Virus record (IMG/VR): IMGVR_UViG_3300037293_000449
Location: 1 to 51,073 of that record
Strand: one strand, 5' to 3'
Length of the DNA: 51,073 nucleotides
Origin: a virus
Position 1 is the stretch's first letter. Each line of letters opens with the position of its first letter. This document shows, piece by piece, positions 1 to 51,073 of this stretch. The notes under the pieces were generated by a model. The model saw only the letters and a list, made by a program, of their open reading frames with translations. It was not told the DNA's origin and ran no database searches. The position numbers and the translations under genes were made by a program.

Positions 1-327
1 TTAGTAGGTGGTTGCGATGGCCTGCGCCAACTGCATATCCGACATGAAAGGGGCGCTGTAGGTTGAGCGATAGGCGCGTGACGCCTGCTCAAACTGCGCC
101 CCGCGGATCTGACCCTGCGAGCCGATAAACGCCAGCGCATCACTCTTGGATGACTTGAACAGCTCCGGGATGGACGAGGTCAACGCGGTTGCCCCTGAGA
201 CCAGTACAAAAGGCGCGACCGACGTGAGCATCAGTGCGCCCTGGAACGGGTTGTTGTTCTCGGCGGCTATCACCGGATTGCCGAGCACGGCCATGCTGGC
301 GAATGCCATTACCTTCCATGAGTCCAT
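1..327 (-). CDS. DUF2388-like small secreted protein (host)
   Basis: Host gene just outside the element. The C-terminal half (DALAFIGSQGQIRGAQFEQA, then SDMQLAQAI) matches the pattern of Pseudomonas DUF2388 proteins, small exported proteins of unknown role. The N-terminus is hydrophobic and ends in VIAA, a plausible signal peptidase site, so it is probably periplasmic. The ATG at 327 is preceded by GGAAG and fits better than the upstream in-frame start at 417. The stop is at bases 1-3, so the gene is complete. Family assignment is from memory of the motif. Confidence 0.65.
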   Translation of the reverse strand: MDSWKVMAFASMAVLGNPVIAAENNNPFQGALMLTSVAPFVLVSGATALTSSIPELFKSSKSDALAFIGSQGQIRGAQFEQASRAYRSTYSAPFMSDMQLAQAIATTY

Positions 328-486
328 CGTGTCTAGCTTCCATGCGTTGTGGGGGGCGTCACGATAACAAAAGTTGGCCCCTGACAACCTACAGACTCTT
401 CGGCCGTGCCTGCACAAGTGGCCTAGAGCACTGATCTACCTGGCTTTTTCACCCATTGCCGGACACGAGAAAGCCGCGCCGCGACC

Positions 487-515
487 TTGCGCCGAAGCGA
501 TTGGGTGTATATATT
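487..515 (+). promoter_or_regulatory. sigma70 promoter of the interrupted host tRNA-Leu
   Basis: TTGCGC (487-492), a 17-base spacer and TATATT (510-515), followed by a GC-rich discriminator 25 bases before the tRNA 5' end. The promoter is intact, so transcription of the broken tRNA would now read into the left end of the element. Confidence 0.6.
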
Positions 516-539
516 CCCAACCCTGCAACACGCGCTACC

Positions 540-578
540 GCCCGAATGGCGAAACTGGTAGACGCATGGGACTTAAAA
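540..578 (+). pseudogene. 5' half of tRNA-Leu(UAA), split by the element
   Basis: The segment begins GCCCGAATGGCGAAACTGG, which is a tRNA-Leu acceptor strand and D-arm, and runs through the 5' anticodon stem into the loop CTTAAAA. After base 578 the sequence (GCATTTGAGTG) cannot form the 3' anticodon stem, variable arm or T-arm. The missing 3' half is at 50378-50433. Joined at the shared core, the two give a complete tRNA-Leu(UAA) with paired acceptor GCCCGAA/TTCGGGC and encoded CCA. The left end of the element does not restore the gene. Confidence 0.9.
570..578. other. attL core (GACTTAAAA)
   Basis: Nine bases identical to 50378-50386 at the other end; they lie in the anticodon loop and last stem pair of the split tRNA. 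Eight of them (ACTTAAAA) also occur in the anticodon loop of the element's own tRNA at 49996-50003. Confidence 0.85.
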
Positions 579-708
579 GCATTTGAGTGTCAACACCCCT
601 CGCATCACCCCCTCATCTTCCGTATTACCTCCACCACCACGTAAACACTAGGCCTCGGCGCACCTTGCTGCCGAAACCATCAGCCTCCCCAAACCGACAT
701 TTTTTGTC

Positions 709-735
709 CTTGGTAGCTATTTGGGAGCTGTAGCT
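709..735. repeat. arm-type repeat, left copy (CTTGGTAGCT...TTGGGAGCT)
   Basis: CCTTGGTAGCT followed by TTGGGAGC is found here and again at 50172-50190, 130-190 bases inside each att core. An extra CTTGGTAGCT lies at 50194-50203. Position and matching order suggest integrase arm-binding sites; this is inferred from location only. Confidence 0.55.
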
Positions 736-868
736 CAAAATCAGGCCAGCTTTCTCCATCGTTTGACTGCTTACCTAAGCGCTCGCCAAACTATTTTCAC
801 TTTTCTCAAAAATATTTTTAAGGCCGTTTGCGGCTCCCAAGCCACCGCTATGGCCTTTCCGTGGGCGA

Positions 869-898
869 TAAAAAACCCGGTCGCTGGGCCAGGTTTTT
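869..898. terminator. bidirectional terminator-like hairpin
   Basis: AAAAACC at 871-877 pairs with GGTTTTT at 892-898 around a GC-rich centre, giving A/T runs on both sides. It lies downstream of the minus-strand excisionase-like gene and may also stop transcription entering from the host tRNA promoter. Confidence 0.6.
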
Positions 899-970
899 GG
901 GGAGTGCCAGGGCGTCGTGCCAAGGCCTCGACGAGCATCGTGCTCGCAGGTGTTTCAGGTAACGATGATC

Positions 971-1159
971 TTAGGCTGGGCAGTACATCGTCTGGGAAAA
1001 TCGCACCACATCTTCACGCTTGTAAAAGACTCGGCGAGTGAGGTGCTTATGAGCCGGGAGTTTATCCCTGAACTTTCCAGTGTAGCGCCAGAAACGCAGC
1101 GTCTCGGCAGACAAGCCCAGGATTTGCGCAGCTTCGCGGGGGTTCAGATATTCCGACAT
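971..1159 (-). CDS. excisionase-like MerR-type HTH protein
   Basis: A 62-residue protein that is almost entirely one winged-helix unit: YLNPREAAQILGLSAETLRFWRYTG, then a basic stretch and the FYKREDVVRF wing, the pattern of MerR-like excisionases and AlpA-type regulators. It should bind DNA at the att site or promoters and bias recombination towards excision. Its place, as the outermost gene at the end opposite the integrase, fits such a role. The ATG at 1159 follows AAAAGGAAA. A terminator-like hairpin at 1338-1377 separates it from an upstream minus-strand promoter. It could instead be a small transcription activator. Confidence 0.7.
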   Translation of the reverse strand: MSEYLNPREAAQILGLSAETLRFWRYTGKFRDKLPAHKHLTRRVFYKREDVVRFSQTMYCPA

Positions 1160-1337
1160 TTATTTTTCCTTTTGTACGCGTTGAGTTTGCAAGCCAGGGT
1201 CTCTACCCCCGACTTGTCAATTCACGGTAATTGTTTGGAAAGTGGCCGTCAAGGCGCAGCAGCAGACTTTTCATAGTATGCTAACACCATACCTTTAATA
1301 TCTAACGATCTATTAAAAGCATACTGTTTCATGGACA

Positions 1338-1377
1338 TAAAAAAGCCCCGACAGGTATGAGAGAGACTGTCAGGGCT
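1338..1377 (-). terminator. rho-independent terminator, minus strand
   Basis: Read on the minus strand, AGCCCTGACAG (1377-1367) pairs with CTGTCGGGGCT (1354-1344), followed by a run of T. It lies after the primase-like gene and before the excisionase-like gene, so it ends the primase message and may attenuate transcription of xis. Confidence 0.75.
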
Positions 1378-1420
1378 ACATGATTGAAGGAAAAAGGAGG
1401 TAAACCCTCAACCATAACTA

Positions 1421-1429
1421 ATTATAACA
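1421..1429 (-). promoter_or_regulatory. extended -10 promoter towards the excisionase-like gene
   Basis: On the minus strand the sequence is TGTTATAAT, a perfect TGnTATAAT extended -10. Transcripts starting about seven bases on would begin close to an ATG (near 1413) and then meet the terminator hairpin at 1377-1344 before reaching the gene at 1159. Confidence 0.45.
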
Positions 1430-1474
1430 TAGCAGATTATATAGTGTGTAGTTTTTACTCTTTTTGTTATCAAA

Positions 1475-2773
1475 TTATAGCGTATTTATGTGCAGGTCTC
1501 CGATTTCGTTTTGAGCCTTGAAGCCGTTAGTGCCAGGTTTGTGTTTGATGCGAGCCATCACAGTTGCGCCGCTAGCCTTAATTACATCCTGAAGTTCTTC
1601 CATAGGTGTCTTAGTGGCCTTCGCGATCTTCTGGATGGTTGAGTTGCTGATCTTGATTGCCATGTCGCTATTACCATCACCATAAAGTCTATGCCAGAAG
1701 TGCCGCCCGGCATGATCACCCGACATGACTTGAAGTTCCATTAGTACAGATGCGCCACCACTCTTTGTGGGTTTGCTGTTGAATGACTTGAACTTGATCA
1801 TTGCGTCGTGGGTTGGCATTGCTTCCGTCGATTCCGACTTTTTTACGACAATAGTGGTATCGACCTGCTTCTTGAACTTCCTGCGAATTGAGTTGATGTG
1901 GGACTTCGCGAAGATTTGGCATGAACGCCATGCAGCAGCATCTTGTGACTCGCCAGGTCGCGGCCTGTTTCGTGGGTATTGCATGTCGCGGAAGTACGGA
2001 TCGTCTGAGTGTTCAGTGTTGTCGACCTCGAATAACCTCCTGGCGATCTCCTCTTCTGTAGCTGAGGTGATCATTCCGCCGACAATTCGATTGAGTTCGT
2101 AAGAGCGTCCACGGGCTCCGGTATTGCCAGTTGCTTTGCGTGATGCTCCAGGCTTGTACATCATGCTGAGTCCGTAGCTCGACTGCTGAAGCTTCAGCTC
2201 AAGCACTTCGACAGGGTTGCCAGGGTTGTAAAAGCTGATTGCATGAGCAAGGCGATCAGGATGCGCGGTGTAGACGTAGTAGCACTGCGATGGAACCCTC
2301 CAGCAAGGGTCGATAGCGCGAAGGAGTCTGCCATCCAGAAAGTCGTCTAGGGTCTCAAGCATCGCTGCGCAGATCGAATTGTGCTCTTCGTGAAAGTAGG
2401 GTCGGTCAGGAGTGATTACCACACGGAACCTTGGCGCGCTTAGGGTGTGGCTGTGGCTCGTATAGAGGAAGTGCTCAAGACCCAAGTCAAGGAGCGCGTC
2501 CTCGATCTCTTCAAGCGCGATCATGTCGTCGTCATACCCCTCACCAAGTTTCTGGTCGATGTCGAAGATGATCAAAGAAGACGAGATCACATTGAGGTCA
2601 CTGCGCGCAGGGATGTTAAAACTGGCTGGTACGAACGTCATTGCATTCGTTTTCTCGGCCAAAACCTTTGGCTGTTCAAAGTGCTTTTCGAACAGCATTT
2701 TTAATGAGTCAGCTGACTTGTTCGAAACGTAGTTCGTTGAAGCAGTCGTCTGTGTTGCATATCTAATGGTCAT
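1475..2773 (-). CDS. primase-like replication protein with DUF669-like C-terminus
   Basis: A 432-residue protein with two apparent modules. The N-terminal half has an IIFDID acidic motif near residue 70, then YTSHSHT and RFRVVITPDRP, an order that recalls archaeo-eukaryotic (PrimPol-type) primases of plasmids and phages: D-x-D, S-x-H, then a basic strand. The last 110 residues (FKSFNSKPTKSGGASVLM, then GRHFWHRLYGDG and a helical end) resemble DUF669 phage proteins, which usually lie beside single-strand-annealing or helicase genes. It probably makes primers or recognises the origin. ATG at 2773 is preceded by AAGGAAAGAG. It diverges from the helicase gene, whose promoter is nearly identical. 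Primase activity is inferred from motifs and context. Confidence 0.55.
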   Translation of the reverse strand: MTIRYATQTTASTNYVSNKSADSLKMLFEKHFEQPKVLAEKTNAMTFVPASFNIPARSDLNVISSSLIIFDIDQKLGEGYDDDMIALEEIEDALLDLGLEHFLYTSHSHTLSAPRFRVVITPDRPYFHEEHNSICAAMLETLDDFLDGRLLRAIDPCWRVPSQCYYVYTAHPDRLAHAISFYNPGNPVEVLELKLQQSSYGLSMMYKPGASRKATGNTGARGRSYELNRIVGGMITSATEEEIARRLFEVDNTEHSDDPYFRDMQYPRNRPRPGESQDAAAWRSCQIFAKSHINSIRRKFKKQVDTTIVVKKSESTEAMPTHDAMIKFKSFNSKPTKSGGASVLMELQVMSGDHAGRHFWHRLYGDGNSDMAIKISNSTIQKIAKATKTPMEELQDVIKASGATVMARIKHKPGTNGFKAQNEIGDLHINTL

Positions 2774-2820
2774 TTGCTCTTTCCTTTTCTTTTGAGGCTC
2801 TCTCTTGCCTCCATGTTCCC

Positions 2821-2850
2821 AGTATTAGAAATGAGCAAATGTTGTTGCAA
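2821..2850 (-). promoter_or_regulatory. promoter of the primase-like gene
   Basis: On the minus strand: TTGCAA (2850-2845), then TTTGCTCATTT (2839-2829) and AATACT (2826-2821). The TTTGCTCATTT element keeps the same distance to the -10 as in the divergent helicase promoter. Confidence 0.6.
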
Positions 2851-3158
2851 CTACTTTTTTATTTATTTGGGCTGGCGAGAGCTTAGGACGGCTATTGAGT
2901 GTGTGTCTAACGTGTTTCTGCGCTGAGCTCAGCTTCAAGGGGGTTCACAAAAAGTTTTTCTTAGTCATGCTTGGTTTTGAGTCACCCCACCTACCTATCG
3001 TCATTTCTTTCTTCTTCTATATAGAGAGCTAGTAGATGGGGTGGTGGAACAGTAAAAACACTTGGTTCAGAGAAACGCTTTTGACCTGTCCCTGTAAGAT
3101 GAATGTATACCTCATTTAATTATTTAGTCTATTTTCATCGTGGCATCTTGTATCAGTG
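2851..3158. other. spacer between divergent replication genes, candidate origin or operator
   Basis: About 310 bases without a credible gene. It holds a perfect 12-base palindrome GCTGAGCTCAGC (2922-2933), an A/T-rich stretch near 2855-2875, a TCTATATAGA palindrome near 3016, and CACCCCA/TGGGGTG arms. Such a region between a primase and a helicase gene could contain a replication origin; I see no tandem iterons in it. Confidence 0.4.
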
Positions 3159-3177
3159 TTTGCTCATTTTGGATACT
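3159..3177 (+). promoter_or_regulatory. promoter of the helicase gene
   Basis: TTTGCTCATTT (3159-3169), two bases, then GATACT (3172-3177). A weak -35 candidate TTGTAT lies 18 bases before the -10. The same 11-mer occupies the same position in the divergent primase promoter, suggesting one regulator for both. Confidence 0.55.
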
Positions 3178-3224
3178 GACTACATCAGGGGAATGAGAGA
3201 GCCCCTAAATAGAGGAAACACAAT

Positions 3225-5564
3225 ATGAATAATGCAATTTCTACACAATCAGTCATCATCGACAACAACAAAAATGCTTTGGAATCTGCTCTTGAACTTA
3301 GAGAGTACAAAAACACTACCCGCCTGATGTCTATCGATGGCGATGTACTGAACGCTGTCTCAGTAGCTTATAAAACAGCTTCTGGTCTCCACAGCGCCGA
3401 TGCTGGTCAAATCACTCGTTCGATCTACACGATGTCGAAAATCGCAATCGCCCTGATGATCGTGAAAGCTGACAGCAGCGACAAAGCTTTCGACGCAGCA
3501 GCCTTCGAAATCGCTCGTGATGTTTTCGTCTCCGGCAAAACCCAGGATAAGGCCCATGCTCTCGCTGAAGCAACTGGTCGCACCCAGGCTGCTTGCGAAT
3601 CAATGATCAATAGCAAGCTCGAATTCCTCACCAGCAGGATGAACTCAAAAACCAACGCGCTGACCGACACTGGCATCTCTACTGAGACCCCAGAAGCCAT
3701 TCGCGACATCATCCTGGCAGACGGTGGCAAATACCTGATCAGCCTGCCTACCGGCGAGGGCAAGTCGACCATCATCAACGAGCCAATCCTCAAGCAATAC
3801 ATTGCAGCAGGTAAGAAAGTCCTGGTCATCTCCCACAGGCGCTCAATCAACAAAGCCTTGGCTAACATCGACGGTATTGTGAGCTACGACGAGTGCGATC
3901 AACCTGAAGTCCTGCTCAACGCCAAGGGTCTGAAGATCGTCGTTAACTCGCTCAACTCACTCAAGTTCAAACGCTTCATCGCGAGTGTCGACCTGGTGGT
4001 TATCGACGAGGCATCCCAGGTGATCTCCCACGTCCTCGGCGGCGAAGTCAAAAATCGCCAAGCCGTATGGGAAACCCTTAATTTTGTCGTCAAAAACACC
4101 CCGAGCGTCATCATGTCTGACGCTGACATCGACGCACGCTGCGCTGAAATGATCGGGCCTGGCTACAAGCTGTTCAAGAAGCCTGCAGCTCACTCTGGAA
4201 TTACTGTGAAGACCGGTGACATCAACCATGTGCGTGCCCTGGCCGTCGCGTCAGCTTGCAAGACACCGACCCTGATCGCCTGTGACGCAGTGAAAGAAGC
4301 CCTGGCTCTCGCAAAGTCGATTGAAAAGCAAGGTGGGCCAGCAGCGCTCGTAATCACTGCTGACAATGCCTTGTGGCCGGAGCAAGCGGCGTTCATCGCA
4401 AACCCAAACGGCACGAATCACCAAGTCGTCATTTACAGCCCAGTGATCACGTCAGCGCTATCGATCACCTCTGGTCACTTCAAAGCTCACTACGGCGTTT
4501 TTCAGGGGCAGGTCGTGCCAAGTGACGCGATTCAGATGCTTCGTCGTGACCGCACCGCCAAGAGCTTCGTGGTGGGCATTAAGCAGTCGATGTACAGCAA
4601 GTCTGAGGCCGTCGAAGCGACGTACAAGTGCAGCCCGATTGCTCTCGATGATCTCGTTCCACATCTGAAAGCTGACACCTTCGTCCCGGTAGTTTTTATC
4701 CGCGACCCTGACAAATCAGATGAAGAAAATGATGCTGCGATCAATGAGGCTCAGGCTGATGCCAAGAAGGCGTTTGACGCAGCCCAGAGCGCCAAGCTTC
4801 AAAGATTGATCAGCGCTGAGGTTGCGTCCATCAACTTCCGCTTTGTTGAATACGGGCATCGCAAAAACGAGGCATGGCTGCGAGACAACATCCAGTCGGC
4901 ACTTCCAGCAAGCCTGCTCGCACGTGGCTTTGAGGTTGAAGTTCTTGAGCATGACGATGACCTATCTCTGGCCGGATTCAAAGCAGATAGTCAGTCCCGC
5001 AAGGCTGTTAAGCGTGAAGTAGCCAAAGGCCTCAACCACGCCGTCAAGGCTGACCCAGTGACTGCTCAGCGTGTTCAAGAGTTCGGCTCGGTAAATGAAC
5101 AGGAATACTTGGAGGCGTCTCGTGCAAGGGCGATTGAGGTGATGAAGGTATCGGACTTTGATCTGGATGACGCGATGATCTGGGGACATGGCGAAGGTGA
5201 ATCCAAAATCATCAAATTCCGCGAACTGATGAGCACCACTGAAGCCCTTGGTGCAACAGATGATCGCAGCTCGAAAAAGGTAATGTCTCTGCTGAAGCCC
5301 GCGCTTGAAACAATGTCTACCAGCAACGCCTGGTCTGGCATAGAAAGCGTTGCACTGTTCGACAGCCTCAACACCATTCGCACTGACGTGCTGACAGTAG
5401 GCATCAGGATTAGCTCTGCAAAAAGCGATCAAGCCAAGAAGGCGGACATAACGAAGATCTTCAGTCAGTTCGGACTTGTCGTCAAAAAGCACGAGACAAC
5501 GAACAAGCAGTTCTTCTACACCGTTAGCCCGAAATCACTGGCTCAAATGACACGATACATCTGA
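3225..5564 (+). CDS. large superfamily 2-like replication helicase, plasmid/origin-binding type
   Basis: A 779-residue ATPase. Walker A is SLPTGEGKST near residues 173-182, followed by KVLVISHRRSI (motif Ia type), and Walker B is DLVVIDEASQV near residue 260. An MSDADID segment follows, where motif III would lie. The layout resembles the helicase part of CyRepA1-type plasmid replication proteins and herpesvirus-type origin-binding helicases. In CyRepA1 proteins a primase is fused in front; here the primase-like protein is encoded separately and divergently. The last 250 residues are charged and unassigned. ATG at 3225 follows GAGGAAAC. It is probably the replicative helicase or initiator of the element, acting in the cytoplasm on its origin. 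Confidence 0.65.
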   Translation: MNNAISTQSVIIDNNKNALESALELREYKNTTRLMSIDGDVLNAVSVAYKTASGLHSADAGQITRSIYTMSKIAIALMIVKADSSDKAFDAAAFEIARDVFVSGKTQDKAHALAEATGRTQAACESMINSKLEFLTSRMNSKTNALTDTGISTETPEAIRDIILADGGKYLISLPTGEGKSTIINEPILKQYIAAGKKVLVISHRRSINKALANIDGIVSYDECDQPEVLLNAKGLKIVVNSLNSLKFKRFIASVDLVVIDEASQVISHVLGGEVKNRQAVWETLNFVVKNTPSVIMSDADIDARCAEMIGPGYKLFKKPAAHSGITVKTGDINHVRALAVASACKTPTLIACDAVKEALALAKSIEKQGGPAALVITADNALWPEQAAFIANPNGTNHQVVIYSPVITSALSITSGHFKAHYGVFQGQVVPSDAIQMLRRDRTAKSFVVGIKQSMYSKSEAVEATYKCSPIALDDLVPHLKADTFVPVVFIRDPDKSDEENDAAINEAQADAKKAFDAAQSAKLQRLISAEVASINFRFVEYGHRKNEAWLRDNIQSALPASLLARGFEVEVLEHDDDLSLAGFKADSQSRKAVKREVAKGLNHAVKADPVTAQRVQEFGSVNEQEYLEASRARAIEVMKVSDFDLDDAMIWGHGEGESKIIKFRELMSTTEALGATDDRSSKKVMSLLKPALETMSTSNAWSGIESVALFDSLNTIRTDVLTVGIRISSAKSDQAKKADITKIFSQFGLVVKKHETTNKQFFYTVSPKSLAQMTRYI

Positions 5565-5644
5565 TGTATCAAGCGCCAAGGAAGGCGCTGCAATATACCC
5601 AATATAAATATTTTGACAAACTTGCTAAGCGCTATTGAACGGCC

Positions 5645-5664
5645 AAATGCTCATATTTATTATG
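5645..5664 (+). promoter_or_regulatory. promoter of the endonuclease gene, related to the replication promoters
   Basis: AAATGCTCATATT followed by TATTAT (5658-5663). The TGCTCAT core matches the element in both divergent replication promoters. Confidence 0.4.
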
Positions 5665-5698
5665 GAAGGTATAGCAAGAATAAAAAGGAAAAGGCTAT

Positions 5699-6358
5699 AT
5701 GACCGCTTTTATTGATATCTCGCAACATCAAATTGATATGGGGGAAGTTGACGAGGTAAGGGCTTGCCTGTTGAAACCATGGGGGTTTAGGGAGCTCGAC
5801 CGAGGTCTTTTATTTAGCATCGCCCAGACATGCCTGCATGCGCTCCACAAGGTGCCTTGGAATGATTACAACGCACAGCATTACAATGGACGTGTCGTGA
5901 CAGTCGAAGATGTAATTTTCCTTCCTGACCTTCCGCCAGTCCCGAAGCCTTATCGGAGTTGGCCCGAAGCATTCATTATGATTTTTGGCGGTCTGCAGGA
6001 GTGCGAATACGAGCCGAAGGAACAAAAGCTCAGGTACGTCGTTGAGCACACATACCAACCTGACTCTGTTGATCCGAACAACCCGAAGATCGTGTTCGAA
6101 ATCAAAGGTGTCATTCCTACATTGGTAGATGCAAAGAAGTACAGAGCTGTTGCGGAACAGAATGGCGTGCACATTATCTTCATCCTTCAAGAGAAAGGGA
6201 TTATCTGCCCCTGGTCAAGGCCTCGCAAAGATGGCACCAGGATGACCCAAGAGGAATGGATTTCAAAGGAGCGTTTTGAATACTGTTACCAAGGCGAAGA
6301 AGAGCTGTTCAGAGCAACCGACAAGTACAAGAAGCTCGTAGCAACATTCGGAAAGTAA
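5699..6358 (+). CDS. T7 endonuclease I-like Holliday junction nuclease
   Basis: A 219-residue protein whose centre reads RYVVEHTYQPDSV, then KIVFEIKGVI and DAKKYRAVAEQNG. This is the E/D...PD...ExK arrangement of T7 gp3 endonuclease I, including the typical YxPD strand, the E-x-K catalytic pair and the following helix that starts with a D/K-rich turn. It should cut branched DNA during replication or before packaging. It is longer than T7 gp3 (149 residues) by an N-terminal extension of roughly 90 residues of unknown role. ATG at 5699 follows AAGGAAAAGG. Its promoter resembles those of the primase and helicase genes, and a terminator follows, so it belongs to the replication block. Confidence 0.65.
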   Translation: MTAFIDISQHQIDMGEVDEVRACLLKPWGFRELDRGLLFSIAQTCLHALHKVPWNDYNAQHYNGRVVTVEDVIFLPDLPPVPKPYRSWPEAFIMIFGGLQECEYEPKEQKLRYVVEHTYQPDSVDPNNPKIVFEIKGVIPTLVDAKKYRAVAEQNGVHIIFILQEKGIICPWSRPRKDGTRMTQEEWISKERFEYCYQGEEELFRATDKYKKLVATFGK

Positions 6359-6390
6359 ACCTGCAACACCAAACATGACGTACAGAACAC

Positions 6391-6414
6391 AAGGGCCACG
6401 ATGGCTCTTTTTTT
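6391..6414 (+). terminator. rho-independent terminator
   Basis: AGGGCC (6392-6397) pairs with GGCTCT (6403-6408, one G-U pair), followed by eight T. It ends the endonuclease transcript. Confidence 0.75.
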
Positions 6415-6452
6415 TGCTTAAATTTTGCGCACAAATAAAGCCTTTATATTAG

Positions 6453-6461
6453 TGTTACAAT
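6453..6461 (+). promoter_or_regulatory. extended -10 promoter of the RuvC/terminase operon
   Basis: TGTTACAAT, preceded by AG. The same AGTGTTACAAT precedes the holin gene, and AGTGATACAAT precedes the second fibre gene. No good -35 is visible, as expected for an extended -10 site. Confidence 0.5.
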
Positions 6462-6493
6462 GTCTGCATAAGAATAATAATAAAGAGCACGAC

Positions 6494-6988
6494 ATGCGTA
6501 GAATTCTTGGGATTGATCCTGGCAAGAGCGGTGGCCTATCGGTAGTAGATGAGCAGTTTAACTTCATTGCCTGTATGCCTATGCCGGTTGCTTCCATCGA
6601 AAAAATCGAAAGAGTCGACCCTCGCCCTATTTTCGACTTTATAAAACTGCACAAGCCTGATTTAGCTATTGTCGAGCTTGTGGGTTCGAGGCCATGTGAG
6701 GGCGTGAAGTCCGTTTTCAGCTTTGGCGATTCTTACGGCGTCGTCCGCTCTTTGGCTGAAGCTCTCTGTGCAGACGTTCGCTATATCACACCTCAGAAGT
6801 GGAAGAGTTTTCAGGGCCTTATTGGGCTTTCAAAAGATCAAGTTGCAGAAATCGCTTATGAAGTCTTTCGCGTCGAAGATATTTACGGCAAACCCTATAA
6901 GCGTAAGGGCCAGATCAAGCGTAAGACCTGCGACGGGATCTCTGACAGCCTGATGATCGCTAAATACGGCGTCAGGTTTTTGGAGTGA
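6494..6988 (+). CDS. RuvC-like Holliday junction resolvase
   Basis: A 164-residue RNase H-fold protein. The first strand reads RRILGIDPGKSGG (catalytic Asp), the second acidic residue is in LAIVELVGSR, and the C-terminal pair is in CDGISDSLMIAKYG, giving the D/E/D/D set of RuvC and its phage relatives. It should resolve branched DNA, probably so concatemers can be packaged. I place the start at 6494 because AAAGAG precedes it and the IDPG strand begins right after; the frame also opens upstream without a ribosome site. It begins the operon with the terminase genes (three bases to the next start). It is the second junction nuclease of the element. Confidence 0.75.
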   Translation: MRRILGIDPGKSGGLSVVDEQFNFIACMPMPVASIEKIERVDPRPIFDFIKLHKPDLAIVELVGSRPCEGVKSVFSFGDSYGVVRSLAEALCADVRYITPQKWKSFQGLIGLSKDQVAEIAYEVFRVEDIYGKPYKRKGQIKRKTCDGISDSLMIAKYGVRFLE

Positions 6989-6991
6989 CCA

Positions 6992-7498
6992 ATGGCGACT
7001 AAGGCGCTCACAAAAAAGATCATCAGTGATCTCGAAAAGTACATCACCCAGACGACCAGCCTGAAGATCGCCTGCGGCTGTGCCGGTGTGCCCTCGTCGA
7101 CGTTTTACGTATGGCAGAAGGCCGCGAAAGAGATCGAGGAAGAAGGCAAAGACGAGTCTGACTTAACCAAAGGGGAAGCTCTCCTGTTGGAATTTTTGGA
7201 GCGCATTGATCTGGCGAAAGCCAAGTCGTGCAAACCAGCTATCGATGCGGTCATGAAAGCGATCAAGGACGGCGATGCAAACCAAGCTGCCAGGTTGCTC
7301 AGCAGACGAATGCCAGAAGAATTTGGCGACTGGAACAGGAAAGAAGTAACGATCCGTCAGGAAGTCACCGAAGAATCCAGCACCGGCATCGCCCTGATCC
7401 CCTCCATGTCCGGCGACAACGACCTAGATCAGCTACTCCAGCAACAGCAATCCGACGCTCATTTGCTCGCAAAAACTAAAACAAGCGAGCTCAGCTAA
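6992..7498 (+). CDS. terminase small subunit
   Basis: A 168-residue protein with an N-terminal HTH (LKIACGCAGVPSSTFYVWQKA), a charged central helix (EGEALLLEFLERIDLAKAKS-like composition) and the ARLLSRRMPEEFGD segment often seen in small terminase subunits. It should bind the packaging site and form a ring that recruits the large subunit. GGAGTG precedes the ATG at 6992; the stop overlaps the next start in TAATG. It is followed by a peptidase-like gene and the large subunit, which supports the call. Confidence 0.7.
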   Translation: MATKALTKKIISDLEKYITQTTSLKIACGCAGVPSSTFYVWQKAAKEIEEEGKDESDLTKGEALLLEFLERIDLAKAKSCKPAIDAVMKAIKDGDANQAARLLSRRMPEEFGDWNRKEVTIRQEVTEESSTGIALIPSMSGDNDLDQLLQQQQSDAHLLAKTKTSELS

Positions 7499-8061
7499 TG
7501 ATCAGTCAACGCACTCCATTTGACTGCGGCATCGCCACGCTAGCCAACGCGCTGGGCATCACCTACGAGCAGTCGCTAGACCTCTATGGCACGGACAAAC
7601 AGCACAACGGCGTAACCATCCAGCAAACCGCATCGATCCTATTCAGCCTTGGCTATGCACCCGTGTATACCGCGCTCCCAGGATTCGTCAAAGCCAGCGG
7701 CATCGAGATGAGCACAGCAAATCCGGACATCCTGGAGAGCTTTGGCCACCCAGCAATCCTGCAAGTCCTAACCCCCTCTGGAGTCGTTCACCAGGTCTTC
7801 TTTGACGGCAAAAACATCCTCGATCCAAGTCCCTCAGTCGACGGCCTTCGAAGCGTCAGCGAGTACGAGTGTGTCGACGCGGTGATCCTCTACAAGCGCT
7901 TCCACACGGGCGGTGTGATCTCCAGCAAGCCAGGAGATGCCATTCCCCAGATCATCAGCACTGACTATCCAGAGCCGCGTAAACGGTTTGTGTTCAAAAA
8001 CAACCAGGCGCTTGTGCGCAAACAGGCTGTTCTGTGTGCGGTACGGGAAGGTGCTTTGTGA
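7498..8061 (+). CDS. C39-like cysteine peptidase
   Basis: A 187-residue protein with the papain-fold layout of C39 peptidases: QRTPFDCGIATLANALGI at residues 4-21 (catalytic Cys in DCG), a central GHPAILQV strand, then SGVVHQVFFDGKNILDPSP with a candidate catalytic His and Asp. C39 domains usually cleave double-glycine leaders during export. No transporter domain is fused here and the gene lies between the two terminase genes, so it may act in capsid maturation or modify a host protein. It starts inside the stop of the small terminase gene, so translation is coupled. Confidence 0.6.
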   Translation: MISQRTPFDCGIATLANALGITYEQSLDLYGTDKQHNGVTIQQTASILFSLGYAPVYTALPGFVKASGIEMSTANPDILESFGHPAILQVLTPSGVVHQVFFDGKNILDPSPSVDGLRSVSEYECVDAVILYKRFHTGGVISSKPGDAIPQIISTDYPEPRKRFVFKNNQALVRKQAVLCAVREGAL

Positions 8062-8098
8062 TCCGTATACGGGGCATTAAGGCCGGAAAGGTGCGCTT

Positions 8099-9634
8099 AT
8101 GAGCTCTTTCGGGAACGTTATGGGCCGTGCCCTGGACTTCGGGAGAGCCATAGCTGCAGCCAGGGTTATCTGGAAGCCAACCAAAGGCTCTCAAGAGATG
8201 TTCCTGATGCTTGGGCAATTGTTGTCACTCGTGATCGAAGTGATGTTCCATGGCGGTCGTGGCATCGGTAAGTCCGAGGTCTTGATCATCGCTTACCTGA
8301 TCCATGTCGGCCAAGGATGGGGCAGCAGCTGGACAGGAGTGATCTTTAAGAAAGAGTACAAGCCACTACGCAATCTCATAGCCACCTCTAGGAAGATCAT
8401 CCCTCGAATTTTCCCTGATGCCGTTTGGAACAAGTCTGAATGCTCATGGACGTTCGCTACCGGCGAGGTGCTGTATTTCGGCCACATCAAGAATATGGAG
8501 GATTACGAAAACAAGTACCACGGTCATGAGTACGCCTTTATCGGCTGGGACGAGCTGGCAACCTGGCGCGACCCTGACGTCTATGAAGCGATGATGTCGA
8601 CCCTGCGTACCGCTTTCATTCCTACCAAGCAGCAACCCAACATGCCACCACTTCAGGTCAGGTCAACCACCAACCCGTTCGGTGCTGGTAAGTGGTGGGT
8701 TTACGAGCGTTTCCTTGAGGGCAAACGGCCCGGCGAGATCACATACAACAAGGATGGCTCCCGTCAAAGGTGTGCAGTCTTCGGCACAATTTTTGAAAAC
8801 ACTTACATAAGCAAGAGCTACATCACGAACTATCTACATCAGATTACCGACCCGGCTCTCAAAGCTGCCTGGCTGCATGGCGATTGGGAAGCTGTCGATA
8901 TGAGTGCGATGTTCGGGCCAGTGTGGTCAGCCGAGAACCTGATTCTTGATCCGTTCGAGATTCCGCGTGCCTGGAAAGTAGATAGGTCATTCGACTTCGG
9001 CCAGTCCACACCTTTCTGCTGCCTGTGGTACGCGGAAGCCAATGGAGAGTCGGTCACTATCAATGGCAAGCAATTCTGCCCGCCGAAGGGGTCACTGATC
9101 GTTGTAGGTGAAGACTACGGCACTGAGATTGACCCTAAGACAGGCAAGCAAACCAAAGCAGATGCTGGCCTTTACCTTCCAGCCAATCAGATCGGGGTAA
9201 GACTCAAGGCCAGAGAAGACAAGCTCCTGACGACCGTGTTTAAGAACCACCAGAAAGTCCAACCTGGCCCCGCAGACAACCAAATTCACAACGGCTCGAA
9301 GGTTGATCAGGGTAATGCACCCACGGTAGCTAAAGAGCTCAAAGCAGCTGGCATGGAGTTCGTCAATTCAGACAAGAGCCCTGGCTCTCGCGTGACCTCG
9401 GCCCAGTTGATGTTCGACAGGCTTCATGCCACGAAAACTCAAGACCCGAGTAAGCCTCATATCTACTTTTTCAAGTCCTGCAAGTTTGCTCTCAAAACCC
9501 TACCTAACTTGCATCGAGACGAAGATCAGCCTGATGCAGTTGGTAAAGGCCCTGATGACCATGCATGGGATGCGCTGGCTTACCGCTTAACTTGGAAACG
9601 CCCAGTAACTTCGATTCAACAAGGCATTCGCTAG
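8099..9634 (+). CDS. terminase large subunit
   Basis: A 511-residue packaging motor. Walker A is HGGRGIGKS at residues 51-59, Walker B is YAFIGWDELATW near 146-157, followed by STTNPFGAG of the coupling motif. The C-terminal nuclease domain starts with VDRSFDFGQSTPFCCLW (first metal-binding Asp) and ends with DDHAWDALAYRL, the typical last acidic motif. It should translocate DNA into the prohead and cut it. ATG at 8099 follows GGAAAGGTG. The intact length argues for a functional gene. Confidence 0.92.
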   Translation: MSSFGNVMGRALDFGRAIAAARVIWKPTKGSQEMFLMLGQLLSLVIEVMFHGGRGIGKSEVLIIAYLIHVGQGWGSSWTGVIFKKEYKPLRNLIATSRKIIPRIFPDAVWNKSECSWTFATGEVLYFGHIKNMEDYENKYHGHEYAFIGWDELATWRDPDVYEAMMSTLRTAFIPTKQQPNMPPLQVRSTTNPFGAGKWWVYERFLEGKRPGEITYNKDGSRQRCAVFGTIFENTYISKSYITNYLHQITDPALKAAWLHGDWEAVDMSAMFGPVWSAENLILDPFEIPRAWKVDRSFDFGQSTPFCCLWYAEANGESVTINGKQFCPPKGSLIVVGEDYGTEIDPKTGKQTKADAGLYLPANQIGVRLKAREDKLLTTVFKNHQKVQPGPADNQIHNGSKVDQGNAPTVAKELKAAGMEFVNSDKSPGSRVTSAQLMFDRLHATKTQDPSKPHIYFFKSCKFALKTLPNLHRDEDQPDAVGKGPDDHAWDALAYRLTWKRPVTSIQQGIR

Positions 9635-9643
9635 TCTCAGAAG

Positions 9644-9656
9644 TTTGCCGTCAAAC
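9644..9656 (+). repeat. TTTGCCGTCAAA repeat, intergenic copy of eight
   Basis: The exact 12-mer TTTGCCGTCAAA occurs in this orientation at 9644, 15887, 28527, 35698, 39180 and 47091, and in reverse (TTTGACGGCAAA) at 7801 and 26904. A one-mismatch copy is at 16860. This copy lies between the large terminase and portal genes; the other seven lie inside genes in different frames. The arms TTTG and CAAA are inverted repeats. All copies lie within the element. Function unknown; see findings. Confidence 0.8.
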
Positions 9657-9660
9657 AAAG

Positions 9661-9673
9661 TACAACAGTTGTA
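9661..9673. repeat. inverted repeat TACAAC-A-GTTGTA upstream of portal gene
   Basis: Perfect 6-base arms around one base, five bases upstream of the A/T leader of the portal gene. Could be an operator. Confidence 0.4.
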
Positions 9674-9677
9674 GCCA

Positions 9678-9695
9678 AATAATAATAAGAATAGG
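9678..9695 (+). promoter_or_regulatory. AATAATAAGAAnAGG leader, portal copy
   Basis: AATAATAATAAGAATAGG ends about eight bases before the portal ATG. Close relatives precede genes starting at 6494, 18402, 19808, 25426, 28969, 32108, 35633 and 39763, and mobC on the minus strand (48176-48164). It combines an unstructured AAT tract with a Shine-Dalgarno-like AAGAAnAGG and is best read as a translation-initiation leader. Confidence 0.6.
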
Positions 9696-9703
9696 CGCTA
9701 TAT

Positions 9704-11020
9704 ATGTCAGTTAGTCAACGCACTTTGCGCTGCCAGAAATACTATCAAGATCGTGAAATGATTCGTGCTATTCGCGGAGGCACCGAATCCCTGCGTGCTG
9801 CTGGAACTAAATACCTGCCAAGAGAGCCTGGGGAAACTGCTGATTCCTACAAGCGCAGGCTGGCACGATCATTCCTGTCCAATTACACAGACAAAACCGC
9901 TCGGAACTTGGCATCGAAACCCTTCACCAGACCAATCGTTGTTAAGAGCGAGAAGTACCAGGATCTTGCGGATGAGTACATGAAGGCTGTAGACGGTAAG
10001 GGTTCGAACCTTAATGGGTTGTGCTCTACCGCATTTGAAGACGCACTGTGGAACGGATCGTCATTCATTGCGATTGATGCCGCCGTTGATGGTGGTCGGC
10101 CATACGCATACCACCTTAGCGGCGATAACATCCTGGGCTACAAGCTTGATGAAGATGACAGGCTCACTGAAATACGCATCCAAGAGAAAGCCATAGTCGC
10201 AGACGGCCCATGGGGAGAAAAGGAGGTATCTCGCATCAGGGTATTCAAGCGCGACGGTGAGGTCGTAACCTGGTCTCTTTATGATGGTGATGCAGGAAAC
10301 GACGAAGCTATAGTTCTCGATCAACCGTTTGCACTCAAAGAGATTCCTGTGGTTGCGGTGCATTCGTCTGCCGTAGTCTCAAGTGGTGAGCTGTTTGCGA
10401 ATCCACCACTGAAAGACTTGGCGTTCGTGAACGTCCAGCACTTCCAGGAATCGTCTGATCAGTCAAACATCCTGAAGATCGCCAAATGCCCGATTCTATT
10501 TGCGTCAGGCGTGGCGGATGATGCTGAGATCGCTATTGGCTCTGAATATGCGATCAAGGGGGACGTGAATGCCGATCTCAAATACGTTGAACACTCGGGG
10601 GCAGCGATTGGCTCTGGACGTGATTCGCTTAGAGACCTAGAAGCCAAAATGCAGTCCTTTGGCTCGGATCTTCTTGAGAACTCCGGGGCTGTAGAGACTG
10701 CAACCGGGCGAGCCCTAAACGCTGGGGAGAACAACAACAGGATTGCGATGATGGCATTGAATCTGGCGTCAGCGGTCGAAAAGGTGTTTGGCTGGATTGC
10801 ATATTTCAACAAGATCGCTGAGCCTGATTTTCACGTCGACATCAATACCGAGTACGGAATCAACACCTCTGCTGAAGAGTTCACTGCCTTGGCCAACGCA
10901 AGGACGATGGGTGATTTGTCGCAAGAGGACTATCTCCAAGAGCTGAAGCGCCGTGGGTTGCTCAGGAATAATTTTAGCCTTGCTGACAATGCCGATAGGT
11001 TGTCGACAGAACTGGTATAG
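9704..11020 (+). CDS. portal protein, DUF4055-like
   Basis: A 438-residue protein directly after the large terminase. The N-terminus (GGTESLRAAGTKYLPREPGETADSYKRRLARSF region) is the typical opening of DUF4055 portal-type proteins, followed by NYTDKTARNLASKPF and a helical C-terminus with an LKRRGLL end. It should form the dodecameric ring at the capsid vertex for DNA entry and head-tail joining. Length and position fit. ATG at 9704 follows the AATAATAAGAATAGG leader. I quote at most 20 residues of evidence: KYLPREPGETADSYKRR. Confidence 0.8.
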   Translation: MSVSQRTLRCQKYYQDREMIRAIRGGTESLRAAGTKYLPREPGETADSYKRRLARSFLSNYTDKTARNLASKPFTRPIVVKSEKYQDLADEYMKAVDGKGSNLNGLCSTAFEDALWNGSSFIAIDAAVDGGRPYAYHLSGDNILGYKLDEDDRLTEIRIQEKAIVADGPWGEKEVSRIRVFKRDGEVVTWSLYDGDAGNDEAIVLDQPFALKEIPVVAVHSSAVVSSGELFANPPLKDLAFVNVQHFQESSDQSNILKIAKCPILFASGVADDAEIAIGSEYAIKGDVNADLKYVEHSGAAIGSGRDSLRDLEAKMQSFGSDLLENSGAVETATGRALNAGENNNRIAMMALNLASAVEKVFGWIAYFNKIAEPDFHVDINTEYGINTSAEEFTALANARTMGDLSQEDYLQELKRRGLLRNNFSLADNADRLSTELV

Positions 11021-11076
11021 CGCCTCCTGATTAGTCTGTGCCATCATCGTTGCCAGTAACGCCAGAGGCTAGGGAT

Positions 11077-11616
11077 ATGGTGAACGAGTTACCAGCAGAC
11101 TTTCTAGTATTCGCTAAACAGCTAGGGTTCACGTCACCTGAGCAGTGGGGCGTGAGCCGTGGAAAACTTCCAGATGGCTGGAAGAGAATTCAGCGTTACA
11201 TCATTTCTGGGCGATGTATTCGCGGGTTGATTCGCGACTTTGTTGCCAGAATGAATTCGTCCGATGATCACTACAGACGCAAGACCGGTGAGACCGGGAC
11301 GACAAGGGTCACACCAGTTTCCGCACAAATTCAGCTTTTTGAGAGTCTGTATCCACAGTTTGCTCCCAAAGCTCGCCCTCTGATGAAGCCTCCTGCTGAA
11401 TGCCAAGTTAAAAAACCGAAAGTTCGCAAGCCTAAGGTAAAGAAGCCGGTATTCGTACGTATCGGATTTGGCTTGGAGAGCACCTTTCGGTCTAGGAAAA
11501 TCGATAGGGATTGCGTGATTCTCGATGCTCACACTACGCCAATCGACAAAGCATCAAAAAGCATAATTTACGTACCAGGCTGGTCATTAGCAGGAATGCA
11601 GGGAGACGGAGATTAG
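11077..11616 (+). CDS. uncharacterised phage protein with Lys/Pro-rich linker
   Basis: I do not recognise this 179-residue protein. It has a helical N-terminal half, then a basic repeat KKPKVRKPKVKKPVFVR near residues 112-130 and a short C-terminal domain. The start at 11077 is chosen because GAGG lies eight bases upstream; a GTG at 11038 in the same frame has no ribosome site. It follows the portal gene and precedes the MvaT-family gene. Basic linkers of this sort can bind DNA or RNA, but nothing else supports that. Confidence 0.5.
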   Translation: MVNELPADFLVFAKQLGFTSPEQWGVSRGKLPDGWKRIQRYIISGRCIRGLIRDFVARMNSSDDHYRRKTGETGTTRVTPVSAQIQLFESLYPQFAPKARPLMKPPAECQVKKPKVRKPKVKKPVFVRIGFGLESTFRSRKIDRDCVILDAHTTPIDKASKSIIYVPGWSLAGMQGDGD

Positions 11617-11634
11617 CCTCATTTGTTGCGCTAG

Positions 11635-11671
11635 ATTTTCCAGTTCGTATACTGCTTCTATCCATTATCAA
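11635..11671 (+). promoter_or_regulatory. candidate promoter of the MvaT-family gene
   Basis: TTGCGC, a 16-base spacer and TATACT (about 11650-11655), roughly 30 bases upstream of the ATG at 11682. The gene ends in its own terminator, so it is probably transcribed alone. Confidence 0.4.
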
Positions 11672-11681
11672 AGGTAATCAC

Positions 11682-12047
11682 ATGTCCCGTCTCGCAGAAT
11701 TCCGTCAGCTTGAAAAACACCTGGCTGAGCAGTTAGCCGCACTGGAAGCAATGAAAGGCGACGAAGGCCTGAAAAAGGAAGTGGAGTTCGAAACCAAGCT
11801 CCGCGCTTTGCTCGGCGAGTACAGCTACAGCTTGCGTAACGTCATCGCGATCCTTGACCCACAAGCATCGTCCCGCGCTCCAGCTGCGTCTGCTTCAAAA
11901 GCAACCCGCAAGGCTCGTGAGATCAAGATCTACAAAAACCCGAATTCCGGTGAGCTGATCGAGACCAAAGGCGGCAATCATCGCCAGTTGAAAGAGTGGA
12001 AAAATGAGTTCGGCGCTGACGTTGTTGAGTCGTGGCGCACTCAGTAA
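11682..12047 (+). CDS. MvaT/MvaU-family H-NS-like silencer
   Basis: A 121-residue protein that follows the MvaT layout throughout: an N-terminal coiled coil (SRLAEFRQLEKHLAEQLAAL) for dimerisation, a second oligomerisation helix (SYSLRNVIAILDPQ), an Ala/Ser-rich linker, and a C-terminal DNA-binding domain with KIYKNPNSGELIETKGGNH and LKEWKNEFGADVVESW. MvaT proteins coat AT-rich DNA in Pseudomonas and silence acquired genes. A phage copy could silence its own genes in the lysogen, mix with host MvaT, or counter host silencing. The start is clear: the homologous N-terminus begins here, and longer upstream frames are out of family. A terminator follows directly. Confidence 0.9.
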   Translation: MSRLAEFRQLEKHLAEQLAALEAMKGDEGLKKEVEFETKLRALLGEYSYSLRNVIAILDPQASSRAPAASASKATRKAREIKIYKNPNSGELIETKGGNHRQLKEWKNEFGADVVESWRTQ

Positions 12048-12068
12048 GATCGGTTTGAGTACAAACTA

Positions 12069-12088
12069 GGGCCCTGCGGGGCCCTTTT
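12069..12088 (+). terminator. rho-independent terminator after the MvaT-family gene
   Basis: GGGCCC, TGCG loop, GGGCCC, then TTTT. Confidence 0.8.
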
Positions 12089-12108
12089 CGTAATCAAGGA
12101 ATATGTTC

Positions 12109-12594
12109 ATGGACGCTGGGACAAACATTACCCCCCCTCATTTCCAAAGTCATCTCGTCGAACTGGTCACCCGCTTCCGAGGTGCATTAGAGCATGTTAT
12201 AGCTGATGGCAAAGCGCCATTTAACATCGAGTGCTTTCCAGATGGCTGCTGTGGGATAACTACAGAGCTACTGGGTGACTACCTAAACTCTCTTGATATC
12301 GGTGAGTTCAAGTACGTTCGCGCAAAGAAAAGCACGTCGAGTCACGCCTGGCTCGAGGTTTATGGTCTGATCGTCGATATCACTAGCGACCAGTTTCCAG
12401 GAAGGCCGAGAATCTACGTAGATAAGCCGGACGCTTGGTATAACGAGTGGCGGGTTGAAGCAAAAGAAATAGCCAAGCATGATTCATTAGCATCGTTTTA
12501 TTTAGATGAGCGTAACTTTCTTCTTCAGGTAATAGAAGTAATGGAGGAGTCCACGCTCCCGACGCAGGCTGACAGAGACGTGCCGGCAGTATAG
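12109..12594 (+). CDS. transglutaminase/papain-fold-like protein
   Basis: A 161-residue protein with FPDGCCGITTELLGDYL (candidate catalytic Cys at a helix start), then SSHAWLEVYGLIVDITSDQF (His and Asp spaced as in transglutaminase-like cysteine enzymes). Similar small proteins are known as uncharacterised transglutaminase-like proteins; the substrate is unknown. ATG at 12109 lies eight bases after AAGGA; an ATG six bases earlier is too close. It lies between the MvaT-family and HEPN-like genes at the start of the cargo block, not among virion genes, so I read it as a lysogenic accessory gene. Confidence 0.5.
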   Translation: MDAGTNITPPHFQSHLVELVTRFRGALEHVIADGKAPFNIECFPDGCCGITTELLGDYLNSLDIGEFKYVRAKKSTSSHAWLEVYGLIVDITSDQFPGRPRIYVDKPDAWYNEWRVEAKEIAKHDSLASFYLDERNFLLQVIEVMEESTLPTQADRDVPAV

Positions 12595-12695
12595 ATCGTC
12601 TGGGTGCAAGTGGCCCGAGTGGTCAGTTCTCAAAGGCGGTTGGGCGCCAGCAACTACTGCCTATTTAACAGCAATTGCGAACAGAGAGTAGTGAT

Positions 12696-13712
12696 ATGCA
12701 AAAGGAATTGGAGGCGGTTTTTTACGAGTGCCAGCACACTGGGGCGTTTAACGCTGGCCCAGCTAAAGTTCTAGCTATATTGATGAAGCACTATGGCGAA
12801 ACATGTGAAGCTTCAGGCTTTGTTTTGCATCATTTTTCAGGGATACGAGGATACAGGTTCAAAAGGGATGGAAAATGGTCATTTATCCCGACTGAAAAGA
12901 CGCCGCCCCAATCTTCAGGCCCCTTTCCATTCGCAAGCTTACTTGCCAGCAAGGATCTCTTGGTGCCTCCTCTTTTGATGCCTAGGCATATGGATATGAT
13001 ATGCAAGGCCATTAGGGCAAGTGCCGGAAATCCAAATAGCACAACAGTCGACTTCTGTCTAGCTGTCATTTATACGCCTTACGAAATGGGTAGATATTAT
13101 GAGGCTTTGTTCAATCAAGTTGACTCCTTTCAGCCGTATATGAACCATATCGACGAATGCATAAGGTCTTACCTGCTTGGTAATATTTCGGTATCCATCT
13201 CTGGTATGTTGTTAGCGGCAGAAGGTATCTTGAGGAAAATTGGTGAGAAAATAGACGGACGGTTCTCGGGCATTACAAGCAAAGATCAGTTTGTTAACGT
13301 TCTAAATAAAATAGAGGATCGGGTAACTAGCACTGCTTACTCAGAGTGCGATGTGCCAGGCTTTATGCGAGACCGCGACTATCTGGTGAATTTTGACGAG
13401 CGTATAGCGCTTATAGACGGCTTCAAAAAGTATTTTGCCACCAGACTTTACGAAAACACTAAGGATGTGACGGGTTCAATTGATATGAATAGACACAGCA
13501 TTCTTCATGGCTTGTCAATGAGTTTTAATAAGCCCATAAATTTCTACCGCTTATTCATTATGTTAGTCTTTTTGGCTTTTATTAGTGTTGTGTTGGGGCA
13601 CTCGCGGGCTTCATGCTTTGTATCAGAAACAGACAAGTCAAAGAAGAAAAGCGAATGTTATGACGAATTGGCTGGCATCGGATCTCTCTTGAAAGCCAAA
13701 TACCCTGTTTAG
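12696..13712 (+). CDS. HEPN-like protein with C-terminal membrane segment
   Basis: A 338-residue protein of unknown role. Near its end it has DMNRHSILHGLSMSF, with R266-x4-H271, the R-x4-6-H motif of HEPN RNases, in the NRHxIxHG form common in abortive-infection-like proteins. A hydrophobic stretch follows (FYRLFIMLVFLAFISVV), so it may attach to the inner membrane. Codon use is more AT-rich than the flanking head genes, suggesting separate acquisition. ATG at 12696 follows AGAGAG. It converges on a minus-strand gene with a 4-base overlap. A toxin or anti-phage role is an inference from the motif; a non-catalytic HEPN domain is also possible. Confidence 0.45.
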   Translation: MQKELEAVFYECQHTGAFNAGPAKVLAILMKHYGETCEASGFVLHHFSGIRGYRFKRDGKWSFIPTEKTPPQSSGPFPFASLLASKDLLVPPLLMPRHMDMICKAIRASAGNPNSTTVDFCLAVIYTPYEMGRYYEALFNQVDSFQPYMNHIDECIRSYLLGNISVSISGMLLAAEGILRKIGEKIDGRFSGITSKDQFVNVLNKIEDRVTSTAYSECDVPGFMRDRDYLVNFDERIALIDGFKKYFATRLYENTKDVTGSIDMNRHSILHGLSMSFNKPINFYRLFIMLVFLAFISVVLGHSRASCFVSETDKSKKKSECYDELAGIGSLLKAKYPV

Positions 13713-13999
13713 TCACGTTGGCTTTCACGTTGCTTCAGCTCTTGGCAGCATATCTTCTTGTTGTCAAACCCCTCCATGCCCATCCCGGCGCACGAACTCT
13801 TTGTGTTGAGGCCTCGCAGCAATGACCTAGTCGCGGATTTGGTGCAAAGATCCAGCACGTGTGCATCAATACTCCTTGCAAGTACAGCAGCACTATTAGC
13901 TATGCCTCTATTGTACTGTGCCTTTTCTTTGGCCGTCCTGTTACGCATCAACCGCTCGCAAGAGTCGTCATTACACTCTATGTGAAGAAATTTGGTCAT
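13709..13999 (-). CDS. small uncharacterised Cys-containing protein
   Basis: Not recognised. It has 96 residues with six cysteines (ECNDDSCERL near the N-terminus, CAGMG and KKICCQEL near the end), so a metal-binding fold is possible. AAAGGTG stands seven bases before the ATG at 13999. It is the last of three short minus-strand genes (14470 to 13709), each with its own ribosome site, and overlaps the end of the HEPN-like gene by four bases. Confidence 0.5.
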   Translation of the reverse strand: MTKFLHIECNDDSCERLMRNRTAKEKAQYNRGIANSAAVLARSIDAHVLDLCTKSATRSLLRGLNTKSSCAGMGMEGFDNKKICCQELKQRESQRD

Positions 14000-14039
14000 A
14001 CAGAAACACCTTTATCGTTATTATTGTTTTGTTGTCAAA

Positions 14040-14237
14040 CTAATCATCCCGCCGCACTAGGTCTTTGTATCGTTCTCTTGCAGCAATTATCTGGTCGCGA
14101 ATTTCTTCCGGCTCGATGCTCATGCAGCCTCCGAGGGTCACCCGGAGGGTTTTGAGGGAGTTTGCGGCTAAGATGAACTGCTCTTCTTGGAGATCCCAGA
14201 CTGTCTTGGGCTTATCTTTTCTGAATAGCCAAAGCAT
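14040..14237 (-). CDS. small uncharacterised protein
   Basis: Sixty-five residues, mostly helical and charged (EPEEIRDQIIAARERYKDLV), with no family I recognise. It starts just after the stop of the preceding minus-strand gene, with ACGGAAT as ribosome site, so the two are probably one message. A TTTGTTGTCAAAC dyad (14028-14040), related to the repeated 12-mer, spans its stop and the gap to the next gene. Confidence 0.45.
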   Translation of the reverse strand: MLWLFRKDKPKTVWDLQEEQFILAANSLKTLRVTLGGCMSIEPEEIRDQIIAARERYKDLVRRDD

Positions 14238-14242
14238 GATCG

Positions 14243-14470
14243 CTATTCCGTTTCACAGACAAATAGCAAAGAACGCCACTCTTCACGCTTCCGATCTTCG
14301 AAATCAGCACGGCTATAGGCAGTAGTATCCTGATCGTCGAACTGGTGACTGACCGCGTCTGCCAAGTGCTCTTCAATCTGCTCGACCCTTGCAAGTTGAG
14401 CGTGGTCTTCTGTCTCGTATACCTCTCCAATAGATCCAGAACCTACATGAACCACTACATAACCAACCAT
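14243..14470 (-). CDS. small acidic uncharacterised protein
   Basis: Seventy-five residues, acidic, opening with MVGYVVVHVGSGSIGEVYET and followed by a helical segment (ARVEQIEEHLADAVSHQ). GAGGAAC precedes the ATG at 14470. First gene of the three-gene minus-strand set; a promoter should lie between 14480 and 14600, but I see no strong hexamers there. Function unknown. Confidence 0.5.
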   Translation of the reverse strand: MVGYVVVHVGSGSIGEVYETEDHAQLARVEQIEEHLADAVSHQFDDQDTTAYSRADFEDRKREEWRSLLFVCETE

Positions 14471-14667
14471 GATATGTTCCTCGATAAGTGCTTATGTATT
14501 AAGCATGGCAGTGAGCTTTGAGTGGTTCAATAACTTTTTTCTACACTTTTTGAGGTTGTGCAGGAGATAAGGGGAATAGTGCTCTGAAACCCCTGAAAAC
14601 ACAGGTACGTATACCAGCGGCATACTCTTAAAATAATCTCCGCAGTTGCTTTGCTAACAAACCTTGG

Positions 14668-14694
14668 GTAAAGAACAAGGCCCTGGAGGGCCTT
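14668..14694 (-). terminator. rho-independent terminator of the DUF4238-like operon
   Basis: On the minus strand AAGGCCC (14694-14688) pairs with GGGCCTT (14683-14677), followed by TTCTTT. Confidence 0.7.
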
Positions 14695-14696
14695 GG

Positions 14697-15644
14697 TCAT
14701 TGGGTTTTTTGTGGTTTGGGTACCTTTGTTTTTTTGATGATGTCGGCAGTGTCACCGAAAACTGTCTGGTCGCTACGTAGAAGAATATTTCGGTTGAGCA
14801 ATTCAGCAAAGCTAACGTCCACCTCCATAACACCCACACCATACATGTCCGAATCATTGATCATGTAGGCCATGGTTGGAGATATAGGGAAGTAGAAGTC
14901 CGTATTTTCTGGCGGCACTCCATTAGGTTCGCAATCAAGGACATCAGGGTGGACGTTGATCACTGGATTGTCGCTAGTTAAGAATGGTGTGTCCGTTTTG
15001 TTGACTAACCATACAACATTTTTACGGTAGTAAAATCGGTCAATGCTGCAGCCAACATTAACCCCGAAGATTATACTTAAAAACCACCAGTTCTTATTGG
15101 TCAAGTCGAAAGCAGAATCCCCACTTAGTTTCATAGCCTGTGCAAAAGTATCTCGAAAAAATTTCGTTCGCGTAAATTGATGCCCGATATAGCTATGAAA
15201 ATTATGCCTGTTTTCGATTGAGTTCAGAATCGATAGCTTGCCATTCCGAAGGGCGTCCAGTATTGGTTTAACATCGTTCTCAATCTTTTCATGGATGTTT
15301 TCAATAGTATTTGATAGCAGGAGTTCACGCTTGCGGATGTCTTTTTCTTCGGTGAGGACAGAAATCCGGCAGGAATGTTCGATCATTTTTTCAAGAAAGG
15401 CATTGTGGAATTCTTGGAGATCGGCGTCAGCCTTGAATATCCAGCGCTGGATGAACTCTACATCAGCATCGTTAAGTGTGCTTATTTTGTAGAAATCCAT
15501 CTCACAAGCCAACCCTTGTACGGGATAGGAGCTAACGCCCTTTCTTGTCCTACGATAAATATCGACATTATTTTTAGACCATCCTCTAAGATAATGAGCC
15601 CAAATATAGTGATTGTTGCGTTTGATCATTTCGCTTTTCAGCAC
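14697..15644 (-). CDS. DUF4238-like protein
   Basis: A 315-residue protein opening with RNNHYIWAHYLRGWSKNN and carrying TPFLTSDNPVINVHP near residue 225, the two signatures of DUF4238 proteins (N-terminal HY-x4-YL-x-F/W, later hTSDNPV). The family has no settled biochemical role and is common on mobile elements. The GTG at 15644 follows GGAAGGTAAGG with good spacing, only five bases after the stop of the exonuclease gene, so the two form an operon; an ATG at 15629 is the alternative. The operon lies in the cargo block, reads against the virion genes and has its own terminator, as expected for lysogen-expressed genes. Confidence 0.6.
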   Translation of the reverse strand: MLKSEMIKRNNHYIWAHYLRGWSKNNVDIYRRTRKGVSSYPVQGLACEMDFYKISTLNDADVEFIQRWIFKADADLQEFHNAFLEKMIEHSCRISVLTEEKDIRKRELLLSNTIENIHEKIENDVKPILDALRNGKLSILNSIENRHNFHSYIGHQFTRTKFFRDTFAQAMKLSGDSAFDLTNKNWWFLSIIFGVNVGCSIDRFYYRKNVVWLVNKTDTPFLTSDNPVINVHPDVLDCEPNGVPPENTDFYFPISPTMAYMINDSDMYGVGVMEVDVSFAELLNRNILLRSDQTVFGDTADIIKKTKVPKPQKTQ

Positions 15645-15649
15645 TTACC

Positions 15650-16129
15650 TTACCTTCCTTGTTCGGCAATATGAGACAAATAGATGTCAACGGTATTGCT
15701 AAGCGCCTGGGCATCTTGAAGCGCACGGTGCCCTTTGCGCACGGGAAGTAGCTTCAATATCTCAGACGCAGCTTCACGACCAACAAATGACTCAATCGGT
15801 TTGACTTCAAACGTTGGATCGATGCCCGCCGCTTCGTACAGCACGTCGAGCCAGAAACAATCTGCGGGGTTGTCGGAGCACAGGGTTTTGCCGTCAAACA
15901 GGTGGTTCATCCTTTCAGCCACCTGGATAGCCGGGGTGCCTTCATTCACCAGCTGCTCACGGGTGATCTGATGCATGTCCTGCGCGTCGTAGCTCCAGTG
16001 ATCCCAGTACGAGGCTGGCTGGATCAGGGCTTGATACTCACCACCAGTGAAGACCACGGCCACTTCGATTGGGTAGCTGTCGGGCGCAATGCCGGACGCC
16101 TCGAAGTCGATGAAATGTGTTGGCTTCAT
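15650..16129 (-). CDS. DEDDh 3'-5' exonuclease, DnaQ-like
   Basis: A 159-residue exonuclease domain. THFIDFEASGI supplies the first D-x-E, DCFWLDVLYEAAGI the second Asp, and KGHRALQDAQAL the His and last Asp, so the set D-E-D-H-D is complete. It should degrade single-stranded DNA or RNA from the 3' end. The start at 16129 begins right before the catalytic strand; a TTG six codons upstream is possible. It is the first gene of an operon with the DUF4238-like gene. A copy of the 12-mer repeat encodes FDGK inside it. Without a polymerase gene nearby, proofreading is unlikely; a nuclease role in defence or RNA turnover is equally open. Confidence 0.75.
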   Translation of the reverse strand: MKPTHFIDFEASGIAPDSYPIEVAVVFTGGEYQALIQPASYWDHWSYDAQDMHQITREQLVNEGTPAIQVAERMNHLFDGKTLCSDNPADCFWLDVLYEAAGIDPTFEVKPIESFVGREAASEILKLLPVRKGHRALQDAQALSNTVDIYLSHIAEQGR

Positions 16130-16223
16130 GCCGGTCGTCCATGCCAAAAGGACATCTTCTCTGTGGCCAGGTTTGGAGTCAAACCGCGTTGCCTGGGCGC
16201 GGGCCCGGTGATAGGTTGCCGGG

Positions 16224-16703
16224 ATGACTCAGCCACTGTTCGACCTCGACCTTTCGCGTGTTACTCGTGAGCACTACATCACCGGTAAAGCTGCGATCAA
16301 TTTCCCGTATCCGGGGGTGACTACGGGGGGATGGCATTTCCTGTCCTACTGGGATCGGGAGTCAGGAGTGTGCAAAGTGTCGCTCGCGGGAATTCATTTT
16401 CCACACACGACGGCGTTCTTTGGTGACGCAGGGATCTTGGATTCAACCCAACTGCTAGCTGAGCGTGGGTGGCATGTTGAAGGAAATGCTGTCTGGATGG
16501 CTGATCACTTTAGGGCTGCAGCGGATCTAGTCGCTAGATGGGCTCTGAGCGAGTCTCAGCATTGCAGCGTGGAGATAGCGGACTGGTTTCCGGCTGATGA
16601 AGATCGGCAGCGCTTCCTTGAACTGCTGGCGGTTGGCAGTTCTGGGCTTCGTGAGGTCGGAAAACTTGATCGTGCTGAGCGATGGCTTTCGACTCAAAGC
16701 TAA
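16224..16703 (+). CDS. uncharacterised phage protein
   Basis: Not recognised. A 159-residue protein with aromatic-rich beta segments (GGWHFLSYWDRESGVCKVSL) and a helical C-terminal half. It is divergent from the exonuclease gene (94 bases apart) and converges on the next minus-strand gene, its stop abutting at 16703/16704. Codon use is Pseudomonas-like and the frame is free of interruptions, so I consider it real. Ribosome site is weak (GGTTGCCGGG). Confidence 0.5.
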   Translation: MTQPLFDLDLSRVTREHYITGKAAINFPYPGVTTGGWHFLSYWDRESGVCKVSLAGIHFPHTTAFFGDAGILDSTQLLAERGWHVEGNAVWMADHFRAAADLVARWALSESQHCSVEIADWFPADEDRQRFLELLAVGSSGLREVGKLDRAERWLSTQS

Positions 16704-17234
16704 TCAAGACCCAGCTGCGTTTCTGGCATCAATCCTGTCGAGCGAATGTACGTAATCGACCGGGATCTCGTAATCCGCATCGAGTGGCAGCTCGCGCTCA
16801 GACAGCAGCACCAACGGCAGGCGTTCAGTCCAGGGTCTCGCTATTGCGCTCTGCAGGTCTTTGTCGTCAAACCTTGTGATCGACGTGCCTGTTAGCACGT
16901 ATGAGTTGTAGCCGTGGCTCATGGCGTATTGGAGCTGGGTTTGGAATGAGAATCTGCCACCGGTTGTCTCGTTTCCGGCGCTCGTCAGGATTGTCCGGTG
17001 TTGATGCAGGAGGTTTTCTAGCATGCGGAGCTTCAGGTCGGGCAATGCTTGGCGGTGATCAGGTGCAAGCGGGAGCACTGGTGAGACCGGGTAGACGATG
17101 TCTGTGCCAGGTAGTTTGTGGAGGGAGCAATGGTAGATGAGGTCGCCGGAGTCCACGTGACGAACGCTGATATCAGTGCGGTCACTGTGTACTGACTGCG
17201 AAGCGTTGTAACCATGCGGCAGGGATAACAGCAT
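16704..17234 (-). CDS. uncharacterised protein
   Basis: A 176-residue protein without a recognisable family. It has beta-rich ends and a helical middle (LPDLKLRMLENLLHQHRTIL), followed by GRFSFQTQLQYAMSHGYNSY and ELPLDADYEIPVDYVHSL. AGGAAA precedes the ATG at 17234. It lies 17 bases beyond the terminator of the lipoprotein gene, so it may need its own promoter. Part of the cargo block. Confidence 0.5.
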   Translation of the reverse strand: MLLSLPHGYNASQSVHSDRTDISVRHVDSGDLIYHCSLHKLPGTDIVYPVSPVLPLAPDHRQALPDLKLRMLENLLHQHRTILTSAGNETTGGRFSFQTQLQYAMSHGYNSYVLTGTSITRFDDKDLQSAIARPWTERLPLVLLSERELPLDADYEIPVDYVHSLDRIDARNAAGS

Positions 17235-17250
17235 TCGTCATTTCCTAAAG

Positions 17251-17278
17251 CCCCTCTCGCAATGTAGAGAGGGGTTGG
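17251..17278 (-). terminator. hairpin terminator after the lipoprotein gene
   Basis: CCCCTCT and AGAGAGGGG arms (17251-17274). On the minus strand the stem is followed by CTTTA, a weak T-run. Confidence 0.55.
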
Positions 17279-17283
17279 TCAGG

Positions 17284-17823
17284 CTACATGAACTTTGCAG
17301 TCGGTGGCATCGACGACGCTTCGCAGCCGCATCCGTGAACGCTGAAGAACTCGTCATCAGTTTGAGTACGATATTCTTCTTGGCGGCGCTGACGCTCTTT
17401 GATCCTGGCAATATCCTGGGCAGTCCAAACACTTGTCTCAGGATCGAAATCCTTATCCGTGGTACGTAGCGCGCTGACCGCTGCAACCTTGGCGTTAAGA
17501 CGATCAATCTCGTCTTGCTCAATTTTGATGAAACGCTTGCGGTTGAGGTCGATGAAATAGGCCTTGGTGCTGGCCATTTCCTTGCGGACTTCTTCCATGT
17601 CCATGCCGTCGAGCTTCTTCCCAAACTCAGCATTGCTGTAGCGGGTATGCAGCATGCGAACGTCGACCAGGTAATTGATAGATTCACCCTGGCTGAGATC
17701 TTTACCCATAGCTTTGAGTGTTTGATCAGCTGTCAGCAGGCTGCTGCCGTCAACTTTGGTGATTTTCGATTCGCCACACGCAGCGAGCATAACAATAGAC
17801 AACGCGAGTACCAGTTTTTTCAC
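17284..17823 (-). CDS. lipoprotein, exported cargo gene
   Basis: A 179-residue lipoprotein precursor. Starting at the GTG (17823) seven bases after AAAGGA, it reads MKKLVLALSIVMLAACGES, with a basic n-region, hydrophobic core and LAAC lipobox, so Cys15 should be lipidated. The mature part has an acidic helical region (EFGKKLDGMDMEEVRKEMA) and a basic coiled stretch, ending with a GCGCEAS cysteine cluster. The first half recalls DUF6694-type lipoproteins, but I am not sure. It is monocistronic and reads against the virion genes, so a lysogenic-conversion role at the cell envelope, such as superinfection exclusion, is possible but unproven. Confidence 0.65.
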   Translation of the reverse strand: MKKLVLALSIVMLAACGESKITKVDGSSLLTADQTLKAMGKDLSQGESINYLVDVRMLHTRYSNAEFGKKLDGMDMEEVRKEMASTKAYFIDLNRKRFIKIEQDEIDRLNAKVAAVSALRTTDKDFDPETSVWTAQDIARIKERQRRQEEYRTQTDDEFFSVHGCGCEASSMPPTAKFM

Positions 17824-18046
17824 GAACTGCATTCCTTTGATGTGAGACAACTTTATACCATAACTATAATGGCTCTTCAATATCACGAGCCAAGACTTGT
17901 GCGGTTTCGCTCACCATTAACAGCGATGACTATTAGTTGGAGTTAGTATGCTGCGGGGATACCGTTAAATACTTATTGCTCCATGTCAAGCTCATTGGAT
18001 ACAATAAAATACATTATAAGAAGAAAGCAAAAGCCTCAGGTTCACC

Positions 18047-18385
18047 ATGCAGACAATCACTGTCCGAAAACTCACACCTGAAACCGAAGAAATCTGCGCA
18101 ATTCGACTTGTTGGTGGTTTCGACTCTGAGAGAAAACACTATCCAGCCCTCGACCTGCTTAGGCTTGAGAACAAAAATCAGCTTGAGTTAATTGCGGACT
18201 ATGCCGAAGTCGGGTGTGCACTGTCTCTCAGGACTATTGAGAATTTCATTATTGGCGAGCTGGTACGTGCTGATGATCTTGTGTTTGATGGTGTCAGGTA
18301 TGTTTTCAACGTACAGAGTTTTTCTGAGCCAAGCAGTCTGGAGTACCTAGTCTGGGAAGTCTTGGCGCAGATCATCGAAGAATAA
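18047..18385 (+). CDS. small uncharacterised phage protein
   Basis: A 112-residue protein, acidic, with alternating beta and helical segments (SLEYLVWEVLAQIIEE at the end). No family recognised. A -10-like TACAAT (18000) lies about 45 bases upstream, followed by an A-rich leader with TTATAAGAAGAAAG. It is 16 bases from the next gene and co-directional with the scaffold and coat genes. Confidence 0.5.
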   Translation: MQTITVRKLTPETEEICAIRLVGGFDSERKHYPALDLLRLENKNQLELIADYAEVGCALSLRTIENFIIGELVRADDLVFDGVRYVFNVQSFSEPSSLEYLVWEVLAQIIEE

Positions 18386-18401
18386 TAATAAGAGGAGAAC
18401 G

Positions 18402-18737
18402 ATGATGACCAAATTTGTAGAACAGTTCGACATGTTCATGAGAGCACACGAAGCATTTAGGGCCGGGCGGAATGCCGAGGGCCTGAGCGCGACACTGTTC
18501 CTGCTGGCAAACGGGATCGTGCGACCGAACGCCAGGGAACTATATGAGTTGTGGGAGTCGTCGGTTTATGGTGGCAATGGCTCAGATGAACTGTTTCTCA
18601 CGATTCTCGACCTTGAATTGATTCCCGACATTCTCAAAGATGCTAAAGCTGGTAGCTTCGACATTCTCAGCGAGTTCGTCGAAAGAGTTCAGAGTCTCGA
18701 TCAAGATACGAAATATGCGATTCTGAAAGCTGTTTAA
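18402..18737 (+). CDS. small helical uncharacterised phage protein
   Basis: A 111-residue, mainly helical protein (FVEQFDMFMRAHEAFRAGRN, then LSEFVERVQSLDQDTKYAIL). Not recognised. It has a strong ribosome site, AAGAGGAGAACG, embedded in the AATAATAATAAGAGG leader, so it should be well translated. Second gene of a pair just upstream of the scaffold and coat genes. Confidence 0.55.
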   Translation: MMTKFVEQFDMFMRAHEAFRAGRNAEGLSATLFLLANGIVRPNARELYELWESSVYGGNGSDELFLTILDLELIPDILKDAKAGSFDILSEFVERVQSLDQDTKYAILKAV

Positions 18738-18783
18738 GATAGTCAAGGATTATTTTGCACTAAATCCCCCAGGCCATTTTTTA

Positions 18784-18792
18784 TGATATTAT
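18784..18792 (+). promoter_or_regulatory. extended -10 promoter of the scaffold/coat genes
   Basis: TGATATTAT, matching TGnTATnAT; about 48 bases before the scaffold start. Confidence 0.5.
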
Positions 18793-18839
18793 GTGTTCAC
18801 AACATATAAAAACAATAAATGATCCTTGGGGGATTAAGA

Positions 18840-19637
18840 ATGTTGAAGCAGCACAATGGTCTCGTTGTTTTCAAAGCTTACGGCGAAGAAGATAGCGGAA
18901 CACAAGAGCCAGGGGCTCAAGTACCAATCACCGAAACTCCAGAATTCCAAGAAACCCTCAAAGCCGAGATTGCTAAAGCCCTGGCTGCTGAAACTGGTGG
19001 TTTGAAGTCAAAGAATTCTGAGCTCAAATCCGAGCGAGATAAGTTCAAGGCGCAAGCTGATGCCTTCGTTGCTCAAGCGCAAGAGCTGGAGGATCAAGAA
19101 GCACTAAAATCCGGCAAGATGGACTGGCAGGCGCTGATGGATAAGCGTATGAATGCCAATAACCAAACTTGGCAAGAACGCCTTCAGGCTGAACAGTCCG
19201 AAAAGGATGAGCTTAGGAAAGAGATTGATGTCGAGAAAGGCAAGTTGAAGCAATTTCAAATTAAGCAACTCGTCGGAAATGCTGCACTTCAGAACCAGTT
19301 CCTAGCACCAACCGCTGTGAAAGATGTACTGAAGCTGGCTCCAGATATCTGGGATCTTGCAGACTCCGGAGAGCTCGTTGCAAGAGATCAGCACGGCAAT
19401 GTGATACTCGGAAAAACAGGACGTGCACTGACCCCCAAGGAATGGATTTCCAGCCTTGAAGAGGAATACCCTCACTACTTCCCTGAATTAAAGGGTAGTG
19501 GTGCCAAGCAAGGGTCTGGTGGTAATGCACAAACTATGACTCGCCAGGAATGGCAGCAGAAATTGATGCTGGGCACCGCCCAAGAACAATCAGATCTGTT
19601 CACCAAAAGATCTAAGGGCGAAATCGTAGTGAGCTAA
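18840..19637 (+). CDS. scaffolding protein
   Basis: A 265-residue protein with a long coiled-coil centre (from about KAEIAKALAAETGGLKSKNS, continuing through repeated K/E/Q heptads) and a conserved-looking C-terminal domain with WISSLEEEYPHYFPEL. Position directly before the coat gene and the composition fit a prohead scaffold. The ATG at 18840 follows GGGGGAT. Its N-terminus (KQHNGLVVFKAYGEED) closely resembles that of the coat protein (TQSNALVVLPAYGNDF), which is unusual. No protease domain is visible in it. Confidence 0.75.
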   Translation: MLKQHNGLVVFKAYGEEDSGTQEPGAQVPITETPEFQETLKAEIAKALAAETGGLKSKNSELKSERDKFKAQADAFVAQAQELEDQEALKSGKMDWQALMDKRMNANNQTWQERLQAEQSEKDELRKEIDVEKGKLKQFQIKQLVGNAALQNQFLAPTAVKDVLKLAPDIWDLADSGELVARDQHGNVILGKTGRALTPKEWISSLEEEYPHYFPELKGSGAKQGSGGNAQTMTRQEWQQKLMLGTAQEQSDLFTKRSKGEIVVS

Positions 19638-19800
19638 GGAATACGGATGTGTAGAAGATTTAACTTCTTCTGCATCCATCAAGGTAGTATCTGGGGCTCA
19701 CCCTGAGCTCCAGTTCCCAAGCTGGTCGGGCCAGCGACTGTTTTGCTCTGTGAGCAACAGATACCTCAAAAATACCAATACAACAATAATAATAAATAGG
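19638..19800 (+). other. structured leader between scaffold and coat genes
   Basis: This 163-base gap can fold into four hairpins: GGATG..AGAAG/CTTCT..CATCC (about 19645-19677), GCTCA-CCC-TGAGC (19696-19708), GCTGG-TCGGG-CCAGC (19721-19735, which competes with CCAG at 19710-19713), and CTGTT-tt-GCTC/GAGC-AACAG (19738-19760). No T-run follows any of them. The coat gene leader AATAATAATAAATAGG comes after it. Confidence 0.55.
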
Positions 19801-19807
19801 TATGCAA

Positions 19808-20971
19808 ATGACGCAAAGTAATGCACTCGTTGTTCTTCCAGCTTATGGGAACGATTTCGAAGCACTAATTAACGAAACTATCCTTCCTGTCGCTATGTCA
19901 CGCCTTCGTGGTCAGTTGACTATGCCCGGATTGATTACCGTAAACACGGCGGACGAGTCGAAAAAGGTTGGTGAGTCGATTCGGATCAACAAGCCTGTTG
20001 AGTTCGATGAAGCAGACGAACATGGCGTTGGTGGATCTGTTGCTACAGATCTCGAAGTTGAGAAGGTCGACCTGAAACTGGATCGACATATCTATAAAGA
20101 ATTCAAGATGTCCGACCGAGAATTCACGGGCATGCAGCCTGGTGTTATTCCTGATGCTCTCGGTGCAGCAGTGGACGTCCTGGCCCGAACCATCAACGAA
20201 GCTATCTTCGATCTCGTAAAAGAAGTTCCGTATCACTCTGGCGTTCTTGGGTCGATCAACCCACTAGATAAAAAAGACGTGATCAATGCGCGCAAAACAC
20301 TTCACAACGCCAAAGTGCTGGGAGAGAAGACATTCGTCCTGACCTCCGATGGTGAGGCTGAATTGCTGGGTGTGTTCACAACTGGTAGCGACCAAGTGGC
20401 TGAGAAAGAAGGCGTAATCGGGCGTAGGTTCGGCCTCAACTGCTACAGCGATATCCAGGCACCGTTCCACTTTGCAGGCACAGCTTCTGAAAGCCAGTCC
20501 GCCACCATCTCGACCGCCGCCTCCGTTGGTACGAGTGTACTTGTGATCAAGGGCCTCGATCCTGCTGCGACCTTCGTTAGGGGGGACGTCATCAAGGTAG
20601 CTGGTGTCGAGAGTCCTTTCTCTGTTGCTAAAGACGTTGCTGCAGATGGCACTGGCTCAGCAATCGTGACGATCCACGAAGTTATTAAAACGGATATTCC
20701 TGCAGGTGCTGCTGTCGCTGTAGCGAAAGACCACGGCTTCAATATCGCTTTCTCGAAGTCAGCGTTTGTCATCGCATTCCGTCAGCTTGAAACCCCTGCT
20801 AACGCTCCTGGCGTAACCATGGGATCGATGACAGACCCTGCGACTGGCGTAACCATGCGTCTGCTCAGCTCGTACAACTTCGCTACGGAGTCGACCCACT
20901 GGAAGCTGGAAATCCTGTTCGGATGCAAAGCAGTAGCTCCAGAACGTGCAATCCGCGTCGGCAGTCACTGA
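19808..20971 (+). CDS. major capsid protein, P22 coat-like
   Basis: A 387-residue coat protein of the HK97 fold, closest in layout to P22 gp5: an N-terminal ALINETILPVAMSRLRGQL segment, a central region with EFKMSDREFTG and a helical stretch (DVLARTINEAIFDLVKEV), an inserted beta domain rich in Val/Ala/Thr, and a C-terminus ending GCKAVAPERAIRVGSH. The ATG at 19808 is the better start: AATAGG lies eight bases upstream, whereas the ATG at 19802 touches it. It follows the scaffold gene, is preceded by a structured leader and is followed by two hairpins, as expected for a very highly expressed late gene. Confidence 0.85.
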   Translation: MTQSNALVVLPAYGNDFEALINETILPVAMSRLRGQLTMPGLITVNTADESKKVGESIRINKPVEFDEADEHGVGGSVATDLEVEKVDLKLDRHIYKEFKMSDREFTGMQPGVIPDALGAAVDVLARTINEAIFDLVKEVPYHSGVLGSINPLDKKDVINARKTLHNAKVLGEKTFVLTSDGEAELLGVFTTGSDQVAEKEGVIGRRFGLNCYSDIQAPFHFAGTASESQSATISTAASVGTSVLVIKGLDPAATFVRGDVIKVAGVESPFSVAKDVAADGTGSAIVTIHEVIKTDIPAGAAVAVAKDHGFNIAFSKSAFVIAFRQLETPANAPGVTMGSMTDPATGVTMRLLSSYNFATESTHWKLEILFGCKAVAPERAIRVGSH

Positions 20972-20977
20972 TACACC

Positions 20978-20993
20978 GGGCTCGCGAGAGCCC
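20978..20993. repeat. GGGCTC-GCGA-GAGCCC hairpin after coat gene
   Basis: A perfect 6-base stem with a GNRA-type loop just after the coat stop. It may stabilise the 3' end of the coat message. Confidence 0.5.
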
Positions 20994-21005
20994 ACCCGCA
21001 ACATC

Positions 21006-21048
21006 AAAGCCCTCGTTCGCTTCCCGGCAGCGGGGGCTTTCCATTTTC
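21006..21048 (+). terminator. terminator-like hairpin after coat gene
   Basis: AAAGCCC (21006-21012) pairs with GGGGCTTT (21033-21040), followed by a moderately T-rich stretch. Probably partial, since the next gene lacks a clear promoter of its own. Confidence 0.55.
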
Positions 21049-21059
21049 AGGAGCAATAA

Positions 21060-21371
21060 ATGAGCGAAGTAACCGCAACAATCGAACGCAATGGCACTGT
21101 CCTGCCAATTGTCACTCCCGGCGTTTCCAGAGGTAAATCAAGCCTTACCCAAGGCGCTACATTCACTACCCAAGTGATCCAAGGCCAAGCCATCTACGTC
21201 TTCTGCAAATCCCTAATTCATCTCGCTGAAGGCACCTCAGTTACTGAATCCGACGCACCTATCGACGCACGCGGCGGCGTGTATTTGAATGCAAACAAGG
21301 GCAAGCAGATAAGCGTCAGGTTGCTGGCTGGTGAAGATGCCGCGACCGTCTGGATTCATGAAGTGAGATGA
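21060..21371 (+). CDS. small virion-associated protein, possible head decoration
   Basis: A 103-residue beta-rich protein (MSEVTATIERNGTVLPIVTP, later SVRLLAGEDAATVWIHEVR). Not recognised. It follows the coat gene with a good ribosome site (AGGAG, 6 bases) and precedes a fibre-like gene by four bases. Genes in this place often encode decoration or head-completion proteins, but the sequence itself does not prove it. Confidence 0.5.
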   Translation: MSEVTATIERNGTVLPIVTPGVSRGKSSLTQGATFTTQVIQGQAIYVFCKSLIHLAEGTSVTESDAPIDARGGVYLNANKGKQISVRLLAGEDAATVWIHEVR

Positions 21372-21375
21372 GCCG

Positions 21376-23160
21376 ATGAATATTCTGGGTCGGAATCTCC
21401 TGTCTCTCACTGTTTATCACCTGCGCCGCGTCGTGCAGTTCGTGATCGGCTCTCCAGTGATCGATGGCATCGTGGTAAATCCTGATGGGTCGGTTACGGT
21501 CGGTGGTAGCGGCGGCACTCCTGGGCAGACAATCGTCATTACGTTTCCGGATGGGTCGGTTGGCACTGGCGTAGTCGGAAACGGTGGTGGCTGGACAGTG
21601 ACATCGCCTGGTGCTGTGACGCCTGTTCCTGCCGCTCCGGATCTTGTTGTCGATCAGGTTCCGACACCTGACAAACCTGCTACTCCTGAGCCCGGTGAAG
21701 TGAAACCTGGAGAAGGTGGTGGAACTGTCGTCGGCGGTGGCGGTGCTAATACTGGTGATGATGTCGAAGTCACATTGCCAGGTGGTGAAACGGGGTCTGG
21801 AGAGGCTGGGCCTGGCGGTGATTGGGAAGTTGAGTTTCCGGATGTTCCGCTTGATCCGGATCTTGATCCAGGAGATGTCGGTGTCATCACGAATCCGAAG
21901 CCGGGTGAGCCTGTAGTCGAAGATGTGACGCCGAATCCAGATGGAACTGTCACTATTGGGGGTGGTGGAGCGAACCCAGGTGATCAAGTCACTGTGACCT
22001 TCCCTGATGGAAGCTCGGGAACTGGCGTGGCGGACGACAATGGCGATTGGTCGGTTGTATCGCCTGATGCGCAAGATCCTGCAATCAAGCCTGGCGATGT
22101 TGTCGTTGTAGCGAAGCCTGATCCGATGGCGGGCTCGGTATCGGCTCCAGATGCAATCTACGCTGACATTGCAGGCATTGAGTTCGTTGAGGTCGCAGAC
22201 GACGGCAGCTATATCTCCTGGGAACAGTTCATTGAGCAGCTAAAACGGATTACCAGCATCAACACTACAGCGAGCCGCTCAATCACTTTTGGTGGTGCCT
22301 ATGGGCTTCCAAAGCGCATCCTGAAATCCGGAAGCACGTTCATCGCGGCATTCGATGCGCAGTACGTGATCTTCGACAGCGAGAACGAACTGACGCAGGG
22401 AACCGCCAGGATTGTCCAGAAGAACTACATCTCAGACCGGGCTTGCGACGTGTTCAAAACGGAGCACACGGCTTACTACCTACGCAGCGACAATGGCCTC
22501 GACAGGCTCACCAGACTTGACGGCTCGGACACCTCAATTGCTCTCGACATCGCGGGTTCCTTCGGAGATATGAAGCTGCCAACAATGGCGAGCCTAGGTG
22601 ACGAAGACTGGTTGGTGAACACTGACTTCTCCATCTCTTACCTGATCAATCCCGTGACCCTCGCTGTCAGGCCTGGCCCAGTTTTCAGCGACGTAAGCCT
22701 TCTGATCGAGGGATCGGGTGCCGAGGTGGCATCGTCGAATGGGCGTGTGTTCGCAAGCGCAAAACGCACAAACAATCAGAGCTCCGCAGTATTCGAGTTC
22801 ACTGAGTCGGCTCACAGTCTGGTCAGCGAGAATGGTGGAAAGGTCGTTGCCGGGAACACCTACCTTCACGTAATGAGCGGCGCAGACCTGCGAGTGATCA
22901 GCTTGGCCAGCGGCACCCTGCAAGCCGTAACTATCGATAGCGCTCTGTCACATGGTTACTCGCGTGGGGACTTCGCGGTCTTCGTCAATGGCGATGTATC
23001 TCTGACAGTAACCTATGACGCGGGAAAGACATTCTCAAAAGTATTCCCAGTCGACGGCGACTCAAGCCTCAAATGGATTGATGTAGAAGACTCATCTCTG
23101 TTGGTTACGAGAAACTTTCGTGACTTCGACCTACTTGAATATTCACTCGTTGAAGAGTGA
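21376..23160 (+). CDS. Ig-like repeat and beta-propeller fibre/decoration protein
   Basis: A 594-residue protein. Residues 25-235 hold three Ig-like repeats of the adhesin type (NPDGSVTVGGSGGTPGQTIV, the GGGGANTGDDVEVTLPGGET unit, and NPDGTVTIGGGGANPGDQV), with pro- and gly-rich linkers. A linker module (YADIAGIEFVEVADDGSYIS) follows, then a beta-propeller-like C-terminal half ending in LTVTYDAGKTFSKVFP, which fits the Asp-box S/T-x-D-x-G-x-T-F. The next gene has the same Asp-box domain. It probably decorates the head or forms a fibre that binds surface sugars. GTG/GC-rich repeats differ in composition from neighbours. Confidence 0.6.
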   Translation: MNILGRNLLSLTVYHLRRVVQFVIGSPVIDGIVVNPDGSVTVGGSGGTPGQTIVITFPDGSVGTGVVGNGGGWTVTSPGAVTPVPAAPDLVVDQVPTPDKPATPEPGEVKPGEGGGTVVGGGGANTGDDVEVTLPGGETGSGEAGPGGDWEVEFPDVPLDPDLDPGDVGVITNPKPGEPVVEDVTPNPDGTVTIGGGGANPGDQVTVTFPDGSSGTGVADDNGDWSVVSPDAQDPAIKPGDVVVVAKPDPMAGSVSAPDAIYADIAGIEFVEVADDGSYISWEQFIEQLKRITSINTTASRSITFGGAYGLPKRILKSGSTFIAAFDAQYVIFDSENELTQGTARIVQKNYISDRACDVFKTEHTAYYLRSDNGLDRLTRLDGSDTSIALDIAGSFGDMKLPTMASLGDEDWLVNTDFSISYLINPVTLAVRPGPVFSDVSLLIEGSGAEVASSNGRVFASAKRTNNQSSAVFEFTESAHSLVSENGGKVVAGNTYLHVMSGADLRVISLASGTLQAVTIDSALSHGYSRGDFAVFVNGDVSLTVTYDAGKTFSKVFPVDGDSSLKWIDVEDSSLLVTRNFRDFDLLEYSLVEE

Positions 23161-23166
23161 TACAAT
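23158..23166 (+). promoter_or_regulatory. extended -10 promoter of second fibre gene
   Basis: TGATACAAT at the end of the preceding gene, about 44 bases before the ATG at 23210. Confidence 0.45.
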
Positions 23167-23209
23167 ATCCACATAACAAGATTTGCATTCAAAGCAAACA
23201 GGATTTCAA

Positions 23210-24550
23210 ATGACTACTAATAAATATCGTCCTAGTGACTTTACGACTGTCTGGGACGGAAATCTCGATGCGGTTATTCATATTCATCGACCAGGTAACT
23301 CTCAAAAGGCTTCTGCTCGCCAGATTGTGGATGCAGTAGTCGCTGCTATACCGACACCTGAACCAGGTGAAGAAATCCCTGTCTCTGGCATTGAAACTGG
23401 CACAATTGTAATGCTCCCTGAAGGTTCCTACACTGATTACTTTGAGTGTGATGGAAGTATCAAGGAAAGTTCTCTAGCTTCAGTGCTTGCTGGGATCATC
23501 AATGGTGGTGCGCCGAAGTATCAAAGCATCCTGTCCAGCAGCGTTGCTCGAAAGTCACTCACAACTGGTGAGGTTTTGGATGCAGTCTACTTCAAGGGGC
23601 TGCTATTCACAGTTAATAGCGTCACGCCATTTATTACCGCTTACGATTTAAACTTCAACCTGGTTTACTCAAATGCTTCGGCGCTGGGTCATAAGCGTTT
23701 GGTCGTGACTGATAATGCCCTGTATTTTCTAAACAGCAGTTACAACATCTATTGTGTTCAAGTAAGCGGTTCGACGGTCACGGCTGCATACGCTGGTGAA
23801 TCTTCACAATCTACAAATGGTGGATTCAGCGCTGTCAGTGTGTCGGCTGATGAAGATTTGTTCTGCTGGATCTCCCTACGTCGTCTTTACAACCCTAAAA
23901 CGAACACGAAGCGAAACCTTTCGGGCGTTTTCTCCATTGGTGGGCTCGATCAGGGCAGTACGGTAGTGAAGACCGAGGGCGGACGGATCTTCTTCGTGGG
24001 AACGTATGGAGCTTCGGCACCTGGGCTCTATGAGATGTTCCTGGATACCTCCGTTCCGACAGTCACGTCTGCCAAGCTCATCCACTCGATTTACCCGGCA
24101 CCGGATACGATCAAATGCGCCGGTGATTTCGTGTATTTCGGCGTTGCGGGCATGCAGTACAAGCTGAACGCAAGGACGGATCGAGTCACCTCAGTCACAT
24201 CGCCATATTTCGTCAACGCTACCGCTGTCACCCACAGCATCGCATGTCACAACAATTTCCTGTTCGTGAACGGCCTACGGGCTACGTCCAACAATTTTGG
24301 CTATGTCTCTTTCGACTACGGCAACACGTTCTCGAAGCTACCCGCATTCAACTCAAAGCTGGCTGGGATGCTGATTGATCCAGTAGCGCACAAAGCATTG
24401 TACTTCGGCGACTCCGGCACCGTGGGCTCTGCAGACGGCTCAACCGGCAACGTCGAAATCCATCAGCTCACACTGCTCGATAACAACTATTTCAAATTGC
24501 CCCTCGTGGCCGGGGCATGTGAGGGGTACAGGTTTTATGTCAAAAAATAA
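23210..24550 (+). CDS. collar/Asp-box propeller fibre protein
   Basis: A 446-residue protein. An N-terminal attachment part (YRPSDFTTVWDGNLDAVIHI) is followed by IVMLPEGSYTDYFECDGSIK, which resembles phage tail-collar modules (aGwlxCDG), and then a beta-propeller-like domain with GYVSFDYGNTFSKLPAF, an Asp-box (S-x-D-x-G-x-T-F). The propeller is a paralogue of the one in the preceding gene. The ATG at 23210 follows CAGGAT. The next gene resembles a fibre-assembly chaperone, which supports a fibre or receptor-binding role. Confidence 0.6.
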   Translation: MTTNKYRPSDFTTVWDGNLDAVIHIHRPGNSQKASARQIVDAVVAAIPTPEPGEEIPVSGIETGTIVMLPEGSYTDYFECDGSIKESSLASVLAGIINGGAPKYQSILSSSVARKSLTTGEVLDAVYFKGLLFTVNSVTPFITAYDLNFNLVYSNASALGHKRLVVTDNALYFLNSSYNIYCVQVSGSTVTAAYAGESSQSTNGGFSAVSVSADEDLFCWISLRRLYNPKTNTKRNLSGVFSIGGLDQGSTVVKTEGGRIFFVGTYGASAPGLYEMFLDTSVPTVTSAKLIHSIYPAPDTIKCAGDFVYFGVAGMQYKLNARTDRVTSVTSPYFVNATAVTHSIACHNNFLFVNGLRATSNNFGYVSFDYGNTFSKLPAFNSKLAGMLIDPVAHKALYFGDSGTVGSADGSTGNVEIHQLTLLDNNYFKLPLVAGACEGYRFYVKK

Positions 24551-24923
24551 GCTGCATTACGACGACGCTGGCTACGTCTACGGTTACGGCGAGTTGCCGG
24601 GCACCCAGTTCATCGAGATCGACAATTTTGAAGAGGCCTTGCAGGCTTTCTCCAGCCGTAAATCCCTCCGCATCGCCGATGGCCAGCTGGTGATCGAGGT
24701 CTCTCGCGAAGAGAAGATGAAGGATGTCACAAGGGCGCGTGATGAGCTGCTGGCTGAGTCTGAACTGCTTCGCGTGAGACTGCTCGACAGCGAAGACATC
24801 GCGGGCACCATCGACACGCTGGGTAGGCAGCGACTGGCTATCTACAGGCAGGCATTGCGCGACGTAACTCTGCAAGACCCATTTGCCGTCAGCTGGCCAA
24901 CTTTGGAGACAAACGATGAGTAA
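24537..24923 (+). CDS. tail fibre assembly/chaperone-like protein
   Basis: A 128-residue protein with the typical end of phage tail fibre assembly proteins: ARDELLAESELLRVRLLDSE, then LAIYRQALRDVTLQDPFAVSWPT. The ATG at 24537 overlaps the fibre gene by 14 bases and GAGGGG lies upstream. Such proteins are thought to help fold or attach the fibre encoded just before. The next small gene starts within its end. Confidence 0.7.
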   Translation: MSKNKLHYDDAGYVYGYGELPGTQFIEIDNFEEALQAFSSRKSLRIADGQLVIEVSREEKMKDVTRARDELLAESELLRVRLLDSEDIAGTIDTLGRQRLAIYRQALRDVTLQDPFAVSWPTLETNDE

Positions 24924-25113
24924 AAATAGTGTATGGCTGGAGCTTGATGGGGATCGGGTGTTGGTTGATGCCGGAAGTGTTGCGGAGGATTACTGGCGGG
25001 GATTGGGGTATTGCGAGCCGGGGGCTTCTCTTCCTGACCAGCTTGAGGCTCCTGTTGAGAAGCCTGCTAGGAAAGTGCGTGTCAAAAAGGTTGTGGACGC
25101 CTCAGAGGCCTAA
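24916..25113 (+). CDS. small uncharacterised protein
   Basis: A 65-residue acidic protein with a basic tail (EKPARKVRVKKVVDASEA). It overlaps the preceding gene by eight bases, so it is probably translationally coupled. No family recognised; its 3' end overlaps the converging minus-strand gene by 12 bases. Confidence 0.5.
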   Translation: MSKNSVWLELDGDRVLVDAGSVAEDYWRGLGYCEPGASLPDQLEAPVEKPARKVRVKKVVDASEA

Positions 25114-25359
25114 GTCTTCCTCAAGTTTCATGCCGCGCATGTATCTTTCGTCAGCGAATAATTCCAAGGCTTTTTGCCGGACTGCTTCAGCAATTTCAAC
25201 TATCGAACGACCATTAGATATTTCTTGTTGCTGCGATTGAGTTGCGAGTTCGATAACGCGGCTGTAGTTATATTCGCCATGTTCTTTTAGGGCCACGTGG
25301 AATGGATTCGCCGGATTGAAATCCTCAAGGAGTTTTTTAACTGCAGATTCCAGCGACAT
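25102..25359 (-). CDS. small helical uncharacterised protein
   Basis: An 85-residue, mainly helical protein (MSLESAVKKLLEDFNPANPF, then EIAEAVRQKALELFADERY). ATG at 25359 lies seven bases after AAGGT. It is a single minus-strand gene between fibre and lysis genes. Its orientation suggests lysogenic expression or antisense control of the fibre-chaperone message; function unknown. Confidence 0.5.
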   Translation of the reverse strand: MSLESAVKKLLEDFNPANPFHVALKEHGEYNYSRVIELATQSQQQEISNGRSIVEIAEAVRQKALELFADERYMRGMKLEEDLGL

Positions 25360-25379
25360 AAACACTACCTTGCTTTAAG

Positions 25380-25388
25380 TGTTACAAT
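25380..25388 (+). promoter_or_regulatory. extended -10 promoter of lysis cassette
   Basis: TGTTACAAT, preceded by AG, 37 bases before the holin ATG; identical to the site before the RuvC-like gene. It is followed by the AATAATAAGAAGAAC leader. Confidence 0.55.
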
Positions 25389-25425
25389 AAATAATAGACT
25401 TACATAATAATAAGAAGAACGTCTA

Positions 25426-25641
25426 ATGTCAATCTATCAAGACGTGGCTATCGAAGCCACAAAATCCGCTCCACCAGTTGCAGTGACCGGCGCGATCATC
25501 ATGGGAATGTCTATGAGCGATTGGGTTACCATACTTACACTTGCGTATCTTGTTCTCCAGATATACTTCTCTGTTTTGAAAAATAGACGAGAGACGAGGG
25601 AGAGTCGGCTGAAAGAGAAGAATGCCGATGACTCTAAGTAA
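25426..25641 (+). CDS. holin
   Basis: A 71-residue membrane protein with two hydrophobic segments (about residues 16-30, VAVTGAIIMGM, and 33-50, WVTILTLAYLVLQIYFSVL) and a charged C-terminal tail (KNRRETRESRLKEKN). Size, topology and position directly before the endolysin, which overlaps by 20 bases, fit a class II holin or pinholin. With a SAR endolysin a pinholin that only depolarises the membrane would suffice. Confidence 0.7.
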   Translation: MSIYQDVAIEATKSAPPVAVTGAIIMGMSMSDWVTILTLAYLVLQIYFSVLKNRRETRESRLKEKNADDSK

Positions 25642-26095
25642 GCGCTTCCTCGCAGCAAGTATCGCAGCAACACTCAGTATCGCCTCACTGCTAGTTGCTA
25701 AGCACGAAGGCCTAGAAACCACTGCATATAGAGATCCAATCGGCATCCCAACTATTTGCTATGGCCACACGTCTACAGCCCATATTGGACAGACAAAAAC
25801 AATTGTTGAGTGCCAGGAGCTTCTGTCATCTGATCTTTTGGTTGCAATTAGCGATGTTGAAAGCCGGGTGAGAGCTCCACTGACCGTTGAGCGCAGGGCC
25901 GCACTTGTTTCCTTTGTGTTCAACGTAGGTGGCACTAAGTTCGGTAGCTCTACATTGCTCAGGAAATTAAATGCGGGAGACGCTCGCGGTGCTTGCGCCG
26001 AGTTGTCGCGGTGGGTGTATGCCGGAGGTGTAAAGCTCAAAGGGCTTGTTGCTAGACGAGCTGAAGAGCGTGCGTTGTGCGAGGTGGGGCTATGA
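25622..26095 (+). CDS. SAR endolysin, GH24 lysozyme
   Basis: A 157-residue T4/P21-type lysozyme. The catalytic set is E29-x8-D38-x5-T44 in KHEGLETTAYRDPIGIPT. The N-terminal 25 residues (KRFLAASIAATLSIASLLVA) are weakly hydrophobic and rich in Ala/Ser, the mark of a signal-arrest-release domain, so it would be exported by Sec, stay tethered and become active when the membrane collapses. Starts at 25622 and 25628 are both possible. The gene ends four bases into the Rz gene. Confidence 0.9.
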   Translation: MPMTLSKRFLAASIAATLSIASLLVAKHEGLETTAYRDPIGIPTICYGHTSTAHIGQTKTIVECQELLSSDLLVAISDVESRVRAPLTVERRAALVSFVFNVGGTKFGSSTLLRKLNAGDARGACAELSRWVYAGGVKLKGLVARRAEERALCEVGL

Positions 26096-26547
26096 CAAAG
26101 TACCTCCTGATCGCCTTGTTCGCGGTCGCGGCTGTCCTTGGCGGGGTCGTGCTCAAAGGCAACCGTGACGCCCTGCTGCGTGAACTTGATCGGGCAAACA
26201 CCCAGGTGTCCCAGCTTGAGCAACGGGCACGGCAGGCTACCCAGGCACTTGAGGCCCGCGATGAACTAGATAAGCAACGCTTTAAGGAGATGACTGATGC
26301 GAAGAACCAAATCGACACTTTGCGTGATCAGTTTGCTGCTGGCACTAAGCGCGTGCTCGTCCGTGCAACCTGTCCAGCAGTGCAACCCAGCACCGGCACC
26401 ACCGGTGTGGATGATGCAAGAGAGTCCGCGCTTACAGCCTCTGCTCGACAAGATTATCTACGTCTCAGAGAGCAAATAGTTACGACTGAAGCTCAGCTCG
26501 CAGGGCTCCAGGACTACGTCCGTCAGGTTGTCCAGGGGGTGAAGTGA
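26092..26547 (+). CDS. Rz-like i-spanin
   Basis: A 151-residue inner-membrane spanin: an N-terminal membrane anchor (MTKYLLIALFAVAAVLGGVV) followed by a long coiled coil (LDRANTQVSQLEQRARQATQ onwards) and a periplasmic C-terminus. It should join with Rz1 to fuse the two membranes in the last step of lysis. It overlaps the endolysin by four bases, and Rz1 is nested inside it in another frame. Confidence 0.85.
   Translation: MTKYLLIALFAVAAVLGGVVLKGNRDALLRELDRANTQVSQLEQRARQATQALEARDELDKQRFKEMTDAKNQIDTLRDQFAAGTKRVLVRATCPAVQPSTGTTGVDDARESALTASARQDYLRLREQIVTTEAQLAGLQDYVRQVVQGVK
26297..26479 (+). CDS. Rz1-like o-spanin lipoprotein (nested)
   Basis: A 60-residue lipoprotein completely inside the Rz gene in another frame: MRRTKSTLCVISLLLALSAC with a LSAC lipobox, then a proline-rich mature part (NPAPAPPVWMMQES). 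Nested Rz1 genes are a standard lysis-cassette feature and the signal peptide is clear. The ATG follows AAGGAGATGACTG. Confidence 0.85.
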   Translation: MRRTKSTLCVISLLLALSACSSVQPVQQCNPAPAPPVWMMQESPRLQPLLDKIIYVSESK

Positions 26548-27500
26548 TGGCTTCCTTGGCGAACAAGACGATCAAGCACCAGATCGCCATGCGCGGCCAG
26601 TTCACACGCATCGCGAAGCAAGCCGCACTGCACCTGCAGACTCTCAAGGTGTCAGTCAAGGCTGAGCTAGACGAAGCTATGACTGCGCGCAACTGGACTG
26701 CCGTTGCTCGACTACGGAAGACGTTCGTGACAATCGACAAGCTCATCGCTGATGAGTACGAGCTGATGTCTGAGACGCTCAAGCAGGAGCTCGGCGACCT
26801 GTTTGTGTACGAGTCGGAATTCAGCAGCAAGCTTTTGGGATTCGATTTCAGCAGCAACATGGTCACTGAAAAGCTGGTTGAGAGCATCGTAAGCAGCGAC
26901 CCGTTTGACGGCAAAATCTTAGGTGAGTGGCTCGACGAGCAGAAGCTTGCGACTCAGATCAAGGTGAAGCAGACGATCAGGTTGGGCGTGCTGAATGGGT
27001 TGTCGACGTCGAAGATCGTGGATGCGTTGTATGCGGAGCCTGGGAATCCATTCGTTGGTGCTCGCAGGAATGCTGAGGTGATGGTTCGTACAGCTTCAGC
27101 GCATGTGACGTCGCAAGCTTCGTTGAAGACTTTTGAGCGTGTTGGTTTCGGCTCGTATCAGCTGAGCGCTGTGCTCGACTCTCGGACGACTCCGGTGTGC
27201 CGTGCCCTGGACGGCAAGATCTATAAGACCTCCGACAAGGGCCGTAAGGTGCCTCCGTTTCATCCGGGGTGCCGCACAGTGATGATAGCTGTTACTGAAA
27301 ATGATCCTGCGTTTACCGATGGGTACGAAGACTGGCTCAGCACGCAGAGTGCCGGCGAGCAGGAAGCGATTCTGGGCCCGGCAAGGTACAGGCTGTGGAA
27401 GTCAGGTCAGCCCCTAGAGAGCTTCGTGGATCTCGATACGCATCATGTCATCCCGCTGGACGAGCTGAGATCAAAAGAAGTTTTTCTAAATCAAGAATGA
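26547..27500 (+). CDS. minor head protein, Mu gpF/SPP1 gp7-like
   Basis: A 317-residue protein with the signature of the Mu F-like family near residues 210-250: LSAVLDSRTTPVCRALDGKI, then VPPFHPGCRTVMI. The N-terminal half is helical. These proteins are placed in the head interior or near the portal and help early morphogenesis. The start overlaps the Rz stop as TGATG. It is unusual that the gene lies after the lysis cassette and not beside the portal. A reverse copy of the 12-mer repeat encodes FDGK near residue 120. Confidence 0.8.
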   Translation: MASLANKTIKHQIAMRGQFTRIAKQAALHLQTLKVSVKAELDEAMTARNWTAVARLRKTFVTIDKLIADEYELMSETLKQELGDLFVYESEFSSKLLGFDFSSNMVTEKLVESIVSSDPFDGKILGEWLDEQKLATQIKVKQTIRLGVLNGLSTSKIVDALYAEPGNPFVGARRNAEVMVRTASAHVTSQASLKTFERVGFGSYQLSAVLDSRTTPVCRALDGKIYKTSDKGRKVPPFHPGCRTVMIAVTENDPAFTDGYEDWLSTQSAGEQEAILGPARYRLWKSGQPLESFVDLDTHHVIPLDELRSKEVFLNQE

Positions 27501-27510
27501 CTCGTATCAA

Positions 27511-27606
27511 CTGCCCGCTGCCACCCCCACTACTGTCCCTTTATTTAAGAAAAAGAAAAGAGAGAGCGATGGTAGTGGGGGTAGATCAACACCCGACCAG
27601 GGGCAG
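27511..27606. repeat. long interrupted hairpin before the DUF1320-like gene
   Basis: ACCCCCACTAC (27523-27533) pairs perfectly with GTAGTGGGGGT (27572-27582); outer arms CTGCCC (27511-27516) and GGGCAG (27601-27606) can close a larger loop. The 38-base loop is A/G-rich. No T-run follows, so it is not a standard terminator. Confidence 0.55.
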
Positions 27607-27640
27607 TACCACTACTACTATGGCTAAGAGAAACGCTTTT

Positions 27641-28006
27641 ATGAGTTACGCAAGCTATGAAGATTTTAGGAATGAATTCGGAGACGACGATCTGCCTGAC
27701 GACGCCGAGATCAGGGTGGTAAGAGCAATCGACCGCGCATCACGCCTGGCTGATACCTACATTCGCTCGAACGGCATAGCAGTCCCCCTGGTTGATCCAG
27801 TGGCAATTGCGGACGTCCGTGGCCCCGTCCTTGATATAGCTCGATACAACGCTTGGCCAGACACTGATAGTGAGAACCTGCGCAAGCGGTACGAAGACGC
27901 CCTGGCCTTCCTTGAGGGGGTCGCCACCGGCAAGATTCACCTGATCGCTGAGGGCAAGACAACGACCGGCTCGAAGCTCACCAATATCCGCCTTTTCCGG
28001 GCATAA
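27641..28006 (+). CDS. head-tail connector, DUF1320/Mu gp36-like
   Basis: A 121-residue protein opening with MSYASYEDFRNEFGDDDLPD and followed by ASRLADTYIRSNGIAVPL and VLDIARYNAW, the pattern of DUF1320 (Mu gp36) proteins, thought to complete the head-tail joint. The start at 27641 follows AAGAGA and matches the family start; upstream in-frame sequence lies in the hairpin region. It heads a tight run of connector and tail genes (28010, 28480). Confidence 0.7.
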   Translation: MSYASYEDFRNEFGDDDLPDDAEIRVVRAIDRASRLADTYIRSNGIAVPLVDPVAIADVRGPVLDIARYNAWPDTDSENLRKRYEDALAFLEGVATGKIHLIAEGKTTTGSKLTNIRLFRA

Positions 28007-28009
28007 GCC

Positions 28010-28483
28010 ATGATCCCCGTCATCGCCAGGGCACTGGCAGCATCGTCAACCGGCGACAGGTCTGTCGAGCTCGTAGCGAACACGAAGCAGCTCCAAGAAC
28101 TCGCTGCAAAAGTGAAGAAGCTCGGGCCAAACAACCCCCACATCCGCGCTGGTCTCCAGGAAGTCGCGGCACTCTGGGAAAACCGGATCAAAGCCAATTT
28201 CAGACGCTCGATCAACCCATACGGCGAAAAATGGGCAGACATCAAACACCGCCAAGGGCAGCCGCTGCTCGACACCGGGATGCTCCGAAACAGTATATCT
28301 GGAGAAGTCAGGGGGCTCAGCATCGTTCTTGGATCACCCCTTGAATACGCAGATACCCATCAGAACGGCATTAGGGTTAAGCAGCGCATGTTCCTGCCGA
28401 GCAAAGAGCGTGGACTGCCGGACAAGTGGAAAAATGAGTACGTGAAAATACTAATAAGAAATGTCGAAAAGGCACTCGCATGA
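28010..28483 (+). CDS. virion morphogenesis protein, gpG/HK97 gp10-like
   Basis: A 157-residue protein. The segment RRSINPYGEKWADIKHRQGQ, followed by LLDTGMLRNSISGEVRG and EYADTHQNGI, is typical of phage virion morphogenesis proteins (gpG/gp10-type head-tail joining or tail-completion proteins). It starts three bases after the connector stop and overlaps the next gene as ATGA. Confidence 0.75.
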   Translation: MIPVIARALAASSTGDRSVELVANTKQLQELAAKVKKLGPNNPHIRAGLQEVAALWENRIKANFRRSINPYGEKWADIKHRQGQPLLDTGMLRNSISGEVRGLSIVLGSPLEYADTHQNGIRVKQRMFLPSKERGLPDKWKNEYVKILIRNVEKALA

Positions 28484-28926
28484 AAATCTCCGATCACCTA
28501 GAACTAATTAAAACCCAGCTCGAAGCTTTGCCGTCAAAACCAACCATCAAATTCTTCTCAGGCGAACTTGAAGTAGATGATCTCAAGAATCTAAAGCTTG
28601 ATGGCAAACGCCCATACATACTTCTCTCCTGCGGCGGAGGCAACGTCCCTGACAGAAACTCCAGAGTGAAACTAGAGTTAGACGCAATGTTTGGAGCTTG
28701 GGTCATCGGCAAGATAGATCCAACCACCCACGGAATGTCATCTATAGCTGCTGACACCGCTGTAGAGATTGCCAAGATGATTGAGAACTTCCGTGGCGAC
28801 CCTAAAACAAATACAAAGATCCCCGTGTTACAATTAATCAAGGAAGCATTCAACGGTGTTACTGACGGCAAGTCAGACTTTAGCGCCTGGTCAGTTATCT
28901 GGTCGCAACGAATCGCGCTTGTTTGA
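28480..28926 (+). CDS. tail completion protein, DUF1834/Mu gp37-like
   Basis: A 148-residue protein between the gpG-like gene and the tail tube. KFFSGELEVDDLKNLKLDGK and RPYILLSCGGGN are followed by a helical region (AADTAVEIAKMIENF) and an IWSQRIAL end, in keeping with DUF1834/Mu gp37-like tail terminators. It starts in the stop of the preceding gene (ATGA). It contains a copy of the 12-mer repeat at 28527. Confidence 0.6.
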   Translation: MKISDHLELIKTQLEALPSKPTIKFFSGELEVDDLKNLKLDGKRPYILLSCGGGNVPDRNSRVKLELDAMFGAWVIGKIDPTTHGMSSIAADTAVEIAKMIENFRGDPKTNTKIPVLQLIKEAFNGVTDGKSDFSAWSVIWSQRIALV

Positions 28927-28968
28927 GCTCGAAACAAATACCAACAATAATAAGAATAGGTACAAGAC

Positions 28969-29745
28969 ATGTCTTTAGGATTTAACGCACCAGATACAAC
29001 CATTGGCTGGATCGCGAACGGAGGTTTGCTTATTTCCAAGTTAGATGCAAACGACCAGCCGATTGGTGGCTTCTTCACAGTTGGACAGGCATCCTCTGCA
29101 GTTCTTGCATTAAGCTCGGACAAAGTTGAGATGCCAGATATGGTTTATGGAACTCTCGGCATTGCCAAATCAAAGGTAATCAAGAACTCAGCTGAAGCGA
29201 CCATCAACATGAAGTCGTTTTCCCCAGAGGTCATGGAGCTTGCACTCTTCGGACAGGTTACCGAAGACATTGCTGAGACCGGTGCCACTGCCAAAGCTAA
29301 GGCCTACAGGGGCCGTAGCATTATCGTTAACGGCATCATTGCAGGTGTCACGAGCATCAAGGTTACCGGTGAAGAAGACAACCTGGCGCTCGGTACTGAT
29401 TACGTTGTCTCGAACGGCTCGATCTACTTCCCGGCGACGTCTAGCATTGCCGATGGGGATATCGTTGACGTCGTGTACGACAAGGCGGCAGTGCGCAGGA
29501 TTGAAGGCATGGTGAACACGGGCGTCAACGTGATGATCGTTTTCGACGGTGTGAACCTGGCTGAGAGTGACACCCCTGTGAAAGTCACTTATCACAAGGT
29601 TGCGCTGTCACCGGCAGCTCAGCGTCAGCTCTTGTCCAGTGACTACGCTGACCAGGAGATCAAGGGCACGCTGCAGGTTTCGAAGGCTGTCACTGGCTCG
29701 GGTCTGTCGAAAATGTTCAAGGAAGAGCACGTCGTGGCGGTTTGA
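28969..29745 (+). CDS. major tail tube protein
   Basis: A 258-residue beta-rich protein after the tail terminator and before the tape-measure block. It opens MSLGFNAPDTTIGWIANGGL and has an immunoglobulin-like appendage region (SIKVTGEEDNLALGTDYVVS, IYFPATSSIADGDIVDVVYD). It should form the tube of a long non-contractile tail. It has its own leader, AAATACCAACAATAATAAG, very like that of the coat gene, and a strong terminator. Confidence 0.75.
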   Translation: MSLGFNAPDTTIGWIANGGLLISKLDANDQPIGGFFTVGQASSAVLALSSDKVEMPDMVYGTLGIAKSKVIKNSAEATINMKSFSPEVMELALFGQVTEDIAETGATAKAKAYRGRSIIVNGIIAGVTSIKVTGEEDNLALGTDYVVSNGSIYFPATSSIADGDIVDVVYDKAAVRRIEGMVNTGVNVMIVFDGVNLAESDTPVKVTYHKVALSPAAQRQLLSSDYADQEIKGTLQVSKAVTGSGLSKMFKEEHVVAV

Positions 29746-29758
29746 TGGTGAAACAAGA

Positions 29759-29780
29759 GGGGCCAAGGTGGCCCCTTTTT
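29759..29780 (+). terminator. rho-independent terminator after tail tube gene
   Basis: GGGGCC, AAGGT loop, GGCCCC, then TTTTT. It overlaps the stop of the converging minus-strand gene and could stop both. Confidence 0.85.
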
Positions 29781-31035
29781 AACTGGCAAACCGAGAATCT
29801 TTTTCACGCTGCTCCTGGTATTCCCTAATCAATTCATTGAGATTTGGGAAGGTAAACCGAGGAGATCTGTTCTTGAAGCTCGCTACAATACGAAGGTGGA
29901 ATCGACATGCTGTCTCTTTATCTTCGAGTTCAATCGAGAAATCGACGGAAGCGTCAGCGTCGTTGTGCTTGAAAGGGGTCTTCGAAATATAAGAGCACTC
30001 CAGCAGTCCAATAAATTCCTGGGCGCCAAAATAATCGTCAAACTTTATGTCGCACTCTCTGTGCTCCGAATCTACTTCGTAGACTGGATCGTCGGGAAGG
30101 TGGATAGACATGTCAGATATTTTACGCATGACTACAAACTCTTTTATCATAGGGACGTAAGAGTCTGCGGCAGGCTTAGTCAAGAGCTCATGGCAGTTTC
30201 CGTGATTCATGTATTCCATCAAAGCAAACATGCAGCAATTGTTTGGAATGCATAGATAGTCTGAGAACATTTGAAGATCCAATGCCATACTGCTTGCGAT
30301 GTCTCTGCCCAGTTCCTCAATGCTGATGATTTTCATGAGATCTTCTAGATTGCGACTTGTGAATGCATGAATTAGACGAAAGATCGTCAGCTCCCTATGC
30401 AGTCTCAAATTCTTCATCATCTTTTCGCGCTTGAGTTCATCGAGGAATAGCCTGACCTTTTTATGGTCTTCACGAACACTTGGGGGTAGTTTAATTTCCG
30501 CTGAATTAATTCCGACAATCGTTTGGATTTTTTTAATTGACCAGCCTATAGCTTTGGCTATTACCATCAAGGAGCTGAGCGCAATATTACTAAATGCGAT
30601 GACTCTTTTTGCCCATGCCTCGGAGGTATACGTTCGCATGGTGATGGCAAGCTCTACGGCTTTCCTCGTGCTCTCCGCTTGAGCAGGCGTGAATTTGTTA
30701 TCGAGCTCAAGAACGTCTTCGTAGTAAAGCTCGCTCTGGCCATTTCTAGAAAGCGGAAGGTCAACATAGGCGCTATATTTGTGAAAAGCCGCTTTATCGG
30801 AAAAGTAAGAATGCAAGCTTTGTTCTAGGCCGAGCGCGCCTAGTCTGAAATTAAAGTATAAGACTTCATCAATGTGCTTTTCGTCTCCTGTTCCTTGAAA
30901 TGCGAGACGGTCATTAACAGACTTCATAGTTGTGAAGCCTATCTTGTAGAACTTGCCCAAGGGCGTGTTTAACCTCACGTAGTATAGGTGCCCGATGTTC
31001 CCCGTAGCTCCTGGCACACCTCGATTGTCTGACAT
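29779..31035 (-). CDS. T5orf172/GIY-YIG-like protein
   Basis: A 418-residue protein. Its first 90 residues (GHLYYVRLNTPLGKFYKIGF, then VNDRLAFQGTGD and LEQSLHSYF) match the T5orf172 branch of the GIY-YIG fold: GhhY, later K-I-G and R-L. The rest is helical and unassigned, with a beta-rich C-terminal domain. It could be a nuclease or a regulator. It is the last gene of a three-gene minus-strand operon inserted between the tail tube and tail chaperones. ATG at 31035 follows GGAAG. I do not see the final catalytic Glu with certainty. Confidence 0.55.
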   Translation of the reverse strand: MSDNRGVPGATGNIGHLYYVRLNTPLGKFYKIGFTTMKSVNDRLAFQGTGDEKHIDEVLYFNFRLGALGLEQSLHSYFSDKAAFHKYSAYVDLPLSRNGQSELYYEDVLELDNKFTPAQAESTRKAVELAITMRTYTSEAWAKRVIAFSNIALSSLMVIAKAIGWSIKKIQTIVGINSAEIKLPPSVREDHKKVRLFLDELKREKMMKNLRLHRELTIFRLIHAFTSRNLEDLMKIISIEELGRDIASSMALDLQMFSDYLCIPNNCCMFALMEYMNHGNCHELLTKPAADSYVPMIKEFVVMRKISDMSIHLPDDPVYEVDSEHRECDIKFDDYFGAQEFIGLLECSYISKTPFKHNDADASVDFSIELEDKETACRFHLRIVASFKNRSPRFTFPNLNELIREYQEQREKDSRFAS

Positions 31036-31056
31036 CTCAAGCTTCCATGATTAGTA

Positions 31057-31659
31057 TTAGATTTCCCAGCGCTGCCCATCATGATCGATGGTGATCACTT
31101 GGCAATTAGAGATGGAATTTTTCAGGTCATAAGCGCGGAACGCCCGCATGGTTTCCGAGTCAATCCGCACGGGAGACTCTACTACCAGCCATCGCACAGC
31201 CTGGATAAATTGACCGTGACCAAACACAGCAACAGTGCCAGTCATCCCGTGCAGCCTCCGCAACGATTCCCTAGCCCGCTGGATCAAACCAGCAAAAGAC
31301 TCAGTACCGGGCCCATCGACAAAATCCGGATCTGCAGACACCCAGTAGCTATCTACCCACGGTTTTCGCTCCGCAGCTGTAGTGTTAGCGCACCTGCCAG
31401 GAGATAAGTAGGTGAACTCCTCAACCGCCCAGGCCTCAACCGGCACGCCAGGAAAGCGCTGAATGGTAGGCTGAGCTGTATCCTGAGCCCGTTCAAAAGG
31501 AGACGTCACGATCAGACTCGGGGCCTGGTCGAACGAATTGGCAACAGCCCGAGCCTGAGCCCAGCCTTTCTCAGTCAGCGGAATCAGCGCCGGGTCGGAC
31601 GTAGCATTGCCAGCGTTCGCAGCACTCTCACCATGCCTCACAAAATGAACTGTCAGCAT
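31057..31659 (-). CDS. histidine phosphatase family protein
   Basis: A 200-residue protein with the full branch-1 histidine phosphatase set: HFVRHGESAAN (catalytic RHG) at residues 5-15, LIVTSPFERAQDTA with the second Arg, an acid/base Glu near EEFTYL, and VAVFGHGQFIQAV with the second His. Substrates in the family range from phosphohistidine to sugars and nucleotides, so the target cannot be told. It overlaps the gene before it by seven bases and lies 21 bases before the T5orf172-like gene, in one operon. A metabolic or counter-defence role is possible. Confidence 0.8.
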   Translation of the reverse strand: MLTVHFVRHGESAANAGNATSDPALIPLTEKGWAQARAVANSFDQAPSLIVTSPFERAQDTAQPTIQRFPGVPVEAWAVEEFTYLSPGRCANTTAAERKPWVDSYWVSADPDFVDGPGTESFAGLIQRARESLRRLHGMTGTVAVFGHGQFIQAVRWLVVESPVRIDSETMRAFRAYDLKNSISNCQVITIDHDGQRWEI

Positions 31660-31997
31660 ACGACCGGCTCCAGCTCGCCCTTGGCCGCAGCCTCGGCAAT
31701 CTTGAACAACTGGTCAGTCAGCCGATGCACATGCTCCGCACCAACCTGCATCAGCATGTTCTCCATGGCTTCCTTAACCTCTGTGTCATCGCGCTTGTGC
31801 TCTAAAGCAAAAGAAATACAGTTGAACACGCAGTCCAGAACATCAAATCGATAACCATCCTGGACATCGGAATCTAGCAAGTAATCCATTGCAACTTCCG
31901 AAGGCATGTCATACCCGCTAACTTGCAGCACAGCAATACTTTGACGGCAAACATAATCATCACGCTCTACAAGCGTTAATTCCGAAATCTTTTGCAT
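31653..31997 (-). CDS. uncharacterised helical protein
   Basis: A 114-residue acidic helical protein (EVKEAMENMLMQVGAEHVHR, then LTDQLFKIAEAAAKGELEP). Not recognised. It is the first gene of the minus-strand cargo operon with the phosphatase and T5orf172-like genes and faces away from the tail chaperone gene. A TTTGAGCTCAAA palindrome (32015-32026) lies in the divergent promoter region. Confidence 0.55.
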   Translation of the reverse strand: MQKISELTLVERDDYVCRQSIAVLQVSGYDMPSEVAMDYLLDSDVQDGYRFDVLDCVFNCISFALEHKRDDTEVKEAMENMLMQVGAEHVHRLTDQLFKIAEAAAKGELEPVVC

Positions 31998-32014
31998 CCC
32001 TGGCCTCGTGCCGG

Positions 32015-32026
32015 TTTGAGCTCAAA
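32015..32026. repeat. palindrome TTTGAGCTCAAA in divergent promoter region
   Basis: A perfect 12-base palindrome between the cargo operon and the tail chaperone genes, with the same TTTG/CAAA arms as the repeated 12-mer. A possible operator. Confidence 0.45.
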
Positions 32027-32063
32027 GCATTCTTGTCCGTAGGCCCATCCGTGTCAATTGAAA

Positions 32064-32072
32064 TGATATGAT
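32064..32072 (+). promoter_or_regulatory. extended -10 promoter of tail chaperone/tape measure genes
   Basis: TGATATGAT about 36 bases before the ATG at 32108; the AATAATAATAAGAAAGG leader follows. Confidence 0.5.
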
Positions 32073-32107
32073 AGGCGTATAAAAATAATAATAAGAAAGG
32101 CCTTCAA

Positions 32108-32515
32108 ATGTCTCTGCTCGACCTTGTTGTTCCATTTAAGAAAGTTGTCATTACTCAGGCCTCCGAAGACAAACCTGAAGTTTCTTTCGATGTGTATGGA
32201 TTAACCACTGAGGACTTTGTCCGCTTGGTGGATAGCCACGGCAAAATCCTAGGCGCTATCTTCTTGCAGAATGCCAAAGAAGATCTCAAGGATACCGACA
32301 ACTCGAAGGGCATCATGCTTCAGTTTCCTGGCTTTGGTGCTGCGTGTATCGCTCTTGGCTGTAAAGAACCTGATGCTGCTGCACACGTACAAAACCTTCC
32401 CCTGATGACCCAAGTTGAACTGCTTGCTGCAGTTTTCTCGCTTACTTTTCCTGACGGTCTAAAAAAAAGTCTGATAAAACTCGGGCCGACAATCGTACAG
32501 CTGCTGAAAAAGTAA
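32108..32515 (+). CDS. tail assembly chaperone, short form
   Basis: A 135-residue protein directly before the tape measure block (MSLLDLVVPFKKVVITQASE; then FDVYGLTTEDFVRLVDSHGK). Size and place are those of the G-type tail assembly chaperone of siphophages. Near the end the sequence CTAAAAAAAAG contains the heptamer A-AAA-AAA in frame (32461-32467), a classic -1 slippery site. Without slippage translation ends at 32515 with QLLKK. Confidence 0.75.
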   Translation: MSLLDLVVPFKKVVITQASEDKPEVSFDVYGLTTEDFVRLVDSHGKILGAIFLQNAKEDLKDTDNSKGIMLQFPGFGAACIALGCKEPDAAAHVQNLPLMTQVELLAAVFSLTFPDGLKKSLIKLGPTIVQLLKK

Positions 32516-32820
32516 AAGACTTTGAAGCAGAGAGGAAACGCAAAGAGAGCGCTGAGGATGGTGACGAGTTAGATAAGTTCGTAGGCGTCCTCGTTTCTAA
32601 CTGTGAATTCCTGATCTCCAAGGGACATAACACCCCAAATCTTAACCCATACAAATACTCAATCAGAAAGCTGTTCAGTGTTGCTGTAGTTCAAAAAGAA
32701 CTTAGCCGCGAGCAGCTATTCGCAAAAATGTATGGTGACCACCTGAGCCGAATATCTTGCGTCACGGGGGATTCGAAACCCTTTAATGATCTGATAATGA
32801 AAATTGCCGGAGAGCAATAA
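32467..32820 (+). CDS. -1 frameshift extension of the tail chaperone (GT-type)
   Basis: No start codon opens this frame. If ribosomes slip by -1 on A-AAA-AAA at 32461-32467, translation continues as KSDKTRADNRTAAEKVKDF... for about 117 residues to TAA at 32818-32820, two bases before the tape measure ATG. The extension has a basic coiled start and a structured end (QLFAKMYGDHLSRISC). The fused product would be about 237 residues. This reproduces the lambda G/GT arrangement: same place, same direction of slip. The frame is fully open and reaches exactly to the next gene. Confidence 0.8.
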   Translation, partial: KSDKTRADNRTAAEKVKDFEAERKRKESAEDGDELDKFVGVLVSNCEFLISKGHNTPNLNPYKYSIRKLFSVAVVQKELSREQLFAKMYGDHLSRISCVTGDSKPFNDLIMKIAGEQ

Positions 32821-32822
32821 GC

Positions 32823-35597
32823 ATGGCTAGTAATGCTGTAATCAATTTAGTCCTTAAAGCTAAGGACGAAGCATCCAACATACTCACAAGTTCTTTCAGT
32901 AAAATTACGGCACTGGCTGCTAGCGTCGGCCTGGCATTCAAGTTTCATGATGCCATTGAGCAAATGACTGAGTTGGACTTTGCTGCGAAGCGCTTGGGCG
33001 TAACTATGCAAGATCTAACTGCTGCGCAGTACGCGGCATTTAACGGGGCGAACGTCAAACCTGATCAGTTTCTGGATGCTTTGGACGAAGTCCGTATAAA
33101 AGTTGAGGAATTCAGTTCCATCGGCTCTGGCGGCGCAGTCGACTTCTTTGAAGTCCTGAATATATCTGCTGAGAAGTTTAACAAACTCAATCCGTTGCAG
33201 CAGTTGGACAAAATATCTGAAACGATCAAAGGGATGTCTGATAACTCAGCCTTCACTTTCCTAGATCAAATTGGATCTGACTCCCTGCGCAACCTTCTTC
33301 CAGTTCTACGTAATGGTGGAGCTGAGTTCAAAAGGCTTCGCGCCGAGGCTGAGCGTCTAAACCTGACTCTATCTGATGTCGACACGATTTCAGTCGCCCA
33401 ACTTGGTAAATCCTTTTCGCAGCTCGAAAAAGTGGGTAGTACGGCTTTCAGCAAAATCGTCGCAGATATCGCTCCTGAGCTGACAGCCCTGACAGAGATG
33501 GTGACTGAAGCCATCGTTGGCATATCGAAAGACACGAAGGCTCCAGTTAAAGATATAGGGCAGACATTCCTTGATGTTTTTTCTGGTGTTGTCGCAAGCC
33601 TGAATTTTACTGTCCAAGTTAAAAATGCGTTCGTTGTCGCCTACAGCGCTATGAAAGAAGTTGTCTTATCTTTCGCTACGTTCAACCTCAAGCAATTCCA
33701 GTTCCTCGACTCGATCTATACAAAAAGTGCCAACGGTCTCGTCAACATCTTTAGGGCGGCATTCGCAAAGAATCTGGAGTTCCTCAACTCCACATTCATT
33801 GAGCCGATGAAGCAGTTCGCCAACACGTTCAACCTCGATGCAGCTGCCGGTCAGATCTCGAAATTCCAGGGTGTTCTTTCCGGGCTCCAGGAATCGTCAA
33901 GCAAACCCATCCAAGTTGCGACAGAAAACAAAAGCATTGGCGAGACTATCAAGCAGCTTCAGGTTCTCAAAGACGAAGCGCATAAGTCTGGCTTAGAAAA
34001 CTTCAAGGTGTGGAATGACGGCGATTATCAGAAACAAACCGAAGAAACGATGGCGAAAATCAAGGCGAAGGTTCTTGAGAATGAAGACAAAACAAATGCT
34101 GAGTTAGCGAGACGAAAGGACAAGTCCGACCAGGACAAAATCGTAAAACTTCAAACCAAAAACGCCGCTGCATCAGCTCAAATCGCCGCAACACAGGCTC
34201 AGCTCCAGGCCGACCTCGCTAAGAAAGAAATCGACATCACGATCTCGAAGATCGACACGAAAAAACAGGTGGAACTGTCTGGCCTGCAGGAGCGTGCGCG
34301 CCTCGAAAACCTTTCAGCCGTACAGATCGCGGACGAAAAATTCAGAATCGAAATGGAGGCTGCAAAGAAGCTAAGCGAGCAGAAAAAGCGTTCTCTCGAA
34401 GTCGACATCAAAGCCCTGCAGGGCAGTCTCGCAGGCCAACAAAAGCTCCTTGGCGCGACTCAGAACCTCAATGACCGTCCTGGCATCCTCGCAACGATCA
34501 ACCAGCTCGAAGCAGACATAACTTCCAAAAAAGCAGATCAGGCAACGATTGGCGCAGAGCTCGTCAACCAGTCGGCGCTGCTGAAAGCCGACCGTGTCGC
34601 CCAGGTTGGTCAAATAAAAGAGCAGTTAGCTCAGATCAAAGCTGACGCGCAAATCGAGCTGCTCGCAATTGGCGGCAATCAATTCAGCGCTGACATCAAA
34701 AAGATCGAGTCGGATTTCAAGGACACAATTAAGAACATGGAGTCATTGGGCGACGACTCCACGGCAATCCAGAAGCTCATCTCCGCGAAGAAAGCTCAGG
34801 CAGAGATGCAAGAGATCGAGCGCCAGTACGCCAGTTTGAAGTCAAAGCTGGAGAAGCATCAGATCTCGCCACTTGACTACCTCGATCAAGCCAACAAGTT
34901 GGAAGAGCGCGGTACGAAGGCTGCTGAAGTCACTGGCAACCCCGCAGACTTGGATAAAGTGAAGAAGTCTGCGCAAGACGCCAGGGCTGAGGTTTTTGAT
35001 CTGCAGACGCTGACGGACAACGTTTCGAGCAGTCTGCAGGGTGGGCTTGAGGGGCTCTTCACGGACTTTATCTCTGGCACGAAATCAGCCAAGGAAGCGT
35101 TTGCGGACTTCGCACAGGGCGTCCTTAGCGAAGTGGCGAAAATCATTGCGAAGCTGCTCATCCAGCTTGCCATCCAGTCGATGCTTTCGGCGTATACGGG
35201 TGGTGCCAGTGCCGGTGCGGGTGGCCTGATGAGCATGGTTGGTGCCGGGGTTAAGCACGGTGGCGGTGGGATCGGTGATGCTGGTCGTTCAAGGAATGTG
35301 CCGTGGAGTTTTTTCCAGGACGCCCCTCGTTACCACACTGGCGGAATTATGGGCCTGAAGCCCAATGAAGTTCCGATCATCGCGGAAAAAGGTGAGGAAA
35401 TGCTTACGGCAAGTGATCCACGTCATCGCAATAACATCGGCAAGGGAAACAAGGGGCAGTCCGATCAAGTTACGCGAGTCACCGTTAACAACATGATTGA
35501 TGCCCCGTCTATCGCAAGTGCTTTGGAAGGGCCTGATGGAGATAGAGTATTCATGAATTTCATCAGAGCCAACAGAAACGAAATAAAGAACATGTGA
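32823..35597 (+). CDS. tape measure protein
   Basis: A 924-residue protein. It starts with LVLKAKDEASNILTSSFSKI, the usual tape measure opening, then has long helical and coiled-coil stretches (residues about 400-680, rich in Gln/Lys/Ala), hydrophobic segments near residues 765-800 (LIQLAIQSMLSAYTGGAS), and ends with YHTGGIMGLKPNEVPIIAEK and GEEMLTASDPRH, typical for the family. At about 0.15 nm per residue the tail would be near 140 nm. It sets tail length and is probably ejected with DNA. Confidence 0.9.
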   Translation: MASNAVINLVLKAKDEASNILTSSFSKITALAASVGLAFKFHDAIEQMTELDFAAKRLGVTMQDLTAAQYAAFNGANVKPDQFLDALDEVRIKVEEFSSIGSGGAVDFFEVLNISAEKFNKLNPLQQLDKISETIKGMSDNSAFTFLDQIGSDSLRNLLPVLRNGGAEFKRLRAEAERLNLTLSDVDTISVAQLGKSFSQLEKVGSTAFSKIVADIAPELTALTEMVTEAIVGISKDTKAPVKDIGQTFLDVFSGVVASLNFTVQVKNAFVVAYSAMKEVVLSFATFNLKQFQFLDSIYTKSANGLVNIFRAAFAKNLEFLNSTFIEPMKQFANTFNLDAAAGQISKFQGVLSGLQESSSKPIQVATENKSIGETIKQLQVLKDEAHKSGLENFKVWNDGDYQKQTEETMAKIKAKVLENEDKTNAELARRKDKSDQDKIVKLQTKNAAASAQIAATQAQLQADLAKKEIDITISKIDTKKQVELSGLQERARLENLSAVQIADEKFRIEMEAAKKLSEQKKRSLEVDIKALQGSLAGQQKLLGATQNLNDRPGILATINQLEADITSKKADQATIGAELVNQSALLKADRVAQVGQIKEQLAQIKADAQIELLAIGGNQFSADIKKIESDFKDTIKNMESLGDDSTAIQKLISAKKAQAEMQEIERQYASLKSKLEKHQISPLDYLDQANKLEERGTKAAEVTGNPADLDKVKKSAQDARAEVFDLQTLTDNVSSSLQGGLEGLFTDFISGTKSAKEAFADFAQGVLSEVAKIIAKLLIQLAIQSMLSAYTGGASAGAGGLMSMVGAGVKHGGGGIGDAGRSRNVPWSFFQDAPRYHTGGIMGLKPNEVPIIAEKGEEMLTASDPRHRNNIGKGNKGQSDQVTRVTVNNMIDAPSIASALEGPDGDRVFMNFIRANRNEIKNM

Positions 35598-35632
35598 TAA
35601 TATATAACTACTGACTAATAAGAATAAAAACA

Positions 35633-36505
35633 ATGACAGTAGCTATCCAAACTTACGCCAGCGGTGCTGAGTGGCTCTCATCTTTATGTGCTGATATTTT
35701 GCCGTCAAACAACTGGACGGTAGTTCGAGATACCTCTTTTGAGAAGGTATTTGGGCTTCCGGGTGATCAGGGGTTTGTTGCGTTTGTGATCAGCGCTGGG
35801 ATTGTAGAGGTTCAAGCATTCCCAGTTTTCGATCCTGATCAACCTGTTGCTGCCCATGCTGGTGGGTTTAGCTATGCGTACTCGCCGTTCCTGCCGCGCT
35901 TTGTGCTGCCTGGTGGGTCGGTAAAGGTCTGGACGCTGGTGAATTCTCGGCGCTTGTGCGGAGTTATCAAATCGGGGGCATCGTACTATTCGTTCTATGC
36001 AGGACTGATCCTGCCGTTCGGCTCTAACAAGGTGTATTCGTTTCCGTGCTTCATCGGTGGATCTGGGGAGCCCGGGGGGGCGAAAGAATCCGCATATCCT
36101 TTCATGTCTGGTGGTAATCAGTTCTCGCCGAAAGTCTGCTTGCCGACTGGCGCATGGCAAATCGTTGGTGGGAATTCTGGAGGATCTTCTTCATTTACTA
36201 ATGAATTTCCATACTCGTATTCGTACTCTTTCATTCATCCGTTTGATGGGAAATACCACAAGCTGCGGTCGAAGATCGATGGCGGCGCTGTCGTGTATCC
36301 GTCTCTGATTGTTAGCTCCGGTCGATCTTCGGATACGGATGCTCAGAATGCCGATGATGGGGCGTGGCTCGGGTACTTGGACGGTGTGTTTGCTATCCCT
36401 CAGGGGCGCTCGGCTGAGTCTGTAATTTCGGTCGATGGGTTGGATTACCTGGTGGTGCCTAACGTCAGCAAGTCCTCTGAGACATACGGGTTGAGGTTGG
36501 CATGA
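35633..36505 (+). CDS. tail-tip associated structural protein A
   Basis: A 290-residue protein rich in Gly, Ser, Tyr and Phe (PYSYSYSFIHPFDGKYHKLR). I do not recognise a family. It begins with a helical YASGAEWLSSLCADILPSNN stretch that recalls the start of the following protein (YTSADDLVAVIKQRLEIEGW), and both have similar length and composition, so they are probably paralogues. Position after the tape measure suggests a distal-tail component. The end overlaps the next start (ATGA). A 12-mer repeat copy encodes LPSN at its start. Confidence 0.5.
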   Translation: MTVAIQTYASGAEWLSSLCADILPSNNWTVVRDTSFEKVFGLPGDQGFVAFVISAGIVEVQAFPVFDPDQPVAAHAGGFSYAYSPFLPRFVLPGGSVKVWTLVNSRRLCGVIKSGASYYSFYAGLILPFGSNKVYSFPCFIGGSGEPGGAKESAYPFMSGGNQFSPKVCLPTGAWQIVGGNSGGSSSFTNEFPYSYSYSFIHPFDGKYHKLRSKIDGGAVVYPSLIVSSGRSSDTDAQNADDGAWLGYLDGVFAIPQGRSAESVISVDGLDYLVVPNVSKSSETYGLRLA

Positions 36506-37443
36506 AGCACTACTCGACACGCTATACCTCAGCAGATGACCTGGTCGCAGTGATCAAGCAGCGCCTTGAAATTGAAGGTTGGGCGGTGAACCGCTACGGC
36601 GGGTTTGATGATCCTCGCATTGGTATCCAGTTGATGATTTCTCGCGGGGGTGCGTTCTTCTGTTTGCGTAGCTTCGGGGAGTCGAGCCCTTACGTCGATT
36701 ACTACGCGGCTAGCTCAATTGGTCAGCACGGGGTGATCGTCTCTGCCGCGAGCGGCTACAGCGACAGTGCAGGCTTCATCAGTCAACCGGGTTTTCAGTC
36801 TTCTCCCAAGTGCTGCGTCGAATCTGGCGAAAGCGCAGGCACGTGTCATTTCTTCATAAGCGGTGATTTGGTTATGTTCGTGACTGAGCGCGCAGGTGGG
36901 CTGTATTCGTGCTTGTCATTCGGAATGTTGCCGGTGCTATCTCCGGGCTCGGGCGGTCAGTTTGTGACGTCGACAGAGAGCTACTTGAGCAGCCAAAAAC
37001 AACCACTCTTTGCAAATGCATACGCGACCTTCGGCGTTCGTCTTGCTCACTCTGAATGGACGGGCTGGGACGTTGGGGGTCGCACGTGGGGGCCGCTGAG
37101 GCCAAGTAGCCAAGGAGCTTTAATCGGCGTGCCGCACTTTCATCAAAACGGGACTGAGTACGGAAACATCGGGGCTGTGTCGCGAGCGAAGGGGCTGGTC
37201 GGCGGCATTGACGGACTTATCCCAATCACCCTATTCACGGAGTACAGCGGTGGGTTTTCTCCGTATGCAGAACTGCCTGAAATTTTCCTGGTGCCGATGG
37301 ATGCCCTGGAGCCTGGTGCCACTTACGAGCTCGGGGCTCATCGTTTTTTGATCTTCCCTCAGTACGTCAAAGCGTTCCCGACTGATCGCAATTACCCGCA
37401 TTTCAATCTCGGCATCGCAGTGCTGCTGGAGCCCAACGTATGA
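36502..37443 (+). CDS. tail-tip associated structural protein B
   Basis: A 313-residue protein of the same type as the preceding one: short helical start, then a beta-rich, Gly/Ser/aromatic body (FFCLRSFGESSPYVDYYAAS; GVRLAHSEWTGWDVGGRTWG). It ends DRNYPHFNLGIAVLLEPNV and overlaps the next gene as ATGA. Tandem related genes here suggest a hetero-oligomeric distal tail or fibre adaptor. No catalytic motif seen. Confidence 0.5.
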   Translation: MKHYSTRYTSADDLVAVIKQRLEIEGWAVNRYGGFDDPRIGIQLMISRGGAFFCLRSFGESSPYVDYYAASSIGQHGVIVSAASGYSDSAGFISQPGFQSSPKCCVESGESAGTCHFFISGDLVMFVTERAGGLYSCLSFGMLPVLSPGSGGQFVTSTESYLSSQKQPLFANAYATFGVRLAHSEWTGWDVGGRTWGPLRPSSQGALIGVPHFHQNGTEYGNIGAVSRAKGLVGGIDGLIPITLFTEYSGGFSPYAELPEIFLVPMDALEPGATYELGAHRFLIFPQYVKAFPTDRNYPHFNLGIAVLLEPNV

Positions 37444-38972
37444 ACCAGATCGCAAAAAGCTTCGGCACCTTCTTCTTCGACAACGTTTTCCTGACCCCCG
37501 AAAGAATCGATGCGGGAGTGGTTGTGCCTGGCGCAGAAGTTTCGTTCGAGCTTTGGCATTCTTTCGCTGACGCGAAGGTATTAACCGGGGTTACTCAAAC
37601 CGGGGCGTTAGGGATTGAGCTCAACGGTGCTACCTCAGGGGCTTTGTACGCTTTTACCTCCTTTGCCTACGGCGTTTCTCTGAGCCAAGCAAATGGGCTT
37701 ATCGACTACACGGCAGCTTTCGACTTTGGCACCGGGGCCTCGTACAGTTTCAACCTGACCGCCTCGATGGCGCTTGTGATGCCTGAGCGTATCGACTGGT
37801 CAACTCAGCCAGAAATGAGCATTCAGTACCTTACAGAAGTCATCGAATCGTTTGACGGCACAGAGCAACGCATCGCTCTTCGTGACACACCACGATGCTC
37901 GCTTAGCTACCTGTACAGCATGACTGACGAGCAGCAGTACCAGTTTGATAACAAGATAGCTACGTCGTCAGGTAGCATGATTGTGCCGCTGTGGCCGCTG
38001 CAGTGTCAGCTGTCACGCGAAGTGCTGGCAGGAGATGCATCTGTTGCTCTGGAGACGATCAATGCTCACGTTGTGGCATCCGACACGCTTTTGATCTCCG
38101 AAGGGGATGAGTCCGAAATAGTGAGTGTCGAGTCGGTGGCCGACAGGGTCGTGACACTAAAACATCTGGCTAAGAAAACCTTCTCCACAAGTGCGGTCGT
38201 CGTCCCAGCCCGAAACGCATACCCCTCTGATGAGTCGAATTCCACCTCGTTCCTGCGAAACTTTGACCAGCAATCGATCACCTTCGATGTCGATGAAACG
38301 CAGATCCAGAAGCCAACGCCAGTAGACGACTTCGAGCGCCTGAACTCTCGACCAGTCTTCCCATTCAGGCCTGATCGCTCAAAAGATGTCACTACTCAAT
38401 ACAACCGCCTGCGAGAAACCCTCGACCCACTGATCGGAGCCCGAAGCATCTACGACCGGGCACGCGGATCAGTGAAAGTCCTCGGGCAGACATTTACGTT
38501 TTTCTCCGAGCAGGAACGGCAACGTTTCGAGGACTTCGCCGAACTCATGAACGGCGCACAGGGTGAGTTCTACATTGAAGGCCCTGGGCAGGCTTTCGAG
38601 CTGAGCGAAGACATCGTGGTTCCTACATTCAAATTCAAGATCAAAAGCAGCGGTTACACCAACTTCGCTAACAGCAACTCGCTCGCCCCAATAGCAGCAA
38701 TAAAACTGTATGATGGAACGACTATTTACAAAACAATCCTGAGCGCAACTGGCAACCCAGACGGCACAGAAGCAATCACCACAAAAGAAATAACACTCAG
38801 CCTCAAGACAACTGACATTGAAGCAATCGTACCGCTCTATCTTGCAAGATTTGACTCAGATGAATTCCGCTACATCTTCGACACCAACGAAGTGTCGACT
38901 ATAACTAAAAACATACGGCAACTACTCTATGCTGACCCTGCAATCGATACAGAAAGCGCTGTCTCTATCTAG
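37440..38972 (+). CDS. tail-tip structural protein
   Basis: A 510-residue protein between the paired tip proteins and the BR0599/DUF2163-like protein. It has a beta-rich N-terminal domain, a central domain with PERIDWSTQPEMSIQYLTEV and RIALRDTPRCSLSYLYSMTD, and a C-terminal part with FTFFSEQERQRFEDFAELMN. The order recalls tail genes of siphophages with BR0599-type hubs. Its exact role is not clear. The last 44 bases overlap the next gene. Confidence 0.6.
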   Translation: MNQIAKSFGTFFFDNVFLTPERIDAGVVVPGAEVSFELWHSFADAKVLTGVTQTGALGIELNGATSGALYAFTSFAYGVSLSQANGLIDYTAAFDFGTGASYSFNLTASMALVMPERIDWSTQPEMSIQYLTEVIESFDGTEQRIALRDTPRCSLSYLYSMTDEQQYQFDNKIATSSGSMIVPLWPLQCQLSREVLAGDASVALETINAHVVASDTLLISEGDESEIVSVESVADRVVTLKHLAKKTFSTSAVVVPARNAYPSDESNSTSFLRNFDQQSITFDVDETQIQKPTPVDDFERLNSRPVFPFRPDRSKDVTTQYNRLRETLDPLIGARSIYDRARGSVKVLGQTFTFFSEQERQRFEDFAELMNGAQGEFYIEGPGQAFELSEDIVVPTFKFKIKSSGYTNFANSNSLAPIAAIKLYDGTTIYKTILSATGNPDGTEAITTKEITLSLKTTDIEAIVPLYLARFDSDEFRYIFDTNEVSTITKNIRQLLYADPAIDTESAVSI

Positions 38973-39729
38973 ACCAATCGAACTCTTCTTGTTTGAACAC
39001 GGTACGGAAAAGTACGCCTACACATCCGGCAGCAGGCAGCATCTCCACACGGACGGGCTGATCTACAAGCCGCTGAGCCTGAGACGAGGCAAAGTTCAGC
39101 GCACAGCCGAAGACTACAAAAACCAGCTGACTCTCGACATGCCCGGCGACTCACCAGTACCTCTGCTGTTCCGGTCACATTTGCCGTCAAACCACGTCAG
39201 CATCAAGGTTTTTCAGACCCAGCGCGACCTACCAGGCGAGTCGATCAACATCTTCGCTGGGGAGGTCACGAGCGTCACTTGGAACAACTCCATCGCAAGC
39301 CTGGCATGCAACCCCGTCTCCAGGTCTCTGACCCGCCAGGTGCTTCGCTGCGGCTACCAGAGCCAGTGCAATCATCATTTATACGACACACGGTGCGGCC
39401 TCCAAATCCAGGACTGGCAAGAGGATACGACCGTCTCTGCTATCAGGGACAACGGCTTCACCGTAGAAGTAGCCTCAAAGGCCAACGCTGACGACTACTA
39501 CATCACGGGTTTGTTATCAAAGACTGGAAGTGACTTCCGGATGATCACCTCCTGCTCGGAGAGTTCTTTTAAGTTGATGTCGCCGATTGACGGATTGAAA
39601 GTTGGTGATGCTATTCAAGTGGCAAAGGGGTGTGATCACTCGGCTGCGTCGTGTCATTCTTTTGATAACTTCGACAATTTCTTGGGCTTCTTGACGATCC
39701 CGACTGATAACCCGTTTCAAGTTTACTAA
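38929..39729 (+). CDS. DUF2163/BR0599-like tail-tip hub protein
   Basis: A 266-residue protein with the known two-part layout: an N-terminal DUF2163 domain (PIELFLFEHGTEKYAYTSGS) and a C-terminal BR0599-type end with GCDHSAASCHSFDNFDNFLG and LTIPTDNPFQVY. Cysteines in CGYQSQCNHHLYDTRCGL may bind metal or form a cluster in the hub. Such proteins sit at the distal tail between the tape measure and the central tail protein. The start lies inside the preceding gene. Confidence 0.75.
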   Translation: MLTLQSIQKALSLSRPIELFLFEHGTEKYAYTSGSRQHLHTDGLIYKPLSLRRGKVQRTAEDYKNQLTLDMPGDSPVPLLFRSHLPSNHVSIKVFQTQRDLPGESINIFAGEVTSVTWNNSIASLACNPVSRSLTRQVLRCGYQSQCNHHLYDTRCGLQIQDWQEDTTVSAIRDNGFTVEVASKANADDYYITGLLSKTGSDFRMITSCSESSFKLMSPIDGLKVGDAIQVAKGCDHSAASCHSFDNFDNFLGFLTIPTDNPFQVY

Positions 39730-39762
39730 CAACATACCCCTAAGAATAATAAGAAGGTAAGC

Positions 39763-42129
39763 ATGGTTTACTTCATGATGGCCATGATGGTTCTGTCAAT
39801 GTACCTGTCAATCAAGATGCAGAAGAAGCCTGAAAGGCCTAATGCGGCAGGAATTGAAGACTTTAGTTTCCCCTCTGCATCTGAGCGCCCGATTCAGGTA
39901 CTTGCGGGCACCAGGCGCATTTCAGGCCCCAATGTTCTCTGGTACGGCGACCTGCGCACCACTGCGATCAAGACCGTGACTAAAGGGATGTTCAGTTCGA
40001 AAAAGACCGTCACTGGCTACCGATATTACATGGGCGTCCAGCTCGGCATTTGCCATGGCCCTGACGTCCTGTTAAGGGAGATCAAGTTCGGCGATGACGT
40101 CGCGTGGTCAGGTCTGAGCACTGGAGGCCCGATCCAGATCGACAAGCCCGCACTCTTCGGTGGTGACACGAATGGCTCTGGCGGCCTCTCTGGGACGATG
40201 AGGTTTTACCCCGGTGCCTTGACGCAAACCGCGAACGAGTACCTGGTTGGCAAGGTTGGCTCAGATCTCGTGTCTGCCATACGCGGTGTCAGCTACTGCG
40301 TTATGGAGGGCATGTACATCGGGAACTCATCGAGCCCGCAGGCCACGAGCTTTGTGGTCAGCAGGTTCCCGAAATCGCCAGACGACCGCTTCAGCGACTA
40401 CGAACAAATTGGACTCGACGCAAACCCAGCATTTTTTATCTATGAAATGATCACCCACGGACTTTACGGGGCAGACCTCGGCTACTCGTCAATTGACTTG
40501 GACTCGTTCACGTCAGCCGCTAAAACACTCTTTGACGAGGGCCTGGGCATCTCAGCAGTCATTGATTCATCGACAACGGCTGGGGACGTGATCAATGACG
40601 TCAAACGCGTGATCCAGGGGTCATTGCAGACAGATCCTGCAACCGGCGCGCTGAAGCTAAGGCTGATCCGGAACGACTACATCGTCGACGACCTGCCACT
40701 GCTCGATCAGTCGAATATCAAGAACCTCAGCGGCTTCACAAGGGGCTCACTCGACACTGCGATCACTGAAGTGAAGCTCAAGTACACAAGCATCGACGAC
40801 GACTTCACTGAGCGCACAGTCATCGCCCAGAACAATGCCTTACGAATCCACAAGGGTGACAGTGACGGCCAGGTCGTCCAGATGCCCATGATCAGCACCC
40901 GAGAAAGCGCAGCGCAGATCGTGATGAGGGAAATGGCCAGCGCATCGGTTCCCTTGGCAACGTGTACAGCAGAGTGCAATCGAGGCCCAGCACACACTGA
41001 AGTCGGTGACGTAGTGCGTCTGAGCTGGCCAGCCGAAAGCGTCGACAACCTTGTCATGCGCGTGACCGGCGTCGACCTAGGAGCACCTCAAGACGGCTCG
41101 GTACGCCTCACACTCGTCCAGGACGTTTTTGGTGTTTTCATGAGCATTTACGCCGATGGCTCCGAGCGCCAATGGACTAAGCCAACCTTCGACGCCACGG
41201 ACATTAAGCGCTTCGACATCATCGATGCCCCGACAATTTTGACGACAAACCAAACAGCCGGAAGCGTGATGGTCGTGGCTGAGAATCCTGGCGTTGCGCT
41301 GGACTACCAGTTCCAGGTGCGCGGAGGTGTTGATAGCGGTTACGTCGATGCCGGGGCAATGCCTTTCACTCCACTGTTCTCGACTACGAAAGCCTTGGGC
41401 ACTGGTTGGACTGATGTAAGCCTTGTTCTGTCCGGGCCGTCTGCAGAGCTTTCGTCGCACACTCCGGAAGAGGTTCGTCAGGGGCTGGGCTTGATGCTGA
41501 TCGTCAGTGCTCTTGGGAAAGAATGGATCTCGTATCAGAACGCTGTGGCTGGCAATTCAACGACTGTGAATCTTGGTCTGGTAAACCGTGGGCTATTCAA
41601 CACGAAGCCTTTGGCGCACCCAGCAAGAGCCCGCGCATGGGCTGTTTCCGAGGGTTTCGGGGTTACTGATTGGCAGTACGTGAAGAGCGAATCCGTGTCG
41701 CTCAGGATGCTGCCACGGACGCAAACAGGAGTGCTCGATGTCGATGATGCTGTCGTGCATTCGTACAGTGTTGCCGGGGCTAATGTCGCTCCGTGGGTGC
41801 CAGGGCGTGTGCGCGTGAATGGCGTCGAGGGTGGGCAGATTTCGGGGGGCGCTACAGTGACCTGGAGGAAGCGTGATGGGTCGTTGCCTGCAGTTGTATT
41901 CAACGGTGACGACGTGAGTCAGGTGAGTGCTTCGACGTATCAAGTGGTCGTGAAATCGGGGAGCACTGTCGTCAAAACTGTCAGCGGGATTACAGCTGAA
42001 TCCTGGGGATTTTCTGAAGAGACTGCGCTGAACGGCGGGGCTTACTTCGGTTCCCTGACCTTTGAGGTCGTCGCTCAAAAGCCAGGGTTTGCTGATTCAG
42101 CTGTCACCAGAGTCAGCGTAACAAGGTGA
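39763..42129 (+). CDS. central tail tip protein (J-like)
   Basis: A 788-residue protein, last of the virion genes. It starts with a hydrophobic segment (MVYFMMAMMVLSMYLSIKM), then SFPSASERPIQVLAGTRRIS and ITHGLYGADLGYSSIDLDSF, characteristic of the large tail tip proteins that follow the BR0599 gene, and ends with fibronectin-like beta domains. It should close the tail tip and contact the host receptor. A leader TAAGAATAATAAGAAGG precedes the ATG. Confidence 0.75.
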   Translation: MVYFMMAMMVLSMYLSIKMQKKPERPNAAGIEDFSFPSASERPIQVLAGTRRISGPNVLWYGDLRTTAIKTVTKGMFSSKKTVTGYRYYMGVQLGICHGPDVLLREIKFGDDVAWSGLSTGGPIQIDKPALFGGDTNGSGGLSGTMRFYPGALTQTANEYLVGKVGSDLVSAIRGVSYCVMEGMYIGNSSSPQATSFVVSRFPKSPDDRFSDYEQIGLDANPAFFIYEMITHGLYGADLGYSSIDLDSFTSAAKTLFDEGLGISAVIDSSTTAGDVINDVKRVIQGSLQTDPATGALKLRLIRNDYIVDDLPLLDQSNIKNLSGFTRGSLDTAITEVKLKYTSIDDDFTERTVIAQNNALRIHKGDSDGQVVQMPMISTRESAAQIVMREMASASVPLATCTAECNRGPAHTEVGDVVRLSWPAESVDNLVMRVTGVDLGAPQDGSVRLTLVQDVFGVFMSIYADGSERQWTKPTFDATDIKRFDIIDAPTILTTNQTAGSVMVVAENPGVALDYQFQVRGGVDSGYVDAGAMPFTPLFSTTKALGTGWTDVSLVLSGPSAELSSHTPEEVRQGLGLMLIVSALGKEWISYQNAVAGNSTTVNLGLVNRGLFNTKPLAHPARARAWAVSEGFGVTDWQYVKSESVSLRMLPRTQTGVLDVDDAVVHSYSVAGANVAPWVPGRVRVNGVEGGQISGGATVTWRKRDGSLPAVVFNGDDVSQVSASTYQVVVKSGSTVVKTVSGITAESWGFSEETALNGGAYFGSLTFEVVAQKPGFADSAVTRVSVTR

Positions 42130-42131
42130 GG

Positions 42132-42791
42132 TTAGTTTCTGACTAAAAACTTGGCTTGCTCACCGTCTGAATTGGAGCGAAGCTTCATCACCATTCGCTG
42201 AATGAATGGTATATGACTGTCGCGTTCTAGATCCGCAAAGATCATTCCTTGTCCGTTCAGGTTGTCCATAACGATCTGGACACTTGTTGAGTTTAGAACA
42301 CCCAGGTGTATCGTCTTGCAGTCAACATCATCTTTTTGGATTTTGTAGAACGTCAGGTGATGTGCGGACTTATAATTTGTCTCCCAAGCCACATGCTCAG
42401 TTTTCATGCCTGCAAGGAAAAGTGGTTGCTGAACCCCTGAGTCGGATTTTCTGATTTCGCAGAGACCACCTTGAGAGTCCTCCATCATCATGCCGGGATC
42501 AATTCCGTACTGCTTCAGGACGGTTGTATCGCCGGTAAACTTAATTCGAAGTCCGGACTTTGAAATATCGTTGACTCGGTCGTAGATGAAACCCTTGTCG
42601 ATTATATCTACCTTAATTTTTGCATGGAGCGGCGTTAAAAGCTTTGCTCCGTTATTCTGAGTGTACAGATACACATTGCCGGTAAATGTGTCGGCCATAA
42701 GCGTTCGGTTGTAGCCCAGGAAAATTTCTCCGACAACCCAGAACACACACATAAAAGCAAAGAACTTAGCGAAAGTTTTACGCCGCAGCAT
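42132..42791 (-). CDS. membrane-anchored uncharacterised protein
   Basis: A 219-residue protein with one N-terminal membrane segment (FAKFFAFMCVFWVVGEIFLG) and a soluble, probably periplasmic, beta-rich domain. Not recognised. It starts inside the end of the gene before it (GAGGAGTT ribosome site) and ends three bases from the central tail gene on the other strand. Third gene of a minus-strand membrane operon that starts at 44168. Confidence 0.5.
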   Translation of the reverse strand: MLRRKTFAKFFAFMCVFWVVGEIFLGYNRTLMADTFTGNVYLYTQNNGAKLLTPLHAKIKVDIIDKGFIYDRVNDISKSGLRIKFTGDTTVLKQYGIDPGMMMEDSQGGLCEIRKSDSGVQQPLFLAGMKTEHVAWETNYKSAHHLTFYKIQKDDVDCKTIHLGVLNSTSVQIVMDNLNGQGMIFADLERDSHIPFIQRMVMKLRSNSDGEQAKFLVRN

Positions 42792-43119
42792 GTTCTAACT
42801 CCTCAGCTTCACGCTTATAAAATGGGGGCTCAACATTAAGCAGTGCAGCGCCAAGGAGGAATACTCCAACATTTTCCCAAATCATCTCACCCAGGAAGGG
42901 TAGTAATGTGCTGGAGCCAGGTAGGATCGTTGCCATTATCGCAATTGGATATCCGAGTAAGTCCATAACTAGAGATGGGGCGTGATAGCAGTGCAGCAAA
43001 TTGCGTGCAGAAATTACTGTCTCGCTGAATGTTTGAAGCTCAGTCGCAGACGCGAGTAGAAAACCTGGCGCGACGACGCTAAACATAAATATTGCCCACA
43101 CCACTCGATAGATACGCAT
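42778..43119 (-). CDS. small membrane protein
   Basis: A 113-residue protein with an N-terminal signal-like segment (VWAIFMFSVVAPGFLLASA) and two further hydrophobic stretches (LVMDLLGYPIAIMATIL and VGVFLLGAALL), and a charged tail. No family recognised. AAGGGAG precedes its ATG. It overlaps the next gene of the operon by 14 bases. Confidence 0.5.
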   Translation of the reverse strand: MRIYRVVWAIFMFSVVAPGFLLASATELQTFSETVISARNLLHCYHAPSLVMDLLGYPIAIMATILPGSSTLLPFLGEMIWENVGVFLLGAALLNVEPPFYKREAEELEHAAA

Positions 43120-43187
43120 ACAACTCCCTTGCTCTTTAAGTTTGCATCAATGCTACGTGCAGGCAACTAGCGTGAAAAGCGTTTTTA

Positions 43188-44168
43188 CTACGCAGTTACA
43201 TACCCAATTGTGGTTTTTCTAATAACGCCCAAACCCTCTGCGTTCCTGAAAATCTCACCAGCTCGGAGGTTCCCGATTCTGGCGTTTTTCGCAAAAACCT
43301 TGAGCCGAACGGGGGTGCCGGGTTCCAGAGTTTTTGCGTGAACAACCAGGGTTTTCAGGATTTCTGCGTTCGAGTCGAGCAGGGTTTCTGGGTTTTTCAC
43401 GGTTTCTGGCGTTTCTGTCACTCCCTCTGGCATGCCAGTCACCTTAACTTCAGATGATGGCGTTTCGCTAGCCGCTGAGGCTACAACACCCGTGCTAGAG
43501 CGTCCAGAGCTTCTGACGCCAGCTAGGATGAGTGCCGGAACTATCTCCAGGGACATTGCGAAGCCGAGGCACAGAAACTGGGCGAGAAGCGGTGGCAGGT
43601 TGGATGCCTTGGCGACGCCGGACTTGATATGAGCGATCTCAAGAGACCAGGCGTTAATGCGTCCAATCGCCTGAGCGCGCTGAGCTGCTGCACGAGTGCT
43701 GACAGACTCTTCGAGTTCCAAGGCTTTGGAAACCATGCCACGACTACGCAAGTCATTAGCCTGCGTCCCCGCATCGGAGATCTCTTTATCAAGATGGGAG
43801 ATTAACGCTGAGTCTTTCTGAGCCATTGCAGTAAGTGCGGCTACACGCTCAGTAGTCATCACTTCATGAGTGGCCTTGCTGACGCTAATCGAAGTCATGA
43901 GTCGATCATAAGTGGCCCAACCGCTAACACCCGAAAGCATCAGGGCGCATGCAATTGTCAGTACCGCACTTGTGCCACGCAAAACCCGGATAGCAACAGG
44001 CCACGCCAGATACTTGAAGATATCCAAGAGCACGGCTGCAGACGCAAACAAGAGCGCAAGATTCTTGTCCTCAATAAGTGCATACATAGCCAAGGCAACA
44101 GAAATTGCAGTTACGCTAGACAAAAGGAATGCGATTGCGACAAGTAATGCCGACAGCTTTTTGCTCAT
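43188..44168 (-). CDS. polytopic membrane protein with coiled coil
   Basis: A 326-residue protein. The first 95 residues have three hydrophobic segments (LLVAIAFLLSSVTAISVALA; LALLFASAAVLLDIFKYLAW; LTIACALMLSGVSGW), then a coiled coil (about residues 100-180), another hydrophobic segment (FLCLGFAMSLEIVPALILAG) and a cytoplasmic tail with a small beta domain (VRLKVFAKNARIGNLRAGEI). Similar layouts occur in proteins carried by plasmids and integrative elements; I do not know the function. It heads the membrane operon, with a good promoter. Exclusion of related elements or a role with the relaxase at the membrane can be imagined. Confidence 0.5.
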   Translation of the reverse strand: MSKKLSALLVAIAFLLSSVTAISVALAMYALIEDKNLALLFASAAVLLDIFKYLAWPVAIRVLRGTSAVLTIACALMLSGVSGWATYDRLMTSISVSKATHEVMTTERVAALTAMAQKDSALISHLDKEISDAGTQANDLRSRGMVSKALELEESVSTRAAAQRAQAIGRINAWSLEIAHIKSGVAKASNLPPLLAQFLCLGFAMSLEIVPALILAGVRSSGRSSTGVVASAASETPSSEVKVTGMPEGVTETPETVKNPETLLDSNAEILKTLVVHAKTLEPGTPVRLKVFAKNARIGNLRAGEIFRNAEGLGVIRKTTIGYVTA

Positions 44169-44197
44169 CTTGAGCTCCGAAATCTCTGTATAAGTCC

Positions 44198-44225
44198 ATT
44201 ATATAAGGGGTTCCAGGCAGTGCAA
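44198..44225 (-). promoter_or_regulatory. sigma70 promoter of the membrane operon
   Basis: On the minus strand: TTGCAC (44225-44220), 16 bases, TATAAT (44203-44198). One of the best canonical promoters in the element, so the operon is probably expressed in the lysogen. Confidence 0.65.
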
Positions 44226-44242
44226 TAGCATGGGCGGGCTAT

Positions 44243-44270
44243 TTGACATCAAACTACCTTCATATAGATT
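44243..44270 (+). promoter_or_regulatory. promoter of the 44344 gene with TTTG-N4-CAAA dyad
   Basis: TTGACA (44243-44248), 16 bases, TAGATT (44265-44270). The -35 lies inside TTTGACATCAAAC (44242-44254), a two-mismatch relative of the repeated 13-mer with the same dyad arms. Confidence 0.5.
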
Positions 44271-44343
44271 GCATTTATTTATTGAGTGGGCGAGTCCAAT
44301 TCAATATGATGTTTATAAATGAGCCATAAAAAGGAAAATAATA

Positions 44344-44790
44344 ATGGACATCAAGATTTCAGTTAATCACCAGGCTATCGCTGACGCACTTATTAAAAGT
44401 GGCGACTTGCATCGTGAAGATTGCGGATGCGGACTTTCATATGAGCATGATGAAGCACAGGAACTTCAGGAAGTTATTGATATTGCGCTGGATGTAATCG
44501 AAATTTACGGCGAAGCCGGGCTAAGGGCGCTGGCAAATAGAGCCGAAAGACGTGCGGATGAACTGGATGTAGAAGTTCGAGCGAAGCTGGCTAAGGCGGA
44601 AGCCGAGAAAGCCCTGGGTGAAGTAATCCTGTCGGAGTTCGACCAGATCGCTCTGATGAACATTGTGGGCATCATCGGCGGTGACATGGACGCCTATGAC
44701 CTTGCCACGACACTCGTCCGCAGGAAGGTCTACAGCGCTGCTGAGATGATGCGACTATCCGGTGCGCAGTTGAGACATTTACTCTCGTAA
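44344..44790 (+). CDS. uncharacterised helical protein
   Basis: A 148-residue acidic, almost wholly helical protein (LDVIEIYGEAGLRALANRAE; RAKLAKAEAEKALGEVILSE). A CGCG motif lies in HREDCGCGLSYEHDE, which might bind metal. AAGGAAAATAAT precedes the ATG. It diverges from the membrane operon and converges on the next minus-strand gene (12-base overlap). Function unknown. Confidence 0.5.
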   Translation: MDIKISVNHQAIADALIKSGDLHREDCGCGLSYEHDEAQELQEVIDIALDVIEIYGEAGLRALANRAERRADELDVEVRAKLAKAEAEKALGEVILSEFDQIALMNIVGIIGGDMDAYDLATTLVRRKVYSAAEMMRLSGAQLRHLLS

Positions 44791-45204
44791 AAACGACTCA
44801 GCAAGCAATTGGGCTAGGGGCGCAGGCTTTTGGCCTTTTTCGAAGGACGTCACCAGAAAGGTTTTGCCGCAACGGTCATGGAGCACCATTCCTTCCCTGA
44901 CCAATCTCGCTTCGACGTGGAGCTCTGCGAATAGCCCGAACGCAGTCGTGTCGCCGTCAACCTGCCCATAAATCCACCCGGCTTCGTCTGCCACGACTTC
45001 ACTGAGAACGTGGTCTGACGGGCTGAAAGCTCTCTTTATCATCCTACCCACCCGTCGCGCTCCCTTAGCCGCCATAACGAAAAACCAGATCAGGGGAATA
45101 AGCGGAATCGAGATCAGGATTCCACCCCACACGTTGATCTGATGCACAACCCAACGCAAAAGGCCCCAAAGCCCGCGCATGGGCACGATCCAGTTGATTC
45201 TCAT
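44779..45204 (-). CDS. membrane protein with soluble C-terminal domain
   Basis: A 141-residue protein with a hydrophobic hairpin (about residues 10-47: INVWGGILISIPLIPLIWFF), a basic loop (KGARRVGRMIKRAF) and a soluble C-terminal domain with FGLFAELHVEARLVREGMVL. No family recognised. GGAGGT precedes the ATG at 45204, which overlaps the stop of the upstream gene by four bases; the two form an operon. Confidence 0.5.
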   Translation of the reverse strand: MRINWIVPMRGLWGLLRWVVHQINVWGGILISIPLIPLIWFFVMAAKGARRVGRMIKRAFSPSDHVLSEVVADEAGWIYGQVDGDTTAFGLFAELHVEARLVREGMVLHDRCGKTFLVTSFEKGQKPAPLAQLLAESFLRE

Positions 45205-45503
45205 GACCCGACCTCCACACTTGTTGGCTTCTCATGCAGGAAGGTCAGCGCAAGCAGAGCGTGTATAGAATCAAGCAGCGCATCAGCCTTATCGTCAAAG
45301 CTCAGAATCATGTACTCGTGCCCCTGGACGTCTTTGACGCCAATACCCATGTCATCAATCCAAGCACTGTGTATGTGGAAGGTCTGATGTAACTCACCGT
45401 CAAATTCCTTCCCCTCAATAACTCCATATGTAAGCCCGGCAACATCAATGGCATTACCCTTATGCAAAACATATGCTTCATAAATCAATGCGCAACGAGC
45501 CAT
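45201..45503 (-). CDS. uncharacterised protein
   Basis: A 100-residue protein, beta-rich at the start and helical at the end (DKADALLDSIHALLALTFLH). Not recognised. GGAGG precedes the ATG at 45503. First gene of a two-gene operon with the membrane protein at 44779; diverges from the HTH-containing gene at 45597. Confidence 0.5.
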   Translation of the reverse strand: MARCALIYEAYVLHKGNAIDVAGLTYGVIEGKEFDGELHQTFHIHSAWIDDMGIGVKDVQGHEYMILSFDDKADALLDSIHALLALTFLHEKPTSVEVGS

Positions 45504-45596
45504 TTAACCTCCATTACATATATGCCGATTGTACCGCTTGCAAGGTTTGCCAGCAAACACTAATATCGGGATTGTAGAATTAAGGAGTTGCATGTC

Positions 45597-46256
45597 ATGA
45601 AAAGTTTCAGAAGCATATTAAATGCACAACATGTAGCTCAGTTGTATCTTGAAAATAAGTCGATTAACGGCATGAGTAAGAGAGCTGGGGTGTCAGATGA
45701 ATTGACAAGGTTTGCATTCACTCTGGCACTCCGTGGCGTACATCCGAATAGCCTTGACTCTATTTTTGACTTCAGACTTGAAGACGTTGTCGGTCTCCTG
45801 CTCGCTGATAAAGAGACCACGCAGGATATGAAGGATGAATTCGATGAGTTCAGGGTTGTTTGGCGCAGGCTGCATTGCCGTGAGCGTGATCGGCGGGACG
45901 CGATTTGGCGACTGGAAGCGATAAAGCCAGGTTCAAAAACAGCTGAGCCATTTCTCGAATCTCTTGATGCAATAGCTGAGGCGGACGAGGTAGATCCGAT
46001 TGGGGAGGCCTTTGCTATGGGGATCGACGAGGTCTTCGAGATAGTCCCCGTCACGTCGGTGCCAGGCTGGATAGACTACATCGCGTGCGACGACATTCCA
46101 GAGCCGTGGTGCGAGCGCTTCTCACAAGCTAGCACTGGATCGACGGCTACGATCCGTGGGAGCTATGCGTACGACTGGGAAAAGTTTGTGCGGTGCTGGA
46201 AGGTCGAGATGGATATGATAGCTAAACACCAGTTGGCACTTGGGGAGTCGCTATGA
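45597..46256 (+). CDS. HTH-containing uncharacterised protein, candidate regulator
   Basis: A 219-residue protein. Residues 10-45 (VAQLYLENKSINGMSKRAGV, then SDELTRFAFTL) look like a helix-turn-helix of the simple AGVS type; the rest is helical and acidic with WRRLHCRERDRRDAIW near residue 90 and an unassigned C-terminus. ATG at 45597 lies nine bases after AAGGAG; the TTG at 45588 is too near. It is coupled to the exonuclease gene by ATGA. With no CI-type repressor in sight it is one of few candidates for a regulator, but this is conjecture. Confidence 0.45.
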   Translation: MKSFRSILNAQHVAQLYLENKSINGMSKRAGVSDELTRFAFTLALRGVHPNSLDSIFDFRLEDVVGLLLADKETTQDMKDEFDEFRVVWRRLHCRERDRRDAIWRLEAIKPGSKTAEPFLESLDAIAEADEVDPIGEAFAMGIDEVFEIVPVTSVPGWIDYIACDDIPEPWCERFSQASTGSTATIRGSYAYDWEKFVRCWKVEMDMIAKHQLALGESL

Positions 46257-46717
46257 AAATTGTTGTGGACTGCGAATTCACACAGCTCAATGCTACCTCC
46301 AAACTTATTTCCATGGCGCTAGTTGCGGAAGACGGCCAAGAGCTCTACTTCGAGCTTAGCGATAATTACGTGATTGGCGATTGCAGTGATTTTGTTGTTG
46401 AGAAGGTATTACCACAGCTGTCAGGAGGTAGCGACTCAATATCACTGATTGCTGCAAGGCAGGAATTGTTGGCGTTCTTGGCTCGCTTCGATAATGTCGA
46501 AATCATGTCTGACGCGCCCGCATGGGACTGGGAGTTCTTCTGCGATATCGCTTACCACAACGGAAAGTGGCCAGGCAATGCATCCAACAAGCCGCTTAAC
46601 TTGATTGACATGTTTAATAATAAAAATATGCAAGGGGAAGATGCGCCGGAGCTTCCACATCATGCGTTGCTCGACGCTAGATTACTAATGAACTACTACA
46701 AGCGTCTTCTCAAATAG
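46253..46717 (+). CDS. DEDDh 3'-5' exoribonuclease, Rv2179c-like
   Basis: A 154-residue nuclease: KIVVDCEFTQL gives D-x-E, DAPAWDWEFF the middle Asp, and LPHHALLDARLL the His and last Asp. The layout (short, LISMALVAEDGQELYFE strand after the first motif) fits the Rv2179c-type 3'-5' exoribonuclease group. It overlaps the HTH gene by four bases. The element thus has two DEDDh nucleases, this one beside the mobilisation genes. It ends eight bases into the converging relaxase gene. Confidence 0.7.
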   Translation: MKIVVDCEFTQLNATSKLISMALVAEDGQELYFELSDNYVIGDCSDFVVEKVLPQLSGGSDSISLIAARQELLAFLARFDNVEIMSDAPAWDWEFFCDIAYHNGKWPGNASNKPLNLIDMFNNKNMQGEDAPELPHHALLDARLLMNYYKRLLK

Positions 46718-47864
46718 CTAGCTCTAGTTCGTCGGGAATATTTAATTGCTGTCCAGGTACATACTCAATGTACTTTCGCTTGAGCCTGCACTCCTGAGGC
46801 TTGAATAGCGCGTCAAATATAGCATCGATGAGTTCCAGAATTTCCTTGATCATCTTTTGAACTTCGTAATCCCTTGCTGTGAACTTGATGTAGATTGGCT
46901 TTCTTCTGCGCCCGTTAACTGCGATGAACTCATAGTAGTGGATTCTAATTCTTTCTTGGTCTTCGCTATCTCTTCTTGCAATTTCATCCTGAAGTTGATG
47001 AATGGTTTCTGGATCATAGTGCATTCCTTCTTGTGTAGTTAGTTTATGCCACGTAAGTCTTGAGCGTTTGAGTTGTCTTCCGCTGATGTGTTTGCCGTCA
47101 AACTCGAAGCTGATGCCTTTCGGTTGGCCTTCATCATTGAGCGTCAGTTTGATGTAGACCTTCTGCTTTCTCAGGGCCCTGACGAAGTCGAACATGTCTC
47201 CTTGGATTGCGTTGGTGGCTTCGATAGCGCCTGCAATCTTTGCGATCATCTTGTGCTTGAGCGGGAGGTCACCATCTCTGATCGATGCCTGGAGTTCTGC
47301 GTGAGAGATCGAAACGCCCCAAGTATCCTTAGGCTTTGGGGCTTTGCTCAGGTTGAAGCGATCTTCGATGCCGGACACTGACTCAAGGCTGATCGAGCGT
47401 TCGTTGCTGTCCTTGACCATCGAGAAGTCGTCATTGAGCCGGATGCGATTTGCGACGATGTGGACGTGTTGATGATCCTTGTCCTGGTGCATTACAGCGA
47501 CGTACTGAGTCGTTTCGTCGAAGCCTAGGTCTGTCATGTACTTCGTGACGGCCTGGCGCCACTGTGAGGTTGTTAGAGACTCACCTGGGCGCAAGGACAG
47601 CATGGCGTGGAAGACCGGTTTAATGGCCTTCTCAGAGTCGATGGCGAAGCGCCTGAGCGTCTCAACCTGGTCGAATTCGCGGATCATCTCCGAAAGGTCT
47701 GACTCGTTGCCCTGCAGGACGCCTGGCAGTGGGTCTTTGCTCATAGTGTTGAAGCTGATCGTCCGGATTCCGCTGATCTCATGGTCGTGCTTGGTACAGC
47801 CGAAGATGTAGCGAATGCGGTTCTTAAACGAGCCTGCAGATTTAGGAAAGATCTTTCCAATCAT
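46710..47864 (-). CDS. relaxase (MOB, PF03432-type)
   Basis: A 384-residue mobilisation nuclease. Its N-terminal domain has FKNRIRYIFG, which supplies a candidate nicking Tyr, then FHAMLSLRPGESLTTSQWRQ and the metal-binding motif VMHQDKDHQHVHIVANRIRL with the H-x-H-x-H pattern of VirD2/MobA-type relaxases. The C-terminal third is charged and helical. It should nick oriT and lead the strand into a recipient through a type IV secretion system supplied by another element. It overlaps mobC by four bases (ATGA), giving a standard mobC-relaxase operon. Length is short for plasmid relaxases with helicase or primase ends, but complete for the nuclease. It is unusual on a tailed-phage genome. Confidence 0.88.
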   Translation of the reverse strand: MIGKIFPKSAGSFKNRIRYIFGCTKHDHEISGIRTISFNTMSKDPLPGVLQGNESDLSEMIREFDQVETLRRFAIDSEKAIKPVFHAMLSLRPGESLTTSQWRQAVTKYMTDLGFDETTQYVAVMHQDKDHQHVHIVANRIRLNDDFSMVKDSNERSISLESVSGIEDRFNLSKAPKPKDTWGVSISHAELQASIRDGDLPLKHKMIAKIAGAIEATNAIQGDMFDFVRALRKQKVYIKLTLNDEGQPKGISFEFDGKHISGRQLKRSRLTWHKLTTQEGMHYDPETIHQLQDEIARRDSEDQERIRIHYYEFIAVNGRRRKPIYIKFTARDYEVQKMIKEILELIDAIFDALFKPQECRLKRKYIEYVPGQQLNIPDELELAI

Positions 47865-48154
47865 TTCACACCTCCAAGATTCACTTGGGCGATGTACTTC
47901 ACCTTCTCAAGCAGTTCGCTTCCTGGGCGATCCGCATTGATCATTGATGCAAGGTTCATCAACTCCCTGGCGATCTGTACGACATCCTGAGTGACTTTTG
48001 GCTTCACCTGCCCATTGGCAACGTAGTCACGGATAAACGCTCCAGCTGACTTGTAGCCTGCCTCAGTCATCTTGGCATTAAGAGTGTCTAACTCCGTTTT
48101 GTTTAGTCGTAGGGTGATGCGGGACTCTTTGGTTTGTCTCTCTATAGTTTTCAT
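47861..48154 (-). CDS. MobC-like mobilisation accessory protein
   Basis: A 97-residue protein with an N-terminal ribbon-helix-helix-like part (ESRITLRLNKTELDTLNAKM, then AGYKSAGAFIRDYVANG) and a helical end (VVQIARELMNLASMINADRP), the pattern of MobC/NikA-type accessory proteins that bind near oriT and recruit the relaxase. The start follows AAAGGTGGG and, further up, AGAATAATAAAGG, a version of the leader used by the phage genes. Directly upstream lie a nested dyad and an iteron array, likely DNA targets. Confidence 0.75.
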   Translation of the reverse strand: MKTIERQTKESRITLRLNKTELDTLNAKMTEAGYKSAGAFIRDYVANGQVKPKVTQDVVQIARELMNLASMINADRPGSELLEKVKYIAQVNLGGVK

Positions 48155-48221
48155 CTTGACCCACCTTTATTATTCTAGTTATCGAGCCTTTTAACGCAAC
48201 ACCCGAAGGGATGTGAGTATC

Positions 48222-48256
48222 TAGCCTTACTTGTCTGACATAGACACAGCTGGCTA
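48222..48256. other. nested symmetric dyad, candidate oriT region
   Basis: TAGCC (48222-48226) and GGCTA (48252-48256) enclose TGTCT (48232-48236), GACAT and AGACA (48242-48246), with equal five-base spacers on both sides. It lies 70 bases upstream of mobC, where oriT often is in MOB operons. I cannot place a nic site. Confidence 0.5.
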
Positions 48257-48344
48257 AAAAGTAGCTCTAGACTCATTATGCAAATGGAGCTTTAGGTGGG
48301 TCTAGTGTGTTTGTAAGTCTTTTTGATTTATTTGTTTGTATACC

Positions 48345-48483
48345 GAAACTTTCGCAAGGTGTGAATGCGAAAACGCAGCAAGGGAGTGCGAAATCGCAAA
48401 CAAGGAAAGCGAATTCGCTCTCATGTACTGCGACAATCACAAGGCGTGACTGTGGTTTCGCAATAACATAGTGCGAATTCGCA
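48345..48483. repeat. array of seven 21-22 bp iterons (TGCGAAWTCGCA)
   Basis: Units begin at 48345, 48366, 48387, 48408, 48429, 48451 and 48472. Four are nearly perfect palindromes (TGCGAAAACGCA, TGCGAAATCGCA, AGCGAATTCGCT, TGCGAATTCGCA); the other three keep one half-site (TTTCGCA at 48345 and 48451, TGCGA at 48429). The 21-22 bp step puts all sites on the same face of the helix. It lies between the integrase stop and mobC. Confidence 0.85.
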
Positions 48484-48511
48484 AATGGATGGTGTAAACC
48501 GGAATTAATAG

Positions 48512-49891
48512 TTACAGGCTAACTTCTTTGGTATCGAGCATCTTGGTATCGAGGTCAGCCAAGGTGGAAAGTAGACCTCGGCACACAAAATCTTTTTCGA
48601 GGCCAGCACTGTTCAGAATCTCGGTTTCAATCTTCGTAGCAGCATCACGGATCTCTGAGAGATATGCCATTTTGTAGCCATCTGTCACGTCCACAGTCTG
48701 TCCAGCCGAATCATGGTTGCAGAGCACCTTGATGTAAAACGCACCAACACCGGCCCGCTCAGCGACTGACATGAAGCTGGCCCGCATGATTTTGCGTGGA
48801 AGATGCTGATTGATCCTGTCAGAAATCCTGCAGAGGAAGTCCCGGACATTCGACTCACTGACCTTATCCTGCTGCACTCCTGGGAAAACGTAGTCACCTG
48901 AAGAGTGCTTCATCGAGTACATCAGCTGGCAGTAAGCAGCATCGCTCAGAACAAGATGAAACTCCTTCCCATTTTTCAGGGTGTCTTCTTCATTTGTCTT
49001 GTTGCGTTCTGGAAAAACCACTGCGCGAGTTTTATGGCAAATATAGCTTCGCCGGATCTTATTGATCTCTCCAGGCCTAACTCCTGTGAAGAGCATAAAC
49101 AAAATCGCTGCCGAGACCGGCTTGAACGATGTAGGTACATCACGAAGCGGAGGGGTCTCGGAGATTTCTACACACCCCTTAATGAACTGACCCAGATCCT
49201 TTGGGTTGATCCGAATCTTATCGCGCTTGGTGGTATGCCATTGCTTGGTGTGTTTCATGATATCGACAGGGTTGTACTTGTAAATCGGCTCACCGATCTC
49301 GTTCTTATACCAGACAATCGAAAACGAAAAGATACCCCGAAGCAGGCACAAGGCTTTATTAGCAGATCGCTCCCTTGGTGGTGTAACTCGTCCATTCGGT
49401 CTGACAGCAGGGACGGTAGTCTCGTCATGGAGGTTCACAACGTCATCACTGGTAAAGCTTGAGATGGCCCTTGGGCCGTACTTCGCCTTGATGTAGTTGT
49501 TATAAGTTCGGTTGTAGTCATCGACTGTAGTCTTGGTCAGCTTCTTGCTTTTACGGCGCATGAAGTTTTCGAATGCCATGTCCAAGGTGAGGCTGTCCCG
49601 GAGAGACTTCGTTTCTTCAGCCTGCAGGATCTCATCAAGGTTCGCGTAGATCTTCTCTGCTTGCGCTCTAATCAATGGCAGTTTGGTAGTTTTGGGATTA
49701 AAAGCCTCAAGCTTGCGGCGGTGATCTTTTCCCAATACCTTCCTGACAACATAGAAGGCCTTGCCCCCAGCCTTAGTTACACGTAATACCAAGCCTTTAG
49801 TTTCAGTGTCATAAGCGAGCATATCAGCCTTACCTTCAGGGCAAACGAGTGCCTCCAGGGAAGCTTTGGTGAAGTGAATTTTCAAAGCCAC
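48512..49891 (-). CDS. int: tyrosine integrase
   Basis: A 459-residue P4/DUF4102-type integrase: an N-terminal arm-binding domain (YDTETKGLVLRVTKAGGKAF), a core-binding domain, then the catalytic domain with LFTGVRPGEINKI (first Arg, near residue 276), KIMRASFMSVAERAGV (second Arg) and VTDGYKMAYL (nucleophile Tyr near 420). In the second box the usual H-x-x-R reads K-I-M-R, so His is replaced by Lys. GTG at 49891 follows AAGGA. It lies next to the element's tRNA-Leu and about 490 bases from attR. It should recombine at the anticodon loop of tRNA-Leu(UAA). Confidence 0.92.
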   Translation of the reverse strand: MALKIHFTKASLEALVCPEGKADMLAYDTETKGLVLRVTKAGGKAFYVVRKVLGKDHRRKLEAFNPKTTKLPLIRAQAEKIYANLDEILQAEETKSLRDSLTLDMAFENFMRRKSKKLTKTTVDDYNRTYNNYIKAKYGPRAISSFTSDDVVNLHDETTVPAVRPNGRVTPPRERSANKALCLLRGIFSFSIVWYKNEIGEPIYKYNPVDIMKHTKQWHTTKRDKIRINPKDLGQFIKGCVEISETPPLRDVPTSFKPVSAAILFMLFTGVRPGEINKIRRSYICHKTRAVVFPERNKTNEEDTLKNGKEFHLVLSDAAYCQLMYSMKHSSGDYVFPGVQQDKVSESNVRDFLCRISDRINQHLPRKIMRASFMSVAERAGVGAFYIKVLCNHDSAGQTVDVTDGYKMAYLSEIRDAATKIETEILNSAGLEKDFVCRGLLSTLADLDTKMLDTKEVSL

Positions 49892-49917
49892 GGGGAATCC
49901 TTACGAGTCTTAACGTG

Positions 49918-49946
49918 TTGATTTGATCTGTGTTTTCGTGTCTAAT
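49918..49946 (+). promoter_or_regulatory. sigma70 promoter of the element-borne tRNA-Leu
   Basis: TTGATT (49918-49923), exactly 17 bases, TCTAAT (49941-49946), 19 bases before the tRNA. So the tRNA can be expressed from the element itself. Confidence 0.6.
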
Positions 49947-49964
49947 CCACCGCCTGCTTGCACC

Positions 49965-50049
49965 GCCTCGATGGTGAAATTGGTAGACACATCGCACTTA
50001 AAATGCGCCGCCGAAAGGTGTACCGGTTCGACTCCGGTTCGAGGCACCA
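49965..50049 (+). tRNA. complete tRNA-Leu(UAA) carried by the element
   Basis: An 85-base class II tRNA: acceptor GCCTCGA/TCGAGGC, D-arm GGTGAAATTGGTAGACAC, anticodon stem CGCA/TGCG with loop CTTAAAA (anticodon UAA), variable arm CGCCGAAAGGTG, T-arm ACCGG-TTCGACT-CCGGT and encoded CCA. It differs from the split host tRNA at many positions but keeps the same anticodon loop. It should read UUA and UUG codons in place of the broken host gene. Confidence 0.95.
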
Positions 50050-50377
50050 TCTCTCCTGCAATACCCATCCCACCTCGCTGCACCCACCAGAACGTCATTT
50101 GCGTCTAAAGATCTCGGGACAAAATCCATCCATCATCTGTACGTTTCATGATCAATTCCTAGGTTGGTGAGCCTTGGTAGCTCTTGGGAGCCGCTTGGTA
50201 GCTGCCACTGAAAGCCGCTCACATCTGCCAGCATCTCTCCTCAGCGCTCACCATCTCTCGGCGACCTGGCAAAGATCACTCTAAACGCCTGATATGCCTA
50301 GTTTTTAAGCCCAAAAACACGTTCAAAAGCTTTCCTAAGCTCTCGACTGCTTTCCGCTGCCGATTTAGGGCAGAATG
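50050..50377. other. right-end non-coding region, attR arm
   Basis: About 330 bases without a gene between the tRNA and attR. It contains the arm-type repeats at 50172-50203 and no credible ORF. Confidence 0.5.
50172..50203. repeat. arm-type repeats, right copy
   Basis: CCTTGGTAGCT (50172-50182) and TTGGGAGC, then a second CTTGGTAGCT (50194-50203); the first pair matches 708-727 at the left end. Confidence 0.55.
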
Positions 50378-50386
50378 ACTTAAAAT
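50378..50386. other. attR core (GACTTAAAA)
   Basis: Identical to the attL core at 570-578. The distance between the two gives an element of 49,808 bp. Confidence 0.85.
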
Positions 50387-50433
50387 CCCCCGCCTGTAAG
50401 GGCGTCCCGGTTCGATTCCGGGTTCGGGCACCA
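50378..50433 (+). pseudogene. 3' half of the split tRNA-Leu(UAA)
   Basis: GACTTAAAA followed by the 3' anticodon stem TCCCC, the variable arm CGCCTGTAAGGGCG, the T-arm TCCCGG-TTCGATT-CCGGG, acceptor TTCGGGC and ACCA. The bases before 50378 (GGGCAGAAT) do not restore the D-arm or acceptor strand, so no functional tRNA can form here. Confidence 0.9.
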
Positions 50434-50441
50434 TAGATATC

Positions 50442-50476
50442 AAGGGCTTGCATGATTTTTCATGCGAGCCCTTTTT
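50442..50476 (+). terminator. terminator of the host tRNA-Leu
   Basis: AGGGCTtGCATG and CATGCgAGCCCT form a strong stem followed by TTTTT. Confidence 0.85.
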
Positions 50477-50809
50477 CGTTTGTGCTCCCCAAAATTAGAA
50501 AACTCCACCACTCGTTTTGTCGGCATGACCTGTTTGCCGATCCTTTTGCGTGTGTAGCCATCCTGACATTCCCTTGATCCTTCGCGACCTTTGCTGTTAC
50601 TCAGAGCAAAGCGGCAGCGCGTTAATTCTTTGATCAGTTTTTGTAACAGATTGTTTGCGGCAGGCACAGAAACCTATAAAGTTAACCTTTCGGTCAGCTT
50701 TGCACTGTCAACTCCAGCCTTTTGTTTCCAGCGAAAGCGCTCCTGCAAGGATCGAGACCCCCAGAACATAACTAAAAGGGCGGACCCATAACCGCCCAGA
50801 GGATGATCC
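50477..50809. other. host intergenic region
   Basis: I see no convincing gene in these 333 bases. A minus-strand frame (about 50440-50667) starts without a good ribosome site. TATAAA near 50675 may be the -10 of the dehydrogenase gene. Confidence 0.4.
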
Positions 50810-51073
50810 ATGTCCAACCGTGATATCTCCCGGCGCTCGTTCCTTCAGGGCGGGCTGGTGGCGGGTGTGAGCGTGACTCTTACACCGCTCAGCACCCAGG
50901 CGCTGGCTGCCTTGATGGAAAACAGCGTGACCGTGCCGTCCGAGCAGTGGCTGGGCAACAACGGCAAGGCGCGCTCGCGTAACGACGCCTTGTCCAAGGT
51001 CTGCGGGAGCAAGGTCTTTGCCCGCGACATCCGCGCCAAGGACATGCCGGGCTGGCCGCAGCAGCAGGGCCAC
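50810..51073 (+). CDS. Tat-exported molybdopterin-binding dehydrogenase subunit (host, partial)
   Basis: The first 88 residues are in the window. SRRSFLQGGLVAGVSVTL is a twin-arginine signal peptide (R-R-x-F-L). It is followed by KVCGSKVFARDIRAKDMPGW, the usual first motif of the xanthine dehydrogenase/aldehyde oxidoreductase molybdopterin-binding subunit. The enzyme would act in the periplasm with an iron-sulphur partner. AGAGGA lies six bases before the ATG. The gene runs off the right edge. Confidence 0.8.
   Translation, partial: MSNRDISRRSFLQGGLVAGVSVTLTPLSTQALAALMENSVTVPSEQWLGNNGKARSRNDALSKVCGSKVFARDIRAKDMPGWPQQQGH

Follow-up and report, generated by a model that had tools for sequence, protein, structure and literature searches.

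A divergent gene pair predicted to encode an AEP-OB primase and a CyRepA1/N15-RepA-lineage helicase, with twin origin-like elements, in integrative Pseudomonas prophages

The window analyzed here is the whole of IMG/VR virus record IMGVR_UViG_3300037293_000449, a stretch of 51,073 bp, in which two divergent genes, A and B, raise the question of how the phage that carries them replicates, and in particular whether they are a split form of the single-chain CyRepA1 plasmid protein that supports a phage-plasmid life style, as the original prediction proposed, or the replication genes of another kind of phage. Both the primase gene and the divergent Walker-type helicase gene are present as predicted:

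1475 to 2773, minus strand: gene A, 432 aa, with a predicted AEP core at residues 1-200, a helical linker domain at about 220-300, and an OB-fold DUF669/SSB-like domain at 312-432
3225 to 5564, plus strand: gene B, 779 aa, an SF2 helicase of the CyRepA1/N15-RepA (Herpes_ori_bp) lineage without a TOPRIM domain

We think it probable that a family of integrative Pseudomonas prophages uses the A-B pair as its DNA-replication module, in which B would open twin origin-like elements and A would prime.

Bacterial DNA lies at both ends of the window, represented by a DUF2388 gene on the left and, as judged by eye, an oxidoreductase-like ORF on the right, and the prophage junctions and mobility genes are positioned as follows:

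540 to 578, plus strand: left junction, 5' half of the host tRNA-Leu(UAA), with the core GACTTAAAA at 570
971 to 1159, minus strand: MerR/HTH_17 excisionase-like protein
46710 to 47864, minus strand: MobA/VirD2-type relaxase
47861 to 48154, minus strand: small MobC-like ORF
48512 to 49891, minus strand: tyrosine integrase
50377 to 50433, plus strand: right junction, 3' half of the host tRNA-Leu(UAA)

Joining the two tRNA halves at their common core produces a complete 87-nt tRNA-Leu(taa), and because the host tRNA-Leu(UAA) is split by the prophage ends, the window holds an integrated prophage of ~49.8 kb. Terminase, portal, and tape measure genes are also found in the prophage, and Pseudomonas genomes hold close relatives of it. 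A phage-plasmid is recognized by an extrachromosomal prophage together with partition genes, and a telomere (N15-like) phage by a protelomerase gene; what we find is integration into tRNA-Leu without ParA and without a protelomerase gene. The possibility that A and B form a plasmid replicon by which the phage persists outside the chromosome as a phage-plasmid, which draws on the kinship of the helicase with those of CyRepA1 plasmids and N15-type phage-plasmids and on the presence of a relaxase, is in our estimation very improbable: besides the split tRNA-Leu, integrases are found in 19 of 23 records and ParA in one, ParA (PF13614) being absent from the window prophage; the protelomerase family PF16684 is matched in 0 of 18 family records, while two telomere-phage control records do match; primase A is found on 0 of the 72,556 plasmids of PLSDB; and a related prophage is contained within a 604-kb Pseudomonas contig. 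The proposed phage-plasmid life style is therefore not upheld, nor were the iterons that had been invoked with it found in the A-B gap beside the replication genes. Repeats of 21 bp do occur at 48352-48482, upstream of the mob genes, and these could be an oriT region. The MobA/VirD2-type relaxase is kept in 20 of 27 relatives, so mobilization of the excised circle is possible. We infer that the A-B module serves lytic, not plasmid, replication.

The architecture of protein A was approached with an AlphaFold2 model built from a 33-sequence alignment (pLDDT 83), which was used in place of a 10-sequence alignment that gave a pLDDT of only 39. Model residues 1-198 adopt an AEP fold that matches S-2L PrimPol (Z 8.9, rmsd 3.6 over 147), with further AEP matches to CAPP, Prim-PolC, LigD-Pol, and eukaryotic and archaeal primases at Z 7.8 and below, and residues 312-432 adopt an OB fold that matches PrgE (Z 9.7, rmsd 3.0 over 111). 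The helical middle (220-300) found no known-fold match in the structure lists, which are a weak test for a part of this kind. In the BFVD list for A, viral models of AEP-helicases and of DUF669 figure prominently, the latter at E-values of about 2e-7. At the sequence level, a search of A against the PDB gave no match and the AEP matches are weak, and DUF669 is detected on residues 313-416 at an E-value of 5e-4 and 20.6 bits, below the Pfam gathering score of 21. Both the E-values and the Z-scores obtained for A are moderate. Among the 27 gene A homologues scanned, all match a DNA-primase PHROG, most match helicase-primase and SSB PHROGs, 18 match an SSB PHROG at the DUF669 region, and 19 match DUF669 at E-values up to 0.1 (best 1e-4). 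The claim that a primase core is joined to a DUF669/SSB-like end in one protein thus agrees with the modeled structure, and A is predicted to be an AEP core fused to a C-terminal OB (DUF669/SSB) domain.

An alignment of 33 gene A homologues (44-97% identity) shows D71-x-D73, S106-x-S108, R115, R117, and D155 to be invariant, which supplies the catalytic carboxylates of AEP motif I (DxD) and motif III (hD), with D155 placed in motif III by sequence order. As for the primase-like motifs originally described, the D-x-D pair stands, but the histidine of the motif II S-x-H is not conserved: H109 is present in 15 of the 33 sequences, asparagine in 17, and glutamine in one. These 18 replacements, together with the weak AEP sequence matches, are what might be expected if A were a degenerate primase whose main role now is to assist helicase B as an ssDNA-binding (OB-type) or recombination protein. 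We consider this quite unlikely with all three aspartates and both arginines invariant in the 33 homologues and the primase PHROG matched in every homologue scanned, and A probably has primase activity.

Protein B contains Walker A (LPTGEGKST), a DEAS box, and a QMLRRDR motif. Its residues 171-460 match the NCBIfam CyRepA1 model (NF042913) with an E-value of 5e-47 and 161 bits, which does not reach the curated cut-off of 200, and residues 174-310 match Pfam PF02399 (Herpes_ori_bp) at 29.7 bits, above the cut-off of 20. The best matches among named phages are the RepA proteins of phiHAP-1 (about 34% identity over 322 residues), VP882, N15, phiKO2, and PY54, and those among plasmids are CyRepA1 proteins, the best being from Pseudomonas protelomerase plasmids. 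The match to CyRepA1 and the kin among RepA/CyRepA1 proteins support the view that a CyRepA1-like helicase is encoded apart from the primase. In a maximum-likelihood tree of 32 helicase cores, whose outgroup includes some long branches of uncertain order, the B group forms a single clade (100/99) whose sister is the TOPRIM-bearing telomere-phage RepA clade (99/95). No TOPRIM family was matched in B, and its conserved C-terminal region is possibly DNA-binding.

Genes A and B are separated by a 451-bp gap, and their divergent pairing is kept in 35 of 35 homologous loci, far beyond chance, and, apart from two loci, the start-to-start distance is about 430-670 bp; one locus (L037) has an interrupted helicase frame, and in another (L060) the helicase aligns beside A in part only. 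CyRepA1 and the pSYSA protein Slr7037 (PMC9978351) belong to the same helicase superfamily and likewise have primase and helicase jointly serving replication, but they do so in one chain, whereas all 35 loci have separate divergent genes and the score of B is under the curated CyRepA1 cut-off. Helicase B has as its sister clade the RepA proteins of telomere phages (N15, PY54, VP882, phiHAP-1) and of the Pseudomonas protelomerase plasmids, in which a TOPRIM-type part sits at the N terminus of a single chain about 1240-1350 aa long and a protelomerase is encoded alongside, whereas the integrated prophage described here has neither TOPRIM nor protelomerase and carries a separate AEP-OB gene. Within the sister clade, Toprim_3 is above cut-off in VP882 RepA and weaker in PY54, N15, and P. 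corrugata, and the RepA alignment shows the motifs EGFATGAS and DND in the TOPRIM-type region, which precedes the helicase. Relatives in Legionella and vB_VpaM_MAR have TOPRIM too, and the two cyanobacterial CyRepA1 examples scanned have DUF3854. Neither Toprim_3 nor DnaB_C domains were found in 19 family records.

A simple split of CyRepA1/N15 RepA was rejected as the source of the two genes, the profile comparison of A with N15 RepA being empty and the N15-type N terminus being TOPRIM. The notion of a split CyRepA1 chain gives way here to a different arrangement, since the primase of the nearest CyRepA1/N15 RepA proteins is of the TOPRIM type and the one in this family is an unrelated AEP. 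In the simplest history, the helicase would have shed its TOPRIM part and then paired with an AEP-OB gene. The combination in itself has a precedent in the All3500 family (PMC5862659), where an AEP is fused to an SF2 helicase related to herpesvirus UL9 (PF02399); the present family instead has two divergent genes, its primase bears an OB domain, and its helicase is closest to the RepA proteins that carry TOPRIM.

The leaders of the two genes resemble one another, and their features are:

2794 to 2811, minus strand: leader hairpin of gene A (GAGGC-aagagaga-GCCTC)
2815 to 2860, minus strand: sigma70-like promoter of gene A (TTGCAA ... TAATACT) with TTTGCTCAT in the spacer, positioned by eye, the layout being shared by relatives
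3140 to 3185, plus strand: sigma70-like promoter of gene B with TTTGCTCAT in the spacer, positioned by eye
3187 to 3206, plus strand: leader hairpin of gene B (AGGGG-aatgagagag-CCCCT)

The hairpin stands at the mRNA 5' end of both genes with a purine loop around GAGAG, and its stem pairs covary among leaders. Counted by script, MAFFT having misaligned the hairpins, it is present in 31 of 33 distinct leaders compared with 4.5% of shuffled ones, a background that is somewhat optimistic, the loop pattern having been picked after inspection. The hairpin is absent from one clade (L031-L039), and TTTGCTCAT shows no enrichment over the whole window.

What appears from the letters of the A-B gap to be new is a nested inverted repeat laid out like herpesvirus oriS, together with a second copy elsewhere in the prophage:

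2949 to 3081, no strand assigned: origin-like element copy 1, with outer boxes at 2949-2968 (+) and 3062-3081 (-), inner arms at 2983-2994 and 3032-3043, and a 37-nt AT-rich spacer
27475 to 27639, no strand assigned: origin-like element copy 2, with outer boxes at 27475-27494 (+) and 27620-27639 (-) and inner arms at 27521-27533 and 27572-27584

The inner repeat of copy 1, CACCCCACCTAC-37 nt-GTAGATGGGGTG (2983-3043), is at the center of the gap, and an inner inverted repeat occupies the same intergenic place in most relatives' loci, where the arms are clade-specific yet symmetrical (ACCCCNNCTAC in one clade, ACCCTCAAC in another). That of copy 2, CCACCCCCACTAC-38 nt-GTAGTGGGGGTAG (27521-27584), follows just after a head-morphogenesis gene, and most of 24 records have a like repeat 11-66 bp beyond that gene, with arms clade-matched to copy 1; in four records (G004, G018, G020, and G021) copy 2 shows no obvious inner repeat. 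On either side of both copies stand outer boxes of the type AAAGCGTTTYTCTTARCCAA in inverted orientation, an arrangement found around nearly all relatives' copies. The element patterns were selected after inspection of the data, and a scan of 2.9 million viral contigs with an exact outer-box pattern gave 23 stretches in 14 contigs, all 14 of which carry gene A and nine of which have two stretches. In telomere phages, the region upstream of repA showed no conspicuous element of this class. The two copies are 24.5 kb apart, which is 0.49 of the prophage, and in 15 relatives the spacing is 0.44-0.57 of the record length. This near-diametric spacing might merely follow from shared gene order.

Two loci (L021 and L022) have direct repeats as their inner sites, so the units point to protein binding rather than to a hairpin. 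Copy 2 taken by itself might be a regulatory site, lying as it does in the late gene region with its right box overlapping the start codon at 27622. A broader alternative is that a transcription regulator of the phage binds both elements and so keeps the early replication genes and a late gene in step, with A and B replicating from some other origin, for example inside gene B (the origin of N15 sits inside its replication gene). Such a regulator would suit the position of copy 1 between two divergent promoters, that of copy 2 at a late-gene start with a box over the start codon, and the direct repeats of the two aberrant loci, as binding sites can take this form. We nevertheless judge this reading to be unlikely, as the elements are large nested palindromes of about 130-165 bp with AT-rich centers, copy 1 is about 100 bp from either promoter, and the arms stay symmetrical and clade-matched. 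We favor the twin elements as candidate origins and B as their putative box-binding factor, the one tie between B and the boxes being their co-occurrence.

Under the proposed replication-module function, the prophage would first excise, after which helicase B would recognize the boxes in the nested inverted repeats at 2949-3081 and 27475-27639 and then open the AT-rich centers of both elements. Protein A, with its AEP and OB domains, would coat the exposed strand and lay primers, and the host replicase would extend the primers made by A. The fuller proposition, that a UL9-like helicase initiates at two near-opposite oriS-like nested palindromes and that a separate AEP-OB primase displaced the TOPRIM of the N15-RepA/CyRepA1 lineage, is put forward tentatively, at a little short of an even chance.

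Comparators for the parts of this system come from several sources. PrgE of pCF10 (PMC11137577), the best structural match to the OB domain of A, is a free-standing protein from a conjugative plasmid, whereas the OB domain here is fused to a primase. In HSV-1 OriS, an AT-rich spacer separates two inverted boxes to which the OBP, a PF02399 SF2 helicase, binds (PMC12543377), and the prophage has counterparts of the helicase, the inverted boxes, and the spacer. The box sequences in the prophage are, however, unrelated to those of OriS, its outer boxes are nested around inner arms, and its pairing of B with the boxes is putative. HSV has more than one origin. In phage P4, the alpha protein is a single chain with an SF3 helicase, and its sites ori and crr are direct repeats; the likeness to the present family lies in having two separate cis elements per primase/helicase system.

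The A-B locus is apparently a clear case in which a TOPRIM primase has been replaced by an unrelated AEP beside the same helicase lineage. Two matching, co-evolving origin-like elements per phage genome would make initiator-site co-evolution and two-origin replication testable in Pseudomonas, which is easy to grow, and the herpesvirus-like layout of a PF02399 helicase, inverted boxes, and an AT-rich spacer may offer a bacterial model for oriS-type initiation.

Each replication gene has at its mRNA 5' end one hairpin with a GAGAG loop, and the stems of these leader hairpins covary across relatives.

2794-2811, leader hairpin of gene A, the predicted primase gene
3187-3206, leader hairpin of gene B, the helicase gene

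In the intergenic region of two related loci, L021 and L022, the inner sites GTAGTGGGGGTAG of the origin-like element are directly repeated rather than inverted, and in two related prophages a reading frame is disrupted, that of the helicase in L037 and that of the primase in L041.

Elsewhere the window carries the following features.

15650-16147, minus strand, DNA polymerase exonuclease-subunit-like gene
31057-31659, minus strand, histidine phosphatase superfamily gene, within the structural region
46253-46717, RNase H-like/exonuclease PHROG member, adjoining the relaxase
46710-47864, MobA/VirD2-type relaxase, within a tailed-phage prophage
48352-48482, repeats TCGCAA...GCGAAWWCGC at 21-bp spacing, some copies inverted, lying between the MobC-like gene and the integrase
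49965-50049, complete tRNA gene in the prophage, called Phe(aaa) by ARAGORN

The two exonuclease-related genes might both have a role in replication. The relaxase is retained in 20 of 27 relatives, and a search of 50,697 phage records returned just six weak matches to it; the repeats are possible MobC binding sites or an oriT. Judged from its loop (CTTAAAA) and variable arm, the prophage tRNA gene reads as tRNA-Leu(UAA). Integration breaks the anticodon loop of the host tRNA-Leu(UAA) gene, for which the prophage copy is probably a substitute.
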